Part shown: positions 1 to 45,223 of the stretch, one piece after another
How the letters are laid out: the number at the start of each line of letters is the position of its first letter
Numbering within the stretch: the first letter of the stretch is position 1
DNA from: Pseudomonadota bacterium
Lineage (GTDB): Bacteria > Desulfobacterota > Desulfuromonadia > Geobacterales > Pseudopelobacteraceae
Length of the DNA stretch: 45,223 bases
Assembly (NCBI GenBank): GCA_019352135.1
Contig: JABBNX010000010.1
Coordinates: 1 to 45,223 of the forward strand
Direction: 5' to 3'
Notes under the pieces: model-generated
Told to the model about the DNA's origin: nothing
The model's input: the letters and a program-made list of their open reading frames with translations, nothing else
Database searches by the model: none
Translations under genes and position numbers: made by a program

Positions 1-160
1 CCTAACATAATGGATTCACAGTACTGTATCGGTATGGGTCAGTCAGACTTTAATATATTGGTGTTAATACACAAAAATAACTACTCGGTATCATGGAATA
101 TTATAAGCAATCGCCCTGCATGTTGCCTCGCAAGGGGTATTTGGTAATCCACAAAACAAC

Positions 161-322
161 CTATAACAGAGGTAAAAGTGGTACGTATGTATCACAATCT
201 GTAATAAATGCCCCCATGGTTTTTTCGCAGTATAATTCCAAACTCCGTTCAATCCCGCACTGATAGCTCCAACCGGCAGCAGATACCCATGTGACGGGGA
301 TTTTCGTGCCATTGACTTTCAT
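161..322 (-). CDS. Hypothetical 53-residue protein
   Basis: A short reading frame starts MKVNGTKIPVTW and ends ...VPLLPLL. Its ATG follows a good Shine-Dalgarno (AAAGGAAGC, about 6 nt upstream). It has two cysteines and no membrane segment, and I recognise no family. It is divergent from the lytic transglycosylase, and its ribosome site overlaps that gene's predicted promoter, so the two may not both be used as drawn. A longer frame in another register covers the same DNA but has no ribosome site. It could be a remnant or chance ORF; the Shine-Dalgarno is the only positive sign. Confidence 0.35.
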   Translation of the reverse strand: MKVNGTKIPVTWVSAAGWSYQCGIERSLELYCEKTMGAFITDCDTYVPLLPLL

Positions 323-340
323 AACAGCTTCCTTTATACT
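312..340 (+). promoter_or_regulatory. Sigma-70-type promoter of the lytic transglycosylase gene
   Basis: TTGACT at 312-317 and TATACT at 335-340 are separated by 17 nt. Transcription would start near 346-348, directly before the ATG at 349, implying a leaderless or nearly leaderless mRNA. This fits the absence of a Shine-Dalgarno in front of 349. Confidence 0.5.
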
Positions 341-348
341 CCCACGCT

Positions 349-1851
349 ATGAAAAAGTTTAACCTTTTTACATATCTCATCATCGTTCTTACAACCATGT
401 TCTATGTCCTGCCGGTTGCTGCTGCGGAGCCGGTACAGCCCCTTCTGGCCGAGTTGATCCGCCCGAACGCCCCACTGATTGGAAAAAGCGGTTCTCCTGA
501 ACTTGTTCCAGACGGGAACAACGCCGCGGCCGCATTCGGGGATGAGCCGGCACCAGCGACAGCTCTCTTTTCACTAGAAGATCTGCATAAGACTGGTGCT
601 GATGACACGGACCTGGAACTACCCGATGGCGACCTGCCAATTTCTGATATCCCATTGACCCTGAACAGCAAGGTTGAGTACTTCCTGTACTATTTCCAGA
701 CTACCGGCAAAGCATCCTTTTCGCGCTGGCTCTCGCGATCTTCCCGTTATATTCCGATGATGAAGGAGATTCTGAAACGCGAAGGAATGCCCGAAGACCT
801 GGTCTATGTCGCGATGATAGAAAGCGGCTTTCAGATGCACGCCCGCTCTTGGGCCAACGCGGTCGGGCCATGGCAATTCGTCTCCGATACCGGTCGACGT
901 TATTCCCTGCATATCGATCAATGGATTGATGAACGGAAGGATCCGGTCAAAGCCACCACTGCCGCGGCACTGTACTTAAAAGAGTTGTATGCCATGTTCG
1001 ACGGCGACTGGTATCTCGCGGCAGCAGGTTATAATGCCGGCGAGAACAAGATCCTGCGTGCTATCGACATGTATAACACCAGCGACTTCTGGGAGATATC
1101 CCGCGGGTCTTATCTGAAGCGCGAGACCAAAGAGTACGTTCCAAAGCTTCTTGCTGCAGCCATAATTGCCAAAGATCCGGGCCGTTATGGCTTTACCGAC
1201 ATCGCCTACCTGACGCCGATCGAGTATGACACCGTGACGATACCATCACGCACCAATCTTGATCTGGCAGCAAAATTGAGCGGGACAACGTACGAATCAA
1301 TCAAAGAGCTGAACCCGGACCTCCGCCACTGGTGTACTCCTCCGAATTACCCGGGCTACCAGCTCAAGATCCCTAAAGGAAGCAAACAACACTTTGAGAC
1401 TGAGTACGCCAAGATCCCGGCGGATCAGCGCTTCACTGAACAGGTTTTGTACAGCCGTTATCGGGCTCGCAAGAAAGATACACTCAGGAGACTGGCCCGC
1501 CGTTTCAGCACTTCACCTACGAAACTGGCAGAACTGAATGGCCTGAATATCAAAAGTCGCATCGCCGGAAAATTGCTGCTCGTGCCGATCAAACAGACTG
1601 TCGACTTTAACCATGAAGGCCGAACAGCCCGTTCTGCATCTGCAGCGAAAGGGAGTTACGCAAAATACTACACCATCAAAAAGGGTGACACCCTTACTTC
1701 ACTGTCCAAACGCTTCAACGTATCAACCAAGCTTCTCACCGCTTGGAACAACATAAAAACAAAAATTTCTATTAAGCCGGGCCGTCGCATCATCATCGCA
1801 AAATTTACCGAAAAGAACGGAGAGATGGTTCCGGCAGAAGCCAAGAGCTAA
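349..1851 (+). CDS. mltD: LysM-containing membrane-bound lytic murein transglycosylase (MltD-like)
   Basis: A 500-residue exported murein hydrolase expected to cleave the glycan strand of peptidoglycan in the periplasm, leaving 1,6-anhydro-MurNAc ends. The N-terminus is a signal peptide (about residues 1-26, ending PVAAAEP). An SLT domain covers about 110-290: the catalytic Glu158 lies in MIESGF, and GPWQF and AAAGYNAGE are the usual SLT motifs. Two clear C-terminal LysM modules follow (about 375-420 and 440-485, the second starting YYTIKKGDTL), after a possible degenerate one near 300-345. The start at 349 has no Shine-Dalgarno, but no in-frame start lies upstream. MltD is the closest named family; the paralogue is not certain. 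Confidence 0.9.
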   Translation: MKKFNLFTYLIIVLTTMFYVLPVAAAEPVQPLLAELIRPNAPLIGKSGSPELVPDGNNAAAAFGDEPAPATALFSLEDLHKTGADDTDLELPDGDLPISDIPLTLNSKVEYFLYYFQTTGKASFSRWLSRSSRYIPMMKEILKREGMPEDLVYVAMIESGFQMHARSWANAVGPWQFVSDTGRRYSLHIDQWIDERKDPVKATTAAALYLKELYAMFDGDWYLAAAGYNAGENKILRAIDMYNTSDFWEISRGSYLKRETKEYVPKLLAAAIIAKDPGRYGFTDIAYLTPIEYDTVTIPSRTNLDLAAKLSGTTYESIKELNPDLRHWCTPPNYPGYQLKIPKGSKQHFETEYAKIPADQRFTEQVLYSRYRARKKDTLRRLARRFSTSPTKLAELNGLNIKSRIAGKLLLVPIKQTVDFNHEGRTARSASAAKGSYAKYYTIKKGDTLTSLSKRFNVSTKLLTAWNNIKTKISIKPGRRIIIAKFTEKNGEMVPAEAKS

Positions 1852-1894
1852 CTCCCGTCTATCCCAGCTTCTCAACGTACGAAAGGAATTCCCG

Positions 1895-2635
1895 ATGTAT
1901 AACATTCTTATCTCAGCAGCTGCTGCGATTGCCGTTCTGCTGATACTTATTTTTGTCCTCACGCTGTCCTGGTGGATCTCACTGATTATCGGACTGATCG
2001 TTTTTGCGCTTATTTTTATTCTGTTCTCGCGCATTACGATGAAAAAGGTCATGGCTTCTATTGAATCGGCAGGTAAAGATCTTCAGGCGCAGCCGCCCCG
2101 CTTTGAAAAAGCGATCCGTGAGCTGAAGGATGCCCTGCAGTACCGCAAATGGCAGCTCTATGTAGGAGGGCAGCTGCATTCACAGATCGGCATGATCTAC
2201 TACATGAAGCGCGACTTCTCAAACGCCTTCCCCCATCTGGAAAAGTCATTTTTTAAAAATTGGGCCGCCATTGCCATGCTGGCTGTTTCATACATGAAAC
2301 GCCAGAAGAAGGACAAGATGATCAGCACCTTTGAAAGGGCGGTACAATGGAACAGCAAAGAATCTCTCCTCTGGAGTTTGTATGCTTACTGCATGAACGA
2401 GAGCGCTGAGACAGGAAAAGCCAAAGAGATTCTTGCCAAGGGGCTGAAAAAGCTTCCGGGCGACGAGAAACTGAAGGACAACCTGGAGTGCCTGGAGAAG
2501 GGCAAAAAGATGAACATGCGAGCCTATGGAGATTTATGGTTCCAGTTTCACCTGGAAAGCCTTGGGGCCCTCCAAAAGTACCAGATGGCATCAATGGGAG
2601 GCCGGATGCAACGGCGCACCGCCATCAGAAGATAA
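1895..2635 (+). CDS. Membrane-anchored TPR-like protein
   Basis: A 246-residue protein of unknown function. Residues 5-50 form one or two hydrophobic segments (LLILIFVLTLSWWISLIIG and following), which should anchor it in the inner membrane. The rest looks like helical tetratricopeptide repeats, for example ALQYRKWQLYVGGQLHSQIG and FERAVQWNSKESLLWSLYAY, a fold used as a protein-binding scaffold. The C-terminus is basic. The start has AAAGGA about 8 nt upstream. It lies 43 nt after the transglycosylase on the same strand and is probably cotranscribed, so an envelope role is possible but not shown. Confidence 0.75.
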   Translation: MYNILISAAAAIAVLLILIFVLTLSWWISLIIGLIVFALIFILFSRITMKKVMASIESAGKDLQAQPPRFEKAIRELKDALQYRKWQLYVGGQLHSQIGMIYYMKRDFSNAFPHLEKSFFKNWAAIAMLAVSYMKRQKKDKMISTFERAVQWNSKESLLWSLYAYCMNESAETGKAKEILAKGLKKLPGDEKLKDNLECLEKGKKMNMRAYGDLWFQFHLESLGALQKYQMASMGGRMQRRTAIRR

Positions 2636-2745
2636 AGCGTGGGGTTTGATGTGACAAAACAATTCAAGCGATAAATGGATGAATGAAAAAATCTATCGCC
2701 GCTTACCCTCTAAATTATGCTTTACCCTTAAAAAGGAGTCCTCTC

Positions 2746-3243
2746 ATGGCTACACAAGCACTTGTCAAACTGGATGATACAAAGAATGACGAATTGATCC
2801 AATTGGTCAGCTTCATGTTAGCAGACGAAGAATATGGTGTTGAAGTCCTTAAAGTACGCGAGATCATCCGCATGCCGACCATCACCAAGATGCCAAATGT
2901 TCCGCAACATGTTGAGGGAATCATCAACCTTCGTGGTAAGGTCATCCCGATTATCTCCATGCGGAGGCGCTTCGGTCTGATTGAAAATGAAATGAATATG
3001 CAGACCCGCATAATCATAATGGATGTGGTTGGTTGTCTGACCGGATTTATAGTCGATTCGGTTTCGGAAGTTATCCGCATCCACAGCAGCGAAATCCAGC
3101 CTCCGCCCTCAATGGTGCTCTCCGGCGGTATCGGCCAGGAATTTATTACCGGCGTTTTCAATCACGCTGAACGATTATTAATCATCATGGATATTGACCG
3201 GATGTTCTCTGAAGATGAACGGGAAAGTTTTAGCGAAATGTAG
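2746..3243 (+). CDS. cheW: CheW-like chemotaxis coupling protein
   Basis: A 165-residue single CheW domain, the adaptor that links chemoreceptors to the histidine kinase CheA in cytoplasmic arrays. Family features visible are LVSFMLADEEYGVEVLKVREI, NVPQHVEGIINLRGKVIPI, GFIVDSVSEVIRI and a terminal FNHAERLLIIMDID. I chose ATG 2746 because AAAAGGAG lies about 7 nt upstream; an in-frame ATG at 2683 would add 21 residues and lacks a ribosome site. No cheA or receptor gene is adjacent, so this is an orphan coupling protein here. It could serve taxis or another chemosensory pathway. Confidence 0.9.
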   Translation: MATQALVKLDDTKNDELIQLVSFMLADEEYGVEVLKVREIIRMPTITKMPNVPQHVEGIINLRGKVIPIISMRRRFGLIENEMNMQTRIIIMDVVGCLTGFIVDSVSEVIRIHSSEIQPPPSMVLSGGIGQEFITGVFNHAERLLIIMDIDRMFSEDERESFSEM

Positions 3244-3270
3244 CAAGCAGTGAGTCCGATGTAGCTCCAG

Positions 3271-3311
3271 ACACAAGAGAGGGGCTCCGAACAGGAGCCC
3301 CTCTCTTGTGT
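3271..3311. terminator. Terminator between convergent cheW and the DUF512 gene
   Basis: A perfect 18-bp stem (ACACAAGAGAGGGGCTCC paired with its complement) has a 5-nt loop and is followed by TTCT on the plus strand. It lies 28 nt after cheW and 24 nt beyond the end of the converging radical-SAM gene, so it can serve both directions. Confidence 0.8.
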
Positions 3312-3334
3312 TTCTAGGTAAAAAATATTTTTCA

Positions 3335-4648
3335 TTACCGCAACAACTTCCTCCCAAAGGAGCGCAGCGCCTTGTAGCATCCCCCCGGAGTTGAATCAAA
3401 GACTATTACCGGGCAACCGATCCGCCGCTCCAACCCCTCCAGCGAAACATCATCCAGGAACACCCCCTCCCCTTCTTTGAGCATCACATCAGGAACAAGG
3501 AGACACGAGCCGATGTCATGACCGGCCAGTGACGCAGCGATATCATTACCTGCAATCAGGCCGCTAACCGTTATACTCGGTCCGAAGAGTTTGTTTTCAA
3601 TTGCCAACGGCACGATGTCGACACCGCACTTTTCTGCCAGCTGTGCCAGAAACTCACTCACAAATCCAAATGATGAGACGCCGGTGACCACCGTCACCCG
3701 AAACGATCCAATCGGGCGGATTCCCTTGAGCAACCGGGCAGACTCCTGCATAAAGAGCGGCACCATGCCGACACCGTTTTCAATCTGCGGAAAATCACCG
3801 TATTCCTTAATGGAGGGAAAGGGCAAAGCTGCTTTGAGATAAAACTCATCGGCCAGAAACAGGAACGGCTGGCGCAGTTTTCTCCGTAGAGATTCAGCCT
3901 GTGGTTGCCAGATTGAAATGAATTCCCTGGCATATTCTGCATCTACCGGCGTCAACTGCGGCAATTTTTCGCGATGTGCGGTGAGCCCAAGCGGAACTAC
4001 CGCCAGCGATTGTACCGCCGGGTACAGGGAAGCCAGTTCGGCCACGGTACGCCGAAGCTCCTCACCGTCATTAAGTCCGGGGCAAAGCACCACCTGCGTA
4101 TGCATGACAATCCGGGCGGCGGCCAGGCTCTGCAGCTGCTCCAGGACAGGGGGAATCCCAGACGTTCCGAGCAGATGCTCCCGCACATCAGGATTGGTCG
4201 CGTGAACGGATATGTACAGCGGGGAGAGTCGTTGTTCGATGATGCGGGTCAAAGCCGAAGTTCTGAGATTAGCCAGCGTAACATAGTTACCGTTTAAAAA
4301 AGAGAGGCGGTAGTCTTCATCTTTAACGTACAGCGGCTTGCGGAGACCTTTTGGCAGCTGGTGGACAAAGCAGAAAAGGCAGTTGTTGGAACAGCGTGCC
4401 GGAGCAGGAGCAGAGAACGTCAAGCCAAGCGGCTCTCCTGCGTCACGTTCGACTTCCAATTCCCATAGCTCACCATCCGGCTTTTCAATCTCCAGCAGCA
4501 ATTCTTCCTCGGAAGCGGTGTAGTAACTGTAATCGATCAAATCACGGAGAGACCGGCCGTTAACAGCAACTAAACGGTCGCCCAAGGCCACCTCCATCTG
4601 GTCAGCAACGGAACCGGGTGAGACATGAACAATCAGCAGTCCGGCCAT
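3335..4648 (-). CDS. DUF512 radical SAM protein with N-terminal PDZ-like domain
   Basis: A 437-residue member of the DUF512 family. The N-terminus resembles a PDZ domain (VSPGSVADQMEVALGDRLVAVNG). A radical-SAM cluster motif follows: CSNNCLFCF has the CxxxCxxC spacing that binds [4Fe-4S]. The C-terminal half holds the DUF512 region (TGVSSFGFVSEFL, GSCLLVPDVMLKEG, GCPVIVFDSTPGG). The reaction is unknown. I prefer ATG 4648 with AGGAGGGG just upstream; a GTG at 4684 is in frame but its ribosome site is too close. The Shine-Dalgarno lies in a perfect hairpin. It follows hfq after 190 nt in the mutL-miaA-hfq direction. Confidence 0.85.
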   Translation of the reverse strand: MAGLLIVHVSPGSVADQMEVALGDRLVAVNGRSLRDLIDYSYYTASEEELLLEIEKPDGELWELEVERDAGEPLGLTFSAPAPARCSNNCLFCFVHQLPKGLRKPLYVKDEDYRLSFLNGNYVTLANLRTSALTRIIEQRLSPLYISVHATNPDVREHLLGTSGIPPVLEQLQSLAAARIVMHTQVVLCPGLNDGEELRRTVAELASLYPAVQSLAVVPLGLTAHREKLPQLTPVDAEYAREFISIWQPQAESLRRKLRQPFLFLADEFYLKAALPFPSIKEYGDFPQIENGVGMVPLFMQESARLLKGIRPIGSFRVTVVTGVSSFGFVSEFLAQLAEKCGVDIVPLAIENKLFGPSITVSGLIAGNDIAASLAGHDIGSCLLVPDVMLKEGEGVFLDDVSLEGLERRIGCPVIVFDSTPGGCYKALRSFGRKLLR

Positions 4649-4779
4649 CGCCCCTCCTGAGTAAAGCAGGAGGGGCGGCAGCACTCCTCCGCAAAGCAGG
4701 GAAACGCTTGTAACACGGCTATAAGAGGCACCGACAGCAGCAGGGTGGCATCCGGAAAGAATTTTGTGATTTCTGGCAT
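4633..4779 (-). CDS. Possible 48-residue leader peptide overlapping the DUF512 start
   Basis: An ATG-started frame, MPEITKFFPD..., has a hydrophobic stretch (ATLLLSVPLIAVLQAF) and then a cysteine-rich tail. It reads through the hairpin that hides the DUF512 ribosome site and stops 13 nt past that gene's ATG. The arrangement would suit translational coupling, but there is no Shine-Dalgarno in front of 4779. It may be chance. Confidence 0.2.
   Translation of the reverse strand: MPEITKFFPDATLLLSVPLIAVLQAFPCFAEECCRPSCFTQEGRWPDC
4650..4676 (-). promoter_or_regulatory. Hairpin sequestering the DUF512 Shine-Dalgarno
   Basis: A perfect 10-bp stem (GCCCCTCCTG with CAGGAGGGGC) and a 7-nt loop end one nucleotide before the ATG. 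The whole AGGAGGGG ribosome site is in the 3' arm. It lacks a U-tract and is therefore not a typical terminator. Confidence 0.65.
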
Positions 4780-4838
4780 AGATCGTTATCGGATTGGCTT
4801 CCCTCGTCTATTCAGCCGGAGAGGTCCCGGTAGAGTGA

Positions 4839-5063
4839 TTACTGGTGCAGTCGGAACGCACCGTCTGTAGAAGTAATTGTAGCAATTGCATGTTTGTAAA
4901 TAAGCATATCACCGCCGGAGTCAAGCAGCACCGAAAAATTATCAAATGACTTTATAAATCCTTCCAGTTTATTACCGGACATCATGATAACAGCCACTCG
5001 CACACGTTCTTTTCTAGCCTGATTAAGGTATTGATCCTGAATATTAAAAGGTGCTTTGGACAT
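4839..5063 (-). CDS. hfq: RNA chaperone Hfq
   Basis: A 74-residue Sm-like RNA chaperone. The hexameric ring binds A-rich and U-rich RNA and pairs small RNAs with mRNAs. Visible are the N-terminal NIQDQYLNQARKERV, the Sm1 region GNKLEGFIKSFDNFSVLL and the Sm2 signature IYKHAIATI. The length is that of short Hfq proteins with almost no C-terminal tail. AGGAGGT lies about 9 nt before ATG 5063. It follows miaA by 14 nt in the conserved mutL-miaA-hfq order. Confidence 0.97.
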   Translation of the reverse strand: MSKAPFNIQDQYLNQARKERVRVAVIMMSGNKLEGFIKSFDNFSVLLDSGGDMLIYKHAIATITSTDGAFRLHQ

Positions 5064-5077
5064 TGGTTGTCTACCTC

Positions 5078-6010
5078 CTATTGCTCAAAAAAATCAATTG
5101 CATGTTTCTTTATGGTACCAAAGTTCTCGGGATATTCAAACCACAATATATCGGGGTTGGCCTTAAACCAGGTCAGCTGTCGCTTGGCATAATGACGCGT
5201 ATTACGCTTAATAAGACGGACGGCTTCTTCATAAGAAATTTTCCCGCATAGATAGGCAACAGCTTCTTTGTAGCCGATTGAGCGTAAGGGCTTGAGATCC
5301 GCTCCATATCCGCCGGCCAACAAACCATTCACCTCCTCCATTAAACCAGCGGCCAACATCCGTTCAACCCGATCCTCAATACGCATGTACAACAGTACGC
5401 GGTCCACCGAGACTCCAACCTGAAGGGTGTTGTATCGACTGGTGGCAAAAGCATGCTCTTTTTGAGAGTGGGAGAGAGGAACTCCGGTCATTCGGTATAC
5501 TTCAAGAGCCCGGATGATACGCACAAGATTGTTAGGGTGCAAACCAGCCGCCAGCTCCGGATCAACCAGCCGCAATTGTTCCAGCATAGCTTCATTGCCA
5601 ACACGAGCTGCTTCACCATGCAATGCTTCGCGCAATTCCCCCGTCCCTCCGGGAGAATCAACCAAACCATTCACAAGAGCCCGGATGTACAACCCGGTAC
5701 CACCAGCCACTATAATGCGTTTCCCCCTGTTGCTGATGTTTCTAATTGCGGTATCAGCAGCAGCGGAAAAACTAGCAGCAGAGAAAGATTGATCGGGATC
5801 GACAGCATCAATCAGGTGGTGGCGGATTTCAGCCTGCTGCTCCGCTGAAGGCTTGGCTGTCCCGATATCCAGGCCACGGTAGATCTGCATCGAGTCAGCA
5901 TTAATGATCTCGGCGCCCAGATCATATGCGAGTCGCAGGGCCAGTTCGCTCTTGCCTGAAGCGGTCGGGCCGCAGATGATGAGAATTTTGATGGTTTGGG
6001 TAGGGTTCAT
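5078..6010 (-). CDS. miaA: tRNA dimethylallyltransferase MiaA
   Basis: A 310-residue enzyme that transfers a dimethylallyl group to N6 of adenosine 37 in tRNAs reading codons that begin with U. The P-loop GPTASGKS is near residues 14-21, followed by NADSMQIYRGLDIGTAKP, then AGGTGLYIRALV and the C-terminal RNTRHYAKRQLTWF, all diagnostic. Its ATG overlaps the mutL stop by 4 nt (ATGA), which implies translational coupling. Length is normal. Confidence 0.97.
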   Translation of the reverse strand: MNPTQTIKILIICGPTASGKSELALRLAYDLGAEIINADSMQIYRGLDIGTAKPSAEQQAEIRHHLIDAVDPDQSFSAASFSAAADTAIRNISNRGKRIIVAGGTGLYIRALVNGLVDSPGGTGELREALHGEAARVGNEAMLEQLRLVDPELAAGLHPNNLVRIIRALEVYRMTGVPLSHSQKEHAFATSRYNTLQVGVSVDRVLLYMRIEDRVERMLAAGLMEEVNGLLAGGYGADLKPLRSIGYKEAVAYLCGKISYEEAVRLIKRNTRHYAKRQLTWFKANPDILWFEYPENFGTIKKHAIDFFEQ

Positions 6011-7827
6011 GTCCGCTTGAAAATCTTCTGCAGTTCAGCCAGAGTCACAACATGCGACACCGGGCGGCCATGCGGACAGCTGGCAGCGAAATCGGTATGA
6101 TCCATATCGTACAGCAGCTCCTCGATCTGGCGTTTTTCAAGTTGATGGGCGCCACGAATAACAGAGTGGCAGGCGATACGCGAAAGCAGGCTTTCCAGGG
6201 CATCATTGAAGGCGGCGCTGGTGCCGAACCGCTCCAGATCGGCGAGAATATCGCGGATCAGCAGAATCGGTTCTTTTTGAGCGATCATGCGGGGGACCGC
6301 TGAAACCATGATCGTTGTGCCGCCAAACGGTTCCAGCTCAAAGCCGATCCCTGCCAGATCCGGGATGAACCTGGTCGCTGCGGCAACCTCACTGAACGAG
6401 AGTTCTACCGTTTCGGGAAACAGCAGGCGTTGCGACTCGATTCCGCCAGCCTGACACTGCTGGCTAAGGCGCTGATATGCAACCCGCTCACTGGCGGCAT
6501 GCTGGTCTATGACCACCAATTCAGAGCCTGACTGACAGAGAATATATTCACTGTGAAACTGGCCGATAATCGATAGCGAGGAAAAATAGCCGCCCGGTTC
6601 GGAGTCCCGGTGCTCCGACAGAAATGACGGAGCAGGTTCACTGACGGTTATGTTCCGTTCCTGCGGTTCAAACGGTGTTGCAGATGCCAAGGCCGTTGGG
6701 TCAGCAGGGTGCGACCGGTACAGCGGGCGTGACGGCAATACCAGTGAGGCCTGGGCCGCTGCCGCGATCCGCTCGCGATATACCTGCCCGGTTGTTCCAC
6801 CCGAAGTATGTACTGTAGCGGTGGGGACCGCCAGCCACGGCGAGCTGCGCAGCACCTCTTCCACAGCAGCCTGTATGGCATCATGCACAACGGACTGGCG
6901 CCTGAAACGGACCTCATGTTTGGTCGGATGAACATTTACATCCACGTCCTCCGGCGGCAGTTCGATAAACAGGGCCACAACCGGATAGCGGCCACGGTCG
7001 ATGACACCCCTGTATGATTGCATAACGGCGTGCTGTACAACCTTATCACGGACAAAACGTCCATTGATATAGGTATAGATGGCCTGCGTTCCGGAGCGCA
7101 CCAGCTCCGGACTGGAAATAAATCCTGTAACGGTCACACAATCATCCCTCCCGTTGACAGGATACAGGTGCTGACAGCTTTCCCTGCCGACAACCTGGCC
7201 CAACCGGCGCTGCAGGTCGCTGCGCTGTAGCCGTAACAGCTCCCGCCCATCACTTGTACAGGTGAATGCAACGTCGGGACGAGAAACTGACATTCGGGCA
7301 ACAGTATCAGCAATATGACCGACTTCAGTTTCAGCACTTTTCATGAATTTGAGACGGGCCGGCAGATTAAAAAATATCTGTTCAACACTAATAACGGTCC
7401 CGGGAGCCATGCCGCAGGCCCTTACATCTCGAACACGGCCACCTTCAACGATAATTTCGGTTCCTTCCGGAAAGGCGGCCTCACGGGTTGCAAGGGAAAA
7501 TCGGGAGACGGAAGCAATCGAAGGGAGTGCTTCACCTCGAAATCCAAGCGTCAGGATTCTGGCCAAATCGCTGTCTACCTTGATTTTACTGGTAGCGTGC
7601 CGTTCCAGTGAAAGAAGAGCGTCCTCGCGTGACATTCCGTGTCCATTATCTGTGACACAAATTTTCCGCCTGCCGCCAGCATTGATTTCAACACTAATAT
7701 CAGTTGCTCCTGCATCAAGCGAATTTTCAATCAGTTCCTTTATGACGGAAGCTGGCCGTTCAACGACTTCACCGGCAGCTATCTTGTTGGTGAGGGTTTC
7801 CGGTAAGATGGTTATTCGCTGGGACAT
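6007..7827 (-). CDS. mutL: DNA mismatch repair protein MutL
   Basis: A 606-residue GHKL ATPase that couples MutS mismatch recognition to strand incision. The N-terminal ATPase motifs are present: ELIENSLDAGA, TDNGHGM, HATSKI and GFRGEALPSI. A variable linker (about 330-415) leads to a dimerisation domain with metal-site motifs of endonuclease-type MutL: DQHAASERVAYQ (441-452) and SCPHGRPVSH (583-592). In the usual DQHA(x)2E(x)4E pattern the last Glu is Gln452 here. GGAG lies about 5 nt before the ATG. It is first gene of the mutL-miaA-hfq run, preceded by a terminator. Confidence 0.97.
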   Translation of the reverse strand: MSQRITILPETLTNKIAAGEVVERPASVIKELIENSLDAGATDISVEINAGGRRKICVTDNGHGMSREDALLSLERHATSKIKVDSDLARILTLGFRGEALPSIASVSRFSLATREAAFPEGTEIIVEGGRVRDVRACGMAPGTVISVEQIFFNLPARLKFMKSAETEVGHIADTVARMSVSRPDVAFTCTSDGRELLRLQRSDLQRRLGQVVGRESCQHLYPVNGRDDCVTVTGFISSPELVRSGTQAIYTYINGRFVRDKVVQHAVMQSYRGVIDRGRYPVVALFIELPPEDVDVNVHPTKHEVRFRRQSVVHDAIQAAVEEVLRSSPWLAVPTATVHTSGGTTGQVYRERIAAAAQASLVLPSRPLYRSHPADPTALASATPFEPQERNITVSEPAPSFLSEHRDSEPGGYFSSLSIIGQFHSEYILCQSGSELVVIDQHAASERVAYQRLSQQCQAGGIESQRLLFPETVELSFSEVAAATRFIPDLAGIGFELEPFGGTTIMVSAVPRMIAQKEPILLIRDILADLERFGTSAAFNDALESLLSRIACHSVIRGAHQLEKRQIEELLYDMDHTDFAASCPHGRPVSHVVTLAELQKIFKRT

Positions 7828-7849
7828 AGGAGCTCCGACACGTACGAAA

Positions 7850-7873
7850 AAAGAGCGGGATTGCCCGCTCTTT
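7850..7873 (-). terminator. Terminator after the zinc-ribbon gene
   Basis: A 10-bp stem AAAGAGCGGG/CCCGCTCTTT with a 4-nt loop runs into six Ts on the minus strand. It ends the prmA-rsmE-zinc-ribbon unit and separates it from mutL. Confidence 0.85.
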
Positions 7874-7901
7874 CCGGTGAGAATTGAGAAGTGATGATAA
7901 T

Positions 7902-8477
7902 TTACTTTGAAGTTTTTTCTTTTGTTTCACCAAAAAGAGAATCAAAATCATCGGCTGATTCAGAGTTGTCATGGGTATCTGTTGCAGTAGCGGCAGCCGG
8001 ATCATCATCCCATGAGAAGCTTTCAAGGTCAAATTCTCCTGGGCCTGGTGAACCTGCTGAAGCATGTGCTGCTGTAGGTTTTACGGATGCAATGGGGGGT
8101 TCTTCGGCCTGAGACGTTGCCTCCAGAAGGTCGGCAAAAATATCCTCATCTGACTGTGCACTACCTGACTGCTTTGTACCGGGTGACAGCTCATCAAAGT
8201 TAAACGGATCGTCGATCCGATGGTCTGGTGTGGCTGAAGCGGAATCGTCAGGCAGATCAAACGAGAATATGTCATCGTGTGTTTCTACACCGACGCCAGG
8301 CTGATCAGCAACATTTTCATCAGATCTAAGCTCGGCTACCAACGTTTCCCTTGCTTCCAGTGGAAGTACAATTGGAGTGATTGAATGTATTTGTTTGTAA
8401 CCAGTCAGATCATTAGAACACATTTTACAAATGTCATAGTATTCAAAGCTATTATATCCGCACTTGGGGCATTTCAT
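7902..8477 (-). CDS. Acidic protein with N-terminal zinc ribbon
   Basis: A 191-residue protein I do not recognise beyond its ribbon. Residues 1-20 carry CPKCG and CKMC, a four-cysteine zinc ribbon as in many bacterial zf-ribbon proteins. The remainder is acidic, low in hydrophobics and probably disordered, with repeated short patches that look like binding motifs (DDIFSFDLPDD, DEDIFADLLEA, DDFDSLFGE). There is no signal peptide. It begins 24 nt after rsmE and ends at a terminator, so it is likely cotranscribed with the two methyltransferase genes. Confidence 0.75.
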   Translation of the reverse strand: MKCPKCGYNSFEYYDICKMCSNDLTGYKQIHSITPIVLPLEARETLVAELRSDENVADQPGVGVETHDDIFSFDLPDDSASATPDHRIDDPFNFDELSPGTKQSGSAQSDEDIFADLLEATSQAEEPPIASVKPTAAHASAGSPGPGEFDLESFSWDDDPAAATATDTHDNSESADDFDSLFGETKEKTSK

Positions 8478-8501
8478 TGACGGCTCCTTGATTACCTTTA
8501 A

Positions 8502-9248
8502 TCACATTTCTCCCCAAATATACTGGATTACCGCAAGAATAGCAATACTTGCCGTTTCAGTTCTCAGGATTCTGGAACCAAGCGAAACAGCTTGATACCC
8601 GTGTTGCGAAAAATGCCGCACCTCAAGAGGATCAAAACCGCCTTCCGGGCCAATTGCAATAATCACTGAAGAGGGTTTCACTCCAACCGAAAGTGCATCT
8701 TTCAGCGAATGCTCCCGTTCTCCCTCCCAAAGAATCAGACGGAGTTCCTGACTCGTGTCATTTGCCGCTTCGACAGCGCTCGGCCTCCAGTCCACCTCGG
8801 GGATATCGGGGCGTCCGCACTGTCTTGCAGCCTCCGTCACAATCCGCTTCCAGCGTTCAAGCTTACTGTTCTGCTGATCTTCTCGTATCTTGGCAACTGA
8901 GCGGCGTCCTCCAAATATCCAGAAATTGTGAGCACCGAGTTCGGTTCCTTTCTGCAAAATCAAATCGATCTTATCCCCTTTTGGAAGCGCTTGACAGATT
9001 GTAATACGTGGAGTAGCCGAATCGCTTTCACCAGCAAGACAGGAAGATATGATTTTTACCGCCACCCACTCCTTGGCTACCTGATTGATTGTGCCAAAAT
9101 ATACCATCCCCTTCTCATCGACCAATTGAACAGCATCACCCGTTCCCAGACGCAAAACACGAACCATATGATTATAGATATCACCATCAAAAGATGCATA
9201 GCCATCACGAATGGTACGTGAATGTATCATAAACCGGCGCGCGCTCAT
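8502..9248 (-). CDS. rsmE: 16S rRNA m3U1498 methyltransferase RsmE
   Basis: A 248-residue SPOUT-fold methyltransferase that methylates N3 of U1498 in 16S rRNA of the 30S subunit. The N-terminal PUA-like part has HMVRVLRLGTGD. The SPOUT knot region contains AIGPEGGFDPLEV and SLGSRILRTETA, the SAM-binding signature of the family. Its start overlaps the prmA stop by 4 nt (ATGA), a common pairing of these two genes. Confidence 0.95.
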   Translation of the reverse strand: MSARRFMIHSRTIRDGYASFDGDIYNHMVRVLRLGTGDAVQLVDEKGMVYFGTINQVAKEWVAVKIISSCLAGESDSATPRITICQALPKGDKIDLILQKGTELGAHNFWIFGGRRSVAKIREDQQNSKLERWKRIVTEAARQCGRPDIPEVDWRPSAVEAANDTSQELRLILWEGEREHSLKDALSVGVKPSSVIIAIGPEGGFDPLEVRHFSQHGYQAVSLGSRILRTETASIAILAVIQYIWGEM

Positions 9249-10174
9249 GGACAGGCTTCATTCCGGTACAGCATGGCAACCCACTCGCCGGCACAAACTG
9301 TCTGAGAGTATTTCAGCGGCTGAGATGCGAACCCCTGACGTACCAGCTGCTCTTTTTCCGCCAGAATCCCGGAGAGAATCAGTGCCCCGCCTGGAGATAG
9401 CCGCTCCGTCAGGTACGGTGCCAGTCGCACTAATTCCTCTGCGAGAATATTTGCGAGAATAATATCAAAATGCTCCGCAAGCGATTCAAGTGGTGTGGTG
9501 CCGCATTCTACACTAGTGGAAAGCTCATTGAGCGCGAGGTTTTCACGTGCTACTTCAACCGCATCAGGGTCGATATCAAGCGCAAGTATCCGGCCTGCGC
9601 CCAGCAGACTCGCTGCCATGGCAAGTATCCCTGAACCGGTACCAAGATCAAGAAGTGATGGAGCGGATATCGGGTCACGACACTCCATAACCTGTTCCAA
9701 CAACTCCAGACAGAGTCGTGTAGTCTCATGACCGCCGGTGCCAAAAGCCATCCCCGGATCAATCCGTACGACCAGGTCACCCGGCAATTGTACCGCTTCC
9801 TCCCACGTTGGAACAATCAAAAGACGTTTCCCAACCCGAAGCGGCTTGAAATGCACCTTCCAGCTGCTGCTCCAATCCTCGGAATTAACTGCCGTCAGCG
9901 TTGGATGGCCAAAAAAGGCGGCAGGATGCCGCCTGGAAAGCTCTGCCATAAACGCTTCAAATTCGTGCATCTGAGGCGAGGGATCAGTGCCAGCGGGCAG
10001 ATAGGCTTTAATCACCACACGGACTGAATCCGGAATTTCGCTTGCAGAGAAGGCGTCTACACTCTTGTTATCGACACAGACACCGTTACCGGACAATTGT
10101 GTCAGAAATTCAGCAACAACGTCAGCGTGCTCTTCAGGGACATCGCACGCTATTTCAAGCCATAAATCGATCAT
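9245..10174 (-). CDS. prmA: Ribosomal protein L11 methyltransferase PrmA
   Basis: A 309-residue SAM-dependent enzyme that trimethylates amino groups of ribosomal protein L11. An N-terminal substrate-recognition domain precedes the class I methyltransferase core with DLGTGSGILAMAA and the LANILAEELV motif near the active site. FGTGGHETTRLCLELLE is also characteristic. I chose ATG 10174; a TTG two codons earlier (10180) is possible. It heads a unit with rsmE and the zinc-ribbon gene. Confidence 0.95.
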   Translation of the reverse strand: MIDLWLEIACDVPEEHADVVAEFLTQLSGNGVCVDNKSVDAFSASEIPDSVRVVIKAYLPAGTDPSPQMHEFEAFMAELSRRHPAAFFGHPTLTAVNSEDWSSSWKVHFKPLRVGKRLLIVPTWEEAVQLPGDLVVRIDPGMAFGTGGHETTRLCLELLEQVMECRDPISAPSLLDLGTGSGILAMAASLLGAGRILALDIDPDAVEVARENLALNELSTSVECGTTPLESLAEHFDIILANILAEELVRLAPYLTERLSPGGALILSGILAEKEQLVRQGFASQPLKYSQTVCAGEWVAMLYRNEACP

Positions 10175-10243
10175 GAACAAACCTGTAAAAAATGGAATAA
10201 CCGCCAGAGAAAAGTAGCAGAAGCACCCACCCCTGACAATAAA

Positions 10244-10273
10244 AAAACCGCCCGACAGATGCCGAACGGTTTT
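10244..10273 (-). terminator. Terminator after the octaheme cytochrome gene
   Basis: The stem AAAACCG/CGGTTTT, with an inner CGGC/GTCG helix and 4-nt loop, is followed by a run of Ts on the minus strand. It lies 26 nt after the cytochrome stop. Confidence 0.75.
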
Positions 10274-10299
10274 TTCTTACGAATTGATGATACTGGTGG

Positions 10300-11784
10300 T
10301 TACTTCTTCTTTTTCAAAGACTTCTTGGCCGCAACTGCTGCTGTACGACCGCCATACTGCATCGGATCGCCTTTGTAGCCAAGAGCGGCCCAATTCATCC
10401 GAGTGCCACCCATATGACATTCACCGCATTGCAGGGCATCTTCTTTCGGAGAAACCTCATGCTGAGCGCTAATATAGGAAACTGTTTTTACAAACTGGTA
10501 CTTCCCACTATACGGCAGACCTTCCGTACTCTTGGCGCCATTCACCAGAGCTTTCTGCCAGTCGAAATTTACCCAGAGTTCCTTATACTGCTGGAAGGTG
10601 CTCAGGTACTTGAACTTGCTGTCCATCGGCTGGGTGCCTGTAAAGTACTTATATGGATAAATCTTGGCGGTTTTATCCTTGATGTCGCCAACCGGTTTGG
10701 TCATAATTACTGGTTTAGATGGATCCTTGATTTTGTCGCCCAGCATGTATCGGTCGATTTTACCGTTATACCATGCATACACCGGCACAACATTCATGCC
10801 CCATTTGAAAGTACCCTTGTGTTTGGCAAAGGTCTCTTTGTCAAACTCTTCTTCTGGCTTGATATCTTTACCTACATCAGACCAGTTCCACATCATCTTG
10901 GTGGCCTGGCCTTTGGCGAAGACCGGGATGTGGCAGGTCTGGCAGGCCACAGAAGCAAGGTGCTTATTCAGGATATTCTTGTTTTTAGACTTCTGGTGAG
11001 GAGCCTTTGCGCCACTGTGGCAATCTTCACAAGTTACACGGGCATCATAATGCGCCATCTGGCTGGAAGCGCCGGCAATCCTGTGCTCCTTGGTCTTATG
11101 GCAGTCCTGGCACATCATTTCCTGGCCACCCTTCACCTTCTTGGCCATGTGGACATCCTGTTTCTTGTCGGCGTACAAAAGAGTGGAATCCAGACCGGCA
11201 TGTTTGACCGCATCACCACCACCACCGTAGAAGTGGCAGTAGCCGCAGTTTATCAGGTTCGGCTTACCAACGCTCTGAGCAGCAAGCTCGAGATTCATAG
11301 AGCCTTTAAGAATGGCCGACATGTTAACTTCACACCCAACTGCAGCGCGATCATAGTTACCTTTAAGGGCATGACAGACCAGACAGTCAACCTTGGTCTT
11401 GTCGGTGAAATCGAAATTATTGGTGCGGGTCCAGCCATAACCGGCGTGGCACTTATTGCAGGATTCATGTACGACACCATCAGGTCCATTAAAAGGTGTT
11501 GTGCAGAAGTTGTTGATCATGTTCTTCTTACCGTAGGTTTTAGTGCTCTTTTCCATCCCTTTGATGTGGTTCGGCGTACCGGCCCAAGTAAAGTGGGTGG
11601 TCTTCATGACCTCTTCTGCCTGCTTCTCGTGGCATTCCAGGCAAACCTTTGTCACTGATTGGCCATCCTTGAACGGACCCTTGACAAATTCCGAGTGATC
11701 CGTAGCGGCAAACGCTTGCAACGAGACCAAAACCAGAACGGCGGCCATCACCACCATTCCTTTAACCCCCCTTAAACCCCTCAT
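10300..11784 (-). CDS. Octaheme c-type cytochrome, tetrathionate-reductase (OTR) family
   Basis: A 494-residue exported multiheme cytochrome. A signal peptide (about 1-26) ends LQAFAAT. Eight CxxCH motifs follow: CLECH, CNKCH, CLVCH, CGYCH, CQDCH, CEDCH, CQTCH and CGECH. From memory, the spacing and flanks (INNFC, CHAGYGW, NFDFTD, CHFYGGGGDAVKH, GDIKDKTAKIYPYK) match the Shewanella octaheme tetrathionate reductase family, which also reduces nitrite and hydroxylamine in vitro; the in vivo substrate is not established. I chose ATG 11784 because AAAGGAG precedes it; an in-frame start at 11874 adds 30 unlikely residues. The C-terminus is lysine-rich (KKSLKKKK). Its own promoter and terminator suggest a single-gene unit. 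Confidence 0.92.
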   Translation of the reverse strand: MRGLRGVKGMVVMAAVLVLVSLQAFAATDHSEFVKGPFKDGQSVTKVCLECHEKQAEEVMKTTHFTWAGTPNHIKGMEKSTKTYGKKNMINNFCTTPFNGPDGVVHESCNKCHAGYGWTRTNNFDFTDKTKVDCLVCHALKGNYDRAAVGCEVNMSAILKGSMNLELAAQSVGKPNLINCGYCHFYGGGGDAVKHAGLDSTLLYADKKQDVHMAKKVKGGQEMMCQDCHKTKEHRIAGASSQMAHYDARVTCEDCHSGAKAPHQKSKNKNILNKHLASVACQTCHIPVFAKGQATKMMWNWSDVGKDIKPEEEFDKETFAKHKGTFKWGMNVVPVYAWYNGKIDRYMLGDKIKDPSKPVIMTKPVGDIKDKTAKIYPYKYFTGTQPMDSKFKYLSTFQQYKELWVNFDWQKALVNGAKSTEGLPYSGKYQFVKTVSYISAQHEVSPKEDALQCGECHMGGTRMNWAALGYKGDPMQYGGRTAAVAAKKSLKKKK

Positions 11785-11862
11785 ACCCTTTTCTCCTTTT
11801 TGTTGTCTTGCGTATTGTGAGCCCAATAACTGTTGCCGAATACCACAGATATGGACAACACT

Positions 11863-11893
11863 ATATAAGAACATATCTAGATCTTTATGTCAA
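11863..11893 (-). promoter_or_regulatory. Candidate promoter of the octaheme cytochrome gene
   Basis: On the minus strand TTGACA (11888-11893) is followed after 19 nt by TTATAT (11863-11868). The spacing is slightly long for sigma-70. A leader of about 70 nt would result. The 275-nt gap between the cytochrome and the next gene upstream otherwise shows nothing I can name. Confidence 0.4.
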
Positions 11894-12060
11894 CCATCTG
11901 AATCAATTGCATAAGACCGTTAGAGTCCGTTTTAACTGACTTTTTGGCTAACCAGAGAATAGAGATCCCGCTACCTGGCAATCAGTAACCAGAGTTGCAG
12001 TAGGCAGATATCACCACACTTTATTGCCAATCCCCCTGTACCAGCCAAACTTCAAAAAAA

Positions 12061-12279
12061 TCAGGTAAATCGTCCAATAAAATCCTTGGCAAGTTTGTAG
12101 GCCAGCAGAACAAACGGCCATGCGTGCCAAAACAGATCAAATACGTCGATGGGACGCCTGAGCGTACCATTCGCCAGCATCCTGACTTTTTCAACAATAT
12201 GTGGCTGAGGGAAAAATGGAGCAAAACCGAGAAGCAATGCAAGCGGAATGAGAAACCGGTATTCCAGCAGATCCTTCAT
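12061..12279 (-). CDS. Small conserved membrane protein
   Basis: A 72-residue protein with two hydrophobic stretches (LIPLALLLGFAPFF and FVLLAYKLAKDF) flanking a hydrophilic middle, HIVEKVRMLANGTLRRPIDVFDLF. Small proteins of this pattern are common in Geobacter-like genomes and are sometimes loosely called RND transporter, which the size does not support. GGAGG lies about 8 nt before the ATG. An overlapping frame (12021-12242) lacks such support. Function unknown. Confidence 0.65.
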   Translation of the reverse strand: MKDLLEYRFLIPLALLLGFAPFFPQPHIVEKVRMLANGTLRRPIDVFDLFWHAWPFVLLAYKLAKDFIGRFT

Positions 12280-12337
12280 ATCTCTGCCTCCAGAAGTAGT
12301 TAGATTGCAGCCGACTACTATTATTCAGATATGTAAA

Positions 12338-12370
12338 ATGGAAAGGGCCTGCATAGCAGGCCCTTTCCAT
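12338..12370 (-). terminator. Terminator after the small exported protein gene
   Basis: A perfect 15-bp stem (ATGGAAAGGGCCTGC and its complement) with a 3-nt loop is followed by TTTTA on the minus strand. It lies 21 nt past the stop at 12392 and upstream of the small membrane protein gene. Confidence 0.85.
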
Positions 12371-12391
12371 CCAGCAGTGGCTCTGAACCGA

Positions 12392-12688
12392 TCAGCAACC
12401 GGCAGTCTTTTGGACTTTGATAATAACCTTGCTTGCATCATCGAAGCGAATACGCAGTTCATCGCCAACTCGAATTTTTTTGTCTTTCAGCTTCTCCATC
12501 GTGGAATCATCACGCACCTGCAGCACAACAAGGGCATCGCTCTTACGATCCTTTAAAATCATTTCGGCCCCATTGCCACGCATCTTAAGCGCAGAGATCG
12601 TGCCGATCATCTTGCCTTGACCGGCAAATGCCACAGTAGTCCAGACAGACACCGCAACCATTACAACCAGAACAACCAGTTTCTTCAT
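12392..12688 (-). CDS. Small exported protein of unknown function
   Basis: A 98-residue protein with a clear signal peptide (MKKLVVLVVMVAVSVWTTVAFA, cleaved near residue 22). The mature part looks like a small beta-rich domain: GTISALKMRGNGAEMILKD, then KIRVGDELRIRFDD, suggesting an OB-like or SH3-like barrel. It ends in a single cysteine. I start it at ATG 12688, where GGAGG lies 5 nt upstream, rather than at the ATG four codons earlier. It is bounded by a terminator. The 250 nt upstream show only a weak promoter-like TTGACG. Confidence 0.7.
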   Translation of the reverse strand: MKKLVVLVVMVAVSVWTTVAFAGQGKMIGTISALKMRGNGAEMILKDRKSDALVVLQVRDDSTMEKLKDKKIRVGDELRIRFDDASKVIIKVQKTAGC

Positions 12689-12939
12689 GTTTTCCTCCAT
12701 GTGTACCGACTAAGGATAGGAATTTACTTATGGGACAGTACACACCCTCACAAACCGACGTCAAGGCGTTTTTTATGAAAATCATACAGAGAATGTGGTG
12801 CTTATCAGTCCACTTCAACCCCACCAACAAACCCGTTCTCTATGTACAGCCATTATAAGAAAACTGAACATTTTTTACCAATTACGTTCGCACAAACACA
12901 GATAAAAGTTTACATTTATATTTGAATCAATTTATATTT

Positions 12940-13653
12940 TTATTTCCTTTTTTGTTCAGCTTCCTTGGCAAACCATTTTTCTGCCTCTGCCTTGTTTTTG
13001 GCAACACCAACACCATCTTGATACATTTTCCCAAGGGAGTGCATTGCATCAGCATCACCCTGCGCAGCCTTGCGGAACCACTTCTTGGACTCTTCCTTGT
13101 TTCTTCTCTGTTCAGCCTCCTTGGCAAACCATTTTGTTGCCTCTGCCCTGTTTTTGGCGACCCCATCCCCATCCCGATATATTTCTCCAAGGAAGTACAT
13201 CGCATCGGCATCCCCCTGTTCAGCAGCCTTGCAGAATAACTTTAGCGCTTCTGCCTTGTTCTCGGCAACACCAACACCGTTGTGATATGCAGTTCCGAGG
13301 TTAAACTGTGCGTTGGCATTTCCCTGTTCAGCTGCCTTACGAAGCCATTTTACCGACTCTACCTTATTCATGATAACACCAATACCATTATCATACGCTA
13401 CCCCAAGGTTTAACTGCGCATCGGCATCCCCCCGCTCGGCCGCCTTACGGAACCACTTCATCGCCTCAATCTTGTTCTCGGCAACACCATCACCCCGGAT
13501 GTAACTAACCGCGAGACTAAACTGCGCCGCGACATTTCCCTGTTCAGCTAACTTCTTTGTTTCCTGAATAGTCGTTTGGGCACCCGCAGGCTGAACTGTT
13601 TCTACAACACATATGAACAATAAAACGGCGACTGATAAAATGTTTATCTTCAT
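12940..13653 (-). CDS. Exported Sel1-repeat protein
   Basis: A 237-residue protein with a signal peptide (about 1-25, ending QPAGAQT) and five Sel1-like repeats of roughly 36 residues, each with the core AEQGxAxAQxxLGxxYxxGxGV-xxNxxEAxKWxxKAA. Such helical solenoids bind partner proteins in the periplasm or envelope. Repeats four and five share DADAM...LG..Y.DG.GVAKN and KWFAKEAEQ almost exactly, and between them lies a partial unit (RRNKEESKKWFRK). ATG 13653 is chosen because a G-rich ribosome site (GGGGGGT) precedes it; the longer start at 13704 is unlikely. Confidence 0.85.
   Translation of the reverse strand: MKINILSVAVLLFICVVETVQPAGAQTTIQETKKLAEQGNVAAQFSLAVSYIRGDGVAENKIEAMKWFRKAAERGDADAQLNLGVAYDNGIGVIMNKVESVKWLRKAAEQGNANAQFNLGTAYHNGVGVAENKAEALKLFCKAAEQGDADAMYFLGEIYRDGDGVAKNRAEATKWFAKEAEQRRNKEESKKWFRKAAQGDADAMHSLGKMYQDGVGVAKNKAEAEKWFAKEAEQKRK
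12955..13227 (-). repeat. Recent tandem duplication of a Sel1 unit
   Basis: About 105 nt around 12955-13060 recur with few differences around 13117-13227, covering repeats four and five of the Sel1 protein. The intervening piece encodes a truncated unit, and the last repeat has lost one glutamate codon (AAQGDADAM against AAEQGDADAM). Confidence 0.6.
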
Positions 13654-13718
13654 AACGTACCCCCCTTTCTGTTCAGAATATGCTCCTGCATCCAACACCA
13701 GCATATTACCATTATTGC

Positions 13719-13746
13719 ATTATCAGAAGTATCTGTGTATTAGCAA
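13719..13746 (-). promoter_or_regulatory. Candidate promoter of the Sel1-repeat gene
   Basis: On the minus strand TTGCTA (13741-13746) is followed after 16 nt by GATAAT (13719-13724), giving a leader of about 60 nt to ATG 13653. Confidence 0.4.
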
Positions 13747-13848
13747 CGATATTTTACTGCAGGTGGAAAAATGAGCGGCCGAAAACAAGAGATTGACGCT
13801 GACCCATACAAGTAACGGCGCATAGAAAAAGATATAATCCGTATGGTA

Positions 13849-15123
13849 TTATCCCTCTGCGACTTCCATGCTGGAACGCCACTTATATGCATCAAGCTGG
13901 GCATCAAGGAGCCTGTCCAGAGGAATATCAGTTGCTTCCACAAGTGTCTGGACTTCACCAAAGTTAACTTGTTCAAGCGTCTCGGCAAGAGCCAGAAGTT
14001 CGCCTAATTCGCCTCCACGATTAAGGAGCGCCTCAGTAACGGCATCGCTCATATTTAATTCCTGTAAGATTTGTTCCATGGATGTCTCAAAGAGAATATC
14101 CATAAGTGACATAATACCGGCCAAAAATGATTCATCAACCGCTTCGTTGTTTCGGGGGACGCCATGACGTAACATGGTTAGATACTCCATGAAACGTCCT
14201 CGGACAGCTGCCATCTCAAGAAGTGGGTTATTTATACCCCCGCTCGCAGCACAGGCATATATGGCGAGTTGCGTCCAACGGCGGAGTTTATCCAACCCAA
14301 GGATCATTATTGCATGACGAAGATTTTTAATTTTTTCCCGCAAACCGACGTTAACAGAGTTCACTAGCTTAATCAGGTTGTAGGATAGATCAGGATAGGT
14401 GCGAAATATCGCCTCGATATCATCGATATCCATATCTCCGCGCAGAGATTCGAGCAGTTTGAGCATGCCGATCTTTGAGGTATCAGGAGCTTTCCGTTTG
14501 AGCACTATCGGACGGGCGAAAAAATAACCTTGAAAGAGTTCGAAACCCAACTCCTGGCATTCCTCAAACTGTTCCATCGTTTCTACGCATTCAGCGAGGA
14601 GAACTACGGGGAATTGCTTCAGCTTCTGTACCATCTCGCGACAATCTTCGCTGGTCGTTTCAAGCAAATTTATTTTAATTATATCGACAAATTGGTAAAA
14701 CGCGGCATTTGTAGAGGAATACGTATGGTCATCAAGGGCCAGTCGAAAGCCCTGAGCTTTAAGAGTACGTGCCCGAGCCTCGTTCACTTCGTTAAAGGGC
14801 ATCGTTTCAAGAAGTTCCAGCACGATGTATTCCCGTGGAAGAAGTTCTATCGTTTCCGACAGCAACACGTCTTCGGTTATATTTATAAAACCGACCTTGT
14901 TTCCCAACACCTCATGCAGACCGAAATTGGTAAGGGCATTTGAAATGACACTGGCACTGGCAAAGTTCTGGCTATCATAGGTACTTCTATTACAGTCGGA
15001 AGAGCGGAAAAGAAGTTCATAACCCATAATTTCCTGCCTGACATCCAGTATCGGTTGCCTGCCAAGAAAGATTTCCTGCCTGTCTATTTTCTGATTCTGG
15101 AGTTCATTCAACTGCTTACCCAA
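13849..15123 (-). CDS. EAL-HDOD signalling protein with degenerate EAL domain
   Basis: A 424-residue cytoplasmic protein of the YuxH/CdgJ type. The N-terminal EAL-like domain (about 17-215) begins GRQPILDVRQEIMGYELLFR, so the EAL signature reads ELL. ALDDHTYS and LAECVET replace the usual DDFG and AEGVET motifs. Several metal ligands are therefore altered and it probably does not hydrolyse c-di-GMP. The C-terminal HDOD domain (about 220-400, SYNLIKLVNSVNVGLREKI, HAIMILGLDKLRRW) is a non-catalytic HD relative. The only plausible start is a TTG at 15123 without a strong ribosome site. It follows the HD-GYP regulator by 64 nt and probably shares its riboswitch-controlled transcript. Confidence 0.85.
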   Translation of the reverse strand: MGKQLNELQNQKIDRQEIFLGRQPILDVRQEIMGYELLFRSSDCNRSTYDSQNFASASVISNALTNFGLHEVLGNKVGFINITEDVLLSETIELLPREYIVLELLETMPFNEVNEARARTLKAQGFRLALDDHTYSSTNAAFYQFVDIIKINLLETTSEDCREMVQKLKQFPVVLLAECVETMEQFEECQELGFELFQGYFFARPIVLKRKAPDTSKIGMLKLLESLRGDMDIDDIEAIFRTYPDLSYNLIKLVNSVNVGLREKIKNLRHAIMILGLDKLRRWTQLAIYACAASGGINNPLLEMAAVRGRFMEYLTMLRHGVPRNNEAVDESFLAGIMSLMDILFETSMEQILQELNMSDAVTEALLNRGGELGELLALAETLEQVNFGEVQTLVEATDIPLDRLLDAQLDAYKWRSSMEVAEG

Positions 15124-15187
15124 CTTTACTGATATTATTTACGTTCTTTTTCCCAGGAATGGTTGGAGTAACCTGCCGATTCCTCAA

Positions 15188-16264
15188 CTATGTATAGCTG
15201 TATGCACTCGTAGTACGAATTTGTTTAAAATTCGATTCAAGTTTGATAAATGCTGCTACAATTTCTGCATCAAACTGTCTCCCGCTTTCCTGGGCTATCA
15301 TTTCTTTTACCTGTTCATGATCCATAGCCTTCCGGTAACAACGATCGGAGCAGAGAGCGTCATATACGTCGGCCAGAGCCATTATTCTGGCTGACAGAGG
15401 AATATTCGTACCCGACAGCCCATCCGGATACCCTTGCCCATCCCACCGTTCATGATGGTAGAGAGCAATCTCGATCCCCATGCCAATAAATGAGTTATCA
15501 GGATAGCGGTTATACACCGTCTGCATGTTACTTCCGCCGATGACGGTGTGGGTTTTCATGATTTCAAACTCTGCTTCGGTAAGTTTACCGGGTTTAAGCA
15601 GAACTGCATCGGGGATTGCCACTTTGCCAATATCGTGCAGAGTGGAGGCATGATACAGGCAATCAATATAATCAGGAGTGAGTTGCCCGGAATAGGAACT
15701 GTTGGCATTAAGATTTTCTGCCAGCTGACGACAATATTCCTGAACACGTTCAAGATGGGAACCGGTATCTTCGTCCCGGTTTTCGGCAAGTTTTGCCATG
15801 GCAAATATTGTCGCGTGCTGGGCTTTTGAAATCTCTAAGATCTTTTTTTCTACAACTTTCTGCAGTTCAATTGTTTCGGCCATTGAACGGAGATTAAGAT
15901 GCACGTCAATTCTTGCAAGGACTTCCTGATAATGAAAGGGCTTGGTGATATAATCAACACCTCCTGCCTGAAAACCACGAATGACGTCTTCTTGCTGCAC
16001 CATACCACTCAAAAATATAACCGGTGCCTTGAGACCTCTTCGCTTCACCTCTCTACAGAGCTCATATCCGTCCATTTTGGGCATGAATATGTCGAGCAGA
16101 ATCAAATCTGGAGGATTTTCTTCCATAAAATTCAATGCTTGAGTACCATCCAGAAAAGCTTTCGTTTCCCAGTTTCTGACATTAAGAATATTGCTTAAAA
16201 GCTCAAGTATTACAGGTTCATCATCAATAATGATAATTTTCTGTTTGGTAATGGCTGCATCCAT
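15188..16264 (-). CDS. HD-GYP response regulator, probable c-di-GMP phosphodiesterase
   Basis: A 358-residue RpfG-like protein. A receiver domain (about 8-125) has acidic residues DDE at 14-16, phospho-acceptor Asp58 in LILLDIFMP and Lys108 in TKPF. A linker helix leads to an HD-GYP domain (about 150-345) with HD at 210-211 in LHDIGK, HHERWDGQGYPDGL at 270-283 and LADVYDAL. All hallmark residues are intact, so hydrolysis of c-di-GMP is expected. ATG 16264 is preceded by GAGG; a longer frame to 16312 would run into the upstream terminator. It lies directly behind a GEMM-type riboswitch and its terminator. No partner kinase gene is adjacent. Confidence 0.93.
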   Translation of the reverse strand: MDAAITKQKIIIIDDEPVILELLSNILNVRNWETKAFLDGTQALNFMEENPPDLILLDIFMPKMDGYELCREVKRRGLKAPVIFLSGMVQQEDVIRGFQAGGVDYITKPFHYQEVLARIDVHLNLRSMAETIELQKVVEKKILEISKAQHATIFAMAKLAENRDEDTGSHLERVQEYCRQLAENLNANSSYSGQLTPDYIDCLYHASTLHDIGKVAIPDAVLLKPGKLTEAEFEIMKTHTVIGGSNMQTVYNRYPDNSFIGMGIEIALYHHERWDGQGYPDGLSGTNIPLSARIMALADVYDALCSDRCYRKAMDHEQVKEMIAQESGRQFDAEIVAAFIKLESNFKQIRTTSAYSYT

Positions 16265-16291
16265 TTGTTTTGACCTCTGTAGCTCATAAGT

Positions 16292-16332
16292 AAAAAAACA
16301 AAAAACCTGCAATTTTGTGAAATGGCAGGTTT
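16292..16332 (-). terminator. Riboswitch expression-platform terminator
   Basis: On the minus strand AAACCTGC pairs with GCAGGTTT across a 14-nt loop, followed by a long U-tract (TTTTTTGTTTTTTT). It ends 28 nt before the HD-GYP start codon, inside the leader, which is where an attenuating terminator belongs. Its 5' arm and loop (TGCCATTTC, 16319-16327) are perfectly complementary to the 5' edge of the aptamer (GAAATGGCA, 16431-16439). Confidence 0.75.
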
Positions 16333-16369
16333 ATCGGATATTTTATGAAGTTAATATCCAGCTCATCTG

Positions 16370-16440
16370 TTCGACAACCCCTCTTCCCGTTCTGGGCAGG
16401 TAGCTTTGCGTCATCCGGTTCCCCGAATTTTGCCATTTCG
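16370..16440 (-). ncRNA. GEMM-type cyclic-dinucleotide riboswitch aptamer (c-di-GMP-I class)
   Basis: The minus strand shows the conserved GEMM core in order. GGCAAA (16429-16434) is followed by a 6-bp hairpin, ATTCGG/CCGGAT, capped by a GNRA loop (GGAA). Then come GACGCAAAGC (16403-16412), a short P2 region (CCC/GGG) and the closing GGGTTGTC. TGGCAA and TTGTCG (16372-16377) close P1. It sits between a promoter and a terminator in front of an HD-GYP gene, which fits c-di-GMP sensing. By my alignment the position equivalent to Vc2 G20 is G, but that of C92 is U. P2 is shorter than usual, so ligand choice is open. Confidence 0.75.
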
Positions 16441-16460
16441 TGATATTTTTAATCCTGCTA

Positions 16461-16489
16461 GTTATGAACCTCTTGTTTTCTTGTGTCAA
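16461..16489 (-). promoter_or_regulatory. Promoter of the riboswitch-HD-GYP transcript
   Basis: TTGACA (16484-16489, minus strand) and CATAAC (16461-16466) are 17 nt apart. Initiation near 16454 would start the RNA about 15-20 nt before the aptamer, matching a riboswitch leader. Confidence 0.6.
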
Positions 16490-16618
16490 TATCATTATCA
16501 TAGTGCAATTGTGTAAATTAGTTCCGTTATTTCCTGATGATTCGCGGTGAATCACATCCTCCCGAGTTATTCTTCTTTCTTCAACTCGCGCCGTATCTGG
16601 CAGCACCTATGAATGTAC

Positions 16619-17434
16619 CTACATGTGCATAAATGTGCCCATAACAGCCCACCCCAGCGTACCAAGCGTAACCGTGCCGAGCAGCAGAGCCAAGGCCTGA
16701 TCGAAGTTATTCTCGCGTCTCCTTTCATTATAACCGAGAAGTGCACCCATAATAATTCCACCGATAATCCCCCCTCCATGGGCCCAGTTATTGATTCCCG
16801 GAAAGATCAGACCAAAGATAAAAAGACCGATCACCCAGCCGCTTACCTCTCGATACACCGAGTTACCATAGGCGCCACCCCTGCTCTTTCCGTAATAGAG
16901 CATGGCTCCAATCAGACCGCATATTGCCGCCGAAGCGCCAATGGTGAACGAAACTCCGGCAAAATACGAAACCACATATCCGAACACGCCGCCTATCGTG
17001 TAGATACTGAACATGCGGCTTGGTCCGTATTCGTTAGAAACCAATGGCGCAATCTGTTTAAGTGCCATCATATTAAAAGCAATATGCAAAATTCCGCCGT
17101 GAAGATAATTGGCACTGATCAAAGTCCAGTATCGACCGAAATTATCAATCGGATACGTGCCGGTTGCTCCCAGCAGCAAAAGGCTTGTCTGCCCGGGAGA
17201 GAAAAAACCACTGATTCCACCTAACCGGGTGCTTAGAATGAGCGAAAGAGCAAAATACAGCAAATTGGCTGTGATGAGAGTTTTTAACAACCAATCACCA
17301 TCTGCGGTTCCCCGTGTCCAATTCAGAAATTTCCACCATGGCGCCGAACGCGAGGTACCACACCAAGAACAAGTTGTCTCCTCACTGCCAATTAAACGCC
17401 TGCACCGTGGACAGAGAATTGCCCGTTGTTTCAT
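16619..17434 (-). CDS. Rhomboid-family intramembrane protease with N-terminal zinc ribbon
   Basis: A 271-residue membrane protein. An N-terminal zinc ribbon (CPRC at 8-11, CSWC at 22-25) precedes six or seven hydrophobic segments. Rhomboid active-site features are visible: His117/Asn121 in LHIAFNM, Ser168 in GASAA and His219 in NNWAHGGG. The nucleophile motif is GASA instead of the usual GxSG. The family cleaves substrates within the membrane; the substrate here is unknown. ATG 17434 follows GAGG by 6 nt; a TTG one codon earlier is less likely. It lies 27 nt after hpt, third in a prmC-hpt-rhomboid unit. Confidence 0.88.
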   Translation of the reverse strand: MKQRAILCPRCRRLIGSEETTCSWCGTSRSAPWWKFLNWTRGTADGDWLLKTLITANLLYFALSLILSTRLGGISGFFSPGQTSLLLLGATGTYPIDNFGRYWTLISANYLHGGILHIAFNMMALKQIAPLVSNEYGPSRMFSIYTIGGVFGYVVSYFAGVSFTIGASAAICGLIGAMLYYGKSRGGAYGNSVYREVSGWVIGLFIFGLIFPGINNWAHGGGIIGGIIMGALLGYNERRRENNFDQALALLLGTVTLGTLGWAVMGTFMHM

Positions 17435-17461
17435 CAAATACCTCGCATACGAATTGTATAA

Positions 17462-18007
17462 TCATTTTACCGCAAATATACCCGGCGCATTACGCCAATA
17501 GCCTTTGTAATCCAATCCATATCCAAACAGGAAGCGATCACCAACTTCAATACCGGTAAAGTCTGCCCTCATGCCTACCGTGATTTTTCGTTGATGCAGC
17601 TTTTCAACCAGCACCGCCATATAAACGTGAGCAGCTCCCTGTTGGCGGCAGTAATCGGCTATTGCCGCAAGAGTCACACCTTCATCAAGAATATCATCTA
17701 CAAGGAGTACCGTTCTGCCCTTCAGATCGAGCTGAGGACGAACAATCCAATGCAGATCTGCTCCGCATAATTCATGACCGTAGCGGGTGGCATGGGCATA
17801 ATCCACCTCAAGCGGGAACACAAGCTGGGTCAGAAGCTGGCCGGTAAAGATGAGACCGCCATTCATGACGCAGAGCACCACAGGGCATGACTCTGCGAGT
17901 TGTACAGATATTTCCTGTGCCATGCGTTTAATGATGGCGACAATCTCCGCTCCCGTAACGAGCTGGTCTGCTTCTTTAATTATATTTTTGATTTCTACAT
18001 TGTTCAT
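17462..18007 (-). CDS. hpt: Hypoxanthine phosphoribosyltransferase-type enzyme
   Basis: A 181-residue type I phosphoribosyltransferase that should join hypoxanthine or guanine to PRPP to form IMP or GMP in purine salvage. The PRPP-binding loop is VLLVDDILDEGVTL (about residues 100-113). VVLCVMNGGLIFTGQLL is the usual upstream loop and GLDYKGYWRNAP the C-terminal base-binding region. The start overlaps the prmC stop by 4 nt. A guanine- or xanthine-preferring relative cannot be excluded from sequence alone. Confidence 0.92.
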   Translation of the reverse strand: MNNVEIKNIIKEADQLVTGAEIVAIIKRMAQEISVQLAESCPVVLCVMNGGLIFTGQLLTQLVFPLEVDYAHATRYGHELCGADLHWIVRPQLDLKGRTVLLVDDILDEGVTLAAIADYCRQQGAAHVYMAVLVEKLHQRKITVGMRADFTGIEVGDRFLFGYGLDYKGYWRNAPGIFAVK

Positions 18008-18867
18008 GGTATTTCCTTTCGTTGTGCTCCTACAACTCTTTCAATGCCCCCTGGGTCACGAGAAATAAACGGTTCATCAAAGTCACCGCTTTTCTTAAAC
18101 AACTGTACGACATCTTTTGCCTGACCGATTCCTATCTCTACCATAAGCCATCCACCCGAATTCAGATGCTCAACCGCCGACGGAATGAGCGTTCGATAGA
18201 TATAAAAGCCATCATTACCGCCGTCAAGGGCAATGGCTGGATCATAATCACGCACTTCCGGACTGAGAGTTACAATATCTCCGGTCGGAATATACGGTGG
18301 ATTAGAAACGATGAGATCGAAAGAGCGTCCGGAAACCGGAATAAACATGGAGCCTAGCAAAAATTCAATTGATGCGCCATGCTTATCAGCATTGCGTTGC
18401 GCAACAACCAATGCCTCGGCAGATATATCTGTAGCCGTAACAGCTGATTGTAAAAGATGCATCACTAAAGTAACAGCAATACAGCCGCTTCCTGTCCCGA
18501 TATCAAGTACAGAATGCGCACCGGGATGACGTGTAATAGCCTCTGTTATCAGCACCTCGGTATCATGCCGCGGTATCAGCACATCAGCCGACACCTCATA
18601 GTCACGTCCGTAGAACTCCTGGCTTCCGAGTATATGCTGAAGCGGTTCACGTCGCGCTCTGCGTGCAATCATTTCCCGATATACAGCCAGTTCCTGCTCA
18701 TTTAACGGCTTATCGTGCTGAAGATACAATCCAACACGATCAAGACCTGTAGCAGCGCAAAGCAACCATTCTGCTTCGAGACGGGCGTTGGGAATGCCTT
18801 TAGAGAGAAGATAGTCTTTACTCCAGGATACCAGTTTCAGTGTCGTCCAGATTTCTTGCGCTGCCAT
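18004..18867 (-). CDS. prmC: Peptide chain release factor N5-glutamine methyltransferase PrmC
   Basis: A 287-residue SAM-dependent enzyme that methylates the GGQ glutamine of release factors RF1 and RF2. The N-terminal helical domain contains EWLLCAATGLDR. The methyltransferase domain has VLDIGTGSGCIAVTL for SAM and the catalytic NPPY motif in VSNPPYIPTGD. CAGGAG lies about 7 nt before ATG 18867. It is first gene of a unit with hpt and the rhomboid gene, right after the nuo terminator. Confidence 0.95.
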   Translation of the reverse strand: MAAQEIWTTLKLVSWSKDYLLSKGIPNARLEAEWLLCAATGLDRVGLYLQHDKPLNEQELAVYREMIARRARREPLQHILGSQEFYGRDYEVSADVLIPRHDTEVLITEAITRHPGAHSVLDIGTGSGCIAVTLVMHLLQSAVTATDISAEALVVAQRNADKHGASIEFLLGSMFIPVSGRSFDLIVSNPPYIPTGDIVTLSPEVRDYDPAIALDGGNDGFYIYRTLIPSAVEHLNSGGWLMVEIGIGQAKDVVQLFKKSGDFDEPFISRDPGGIERVVGAQRKEIP

Positions 18868-18914
18868 GGCGCTCCTGACACATTTAAGTTAACAATTCTA
18901 TGCAGTAATAACAA

Positions 18915-18941
18915 AAGGCGGTCTCATCAGGAGGCCGCCTT
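18915..18941 (-). terminator. Terminator of the nuo operon
   Basis: AAGGCGG pairs with CCGCCTT, with further inner pairing (CTC/GAG), followed by TTGTTATT on the minus strand. It lies 26 nt after the nuoN stop and before prmC. Confidence 0.8.
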
Positions 18942-18967
18942 CGTTGTTATACAGATTTTAAAAAATA

Positions 18968-20425
18968 CTACAGCAGTTTTACTGCCATCTGTGCGTACTC
19001 GAGAATTACTGACGGCACAATTCCAAGAATCAAAGTACCAGCGACTGCAATGATGAGTGCCAGTGCAACCGGAGGAGTAACGTGAACCCACTCGAAATCC
19101 TCTGTAGATTCTTTGAAATACATGAAAACCATAATGCGCAGATAGTAGTACACTGATGCTGCACTGTTAAGAACACCGATAACTGCCAGCCAGATATAAC
19201 CTTTCTGAATAGCACCGGAGAACAGATAAAATTTACCGATAAAACCTGCTGCAGGAGGTACACCGGCAAGTGAAAAAAGGAAGATTGTCATTGCGACGGC
19301 CAAAACCGGGCGTTTAAACCCGAGACCAGCAAAGTCAGACACATTGCCATTGGTTTCACCCTTTTTGGCAACCAGAATAATAATCGCAAAAGCACCTATG
19401 TTCATAAAGGAGTAGGAGAGCATATAGAACAGGATACCAGCTATACCCGTCCCATTACCGGCAGCAAAACCGACAAGTGCATATCCGGCATGAGCAATGG
19501 ATGAATAAGCGAGGACTCTCTTGATGTTGTCCTGACGAAGGGCTGTTATATTACCGACCGTCATTGTCAATACCGCCAGTACCCAGAAAACATGACTCCA
19601 TTCAACCTGAAGCGCCGGAAGAGCAACAAGAAAAAGACGGAGTAGTGCAGCAAAACCGGCAGCTTTAGGACCAGCCGACATGAATGCGGTCATCGGGGTC
19701 GGAGCGCCCTCATAGACATCAGGCGTCCACATGTGAAATGGCGCGGCTGCAATTTTAAAAGCAAATCCAGTCATCATGAGCAACATTCCGGCTACGAGCA
19801 TGATGTTGGAAGAAGGAAGCGTCATCTGCCCGACAACTTCAGCAATCTTGTAGAGGCGGGTAGTTCCGGTTGCGCCATAGATAAGAGCCATACCGTAAAG
19901 CATAAATCCGGTGGAGAACGCACCCAGCAGAAAGTATTTAAGACCGGCTTCATTGGACTTCTTATTGGCCCTGTTAAATCCGGCAAGAACATAGAGAGTT
20001 ACTGACATTACTTCGAGTCCGAGGAAAATTGTCATCAGGTCCGTACCGGAAGCCATCAGCATCATGCCGACAACGGCAAAGAGAATCAGCGAATATAACT
20101 CGCCATGGTTACACTCTTCTCGCTCCATGTACTTGTCTGCAATCAGTACCGTTAACCCGGCGCCAACCAGAAAGGTCATCTTGAAGAACGTGGCAAAGTC
20201 ATCAAGAACGACTGACCCACCAAAGCTCTCAACGTGACTGCCCCAACCAGATCCTACCAGCACCGCTGCCGCAACAATACCGATAAAACTGATGTATGCA
20301 AGGTATGACTTCTGCCTACCCGGTACAAATACATTGATCAGCAGAAGAGCCATAGCCAGCACGGAGAGAAATATCTCCGGTAGAATCGGCGTCATGTTGA
20401 CGACTGGAATTAAAATCATGTCCAT
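18968..20425 (-). CDS. nuoN: NADH-quinone oxidoreductase subunit N
   Basis: A 485-residue antiporter-like membrane subunit of complex I, one of three that couple quinone reduction to ion translocation. About 14 hydrophobic segments are present. Family motifs include FLGLEVMSVTLYVLAGF with the conserved Glu, FKIAAAPFHMWTPDVYEGAP and RVLAYSSIAHAGYALVG. GGAGG lies 9 nt before ATG 20425. It is the last gene of the operon, 37 nt after nuoM. Confidence 0.97.
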   Translation of the reverse strand: MDMILIPVVNMTPILPEIFLSVLAMALLLINVFVPGRQKSYLAYISFIGIVAAAVLVGSGWGSHVESFGGSVVLDDFATFFKMTFLVGAGLTVLIADKYMEREECNHGELYSLILFAVVGMMLMASGTDLMTIFLGLEVMSVTLYVLAGFNRANKKSNEAGLKYFLLGAFSTGFMLYGMALIYGATGTTRLYKIAEVVGQMTLPSSNIMLVAGMLLMMTGFAFKIAAAPFHMWTPDVYEGAPTPMTAFMSAGPKAAGFAALLRLFLVALPALQVEWSHVFWVLAVLTMTVGNITALRQDNIKRVLAYSSIAHAGYALVGFAAGNGTGIAGILFYMLSYSFMNIGAFAIIILVAKKGETNGNVSDFAGLGFKRPVLAVAMTIFLFSLAGVPPAAGFIGKFYLFSGAIQKGYIWLAVIGVLNSAASVYYYLRIMVFMYFKESTEDFEWVHVTPPVALALIIAVAGTLILGIVPSVILEYAQMAVKLL

Positions 20426-20462
20426 CTAAAATATCCTCCGGTCGGATTGACTCGTAATTTGT

Positions 20463-22118
20463 TTATTTTGCTTCGTGCGGATTAACAACAGGTTCTGCAT
20501 GTGGTGAAGATGGGACCTCGACAGCAGGATGTCCGGCTGGCAACTGTTCCATCCCGGGATGTCCGGCAGGCATTTGCTCCATTCCGGGATGACCAGCGGG
20601 CATCTCGGCATCAGGAATCGCCTGGGCATTAACCGATGAAACATGAACCTGTGCTACAAGCTTGTTGATTGCAGGTTCCATTTTATCGATGAAAGGCTTC
20701 GGGTAAAGACCTATGAAGAAAATCAAAACAACAAGAGGGACCATAATCGCTACTTCTCGAACATTCAGATCAGATAATTTCTGGTTTTTAGGATTATCAA
20801 GTTCGCCAAACATAACACGCTGAAAGACCCACAGCATGTAGACCGCTGAGAGAATAACACCGCTCGTAGCGACAATCGTCCACCAGCGCAGCTGGCTTTC
20901 AAATGCGCCGAGCAAGATAAGGAATTCACCGACGAAACCATTCGTTCCTGGTAAACCGACCGAGGAAAAAGTGACAATCATAAATATTGTCGCAAATACC
21001 GGCATCTGTTTCGACAAACCGCCAAAATCTGTAATAAGGCGGGTATGGCGGCGTTCGTATATAAATCCGACGATAAGGAACAGTGCGCCTGTCGAAATAC
21101 CATGGTTAATCATCTGTAGCATCCCGCCGGTAATACCCTCTGTATTGAATGCAAAAATTCCAAGCATAACAAATCCCAGGTGGGCAACAGATGAGTAGGC
21201 AACAAGTTTCTTAACGTCTTCCTGTACCATGGCAACGAGTGCCGCGTAAATTATACCGATAACCGCGAGGGTTGCGATCAGTGGTGCAAACTTCTGAGCC
21301 GCATCAGGAAAAAGCGGGATAGCAAAGCGCACATACCCGTAGGTACCCATTTTCAACAATACTGCTGCAAGAATAACTGAACCGGCTGTCGGTGCTTCAG
21401 TATGGGCATCGGGCAACCACGTATGAAGTGGAAACATCGGAACCTTGATTGCAAAGGCGAAGGCAAATGCCAGGAACAACCAGATTTGCGTTGCCATATC
21501 AAGCTTGAGACTGAAGAAGTTCAACAGACCAAAGTCAGTAATACCGGCTTCCATTCCTTTAAAGTAGAGGAAAATCAATGCTACCAGCATCAGGAGAGAG
21601 CCGACCATGGTGTAGATAAAGAACTTTACGGCTGCATAAAGTTTATTTTTGCCACCCCAGATACCGATCATGAAATACATCGGAATCAACATAACTTCCC
21701 AGAAAATGTAGAAGAGAAACAGATCCAATGAGATAAACGCGCCCAGCATGCCGGTTTCAAGCAACAGGAGACAGATCATGTACTCCTTAACTTTCTCATC
21801 AACGGCAGTGTATGTTGAAAGAACCGCAATCGGCATTATAAAGGTGGTCAGGATAACGAGCCAGAGGCTGATTCCATCAATACCGATGTTATAGCGCATG
21901 ATAAAAGGTCCGGCCGCAATCCAGGGTACATTTTCTGTGAATTGAAACTCAGCATTGGACTGGAATCCTGTCAGTATGATCAGCGACACCAGGAACGTCA
22001 CAATTGTTACCCCAAGGGTGACATTCCGGAGTACTCCTTTGCTGTCTTTAGGGATAAACAGCAGCAGCAGGACACCCAGTATCGGCAGGAATGTCGTCAG
22101 GCTCAGTACGTTACTCAT
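20463..22118 (-). CDS. nuoM: NADH-quinone oxidoreductase subunit M with repeat-bearing C-terminal tail
   Basis: A 551-residue antiporter-like subunit of complex I. The core has FYIFWEVMLIPMYFMIGIWGG with the conserved Glu, KVPMFPLHTWLPDAHTEAPT and KKLVAYSSVAHLGFVMLG. After the last membrane helix (LVVLIFFIGLYPKPFIDKM) comes a tail of about 70 residues. It includes three 10-residue units of the pattern MPAGHPGMEQ (506-535), then more His and Pro. Most NuoM proteins end soon after the last helix, so this tail is an accretion. Confidence 0.97.
   Translation of the reverse strand: MSNVLSLTTFLPILGVLLLLFIPKDSKGVLRNVTLGVTIVTFLVSLIILTGFQSNAEFQFTENVPWIAAGPFIMRYNIGIDGISLWLVILTTFIMPIAVLSTYTAVDEKVKEYMICLLLLETGMLGAFISLDLFLFYIFWEVMLIPMYFMIGIWGGKNKLYAAVKFFIYTMVGSLLMLVALIFLYFKGMEAGITDFGLLNFFSLKLDMATQIWLFLAFAFAFAIKVPMFPLHTWLPDAHTEAPTAGSVILAAVLLKMGTYGYVRFAIPLFPDAAQKFAPLIATLAVIGIIYAALVAMVQEDVKKLVAYSSVAHLGFVMLGIFAFNTEGITGGMLQMINHGISTGALFLIVGFIYERRHTRLITDFGGLSKQMPVFATIFMIVTFSSVGLPGTNGFVGEFLILLGAFESQLRWWTIVATSGVILSAVYMLWVFQRVMFGELDNPKNQKLSDLNVREVAIMVPLVVLIFFIGLYPKPFIDKMEPAINKLVAQVHVSSVNAQAIPDAEMPAGHPGMEQMPAGHPGMEQLPAGHPAVEVPSSPHAEPVVNPHEAK
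20514..20603 (-). repeat. Three 30-nt tandem repeats at the 3' end of nuoM
   Basis: Three consecutive units encode MPAGHPGMEQ, MPAGHPGMEQ and LPAGHPAVEV. The first two are identical in protein but differ in bases, so they are not a fresh slippage product. Confidence 0.8.
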
Positions 22119-22156
22119 GAATTCGTGCTCCTTTATACAAAGTGCTTAAGAATTAG

Positions 22157-24151
22157 TTATTTAAAAATGAAGTAGCCAAGCATTACAACAACACCCAACG
22201 CCATGGAAAATGCGTAATTATAGATGTAGCCTGACTGGAGATAGCGGAAGATGCCACTGAAACCCATCACGGTATTGGCAACGCCGTTGACAACACCGTC
22301 AACAATCAAGACATCAAAACCTTTCCAGAGAAACTGGCCAAAAGCCTTGCATGGGTTAACAAAGAGATAATCATACAGTTCATCTACATACCATTTATTG
22401 TATACAGCCCGGTGCAGAGCCGGGAAGGTAGCTACAAATTTTCCCGGAAGTTTGGTGTTCTGTACATACATGGTAAATGCGATCCCAATGCCGATGATTG
22501 CGATAAGAACCGACAAACCCATCAGCCCCCATTCAAGCCCATGACTTAAATGATCACCATGCTGAGCATATGTGCTGCCGTATTCAGTTGACAGCTCAAA
22601 TACCGGATCCAACCAGTGTTCGAAGTAGTTAGGCAACAATCCCATGAGTTTCGGCATACCAAGATACCCGCCGAATGCTGCAAGTGTGCCAAGAACCATT
22701 AAAGGTATTGTGATAACGAGAGGTGACTCATGGAGATAACTTTTGGCCCCCGGATTAATACGGCATTCACCGAAAAAGGTCATGAATACGAGTCGGAACA
22801 TGTAGAAGGCGGTAAGACAAGCGGCTGCAGCTCCAAAACCCCATAGTACAATATTCAAATTACCGTGGTAAGGGTTGGAAAAAGATTGCCAGAGTATTTC
22901 ATCCTTGGAAAAGAATCCGGAAAAACCCGGGATACCGGAGATAGCAATTGTAGATACCAGAAAAGTAATAAATGTAATCGGCATTGCCTTGCGAAGGCCA
23001 CCCATGTTGCGCATATCCTGTGCGTCATCATGAGAATGGACTTTATGCAGTGCATGATGCATTGAGTGAATAACCGAACCGGAACCAAGGAACAGACACG
23101 CTTTAAAGAAGGCATGGGTCATTAGATGGAAGATACCGGCACTGAATGCTCCGACACCCATCGCCAGAAACATGTAGCCGAGTTGCGATACTGTGGAGTA
23201 GGCAAGAACACGCTTGATATCGTTTTGTGCCGTGCCGATAGTCGCGGCAAAGAGGGCCGTAGCGGCACCGACAACTGCGATTACCATCATGGTATCAGGC
23301 GACTTTATAAAGACGAAACTCATCCTGCCAATCATATAAACGCCGGCTGTAACCATGGTAGCAGCATGAATGAGAGCTGATACAGGTGTCGGGCCTTCCA
23401 TAGCGTCAGGCAGCCAGGTAAAAAGTGGAATCTGAGCAGATTTACCGGTAGCACCAAGGAAAAAGCAGAGCGTAGCAACTGTCACAACACCACCGTAGGG
23501 TAACAGATGCGATGCTGCCTTGATTTCCATAAAGTTGACAGTCCAGATATTATGATTGCTGCCGAGCCACCAGTAGAGTGTAAACAGACCGATCAAAAAC
23601 CCAAAGTCGCCGATTCGGTTCATTACAAAAGCTTTCTTAGCAGCATCACCGGCCGATTTTTTGTGGAAATAATAACCAATCAGGAGGTAAGAGCAGAGAC
23701 CGACTCCTTCCCAGCCAATAAACATGACCAGCATATTGCTGCCAAGCACCAGCAGGAGCATCGACATGCAGAACAGATTCAGATAGGCAAAAAATCGGTA
23801 AAAACCCTCTTCACCATGCATATAACCAATCGAGTAGAGGTGGATCAGCGAGCCGACCCCCGTTACTACCATGATCATGACCACTGAAAGCGGATCAACG
23901 AGGAAAGCCATATCGGCTTTGAAGTGACCCGAGTGGATCCACGGGAAAACGACCTTTTCAAATACTCTTTGCTCCGGTGGTAGACCGATCATCTGCATGA
24001 GTATTCCGCACGATACTAAAAATGAGAGGAAGATCATCAGCGTTCCTATCCCGCCGATTATTGCCTCATTTTTGATCTTTTTCCCGAAGAGTCCGTTAAT
24101 CAGGAACCCGATGAGTGGGAAGAGCGGTATTAGCCATACGTTGTCAAACAT
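22157..24151 (-). CDS. nuoL: NADH-quinone oxidoreductase subunit L
   Basis: A 664-residue distal antiporter-like subunit of complex I with about 16 membrane segments. The conserved core includes VMFIGWEGVGLCSYLLIGYY, GKSAQIPLFTWLPDAMEGPTP, HAATMVTAGVYMI and RVLAYSTVSQLGYMFLA. The C-terminal part holds the long lateral-helix region and a final hydrophobic segment (FSMALGVVVMLGYFIFK). It lies 38 nt before nuoM and 55 nt after nuoK. Confidence 0.97.
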   Translation of the reverse strand: MFDNVWLIPLFPLIGFLINGLFGKKIKNEAIIGGIGTLMIFLSFLVSCGILMQMIGLPPEQRVFEKVVFPWIHSGHFKADMAFLVDPLSVVMIMVVTGVGSLIHLYSIGYMHGEEGFYRFFAYLNLFCMSMLLLVLGSNMLVMFIGWEGVGLCSYLLIGYYFHKKSAGDAAKKAFVMNRIGDFGFLIGLFTLYWWLGSNHNIWTVNFMEIKAASHLLPYGGVVTVATLCFFLGATGKSAQIPLFTWLPDAMEGPTPVSALIHAATMVTAGVYMIGRMSFVFIKSPDTMMVIAVVGAATALFAATIGTAQNDIKRVLAYSTVSQLGYMFLAMGVGAFSAGIFHLMTHAFFKACLFLGSGSVIHSMHHALHKVHSHDDAQDMRNMGGLRKAMPITFITFLVSTIAISGIPGFSGFFSKDEILWQSFSNPYHGNLNIVLWGFGAAAACLTAFYMFRLVFMTFFGECRINPGAKSYLHESPLVITIPLMVLGTLAAFGGYLGMPKLMGLLPNYFEHWLDPVFELSTEYGSTYAQHGDHLSHGLEWGLMGLSVLIAIIGIGIAFTMYVQNTKLPGKFVATFPALHRAVYNKWYVDELYDYLFVNPCKAFGQFLWKGFDVLIVDGVVNGVANTVMGFSGIFRYLQSGYIYNYAFSMALGVVVMLGYFIFK

Positions 24152-24206
24152 GTAAGACTCCTTTTATGCAATCATTAAACGTTGTCGTAAAAGTTGGACT
24201 GCTGTT

Positions 24207-24509
24207 CTACCACTTCATCAAATTAGCGTCGGTGACATCAATCGAATCTTTATTATTGAAGAAAGCAATGAAAAGCGCGAGACCAACAGCAGCTTCAGCA
24301 GCAGCCACGGTCATGATGAAGAAAACGAATACCTGGCCATCAAGATTGCCGAGATAGCGGGAAAAAGCCACAAACGTCAGGTTGACGGCATTAAGCATCA
24401 ACTCGATACACATGAAAATTACAATTGCATTCTTGCGGGTCAGGACACCAATTGTGCCGATAGAAAAGAGTACGGCGCTTACGATGAGATAGCTGTTCAG
24501 GTTTTCCAT
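24207..24509 (-). CDS. nuoK: NADH-quinone oxidoreductase subunit K
   Basis: A 100-residue complex I subunit with three membrane helices. [21 protein letters not shown] holds the conserved Glu of the central proton path, and a second Glu lies in [17 protein letters not shown]. Length is typical. It lies 14 nt after nuoJ. Confidence 0.97.
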
Positions 24510-24523
24510 GAAATATATCCCTC

Positions 24524-25027
24524 TTATATTTTTTTCTTAGCCAGTATGACCGCGCCGACGATTGCAACTAACAGGAGTATTGAAGTGATTTCAAACGGCA
24601 GGAGAAAGTTTGTAAACATTTCTTTACCGATCAGCTCGGTATGGCCAACTTGTTTGATCATATCTGCACTGTAAGGACCTGTTGGGACAGCAACACGACT
24701 TTTAAACAATACATATGCAAGATTGACAAATGTAAAGAATCCGATAATTGAGCTGAACACAATCTTATGCGAATGCTTTTTTGAAGCATCTACCCGGATA
24801 TTCAGCAGCATGATTGTGAACACCATCAATACCATGATTGCTCCGGCATACACCATTACCTGAACCGCAGCCATAAACGGCGCATCAAGCATGACATAGT
24901 AGGTAGCCAGGCAGAAAAAAGTCATTATCAGCGAAAGGGCACTATTAATCGGGTTCTTGCAAGTGACCACCAGTATAGCCGAAATTATAGCTACAAAAGA
25001 AATGATCAGGAAAAAGAGGGTTTCCAT
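24524..25027 (-). CDS. nuoJ: NADH-quinone oxidoreductase subunit J
   Basis: A 167-residue membrane subunit of complex I with five hydrophobic helices. [21 protein letters not shown], the [19 protein letters not shown] helix with its pi-bulge region and a final [17 protein letters not shown] are typical. It lies 14 nt after nuoI and is followed 14 nt later by nuoK. Confidence 0.96.
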
Positions 25028-25041
25028 GCACTGCTCCTTTA

Positions 25042-25443
25042 TTACTTTTCTAAAAGACGTTCTTTGGAGTAGATAAAGTCCTGACGGTGATAATTTGCCA
25101 ACTCGAATTCACCGGTCATCTTGAGAGCGTCAACCGGACAGGCCTCAACGCAGTAACCGCAGAAAATACAGCGCAGCATGTCGATTTCATATACTGCTGC
25201 GTATTTGTCGTGATTAGCATCTTCAGCAGCTTCAACAGTGATGCATTTTGCTGGGCAGACAGTCGGGCAGAGATAACATGCAACGCATTTTGCTTTGCTG
25301 TGCGATACTTTCAGGCCATGCAGGCCACGAAAGCGTTGTGAGACCTTGGGTCGTTCAGTCGGATACTGGAGCGTAACCGGCTTCATGAACATGTGCTTAA
25401 ACGTAATTTTCATGCCGTTTATAATCGGTGTAATCGGATTCAT
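25042..25443 (-). CDS. nuoI: NADH-quinone oxidoreductase subunit I (2x[4Fe-4S])
   Basis: A 133-residue ferredoxin-like subunit carrying clusters N6a and N6b, which pass electrons from NuoG towards NuoB. The two cluster motifs are CVACYLCPTVCPAKC and CIFCGYCVEACPVDAL, separated by the usual insert. The N-terminal amphipathic helix region (ITFKHMFMKPVTLQYPTERP) contacts the membrane arm. Confidence 0.97.
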   Translation of the reverse strand: MNPITPIINGMKITFKHMFMKPVTLQYPTERPKVSQRFRGLHGLKVSHSKAKCVACYLCPTVCPAKCITVEAAEDANHDKYAAVYEIDMLRCIFCGYCVEACPVDALKMTGEFELANYHRQDFIYSKERLLEK

Positions 25444-25488
25444 ATATTCATCCTCGTCTCTGGAATAACGTTATTCATTCAGCGGATA

Positions 25489-26553
25489 TCAAATAAAATA
25501 GCCGATGATTCCGGTAACTACTATGTTTACAAGTGCTACTGGAATAAAGACTTTCCAGCCAAGATGCATTAATTGATCATACCGGTAGCGTGGAAGTGTT
25601 GCGCGGATCCACATGCAGACAAACATCAAAAAGTAGACTTTTGCAACGAAGTAAACAGGTCCAAGCAGTGGAAAGGCGGCGGTAAGCGGTCCGTTCCAGC
25701 CACCGAGAAACAGTGTAGCGGTCAACGCACATACCGTTACCATATTTGCATATTCTGCCATGAAGAACATTGCATATTTCATTGATGAATATTCAGTGCA
25801 GAACCCGGATACAAGTTCAGTTTCCGCCTCAGGTAAATCAAACGGTGTGCGATTGATCTCGGCAAGAGAACAGATAAAAAACATGAACGCTGCCAGAGGT
25901 TGTTTAAAGAGATACCACTCAAAGCCACCAAAACCAGACTGGAGTGCTACTATTTTGTTGAGGGAAAGAGTACCGGAAAGCATGAACACGGAGATAATTG
26001 CCAAGCCTGCCGCCAGTTCATACGAAATCATCTGTGCGGAGGCACGCAAACCACCCATCAAAGAGTATTTGCTGTTTGATGCCCATCCAGCGAGCACAAT
26101 TCCATAGACGCCGAGTGATGACATTGCCAAAATATAGAGTACGCCGACGTTAATATCATATACTTGGCCTGCTGCCGTATCATAGTATGCGGCGATCTGT
26201 AATGGGATCTTGTAACCGGCCACCTCAATGACGCCCCCGAATGGGATTACGGCAAAGGTAATAAAAGCAGGTATAAGAGCAATAAGCGGCGCCACCAAAA
26301 ATGCAAATGTACTTGCCTGAGAAGGTATGATCTCCTCTTTAAAGAAGAGCTTGACGCCGTCGGCGATCGGTTGCAGTAGTCCGTGCCAGCCAGTGCGCAT
26401 GGGTCCCAATCGAACCTGCATATGGCCGATAATTTTGCGCTCGGCGTACGTAGCGTAGGCCACGGTCAGCAGCACAAAGACAAAAGCCACCAGGACCTTG
26501 GCAACCATGGCGATGTAATACATCATCGGCAGTCCTAATATCTCGATTCCCAT
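25489..26553 (-). CDS. nuoH: NADH-quinone oxidoreductase subunit H
   Basis: A 354-residue membrane subunit that forms much of the quinone-binding chamber with NuoB and NuoD. Signature stretches are ERKIIGHMQVRLGPMRTGWHG, LLQPIADGVKLFFKEE and INRTPFDLPEAETELVSGF. Eight to nine membrane helices are apparent. It lies 61 nt after nuoG and 45 nt before nuoI. Confidence 0.97.
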   Translation of the reverse strand: MGIEILGLPMMYYIAMVAKVLVAFVFVLLTVAYATYAERKIIGHMQVRLGPMRTGWHGLLQPIADGVKLFFKEEIIPSQASTFAFLVAPLIALIPAFITFAVIPFGGVIEVAGYKIPLQIAAYYDTAAGQVYDINVGVLYILAMSSLGVYGIVLAGWASNSKYSLMGGLRASAQMISYELAAGLAIISVFMLSGTLSLNKIVALQSGFGGFEWYLFKQPLAAFMFFICSLAEINRTPFDLPEAETELVSGFCTEYSSMKYAMFFMAEYANMVTVCALTATLFLGGWNGPLTAAFPLLGPVYFVAKVYFLMFVCMWIRATLPRYRYDQLMHLGWKVFIPVALVNIVVTGIIGYFI

Positions 26554-26614
26554 CTGTCCCTCTTTCCTTGCTAGTATAAATTAGTTACTACAGCTAATTA
26601 GTGTAAATGACGTT

Positions 26615-29089
26615 TTACTTTGCCACCGTAACCATTGTTACGGGAGACCCGGTCCAGATTGAATTAATCGGAGCAGAACTGAAATGATATGGTGCAAACA
26701 CGACCCCTGCAGGCATACGTGAGGAAACTTTAGCTTTTAGCTGCATGCTCCCGGCTGCTGAGGAAACGGTTAAAAGATCGTTATCTGCAATTTTATAAAC
26801 GGAAGCATCCATACGTGACAGCTCAAGATACCCTTCCGGGCAAACATGCATCGGTCCTTCACCGTACTGTGACAGCGTACCGTTGTGATACAACACGCTA
26901 CCGGTAACAAGAGCAAGTTTACCATTCTCAATAGCTGGAGAAGGTGTCGAATTGGGAACAACGAAGGCAGGTTTTGTTGCAGCTGTTGCAAAAGCACCTT
27001 CCTTACGGAGTGTTATATGGCTTAATCCAGCATATCCCGGTGTGTGTGCGGCAATTTCTGTAAACTTTTCAGCTGGTGTCGCTACAGACTGTCCACCAAG
27101 GCGGGTAATCAAATCCGAGAAGATTTCAAAATCAGTTTTTGTCTGAGCATTCTTGCGGATTGCTGGCTTTATGAACTGAACCCGACGATCGGTGCTGGTA
27201 AAGGTACCTTCCTTCTCGGCAAAAGAGCAGGCAGGAAGAACAACATCAGCCATAGCTGCGGTTTCCGTAAGGAACAGTTCTGATACAACCAGGAATTCAA
27301 CGGCATCGAGCGCAGCCTTGACTTTGGTGCGATCCGGATAAGAAGTAAGTGGATCTTCTCCGGCAATAAAGAGTGTCTTGACAGCTCCACTCACACAGGC
27401 ATCCAGAATCTGCAAACTATTCAAGCCGCCATCTTGAGCATAAAAGCCCATGTCTACCGCGCCCTGACTGTTGTTTTTCTCGGAAAGACAGAGGACTCCG
27501 CACCCTTCTTTACCGTATTTACCGGTCAGTAGAGCAAGGTTTGCAGCAGCACTTGCTAAATCAGCGTTGTGTCCGGCATACCCCTGACCAACCGGAAAAA
27601 CAATCAGAGCTTTCTCGGCAGTAGCATATTCGGAAGCCAGTTTCTTGATATCAGCAGCAGTTAAGCCACTCTGAGCAGCAACAGCCTCAGCACTGAACTC
27701 GGACAACGCCGTTACAATCTCGGCATAACCCGGAACTGTCATTGCAGTATCGACAGAAAGTTTCTCGTCGATAATTGTCTTGGCAATGGCGTTCAGTACG
27801 GCGACTTCACAGCCAGGACGATGAACCAGCGTCGTAGCATCTGGAAGTTTTGAAAGCTTGCCACGTTTGTCAGAAATAATTGACAGTTTCACGCCTTTGT
27901 TTTTAACGGCCATGTTTACTTCAAAGCCAACAACCGGATGTGTCTCGTAAGCATCAGTTTTGATAACGAGAAGCATATCACTTTTTTGAATATCAAGAAT
28001 GCTGGCTGATGAAGCGCTCTCACCAAAACTGCGCGTAAAACCTTCTGTCAATGCAGAATGAGCAAAGCCGGCAGAATGGTCAAAGTTCTTTGTTCCAACA
28101 TTTTCTAACAGCAATGTTTTAAAGAGAGCAAGCTCTTCATTTGTGAGACGAGGCGTAGCGAGAGCAGCAACAGAAGTGCCCGTTTTAAGGCGTCCTGCAA
28201 CAAGTTCAAGAGCTTCATCCCAGCTCGTTTCCATTAATTTGCCGTTTTTCCTCACCAAAGGAGAGGTCAAACGCTGGGCACTATTGATAAACTGGTAGCC
28301 AAAGCGGCCACGGACGCACAATTGTCCTTTGTGAAAGCCCTGATTCTCATCGTAAATTGTTGTCAACACCTTGTTGTCTTTGACGCCAAGTGTCAAGTTG
28401 CAACCAGTTCCGCAGTAGCCACAGACTGACGTATGTTTGGTTAAAGCCCAGAAACGAGCCTTATGTTTGAACGGACGGGCCAGTAAAGCGCCGACTGGGC
28501 ATACCGAGACACAAGAACCGCAGAATTCGCAATTCAAGGCATCATCAAATTCACACCCTATTTTTGTTTCAATACCACGATCGATAAATGTCAAGGCACC
28601 AAAGCTTACAATCTCATCACAGATTCGAGCACATTTGCCGCACAATACGCAACGGTTCATGTCTCGTTCTATAAGAGGATTGTTATAGTCTATTGAATGG
28701 TGGAATTTCTCATCCTTGAAACGGTTCGTGTTAACTTTATATTCATAAGTGAGGTTTTGCAGATCACAATCACCTGATTTATCGCATACCGGGCAATCAA
28801 GAGGGTGATTGAGCAGCAGCAGCTCAAGAACCATTTTGCGTGCTTTGATAATATCCGGGGTGGATGTACGGATAATCATCCCCTCAGTTACCGGAGTTGT
28901 ACACGCAGGAATCTGACGCCCTTTCATCTGCTCAACCTCAACCAGACACATACGACATGCACCGAATGGTTTCAGTTTTTTATCGTGGCACAGAATCGGG
29001 ATTTTAATTCCGTTCAGCTTGGCTGCTTCATAAATAGTCGCAGTCTTGGGCGCAGTAACCTGCTTATCATCTATCGTAACATTTACCAT
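26615..29089 (-). CDS. nuoG: NADH-quinone oxidoreductase subunit G
   Basis: An 824-residue peripheral-arm subunit. The N-terminus binds [2Fe-2S] (CHDKKLKPFGACRMC, later C), then a His-coordinated [4Fe-4S] site (HPLDCPVCDKSGDC) and two ferredoxin clusters (CVLCGKCARIC, CEFCGSCVSVCPVGAL). The molybdopterin-oxidoreductase-like part starts with CGYCGTGCNLTLG, which keeps the four Cys for the extra N7 cluster, and continues through the catalytically inert fold to a C-terminal MopB-like barrel (about 720-824). It lies 43 nt after nuoF. Confidence 0.96.
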   Translation of the reverse strand: MVNVTIDDKQVTAPKTATIYEAAKLNGIKIPILCHDKKLKPFGACRMCLVEVEQMKGRQIPACTTPVTEGMIIRTSTPDIIKARKMVLELLLLNHPLDCPVCDKSGDCDLQNLTYEYKVNTNRFKDEKFHHSIDYNNPLIERDMNRCVLCGKCARICDEIVSFGALTFIDRGIETKIGCEFDDALNCEFCGSCVSVCPVGALLARPFKHKARFWALTKHTSVCGYCGTGCNLTLGVKDNKVLTTIYDENQGFHKGQLCVRGRFGYQFINSAQRLTSPLVRKNGKLMETSWDEALELVAGRLKTGTSVAALATPRLTNEELALFKTLLLENVGTKNFDHSAGFAHSALTEGFTRSFGESASSASILDIQKSDMLLVIKTDAYETHPVVGFEVNMAVKNKGVKLSIISDKRGKLSKLPDATTLVHRPGCEVAVLNAIAKTIIDEKLSVDTAMTVPGYAEIVTALSEFSAEAVAAQSGLTAADIKKLASEYATAEKALIVFPVGQGYAGHNADLASAAANLALLTGKYGKEGCGVLCLSEKNNSQGAVDMGFYAQDGGLNSLQILDACVSGAVKTLFIAGEDPLTSYPDRTKVKAALDAVEFLVVSELFLTETAAMADVVLPACSFAEKEGTFTSTDRRVQFIKPAIRKNAQTKTDFEIFSDLITRLGGQSVATPAEKFTEIAAHTPGYAGLSHITLRKEGAFATAATKPAFVVPNSTPSPAIENGKLALVTGSVLYHNGTLSQYGEGPMHVCPEGYLELSRMDASVYKIADNDLLTVSSAAGSMQLKAKVSSRMPAGVVFAPYHFSSAPINSIWTGSPVTMVTVAK

Positions 29090-29132
29090 CTCAACCTCTG
29101 TTCAGTGAGTTTGACCGTGTGCGTAAGGAACT

Positions 29133-30914
29133 CTATTCAATGGCCATAAAGCGGCAGGCATCGTAGCAGGATTTACACTTGGTGCATTTTTCCTTGTCAA
29201 GGTACGCAATTTGCCCTTTTTCCCAGACAATTGCGTCAACAGGGCAGGCTTTCTTGCAGGCGCCGCACTTAACGCATTTATCTTCGACAACCTGCCACAG
29301 CAATAAATCTTTGCAGCAGTTGGAGGGGCAGCGTTTTTCTACAATGTGCGCTTCATATTCGTGACGGAAATAGTTAATGGTTGACAGAATCGGATTCGGT
29401 GCTGTTTGTCCGAGGCCACAAAGAGATGCTTTCTTAATAGCGACACCCAGATCCTGAAGTGTTTCAATATCAGACATTTCGCCACGGCCTTCAGTAATGC
29501 GCTCAAGAATATCAAGCATGACTTTCAGACCAATTCGGCATGGAACACATTTACCGCAGGACTCTTCCCTTGTGAAGTTGAGAAAGAAGCGAGAGACATC
29601 CACCATGCAGGTTGTCTCATCCATGACAACCAGACCACCGGAACCCATCATGGCGCCCGCTTTGATCAGGGAGTCATAGTCAACCGGCGTATCGAGAATC
29701 TCTGCAGGGATACATCCTCCGGATGGGCCTCCGGCCTGGACTGCTTTGAACTTGCGGTTATTAGCGATACCACCGCAAACATCATAAATAACTTCACGTA
29801 CTTTCATCCCCGCAGGAACTTCTACAAGACCGGTATGCTTGACTTTACCTGTTACTGCAAAGATCTTCGTTCCCTTGGTTGTTTCAGTACCGAGTGAAGC
29901 GTACCACTCACCACCTTTGTTGATAATGTGGCGGACGTTACCGAATGTTTCAACGTTGTTAATATTGGTTGGTTTGCCCCACAGACCACGCACCGCCGGA
30001 AACGGAGGTCTTGGACGACTCATGCCGCGGTGTCCTTCAATGGATGCCATCAAAGCCGTTTCCTCGCCACAGACGAAAGCACCGGCACCCATCTTTATGC
30101 GCATGTCAAAATCCATGCCCCACCCCTGGATATTCTTCCCGAGGTAACCTTTTTCATAGCAGACATCTATTGCATGCTGAAGGCGCTGAACAGCGAGTGG
30201 GTACTCGGCACGAACATATACATACCCAAAGTCACACCCGATAGCGTAAGCAGCGATCATCATTCCTTCAATAATACAGAACGGGTCGCCTTCGAGCAGC
30301 GAACGGTCCATAAAAGCGCCTGGATCACCTTCGTCAGCATTACAGATCAGGTATTTATGGTCACCAGGAGAAGCTTTACAAAAGGACCATTTCATCCCGG
30401 TAGGAAAACCGCCGCCCCCACGACCGCGAAGACCGGATTTCTTAACCTCGTCGATAACCTCTTCCGGCTTCATGGTTTTTACGCACTTCTCGATTGCCTT
30501 GAAGCCGTCTTCTTCCTTGTACGCATCAATGCTATCTGGATCTATCTGCCCGCAACCGGTCATAACGACACGCATCTGGGCATCAACAAACTGGTTGTAG
30601 TACGGCTTTGCTTTGCGCTTTTCTATAATTTCTTTCTTGACGATATGCTCGTCAATAATCTTTTCAACCTCTTCAGGTTTAACGAAATCGTAGGTAACGC
30701 GCCCCAATTCGGGAGTGATAACGTCAACCAGTACGTCATTGGCACAAAGGCCACGACAACCGGTTTTAATAACGTCGCACCGCTTGCCGACTACTGCATC
30801 AACGCCCTTTTCAGCGAGTAGCTTTACAAAAGCTGCCTCGACATCTTTGGCACCCATTGAAATACCGCCGGTCCCCTGGCAGATAAGAATCTGTATTCCT
30901 GCGTTTTCGCTCAT
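29133..30914 (-). CDS. nuoF: NADH-quinone oxidoreductase subunit F, HndC/HydB-type architecture
   Basis: A 593-residue NADH-oxidising flavoprotein. Domains in order: an N-terminal thioredoxin-like ferredoxin domain (1-110) with Cys12, Cys53 and Cys57 but Gly where the second ligand normally lies (CQGTGG); the FMN/NADH core with GLRGRGGGGFPTGMKW and NADEGDPGAFMDR; the N3 [4Fe-4S] site ESCGKCVPCRIG with a distal Cys; and a C-terminal 2x[4Fe-4S] ferredoxin (CVKCGACKKACPVDAI and CTKCKSCYDACRF). E. coli NuoF lacks the first and last domains. The layout is that of NADP-reducing or bifurcating hydrogenase subunits. It lies 39 nt after nuoE. Confidence 0.95.
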   Translation of the reverse strand: MSENAGIQILICQGTGGISMGAKDVEAAFVKLLAEKGVDAVVGKRCDVIKTGCRGLCANDVLVDVITPELGRVTYDFVKPEEVEKIIDEHIVKKEIIEKRKAKPYYNQFVDAQMRVVMTGCGQIDPDSIDAYKEEDGFKAIEKCVKTMKPEEVIDEVKKSGLRGRGGGGFPTGMKWSFCKASPGDHKYLICNADEGDPGAFMDRSLLEGDPFCIIEGMMIAAYAIGCDFGYVYVRAEYPLAVQRLQHAIDVCYEKGYLGKNIQGWGMDFDMRIKMGAGAFVCGEETALMASIEGHRGMSRPRPPFPAVRGLWGKPTNINNVETFGNVRHIINKGGEWYASLGTETTKGTKIFAVTGKVKHTGLVEVPAGMKVREVIYDVCGGIANNRKFKAVQAGGPSGGCIPAEILDTPVDYDSLIKAGAMMGSGGLVVMDETTCMVDVSRFFLNFTREESCGKCVPCRIGLKVMLDILERITEGRGEMSDIETLQDLGVAIKKASLCGLGQTAPNPILSTINYFRHEYEAHIVEKRCPSNCCKDLLLWQVVEDKCVKCGACKKACPVDAIVWEKGQIAYLDKEKCTKCKSCYDACRFMAIE

Positions 30915-30953
30915 GACTCAATTGTCCCCTGCTGGATAGTTTCGAGCTACGTG

Positions 30954-31466
30954 CTACTTCAATGGTCTCTGATTATAATCAGCCACAATTTCATCGACTT
31001 TTTGTACTGTCATCCCACCGTAGGTAGAATCATTGACCATCGCCAACGGCGCCATTCCGCAAGCGCCAAGACACGCAACCTTTTCGAATGTATACCTAAG
31101 ATCCGGTGTGGTCTCTGCGTGGCCGATGTGCAATTTATCAAAGAATGTTTCAACTATTCGGGTCGCACCTTGAACATGGCAGGCTGTGCCAACACAAACG
31201 CGGATGATAAATTTGCCACGCGGCTTAAGATGAAACTGAGCATAAAATGTGAGTACACCGTAAATCTGGCTCGGATACACATTGAGTCGCTCGGCCACAT
31301 GATCAGCCACAACACGCGGCACATAGCCATATTCTTCCTGAACACCCTGTAAAACCGGCATCAGGTTTCCGGGAATATCTATATATTTATCAATGACCGC
31401 ATCAGCTATGGATAGGTCAACTTCTGGTTCCTGCTCTGTGTCCTGCTGCGCTACTACGTCACTCAT
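30954..31466 (-). CDS. nuoE: NADH-quinone oxidoreductase subunit E
   Basis: A 170-residue thioredoxin-fold subunit holding the [2Fe-2S] cluster N1a. Ligands are in CVGTAC (Cx4C) and CLGAC (Cx3C), with the N-terminal helical region around LMPVLQGVQEEYGYVP. I start it at ATG 31466, where AAAGGAG lies 9 nt upstream; the in-frame ATG at 31475 has its ribosome site only 1 nt away. Confidence 0.96.
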   Translation of the reverse strand: MSDVVAQQDTEQEPEVDLSIADAVIDKYIDIPGNLMPVLQGVQEEYGYVPRVVADHVAERLNVYPSQIYGVLTFYAQFHLKPRGKFIIRVCVGTACHVQGATRIVETFFDKLHIGHAETTPDLRYTFEKVACLGACGMAPLAMVNDSTYGGMTVQKVDEIVADYNQRPLK

Positions 31467-31495
31467 GCGCCCCATCTCCTTTGAATCGTGCGGAG

Positions 31496-32668
31496 TTATC
31501 TGTCGATTTCACCAAGAACAATATCCAGAGTACCGATTACGGCTACCAAGTCAGCAATCATTGAACCAACACTCATCTTCTCGATGGCCTGTAGATTCAC
31601 AAATGAAGGCGGGCGAATTCTCATACGCTCAGGCTTGTTGCCGCCATCGCTAACAAGATAGAATCCAAGTTCACCTTTAGGTGCCTCAACGCCCTGATAT
31701 ACTTCACCTTCCGGAGCATAGAAACCTTCGGAAGCAATCTTGAAGTGGTGAATAAGTCCCTCGATACTGTTGTAAACATTTTCCTTAGGCGGATAGCAAA
31801 CCTGGGGACAATCGGCCAATACCGGGCCCGGCTTGAGTTTATCAAGAGCTTGACGGACAATTTTACAGGCTTCGCGCATTTCAACCAGGCGTACTTTATA
31901 CCGATCGAAAGTGTCGCAGTTTTCACCAACAGGAACCTTGAACTGGTACTTGTCGTACCCACTATACGGATTATCTCTCCGCAAATCCCAATCCACCCCG
32001 GAACCTCTCAAGGCAGGACCGGTAATACCAATATCAATTGCATCATCAGCTGAAATAACACCATTGCCAACGGTACGCTTGAGCCAGATCGGGTTAGTTG
32101 TCAAAAGGCCTTCATACTGGTCAAGATAGCCAGGCATTGAATCAATGAAATCACTAACCTTTTTAACAAACTCTTCCGGAACATCCTGCGAAAGTCCTCC
32201 GACACGGAAAAAGTTTGACGTCATACGGGCGCCGGAGATCAGTTCATAGGTCTCCATAACAGTTTCACGCTCACGGAATGCATAAATAAAAACCGTCATA
32301 GCACCAATGTCGAGGGCGTGACATGCCAGCCAGACCAGATGAGACTCAAGTCTTGTCAATTCGGCCATAATAATCCTGATCGTTTCAGCGCGTTCCGGCA
32401 CCTCGACAGCCATCAGCTTTTCGACAGCCAGTATATATCCAAGATTGTTGCTCATTGGCGCCAGGTAGTCGAGTCGATCAGTCAACGGAAGAATCTGGTG
32501 ATACGTGCGATGCTCAGCAAGCTTCTCGACGCCACGGTGCAAAAAACCGATGTGGGGAGTAACCTTGACGATCACCTCGCCGTCAAGCTCGAGAACGAGT
32601 CGCAGAACCCCGTGTGTACTGGGGTGTTGTGGACCCATATTTAGTGTCATTGTTTCAGTAGTAGCCAT
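31496..32668 (-). CDS. nuoD: NADH-quinone oxidoreductase subunit D
   Basis: A 390-residue 49-kDa-type subunit that shapes the quinone pocket with NuoB. It is related to NiFe hydrogenase large subunits but lacks the metal cysteines. Diagnostic are NMGPQHPSTHGVLRL with the quinone-near His, IGFLHRGVEKLAE and the terminal DIVLGEIDR. NuoC and NuoD are separate genes here, unlike the E. coli fusion. It lies 44 nt after nuoC. Confidence 0.97.
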   Translation of the reverse strand: MATTETMTLNMGPQHPSTHGVLRLVLELDGEVIVKVTPHIGFLHRGVEKLAEHRTYHQILPLTDRLDYLAPMSNNLGYILAVEKLMAVEVPERAETIRIIMAELTRLESHLVWLACHALDIGAMTVFIYAFRERETVMETYELISGARMTSNFFRVGGLSQDVPEEFVKKVSDFIDSMPGYLDQYEGLLTTNPIWLKRTVGNGVISADDAIDIGITGPALRGSGVDWDLRRDNPYSGYDKYQFKVPVGENCDTFDRYKVRLVEMREACKIVRQALDKLKPGPVLADCPQVCYPPKENVYNSIEGLIHHFKIASEGFYAPEGEVYQGVEAPKGELGFYLVSDGGNKPERMRIRPPSFVNLQAIEKMSVGSMIADLVAVIGTLDIVLGEIDR

Positions 32669-32712
32669 GTATCGCCTCTTCTATGATCGGATTACAGAAC
32701 GATGTAGTAAAA

Positions 32713-33201
32713 CTATGACAAACGCCCTTTATAGGGTTCACGGTCCGGTCCCTGTAGCGGATAGTCCTTGCGGAGAGGGTGCCCTACCCAGTCATCAGTC
32801 ATAAGAATACGCCGGAGGTCAGGATGCCCGTCGAAGGTAATTCCAAACAGGTCATAAACTTCACGTTCAAGCCAGTTTGCTGTTTTCCATACTGTGGATG
32901 CAGTCGGAATGCGGCAATCAACTTCAGCTACCGGCGTTTTGATGCGCAAGCGATCTTTGTTGGGAATTGAGTAGAGCAGATACACCATCATGAAGCGCTC
33001 TTCTTTTTTTCCCAAATAATCAACTGCAGTAAGGTCTGTAAGCAGGTTGTACTGAAGTGACTGTTTAAGGAACGAAAGGATTTCAATAATGGCATCCTTC
33101 GCTACGGTTACCGTCACTTCTCCTCTGAATTCGACGACATCAATGATCGAAGTGGTGAATTTTTCCTTCAGCTTCAGTACTGCACGATTGTTTTCTGCCA
33201 T
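32713..33201 (-). CDS. nuoC: NADH-quinone oxidoreductase subunit C
   Basis: A 162-residue 30-kDa-type subunit of the peripheral arm, structural and without cofactors. The family signature is WLEREVYDLFGITFDGHPDLRRI followed by DDWVGHPLRKDYPLQG. I prefer ATG 33201, with AAAAGGG upstream; a TTG three codons earlier (33210) is possible. Confidence 0.95.
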   Translation of the reverse strand: MAENNRAVLKLKEKFTTSIIDVVEFRGEVTVTVAKDAIIEILSFLKQSLQYNLLTDLTAVDYLGKKEERFMMVYLLYSIPNKDRLRIKTPVAEVDCRIPTASTVWKTANWLEREVYDLFGITFDGHPDLRRILMTDDWVGHPLRKDYPLQGPDREPYKGRLS

Positions 33202-33257
33202 GATATCCAACCCTTTTGTGGGATTTTGTGTGTATATTCGCTACTAACTGCTGGAGA

Positions 33258-33773
33258 TCAGGCCGCTTCAGGAATATAGCGCTGACCCAAACCGATAGCG
33301 GAGCCGAATGAGTTCCGCTCTTTCATAATCTTGTCCTGCAGTTTCATCAGGCCGAACAGCAGCGCCTCGGGGCGAGGAGGACAACCGGGGATATAAACAT
33401 CAACCGGCAAAGCTTCATCGATTCCCTGCACGACACTATAGGTATCAAAAATCCCGCCGGAGCAGGCGCATGCACCCATTGCAATAACCCATTTTGGTTC
33501 AGGCATCTGCTCATAAACCGTCTTGATGACCGGAAGCATTTTTTTGGTTACCGTTCCTGCAATAATAATACAGTCGGACTGGCGGGGTGAGGCCCGAAAA
33601 ATAATCCCGAAACGGTCCAAGTCATTGTGAGAGGCGCCGGTAGCCATCATCTCAATGGCACAACATGCCAAACCAAAGGTCATCGGCCAGATGGACGACT
33701 TCCGTGACCAGTTCACAAGTGCATCAAGTGATGTGGTGATAACGTTATCGCCAAGCGGATTATCTACTCCCAT
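33258..33773 (-). CDS. nuoB: NADH-quinone oxidoreductase subunit B
   Basis: A 171-residue subunit carrying cluster N2, the last electron donor to quinone. The ligands are the adjacent cysteines in GLACCAIEM, one in GACACSGG and one in [10 protein letters not shown]. Its start overlaps the end of nuoA by 10 nt, which implies translational coupling. Confidence 0.97.
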
Positions 33774-34120
33774 TCCAGCGCTCCTTTTTTCCAGACATAA
33801 ATATAACCCACAAAAAGAATGACAATGAATACACCCATCTCAACCAACCCGAACACACCCAGCTTCTTGTAAAGGATGGCCCATGGGTACAAAAACACAG
33901 CCTCGATATCGAACAGAATAAACAGTACGGCGATCATATAAAACTTGATCGAATAACGTTCACGAGCTGTTCCTACCGGATCACAACCACTTTCATACGG
34001 CTGTAGCTTCAGTTTCGACGGGTTTTTCTGCCCAATCAGTGATGACATGACAAGAGAAACAAGCCCGAATCCTACTGCCACGAGCACCAAAAGTAATATT
34101 GGTAAATATGCACCGAGCAT
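33764..34120 (-). CDS. nuoA: NADH-quinone oxidoreductase subunit A
   Basis: A 118-residue membrane subunit with three helices. [11 protein letters not shown] in the loop next to the quinone channel and [12 protein letters not shown] are the family signatures. GGAGGG lies 9-10 nt before ATG 34120. It is first gene of the 14-gene operon, about 45 nt downstream of a strong promoter. Confidence 0.97.
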
Positions 34121-34144
34121 TGATAGCCCTCCTTACTGCGTACT

Positions 34145-34157
34145 GTATACTGTATAC
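34145..34157. promoter_or_regulatory. Palindromic operator candidate for the nuo operon
   Basis: GTATACTGTATAC is a perfect 13-bp palindrome around a central base. It lies about 10-20 nt downstream of the predicted nuo start point and upstream of the nuoA ribosome site. Two copies of TGTATAC run in tandem, with a partial third. A bound repressor here would block transcription; the regulator is unknown. Confidence 0.45.
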
Positions 34158-34168
34158 AAACGCTGCTT

Positions 34169-34197
34169 GTAATAGGTTATTTGAATTTCTTTGTCAA
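34169..34197 (-). promoter_or_regulatory. Promoter of the nuo operon
   Basis: Consensus TTGACA (34192-34197, minus strand) and TATTAC (34169-34174) are 17 nt apart. It is the best promoter in the divergent nuoA-hemL region and the only strong one I find for the nuo genes. Confidence 0.7.
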
Positions 34198-34273
34198 CAG
34201 TTTTTTTACTCGTGTAAAAATAAACTCAGTGGGGCCAGATTTATAAATTACAAATAAAATTAAACCGTTACCA

Positions 34274-34303
34274 TTGACACCACCGGTTACTGTATGATAG
34301 ATA
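34274..34303 (+). promoter_or_regulatory. Candidate promoter of hemL
   Basis: TTGACA (34274-34279) is followed after 18 nt by TAGATA (34298-34303). It would give a leader of about 45 nt ahead of the hemL ribosome site CGGAGGT. Confidence 0.45.
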
Positions 34304-34355
34304 CGCTACTTTGTCAGAGTAATTTTCACAGCTAATTTTCCTCGGAGGTACCCCC

Positions 34356-35642
34356 ATGAATCATGAACGTTCCAGTATTCTTTTCCAGCAGGCGAAAACA
34401 TCTATTCCCGGCGGAGTCAATAGCCCTGTGCGTGCCTTCAAATCTGTTGGTGCCGACCCGCTGTTTATTAAGAAGGCGAACGGCAGCCATATATATGATG
34501 AAGATGGCAATACTTTTATTGATTATGTCGGCTCGTGGGGACCGATGATTGCCGGCCATTGCCATCCCGATATCATTGCTGCCGTGCAGGACACAATGGT
34601 TAGCGGTGCAAGCTTTGGAGCACCGACAGAACGGGAGACTATTCTTGCTAATCTCGTCATTGATGCAGTACCTTCCATTGAAATGGTCCGCATGGTAAGC
34701 TCTGGCACCGAAGCAACCATGAGTGCCATACGGCTTGCTCGCGGATATACCGAACGGGACAAGATAATAAAGTTCTCCGGCTGCTATCACGGCCATGCTG
34801 ATTCCCTTCTGGTCAAGGCCGGATCAGGCGCTGCCACTTTTGGAGTTCCCGACTCTCCCGGCGTTCCGGCCGATGTTGCCAGACTCACGCTCACCGCCGA
34901 ATACAATTCGCTTGATTCAGTCAGAAGTCTGGTTGCCGCACACAAAAATTCCATTGCCTGTATCATTGTTGAACCAGTGGCGGGCAATATGGGGACAGTG
35001 CCTCCACGTGAGGGTTTTTTGGAAGGCCTTCGCGAAATTTGTACCAATGAAGGGATCATATTGATTTTTGATGAAGTCATGTCCGGCTTCCGAGTTGCTT
35101 ACGGTGGCGCTCAGGCGCTGTTTGGCGTTACTCCGGACATGACAACTCTTGGCAAGATCATTGGCGGTGGTTTGCCGGTTGGGGCCTTTGGCGGCAAACG
35201 TGAGATCATGGAAAAACTCTCCCCATCAGGCGGGATCTATCAGGCAGGCACCCTGTCCGGCAATCCCCTTGCCATGTCGGCCGGGATAGCAACACTGAAC
35301 ATACTCAAACAGCCGGGATTTTATAAAGTCCTGGATGAAAAAAGCCGTACCGTTGCCGATGGCATTGGCAAGGCAGCCAGAGATGCCGGATATCCGATCT
35401 ATTCGACCCGTGTTGGAAGCATGTTTTGTGCATTTTTCAGCAGTGGCGAGGTTTTTGACTGGTCAACCGCCTCCAGATGCGACACCAAGGCTTTTGCAAA
35501 ATATTTCCTTGCCATGTTGGACGAGGGAGTTTATCTGGCTCCTTCCCAATTCGAAACCGCATTCATTTCCGCTGCGCACACCGAGTCCGACATCGAGAAA
35601 ACTATCGCAGCAGCAGCTAAATGTTTCAAACTGATCTCGTAA
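34356..35642 (+). CDS. hemL: Glutamate-1-semialdehyde 2,1-aminomutase
   Basis: A 428-residue PLP enzyme that converts glutamate-1-semialdehyde to 5-aminolevulinate, the C5-pathway entry to heme. This demand is high in a cytochrome-rich organism. Visible are [25 protein letters not shown], the PLP phosphate-binding [25 protein letters not shown] and the Schiff-base lysine in [24 protein letters not shown] lies about 7 nt before ATG. It is divergent from nuo; I see no terminator after it. Confidence 0.97.
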
Positions 35643-35662
35643 CGATTTGCTTTCGTTTCTGT

Positions 35663-35692
35663 TTGACATATCAACCACACCTATGGTATTGA
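35663..35692 (+). promoter_or_regulatory. Promoter candidate of the atpZ-atpI-atpB-atpE unit
   Basis: TTGACA (35663-35668) and TATTGA (35687-35692) are 18 nt apart, in the 86-nt gap after hemL, giving a leader of about 30 nt. Confidence 0.5.
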
Positions 35693-35728
35693 GTACCGGT
35701 TTTATGCCGCTTTACCGAGTGAGTTTTT

Positions 35729-35965
35729 ATGGTTGGTAACAATCGTCAGCTTTATCGAAGTCTTGCCATGGTTTCCAGCATGGGCATTTCCGTTGTACTG
35801 GCTATCGCTATTGGCGTCTGGTTCGGCTTGACCCTTGATCGCTGGCTTGATACTAAGCCGTGGTTCTTTTATATCTTTTTATTCATAGGAATTGCCGCCG
35901 GTTTCAAGAATGTGTACGTTATCGCCGGTAGGGAGATCCGTAAAAGTGATGATAACGATCAATGA
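35729..35965 (+). CDS. atpZ: AtpZ/AtpI-type F0F1 ATPase accessory protein
   Basis: A 78-residue protein with two membrane helices (SMGISVVLAIAIGVWFGLTL and WFFYIFLFIGIAAGFKNVY), matching the AtpZ family found at the head of ATP synthase gene sets. Members have been linked to c-ring assembly and divalent cation transport; the role here is inferred from position. It overlaps the next gene by about 17 nt. Confidence 0.8.
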   Translation: MVGNNRQLYRSLAMVSSMGISVVLAIAIGVWFGLTLDRWLDTKPWFFYIFLFIGIAAGFKNVYVIAGREIRKSDDNDQ

Positions 35966-36329
35966 GGACAACCTCTTTGTCGTCATCATCAAGGGTAGTA
36001 TGGGGTTGCTGGCTTTTCTGACCCTGTTCGGATGGGCGTTCTTTTCTATAAAAGTCGGTTTGGGCGCTCTAGCCGGCGGATGCATTGCGATTGCTAATTT
36101 TTTCTGGATTCGTAATGTTCTGCAACGTGTTCTCGGCCAACTGCCTGCGAAGGCAACCACATACGCTCAGCTCAGATTTATTGCCCGTTTAAGCCTGACC
36201 GGATTTCTTTTGTATTTTATCATAACTTCTGGCTGGTTTTCACTTGCCGGACTTTTTATCGGACTTTCTGTAATTGTAATCAACATAATTGCACTTTCAC
36301 TATACAGCGCCCTGCGCGCAGGAGGTTAG
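35949..36329 (+). CDS. atpI: ATP synthase protein I (c-ring assembly factor)
   Basis: A 127-residue membrane protein with four hydrophobic helices, the first around [17 protein letters not shown] and the last [16 protein letters not shown], as in UncI/AtpI, which helps assemble the c-ring. The frame is open back to 35892, but ATG 35949 (or GTG 35946) fits best, with GGGAG upstream. It is coupled to atpZ by overlap and followed after 4 nt by atpB. Confidence 0.78.
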
Positions 36330-36333
36330 CTCC

Positions 36334-37023
36334 ATGGTTCACCCGTTACTTTTTCTTGAGTTTTTCCGTAATTTGCTTGCTCCTCTTCACATTAGCGAAG
36401 CAAGTGTTGATGCAATCAGTTACACATGGCTGATCATCGTACTGCTTCTCGTTCTTTCGCTTCTGGCTACTACGGCGCTCAAGACAGTTCCAAGTGGGTT
36501 GCAGAACTTCATGGAAACCGTTGTCGGCGGCATTGAAACCATGATTGTCGACACAATGGGTGAACATGGCCGGCCTTTTTTCCCGTTGATTGCCACTATC
36601 GCTATTTTTGTGCTTGTCTCAAACCTTATTGGTCTGATCCCCGGATTTTTCCCGCCGACTGCAAACATCAACACAACGGCTGCATGCGCGGTAATAGTCT
36701 TCGTTTCCACTCACGTGGTAGGTATCAAGCACCATGGCCTGCACTATCTGAAACATTTCTGCGGACCTATCGCCTGGCTTGCTCCAATCATGTTCTTTAT
36801 TGAAGTTATCGGCCACCTGAGCCGCCCTGTTTCACTGACACTGCGTCTCTTTGGCAATATGAACGGCCACGAACTCGTGCTGATGATTTTTTTCGGCCTG
36901 GCTCCTTTCCTTGTTCCACTGCCGATGATGCTGATGGGTGTATTGGTTTCGTTTATTCAGGCCTTTGTATTCATGCTCTTGTCAATGATCTACATCCAGG
37001 GATCGCTGGAAGAGGCACACTAA
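36334..37023 (+). CDS. atpB: ATP synthase F0 subunit a
   Basis: A 229-residue stator membrane subunit that forms the ion half-channels against the c-ring. The essential arginine lies in [14 protein letters not shown], within a conserved helix, and the last helix contains [26 protein letters not shown] 36334 is chosen for AGGAGG about 8 nt upstream; the frame extends to 36289 inside atpI. Confidence 0.96.
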
Positions 37024-37083
37024 TAATTAGACATACTTACTCCTATACTGTTTAGGAGACAAAACCATACGGAGGTAGTAAAG

Positions 37084-37359
37084 ATGAGTTTTTTCACGAT
37101 GTGCGTTCTGGCAGCAGGTATTGGTATGGCACTGGGCACAATTGGCACCGGCATTGGCCAGGGTCTTGCCGTTAAAAGTGCTGTTGAAGGCGTTTCCCGC
37201 AACCCCGGCGCATCCGGCAAGATCCTGACCACCATGATGATCGGTCTGGCCATGATCGAGTCCCTGGCGATCTATGCACTTGTTGTCTGCCTGATCATCC
37301 TGTTTGCTAACCCTTACAAAGATATCGCTCTGAAACTGGCTGAAACTGTTGCCAAGTAA
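37084..37359 (+). CDS. atpE: ATP synthase F0 subunit c
   Basis: A 91-residue two-helix hairpin that builds the rotor ring. The ion-binding carboxylate is Glu59 in GLAMIESLAIYA. Gln26 (GIGQG), Ser60 and Tyr64 are also present at the positions used in sodium-binding rings, but Leu61 replaces the usual Thr, so coupling ion is uncertain. The polar loop is RNPGAS. GGAGG lies about 8 nt before the ATG. A strong terminator follows, and no F1 gene is present. Confidence 0.96.
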   Translation: MSFFTMCVLAAGIGMALGTIGTGIGQGLAVKSAVEGVSRNPGASGKILTTMMIGLAMIESLAIYALVVCLIILFANPYKDIALKLAETVAK

Positions 37360-37381
37360 TTTTTGATTCAGGTAACGATCG

Positions 37382-37421
37382 AACGAGAAAGGGCATCCAT
37401 ATATGGGTGCCCTTTCTCGTT
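37382..37421. terminator. Terminator after atpE
   Basis: A 13-14 bp stem (ACGAGAAAGGGCA with TGCCCTTTCTCGT) is followed by TTTAT. It lies 22 nt after atpE and 27 nt before the end of the converging lipoprotein gene, and may act in both directions. Confidence 0.8.
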
Positions 37422-37448
37422 TATATGTGCCGATATTCATTTCGATGT

Positions 37449-38219
37449 TTATTCGTCGTCTTTTAACATCCCCTCAACTTCATTTGAAGCGGCACTTTCT
37501 GCAACAGTTCCCGATTTCAGCTTGATCAGCGCCCGTGCTGAATAGCGGTACTTCACACTCCGATCAAGGGCACTGTCAACATATTCGCGGTTTTCCACCG
37601 GCTCCCTGTTAAGTGGTTGATACGATTGGGCACCTGCAACGACGGATCGATACAGATTGTAGCCAAGTAGGGTGCCACTTATCTGAAACGGTGAGGATAT
37701 TTGAAGCTTCAGTTCAGTCGGAAGGGATTCAATCTTCAAGAGAGGGGCGGGTAGTGCCGCCATAACGCTCACGGCTGCTGTTTGAGTCGAAGCGCCATCT
37801 ATATTACCTGCAGTAAAGGGAAGAACGCTGTACGAATAAGTATTTCCTGCACTCACATCACCGTCAATAACCACGACGAGATTTCCATAGCGCTGGGCAT
37901 TAGCAGGCAGGTGCTCAACATAGAGTGTTTGAAACAATCTGTAATCGTTCATACAGGATGGACAGACATCTTTTTGATCAACTTCTGTCGTCCGTCTGCT
38001 GATTTTAACACCCGCGACATCTTTTATCGGACGTCCTGCCCGATTCTTGTCAGGGATTATAAACTGAAGCTTTACGGCAGAACCGCTCTGCTGGGCGGTA
38101 ACGGCAGCAGGAGCCGCAGGCACCAGCATGTCGGGATAAATCAGCGGCCCTTTCCTGCCGCAGCCTGATGCCACTATGGACAAACCAACAACCAGAGCCG
38201 TTCGCTCGACCCCATTCAT
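37449..38219 (-). CDS. Predicted lipoprotein with LptM-like N-terminus
   Basis: A 256-residue envelope protein. The signal sequence ends VASGC, a lipobox with Cys20, followed by GRKGPLIYP. That motif resembles LptM (YifL), the small lipoprotein that assists the LPS translocon. The remainder appears to be two fibronectin-III-like beta domains (FIIPDKNRAGRPIKDVAGVK; GYNLYRSVVAG...YRYSARAL). LptM itself is far shorter, so this is a different or extended protein. Its start overlaps the GspB-like stop by 4 nt. Confidence 0.72.
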   Translation of the reverse strand: MNGVERTALVVGLSIVASGCGRKGPLIYPDMLVPAAPAAVTAQQSGSAVKLQFIIPDKNRAGRPIKDVAGVKISRRTTEVDQKDVCPSCMNDYRLFQTLYVEHLPANAQRYGNLVVVIDGDVSAGNTYSYSVLPFTAGNIDGASTQTAAVSVMAALPAPLLKIESLPTELKLQISSPFQISGTLLGYNLYRSVVAGAQSYQPLNREPVENREYVDSALDRSVKYRYSARALIKLKSGTVAESAASNEVEGMLKDDE

Positions 38220-38917
38220 CGTTTTACCTCTGTCGGCACTAGCGCGCCAAGCTTTATCTCAAATGCCCCGGCAGCGGACGAGAATCGAACCACATTTTCC
38301 TGAATATCAGTAATTCTGGCACCCGAAACAATATCGCCTTCTTTAAGCAGAAAACCGTTGATAACGGCTCTTCGCGCGGTACGCGCCTCTTGCCAGGCAA
38401 TCCCGGACAGTTTGATATCGGCAGGTGCCGGCACCAATGTGGCTGCTTGTTGTGGCAGCGGGGCTGATCCCACGTTTATTTGTTTTTTTGATCGTCGCCC
38501 TTTCCTGACAAAAGTGTCATCATCCGGAATTATTTCTGCTCTTTTATTCACCGTACGAACAGGAACGGGAGCAGGCGGGGTTGCATGAGGTACGGTAACC
38601 GACGTTGATTGAATCTGAGCCGGCAGCTGTATGGCCGGGACTTTCGCAGGCTTCACGACAGCAACAGTCGGAGGAGCAACAGGTCGAGTAACTGCGGTAT
38701 TTTTTTTACTGTCCCCTCGAAGGAGATACCAGGTGCCTGCGCATGTTACCAGCGACGCCACAACAACAAGAACAACAATCTTCCAGATTCCGGCCCGAGG
38801 TGGTGATTGCTTCAGCTCTTTAAAGAGATCACCAGTAATATTGATTTTCCCTCCCGGAAGAGCTTTTTTATTCTTTTCATGTTCAATTTTTTTTAAAGCA
38901 TCAAGAATATAACTCAT
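38216..38917 (-). CDS. GspB/PulB-like protein
   Basis: A 233-residue bitopic inner-membrane protein. The N-terminus MSYILDALKKIEHEKNKK is the cytoplasmic signature of GspB/ExeB proteins. One membrane helix follows (IWKIVVLVVVASLVTCAGTWY), then a Pro/Val/Lys-rich periplasmic linker and a C-terminal GspB-like domain (LSGIAWQEARTARRAVING, EGDIVSGARITDI). With ExeA, GspB proteins help insert the secretin of type II secretion into the outer membrane. It starts 9 nt after the ATPase gene. Confidence 0.8.
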   Translation of the reverse strand: MSYILDALKKIEHEKNKKALPGGKINITGDLFKELKQSPPRAGIWKIVVLVVVASLVTCAGTWYLLRGDSKKNTAVTRPVAPPTVAVVKPAKVPAIQLPAQIQSTSVTVPHATPPAPVPVRTVNKRAEIIPDDDTFVRKGRRSKKQINVGSAPLPQQAATLVPAPADIKLSGIAWQEARTARRAVINGFLLKEGDIVSGARITDIQENVVRFSSAAGAFEIKLGALVPTEVKR

Positions 38918-38926
38918 ACAGTCAGA

Positions 38927-39790
38927 TCACTTTCCGGCAAACAGCCTGTGGGAAATACGGGACCAGAGCCCTTTACGCTCTTCCGCCGGTTGAAGTTCCG
39001 CGATAACCTCCGCAGCAATTGAAGGAGAAACTGACAACATCTCACAGGTCCAGGCCATAACCAGCGCCTGTTCACACGCAACATTTATCAACCGGGGGAT
39101 ACCGCGTGAAAAACGATAGATACGCTTGACCGCCCCGCGCGAGAAAATCCCCGGAATGCGGCTGCCGGACATCTTAAGACGGTGGTTGATGTACTGAAAC
39201 GTATCTTCAAGCTTCATGGGCGTAAGCCTGCAGCGAACAGTAATACGCTGGTTGAGCTGGCGCAGATCATGGCGCTGGAGGACAGCATTCAACTCCGGTT
39301 GTCCGGCAAGTATAATCTGGATCAACTTGTCCCGCTCTGTTTCCAGATTAGAGATCATGCGCACCTGTTCCAATACGTCCGGTTCAAGATTCTGCGCTTC
39401 ATCGATCACAAGAACAACCGTCCGTCCGGCATGATTTTGTTCAATCAGAAAACCGTTGAGTGCATCAAGATACCCGAACCGGCTCTTTTCGCCGGTTTCA
39501 ACACCAAGCTCCCGGCAAATGCCCGCCAAAAGCTGTTCTCCTGACATACAGGGATTAAAAATAAGTGCGCTTGTATACCTGTTTGGGTCGAGTTGAGTTA
39601 ACAGAGTGCGGAGCATCGTGGTCTTACCGGTTCCAACTTCACCGGTCAAGGCGATAAAGCCGGCATGACTATCAACGCCATACAGTAAGCGGGCAAACGC
39701 TTCGCGGTGAATACTACTCAAAAACACAAAATGTGGATTTGGTGTAATTGTGAATGGTTTTTCTGAAAAACCGAAAAAATCACAATACAT
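38927..39790 (-). CDS. ExeA/GspA-type AAA ATPase
   Basis: A 287-residue AAA ATPase. The N-terminus YCDFFGFSEKPFTITPNP is typical of ExeA proteins. The Walker A is GEVGTGKTT (about 49-57), Walker B VVLVIDEAQN, and a sensor region lies in IILAGQPEL with RQLNQRI. ExeA forms a complex with ExeB for secretin assembly or peptidoglycan interaction. The periplasmic peptidoglycan-binding part of full-length ExeA is absent, so this is the cytoplasmic ATPase alone. It starts 6 nt after argH. Confidence 0.85.
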   Translation of the reverse strand: MYCDFFGFSEKPFTITPNPHFVFLSSIHREAFARLLYGVDSHAGFIALTGEVGTGKTTMLRTLLTQLDPNRYTSALIFNPCMSGEQLLAGICRELGVETGEKSRFGYLDALNGFLIEQNHAGRTVVLVIDEAQNLEPDVLEQVRMISNLETERDKLIQIILAGQPELNAVLQRHDLRQLNQRITVRCRLTPMKLEDTFQYINHRLKMSGSRIPGIFSRGAVKRIYRFSRGIPRLINVACEQALVMAWTCEMLSVSPSIAAEVIAELQPAEERKGLWSRISHRLFAGK

Positions 39791-39796
39791 GGTGAA

Positions 39797-41173
39797 TCAG
39801 TTTCCCGCTCGCACGTTCTGGATTTCACTCCATACACGCTCGCGAGCCGTTCCACCCGGAACATTACGGGCATTGACACTTGCTTCGACGGTAATACATG
39901 CGAAGATATCGGTGTCGATCTTGGCTGAAAAGAGTTGCCACTCTGCCAGCGACAGCTCGGTGATATCCATTTCGTTTTCGACACAGTACGCGACAGCCTT
40001 GCCAACCACCTCGTGAGCATCGCGGAACGGCAACCCCTTACGCACCAGATAATCGGCTACATCGGTAGCGGTCGAAAACCCCTGCCCTGCCGCCTTACCC
40101 ATATTCACAGTATTTACTCGCATCTCACGGATCATATCGGCAAATATCTTGAGGCTTCCCTTGACCGTGTCAATCGTATCAAAAAGCGGTTCTTTATCTT
40201 CCTGCATATCCTTGTTGTAGGCCAATGGCAGTGCCTTCATGGTGGTAAGCAGCGCCATCAGATTCCCATACACCCGACCGGTCTTTCCACGCACCAATTC
40301 AGGCACATCCGGATTCTTCTTCTGAGGCATGATAGACGATCCGGTGCAGAAGCCGTCAGACAGCTCTATAAATTGAAACGCACTGGTAGACCAGAGAATC
40401 AACTCTTCCGAAAAGCGGGACAGGTGCATCATTAAAATTGAAGCGTCCGCCAAAAATTCCAGGGCGAAGTCCCGGTCGGAAACCGCGTCCAGAGAGTTGT
40501 GCGTTATGGCCGGAAAGCCCAGTTGTTCGGCAACGTATTCACGGTCAATCGGGAAGGTCGTGCCTGCAAGCGCACCTGCTCCCAGAGGCAGGACGTTTAC
40601 CCGTTTCAGACAATCTTCCAGCCGCCCCTTGTCGCGCTTGAACATCTCGACATACGCCATGAGGTGATGGGCAAACAGAATCGGCTGAGCGGTCTGCAAA
40701 TGGGTAAAACCGGGCATGAGCGTATCAATATTAGCTTCAGCCTGAACCAACAGGGAATCGATCAGAAGATCGATATAGGTCGTTATTTCCACAACCTCGT
40801 CGCGCAGATACAGACGAATATCAAGCGCAACCTGATCGTTACGTGAACGCCCGGTGTGCAACCGCTTGCCCGCCTCGCCAATGGCGGCGGAGAGACGCGC
40901 TTCAATATTCATATGGATATCTTCGAGGCTGATGGAGAAATCAAACGCGCCGTCCTCTATCTGCACCAGAATTTTCTGAAGACCATGGACGATCTGTTCG
41001 ACGTCTTCAAGAGAAATGATTCCCTGCTTGCCGAGCATGCGGGCATGGGCGATGGAGCCGCGTATATCCTGATGATAGAGGCGTTTGTCGAACTGAATAG
41101 AAGCAGTGAACTCCTCAACGAATTTATCGGTGGGCTGGGTAAAGCGTCCGCCCCATAATTTGTCTTTGGACAT
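39797..41173 (-). CDS. argH: Argininosuccinate lyase
   Basis: A 458-residue enzyme of the fumarase/aspartase superfamily that splits argininosuccinate into arginine and fumarate, the last step of arginine synthesis. The signature loop with the catalytic serine is [41 protein letters not shown] and [11 protein letters not shown] with the catalytic His are also clear. It is separated from argG by two genes and a terminator. Three genes follow closely on the same strand (gaps of 6 and 9 nt, then an overlap). Confidence 0.97.
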
Positions 41174-41251
41174 GGTGTATTGTTCCCTTGTGCCTGATTT
41201 TGAAGTTGTTTAGTGAGGTACTATACGCGAAAATCGTATAAAACTAAAGGA

Positions 41252-41283
41252 GAGACACCCTGTTTTTTAGGGAGCGTTGTCTC
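41252..41283 (-). terminator. Terminator between the nitrilase-fold gene and argH
   Basis: GAGACA pairs with TGTCTC around an inner CCCT/AGGG hairpin, followed by TTTAGTTTT on the minus strand. A possible -10 for argH (TATAGT) lies shortly downstream, so argH probably has its own promoter. Confidence 0.55.
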
Positions 41284-41291
41284 CAAGCACG

Positions 41292-42461
41292 TTACGAAGC
41301 CATAACCCGCTCGATCTCATACCCTGCTGCCGGTTCGTCAACGGTGATCTTGCGCCACACACAATCCTCGTCTACAGCCATGATGGCATGAACCTTAAGC
41401 GGAACCCGCGTAGTGCGCGGGTCGATTTCGTGCTGCGGCGGGAGGTTGAAATAATACAGCCGCGTTCCCTTGCCGAAGCGCAGCCGACAGACCGGGGCAC
41501 CACCGAAGTCATCCGTGGCAAATTCTGAAAAGCTGACCTGGGCCAAACGGTGAGTATGGCTGATCACAACATACGAACTGCCGAAAGCGTTCCCTGCGGT
41601 GGAATCTTCGATCGTCGTCTCCTCCGACACGTTACCGAAGACGGTCACCGTTTCGCGCACACCCGGCATATCCTCAAGGTATTCGCCGTAGAAGCCGCTG
41701 ATCACATCACGATAGGCGCGGTGCTCAGGCTTGGGGTTACACTGGATGACAAACAGGGCGTCCAGCCCCTGCCGTGTTGTAAAGAATAGTTGGTTGGCGT
41801 GGTCGATAATCTGCCGTATGTTCGATCTGTACAGATCGCGATACAGGTAATCAAGACAGATGATGGCCATGAAATTGAAGCACGACGGGCGGCTGCGGAA
41901 CAGATAGAAATGCCTGCCACGATACAGATCATGAAACGTGTCGATGTACTCCTCGCCGTGGAACGGGTGGCTCTTGGCTTCAAGAAAAACCCGTAACTGC
42001 CCGTCGGCTTCCTTGACGGCGATGCAGCACCAGTTGACCGGCATATCCAGCACGTCGCCAGAATCGATATCATGATCCACGAACCCGATCGCCTCGACGT
42101 TATCCTCGCGGAAACGTTCCAGCAAGGCACGGTACTCACGCAGCCGGATATGCTCGCCACCGAACACTGTTACCGTATTCGGGCGGAAGCGCTGCTCGAT
42201 TGTTGCCAGCATGTCGTCGAAACGGGAGGCGGGGAGGCTCGATTCCGGAAACAGCAGAAAATGGAGCTTCTTCAGGTTCCCTTCACCGGTCGCCACCAGA
42301 TCCAGCACCGAACTGACCAAGCGCCACTTTTCTTCCGGATCGACCAGGCAGAAGCCGACATCCGCCTTCTTGAGGTGATTAGGAATCTGGGCGACCATGC
42401 AGTGCAGGTGGTGCCCCAAGGGAAATTCGAGGTTTACTTTTTTGTCGATAATTTCAGGCAT
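41292..42461 (-). CDS. Nitrilase-superfamily (carbon-nitrogen hydrolase) protein
   Basis: A 389-residue protein I cannot assign to a named family. It shows the Glu-Lys-Cys pattern of the nitrilase superfamily: Glu73 in LLFPESSLP, Lys163 in EAKSHPFHGEEY and Cys202 in IICLDYLY. VIQCNPKPEHRAYRD follows, as the region after the nucleophile usually does. Members hydrolyse nitriles or amides; the substrate here is unknown. ATG 42461 overlaps the Nudix stop by 8 nt, implying coupled translation; the frame upstream to 42605 is a shadow of the Nudix gene. About 120 C-terminal residues extend past the usual core. Confidence 0.72.
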   Translation of the reverse strand: MPEIIDKKVNLEFPLGHHLHCMVAQIPNHLKKADVGFCLVDPEEKWRLVSSVLDLVATGEGNLKKLHFLLFPESSLPASRFDDMLATIEQRFRPNTVTVFGGEHIRLREYRALLERFREDNVEAIGFVDHDIDSGDVLDMPVNWCCIAVKEADGQLRVFLEAKSHPFHGEEYIDTFHDLYRGRHFYLFRSRPSCFNFMAIICLDYLYRDLYRSNIRQIIDHANQLFFTTRQGLDALFVIQCNPKPEHRAYRDVISGFYGEYLEDMPGVRETVTVFGNVSEETTIEDSTAGNAFGSSYVVISHTHRLAQVSFSEFATDDFGGAPVCRLRFGKGTRLYYFNLPPQHEIDPRTTRVPLKVHAIMAVDEDCVWRKITVDEPAAGYEIERVMAS

Positions 42462-42915
42462 GTACGGTTTTCGTGATGTCGCGTAAGGAGGCTTCCGGAA
42501 AGACCTGCCCCAGGATGTACCGCGCACCGGCGGGCATTGCGTAGCCGGACAACTCGCAAGATGGTACCCAGACGGCCTCGGCCACCTCGTCCTCGTTGTG
42601 GACAACGTCGCAATAGAGGGGACGACAGCGGTAATAGAGGATCACGAAGTGACAATTTTCCTCCCCCGGGGTGAGGTGTTCGAAAACGTCAATCAAACCT
42701 TTGATATCTATTTCCAGTCCCACCTCTTCATGCACTTCCCGCTTCAGAGCCTCAAAGATCGGTTCACCAAGATCAATCTTGCCGCCCGGCATAACCCACA
42801 GATCCAGAAAAGGGGGGATGCTCCGCCTGGTCAGGAGCACCCGCCCATCGTCGTCCACGATCACCGCCACAACCGAGGTGACAATGTGTTCTTTTTTGTA
42901 GCGCTTCTTCGTCAA
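42454..42915 (-). CDS. Nudix hydrolase
   Basis: A 153-residue enzyme expected to cleave a nucleoside diphosphate linked to another group. The complete Nudix box runs from Gly45 to Leu67 (GKIDLGE, then REVHEEVGL), including all metal-binding glutamates, preceded by VVAVIVDDDGRVLLTRR. Substrate is not predictable. It starts 3 nt after argG and overlaps the nitrilase-fold gene by 8 nt, so the two are likely made together as a pair. Confidence 0.9.
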   Translation of the reverse strand: MTKKRYKKEHIVTSVVAVIVDDDGRVLLTRRSIPPFLDLWVMPGGKIDLGEPIFEALKREVHEEVGLEIDIKGLIDVFEHLTPGEENCHFVILYYRCRPLYCDVVHNEDEVAEAVWVPSCELSGYAMPAGARYILGQVFPEASLRDITKTVHA

Positions 42916-42918
42916 GCC

Positions 42919-44148
42919 CTACTTCTTCCGGCTGGCCTGCATCAGCGACCTGATGCGCAACCGCAGGCTATTGATCTTGATGAATCCCTCGGCATCAGCC
43001 TGGTTGAAAACCTGATCCTTCTCGAAGGTGGCGAAGTCAAGATTGAAGAGTGAATCGGTCTCCGACTTGCGCCCGACGGTGCGGCAGAGCCCCTTGTAGA
43101 GCTTGACACGGGCTACGCCGTTGACGCACTTTTGGGAATCATCGATCAGAGTCTGCAGCATCTGGCGCTCGGGAGAGAACCAGTAGCCGGCATAGATCTG
43201 CTTGGCATATTCGGGGATCAGGCTGTCGCGGATGCGCATGACTTCTCGGTCCATTGTAATCTGCTCAACGGCCGAATGTGCTTCGCGCAGGATCGTACCG
43301 CCGGGGGTCTCGTAGACGCCGCGTGACTTCATGCCGACCGAGCGGTTCTCCAGCAGGTCGACACGGCCGACGCCGTGCTGGCCGCCGAGGTAGTTGAGGT
43401 GCGCCAGGAGCTGTGCCGGGGTCAACTTTTCGCCGTCAACGGCTACGGCATTGCCGTTCTTGAACTCAATCTCCACGTACTGCGGCCTGTCGGGAGCCTC
43501 TTCCGGCGATTTGGTCAGTACATACATCTCTTCCGGGGCCTCAGCCCAGGTATCTTCCAGAATGCCCCCCTCGAAGGAGATATGAAGCAGATTACGGTCA
43601 GATGACCAGGGACGCTTCTTGATTGTCGGAATCGGGATATCATTCTTCGTGGCATACTCGATCAACGCCTGGCGGCTGTTCAGATCCCACATCCTCCAGG
43701 GGGCGATGACCTTGATAGCCGGATCAAAGTGGTAGTACGCCAGCTCGAAACGAACCTGGTCGTTTCCTTTGCCGGTGGCACCGTGGGAAACAGCGTCACA
43801 CCCTTCCAGGGCGGCAATCTCCATCTGACGCTTGGCTATCAGCGGACGAGCAATGGAGGTGCCGAGCAGGTAGTGCCCTTCGTAGATGGCATTGGCGCGG
43901 AACATCGGAAAAACGAAGTCACGCACAAACTCCTCTTTCAGGTCATCGATATAAACTTTGTCGGCGCCAGTTGCCAGTGCTTTTTCACGGACAGGATCAA
44001 GTTCTTCCCCTTGCCCAAGGTCAGCTGAAAAGGCCACGACCTGGCAGCCGTACTCGTTTTTCAGCCATTTGAGAATAATTGAGGTATCCAGTCCACCGGA
44101 ATAAGCCAGAACGATTTTTTTGATTTCCTGCTTCTTTGCGATTGCCAT
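42919..44148 (-). CDS. argG: Argininosuccinate synthase
   Basis: A 409-residue enzyme that condenses citrulline and aspartate using ATP. The pyrophosphatase-type ATP loop is [17 protein letters not shown] (about residues 13-29). [19 protein letters not shown] and [24 protein letters not shown] (in part) are family signatures. It lies 30 nt after argF, with a G-poor but acceptable ribosome site, and is followed almost at once by the Nudix gene. Confidence 0.97.
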
Positions 44149-44178
44149 GTGCTTGGTCTCCTTTTGATTGAAGATGGG

Positions 44179-45090
44179 TTATTTTATCAATGTTACCATT
44201 ATAGCCTTCTGTATATGCAACCGGTTCTCGGCCTCATCCCAGACAACCGAATTCTTACCTTCGATGACCGAGTCCGAAATTTCCTCTCCGCGATGAGCGG
44301 GGAGACAGTGCAACACGATGCAGTCCGGTTTTGCCAGGGTGAGCAGCGCATCATCCAGGCAGTAGCCGGCAAAAGCCTGTTCGCGTTCTTTCTGCTCCTC
44401 CTCCTGCCCCATGCTGGCCCAGACATCGGTGTTTATAACATCCGCACCAGCCACCGCCGTCTTCGGGTCTGCAGTCAGTGAAATCAATCCGGGAGCTTTA
44501 GCCTGAGCCCACGCCATAACGTTCTGGTCAGGTTCATACCCGGCAGGACAGGCCAGGCGCAGTTCAAAACCGCAGATCGCCGCCGCCTCAATCCAGGTGT
44601 TGGCCATGTTGTTACCGTCCCCTACCCAGGCGAACTTCAACCCGGCATAACGCCCCTTCTGCTCAACCACCGTCTGAAGATCAGCCATGATCTGGCAGGG
44701 GTGAAAGAGGTCGGTCAGGCCGTTGATGATCGGAATATCAGAGTATTTCGCAAACTCGTCGACGATCTCCTGCCCGAAGGTGCGGATCATTATCCCGTCG
44801 CAGTAGCGTGACATGACTCGGGCGCTATCCTTGATCGGCTCGCCGCGACCCATCTGGGAATTGGCCGACGGCATGAACAGACCGTGACCACCCAACTGAA
44901 AGACGCCCACTTCGAACGAAACTCTTGTACGGGTCGAAGACTTTTCAAAAATCAGCGCGACGGTCTTGCCATCCAGCAAACGGTGCGGAATGCCACCCTT
45001 TTGCTTTGCCTTCAGGTCAGCGGCAAGGACCAGCAGAGCGTCCAGCTCATCTTTCGTATAATCGTGCAGCGCCAGAAAATGTCGCGTCAT
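44179..45090 (-). CDS. argF: Ornithine carbamoyltransferase
   Basis: A 303-residue enzyme that forms citrulline from ornithine and carbamoyl phosphate. The carbamoyl-phosphate site is SSTRTRVSFEVG. The ornithine-binding DVWASMGQEEE and the HCLPAHRGEE motif with its Cys are present. TAGGAGATAGTA precedes ATG 45090. It follows argD by 9 nt. Confidence 0.97.
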   Translation of the reverse strand: MTRHFLALHDYTKDELDALLVLAADLKAKQKGGIPHRLLDGKTVALIFEKSSTRTRVSFEVGVFQLGGHGLFMPSANSQMGRGEPIKDSARVMSRYCDGIMIRTFGQEIVDEFAKYSDIPIINGLTDLFHPCQIMADLQTVVEQKGRYAGLKFAWVGDGNNMANTWIEAAAICGFELRLACPAGYEPDQNVMAWAQAKAPGLISLTADPKTAVAGADVINTDVWASMGQEEEQKEREQAFAGYCLDDALLTLAKPDCIVLHCLPAHRGEEISDSVIEGKNSVVWDEAENRLHIQKAIMVTLIK

Positions 45091-45099
45091 TACTATCTC

Positions 45100-45223
45100 C
45101 TATGCTTTTACTTCTGCAAAAATGCCGTCAAGGATTGCAATCATTGCATCGATCTCCTGCCTGGTCACGATCAGTGCCGGCACAAAACGGAGTACCGTAT
45201 CGTGGGTAACGTTGAGCAACATC
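45100..45223 (-). CDS. argD: Acetylornithine aminotransferase, C-terminal end (partial)
   Basis: The last 40 residues of a frame that runs off the window, beginning LLNVTHDTVLRFVPALIV and ending FAEVKA. The NVTHDTVLRFVPxLIV stretch is characteristic of the C-terminus of ArgD, a PLP enzyme converting N-acetylglutamate semialdehyde to N-acetylornithine. Its stop lies 9 nt before argF, giving argD-argF-argG in pathway order. Identification rests on this short end and on context. Confidence 0.85.
   Translation of the reverse strand, partial: MLLNVTHDTVLRFVPALIVTRQEIDAMIAILDGIFAEVKA

Follow-up and report, generated by a model that had tools for sequence, protein, structure and literature searches.

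Two transcriptional GEMM-I platforms are described in the available text of PMC9262584. In Cd1 of Clostridioides difficile, which responds to c-di-GMP and acts as an OFF switch, terminator and aptamer coexist and compete with an antiterminator, whereas in pilM of Geobacter metallireducens, which responds to cGAMP and acts as an ON switch, strands T, A and H form a terminator that excludes the folded aptamer. The antiterminators are described there as P + A for pilM and T + A + H for Cd1, not as P + T. The GEMM riboswitches of Geobacter treated in PMC9262584, PMC6456294 and PMC8835794 are cGAMP units, described as ON switches in the available text of the first two. In Geobacter sulfurreducens, deletion of the cGAMP synthase gene lowered transcription behind GEMM-Ib units, and the anti-terminator of the GSU1761 unit is said to be stabilised by cGAMP (PMC6456294, available text). 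No such use of P and T is named in the available text on Bc1 (PMC11218506), on the Bc2 ON switch (PMC4933901) or of PMC2700814. Word searches of the literature, at the level of titles and the start of abstracts, showed no paper on a P + T antiterminator, although single examples may appear in two PNAS papers of 2015 about GEMM-I RNAs of Geobacter. Here we analyse a GEMM-I unit for which such a P + T antiterminator is predicted; the aptamer is already known, and what differs from published Cd1 and pilM is the lineage-restricted expression platform.

The unit lies on the minus strand of the window, that is, the whole stretch of 45,223 nt that was analysed. A sequence-only reading had named it a GEMM riboswitch, and the RF01051 covariance model agrees: its match at 16444-16370 (minus strand) is the only one in the window at gathering thresholds, covers the full model (positions 1-87) and scores 53.7 bits (cut-off 35; E = 7.5e-08). 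Its genome has 18 RF01051 matches at E <= 0.001, this aptamer included, and 16 of them exceed the cut-off. The motifs noticed earlier were all located at 16434-16403 (minus strand), namely GGCAAA (16434-16429), the P2 hairpin (16428-16413) with its GNRA loop (GGAA, 16422-16419), seen in the sequence, the RF01051 alignment and the fold, and GACGCAAAGC (16412-16403). Position 20 is a G, at 16434 and at model position 11, which we take to be residue 20 of Vc2; it is not the A20 of the cGAMP class, and from this G20 we infer that the predicted ligand is c-di-GMP. G20 and C92 are conserved pocket positions and G21 is among the key binding residues (PMC9049102, available text). The window unit thus resembles the RF01051 family in aptamer sequence and fold, in G20, in the GNRA-capped P2 and in its place before c-di-GMP-related genes, but differs from it in that the predicted antiterminator is the 5' pocket strand of the aptamer.

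The remainder of the leader is organised as the earlier reading had proposed. The promoter TTGACA-17-CATAAC is present at 16489-16461 (minus strand; -35 hexamer 16489-16484, -10 hexamer 16466-16461, spacer 17) when read directly from the sequence; a consensus promoter scan, which accepts only second hexamers that end in T, did not list the pair. As raw counts without a null, TTGACA is the first hexamer of the top-scoring pair in 24 of the 37 units of subfamily A1 (defined below), the window's included, and the top-scoring pair is TTGACA-17-CATAA or CATAG in 12 of the 37. An intrinsic terminator is predicted at 16332-16292 (minus strand), with a hairpin at 16332-16303 and a U-rich tail at 16305-16292 that ends 27 nt 5' of the ATG at 16264 by our count (28 nt in the earlier one). 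The stretch 16295-16345 folds at -13.4 kcal/mol, with a z of -4.2. Its 5' arm begins 32-37 nt 3' of the aptamer, without the overlap with the aptamer 3' strand seen in pilM. Being separate, terminator and aptamer can coexist, as in Cd1. The linker between them is predicted to form a 26-nt spacer hairpin (16360-16335, minus strand); a hairpin is also frequent in the linkers of A1 units (z below -1.5 in 22 of 37, letters shuffled singly), though its letters are not conserved.

The gene behind the terminator encodes a 358-aa response regulator that combines a REC domain and an HD domain of HD-GYP type (15188-16264, minus strand; Pfam HD_5 1.1e-30, Response_reg 2e-29), in line with the HD-GYP regulator named in the earlier reading. 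Both LHDIGK and GQGYP, which we take to be HD-GYP-type motifs, are present. It is followed by a gene for an EAL-HDOD protein (13849-15123, minus strand, start codon uncertain; Pfam EAL 7.9e-15, HDOD 7.3e-10), with which it forms a probable operon, and both products are probable c-di-GMP-degrading enzymes. Among ten compared HD-GYP loci, the EAL-HDOD gene adjoins the HD-GYP gene in the four closest (75-100% identical, the window's included), and no EAL-HDOD match was found inside the locus in the other six (57-59% identity). The same riboswitch type stands directly 5' of the EAL-HDOD gene in two other genomes (G025 and G031). Relatives of the HD-GYP protein in named genomes did not exceed 51% identity among the matches listed (at least 80 loci).

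The earlier reading had matched 9 bp at the 5' edge of the aptamer to the terminator's 5' arm plus loop, and the match is exact: strand P, GAAATGGCA (16439-16431, minus strand), is perfectly complementary to strand T, TGCCATTTC (16327-16319, minus strand), so that P would supply the 5' half and T the 3' half of an antiterminator. The assignment of the pairing strand to P1 did not hold, as this strand is the junction and ligand pocket (G20, G21, C22 and A23) and P1 lies outside the RF01051 model. Its GGC is presumably G20, G21 and C22 in Vc2 numbering, as placed through the RF01051 alignment. The leader DNA was then searched against 76 genomes of the family, giving 87 listed matches, of which 10 extended to T and the rest were found through the aptamer or near flank; 86 were examined, one in genome G055 being left out. 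An aptamer match score of at least 99 selected 41 of the 86 units, and 40 of these, the window's included, had enough downstream DNA (L162 ends at a contig end). P and T form at least eight uninterrupted Watson-Crick pairs in 27 of the 40 and at least seven in 30, with fewer than seven in the other 10. The match is unlikely to arise by chance: within the subfamily, eight or more pairs occurred in 0.28% of shuffles of the T segment and in 0.7% when the whole downstream stretch was shuffled, and other 13-mers of the same aptamers reached eight pairs downstream in 7 of 640 cases. Fourteen units score below 99 but have GAAAAGGCA or GAAATGGCA as strand P; of these, one reaches eight pairs, L176, itself a member of A1. 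When P and T were swapped among 74 units, none of 2000 permutations was as good as the cognate pairing, a test that mixes subfamilies and partly reflects them. The 74 are the 86 minus 11 without a core pattern or script-detected terminator and minus the truncated L177; the terminator of L111 and the core of L122 were set by hand, and a P3-strand control in the same test was void, its pattern fitting one unit only. One unit, L159 (G025:C59), has an aptamer 91% identical by BLAST, but no terminator was found and no P:T match; it is possibly decayed or differently wired.

Conservation within the subfamily was analysed in A1, a set of 37 units chosen by eye that includes the window's. It comprises every unit (34) in which a terminator was detected and the aptamer score reaches 99, together with L125, L126 and L176. 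Among the 34 aptamer-selected units, pairwise identity is 0.90 in the aptamer and 0.89 in T, compared with 0.34 in the linker, 0.49 in the loop and upper part of H, the strand that T pairs with in the terminator, and 0.83 in lower H. In an ordinary terminator both arms should be equally conserved. Column 129 of T is C in all 37 A1 units, yet just 16 of the terminators pair it, and columns 131 and 132 are U in all 37 with A or G as H partners (23/13 and 32/3, respectively). Since T is conserved while upper H has diverged and the C of column 129 is often unpaired, T seems to be held by something besides H, and P is the matching partner. With slid controls as the reference, P:T alignment cells are paired in 88.9% of cases in A1 against 34-50%, and RNAalifold, run on the 37 units with no structure supplied, returned P2, P3 and the P:T antiterminator as the consensus. 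An A-U pair is swapped to U-A on both sides in six units, the window's included; all six precede an HD-GYP or EAL-HDOD gene and the swaps are therefore probably one event. In two units of genome G007 the change is one-sided, with the U in P but no matching A in T. Because of common ancestry among the units, these counts are not independent. The comparison supports an antiterminator formed from the aptamer 5' strand and conserved across the subfamily.

Folding of the window unit was predicted in the order of transcription. If the RNA stops short of H, the 9-bp P:T helix is present in both the minimum-energy and the centroid fold computed without constraints, at -37 kcal/mol with a z of -3.5 (none of 200 shuffles as good); once H is added, the terminator is part of the minimum-energy fold. 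Forced states were also compared (P2 plus core pairs against P:T), with the terminator left unforced and inspected for the window unit only; the energies are secondary-structure estimates without tertiary contacts or kinetics. When T has just been made, P:T is better than the ligand-free aptamer by 5.6 kcal/mol, and at full length the aptamer-constrained state, here holding the terminator, is better than P:T by 0.6 kcal/mol. The early state favours P:T in 36 of the 37 A1 units and the late state favours the aptamer-constrained fold in 30, P:T still being predicted as favoured at full length in the other seven. As modelled, this order of stabilities is what an OFF switch tipped by its ligand would need.

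We consider it likely that the window unit is an OFF-type, transcription-terminating c-di-GMP-I riboswitch with a P:T antiterminator. The aptamer would be the first part of the leader to emerge from RNA polymerase. With c-di-GMP bound, strand P (GAAATGGCA, with G20) would be locked in the ligand pocket, leaving T free for H, and the terminator would form and switch the HD-GYP/EAL-HDOD operon off. When c-di-GMP is scarce, T would pair with P upon emerging, dismantling the pocket and keeping T from H, so that transcription would proceed. Since strand P carries the pocket residues G20 and G21, P:T pairing and ligand binding should be mutually exclusive. The earlier reading had arrived at an OFF switch as well. 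That logic stands on the aptamer class, the separate terminator and a conserved antiterminator from the aptamer 5' strand that is predicted before the terminator, but not on P1, which was the wrong strand. From this scheme we infer the ligand effect, the efficiency of termination and a physiological role in which c-di-GMP-lowering proteins are kept for low c-di-GMP and the state is locked.

Other explanations were weighed. The terminator could respond through the aptamer 3' strand, in the manner of Cd1 (OFF) or pilM (ON), and the P:T match could be incidental. Cd1 and pilM are the transcriptional platforms given in the available text of PMC9262584, and across nine genomes the terminator has an arm that overlaps this 3' strand in 71 of 75 A20 units, compared with 14 of 44 G20 units. 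In the window unit, too, the aptamer 3' strand can pair with the terminator region (-10.1 kcal/mol), so it may have a Cd1-like part in the antiterminator. Against this, P:T is stronger (-13.2 kcal/mol) and is the fold predicted before H, the terminator arm of the window starts 32-37 nt past the aptamer, and pairing of the 3' strand with T showed no cognate signal in the 74 units (971 of 2000 permutations as good), unlike P with T. We regard control through the 3' strand with an incidental P:T match as unlikely. It is quite unlikely that the terminator is constitutive or weakly ligand-dependent and that P:T was inherited through a recent spread of whole units, with no regulatory role. The subfamily aptamers are about 90% identical, so that recent duplication is likely, and there is one clear compensatory change only, but such inheritance sits poorly with a T that has kept its identity (0.89) while the linker (0.34) and upper terminator strand (0.49) have not, and with a conserved C in T that 21 of 37 terminators leave unpaired.

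The same mechanics might also serve an aptamer that reads cGAMP or both cyclic dinucleotides. An A at position 20, as in cGAMP-type units, is found in 11 of 15 units of this genome (E <= 1e-5), and a c-di-GMP-I riboswitch that carries the G20A change can bind cGAMP (PMC7288161, available text); the window unit, however, has G20, and we regard such an aptamer as decidedly improbable here. The c-di-GMP OFF switch with a P:T antiterminator thus remains our preferred reading of the window unit.

The reach of the platform was examined beyond A1. Among 40 divergent units, 36 were testable (four lacked a script-detected terminator or core), and cognate P:T pairing was no better than swapped pairing (1870 of 5000 permutations as good). 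The same was true of G20 units whose terminators are separate (30 units in nine genomes; 1523 of 5000), of which five, the window's included, have a P:T z below -2. As the swap controls outside the subfamily are negative, the P:T platform is, on these comparisons, a property of a subfamily. The wider idea that G20 GEMM-I units across the order share a P:T pairing in which positions 19 and 22 covary was dropped when its swap test failed; it had looked attractive in single units (L195, L261, L268 and L283). Pairing of H with the P3 5' strand was rejected too, the test on divergent units being negative (4484 of 5000) and the P3 letters varying while T is constant. A whole-unit model, R1, built from the 37 A1 units and searched over 141 genomes of the order, found 44 units that score more than 105 bits; they lie in 28 genomes, of which 27 belong to the window's family. 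The scores are circular because 37 of the 44 units built the model. In the window's own genome R1 has a single match at E <= 1e-4, the window's unit. That genome's other unit of GGCAAA type, L001 (G000:C34), precedes a frame that looks like a bacteriohemerythrin. Genomes G046 and G031 hold five and three strong copies, respectively, several before similar small genes, which has the appearance of a lineage-specific expansion.

The A20 units of the same and related genomes provide a close comparison, as they too combine an RF01051 match with intrinsic terminators. In nine genomes including the window's, 121 of 123 RF01051 matches were examined, with position 20 counted from the start of the match; it was A in 75, G in 44 and another base in two. 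The 3'-strand overlap of the A20 units resembles pilM, a cGAMP ON switch (PMC9262584, available text), whereas the window terminator is separate and is matched to P, and the cGAMP-type units and the c-di-GMP-type unit of the window therefore appear to be wired in opposite directions through opposite strands of the aptamer. On balance we lean, with some reserve, towards a broader proposal: a c-di-GMP-I subfamily in the window's order would have evolved a distinct platform in which the pocket strand (G20, G21, C22) is the antiterminator, the same nucleotides being contested by the ligand, and which acts as an OFF switch, while cGAMP-type units use the other strand and act as ON switches. One RNA family would then carry opposite wiring for sister signals, and some OFF units would lock low c-di-GMP through phosphodiesterases.

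The gene behind each of the 44 units was assigned by a script that chose the longest frame in the vicinity, and 21 of the 44, the window's included, were scanned with Pfam. The first gene is of HD-GYP type or EAL-HDOD in nine of the 44 (four REC-HD-GYP, two other HD-domain and three EAL-HDOD), the assignment of L216 being a 36% partial match and that of L219 an EAL match under the Pfam cut-off plus a 53% match. Other first genes encode PilZ (three, two of them Pfam-scanned), CheR (one) and FapA (one). By these assignments several downstream genes belong to types known from c-di-GMP signalling or motility; for others, among them those for an HU-like protein and a rubrerythrin, this is not obvious. 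By eye, a protein of about 110 aa with a motif around NGMLVEVYLVKYPRQYE stands behind 10 of the 44 units (e.g., L215:1084-1416 and L237:1148-1477, with eight similar frames), with no Pfam match in the two scanned and no NCBIfam match in the one scanned. A membrane-like protein of 88-98 aa stands behind six of the 44 by eye (L174:336-599 and five similar frames), and the one scanned gave no Pfam or NCBIfam match.

Because its relatives precede genes for PilZ, CheR, FapA, small proteins and others, the platform reads better as a general c-di-GMP-repressed device than as a purpose-built feedback loop. The sequence-only reading had called the arrangement opposite to simple feedback, which applies at the window locus only if the two proteins truly lower c-di-GMP, and which is one case among the genes that the platform precedes. 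Where it does apply, the design predicts that c-di-GMP-lowering proteins are repressed when c-di-GMP is already high, and two stable states would be favoured over homeostasis. The unit offers a specific, testable c-di-GMP OFF design in Geobacter-related organisms, with an antiterminator built from the ligand pocket, and beside the cGAMP-type units it may provide a compact comparison of one aptamer wired to opposite outcomes.
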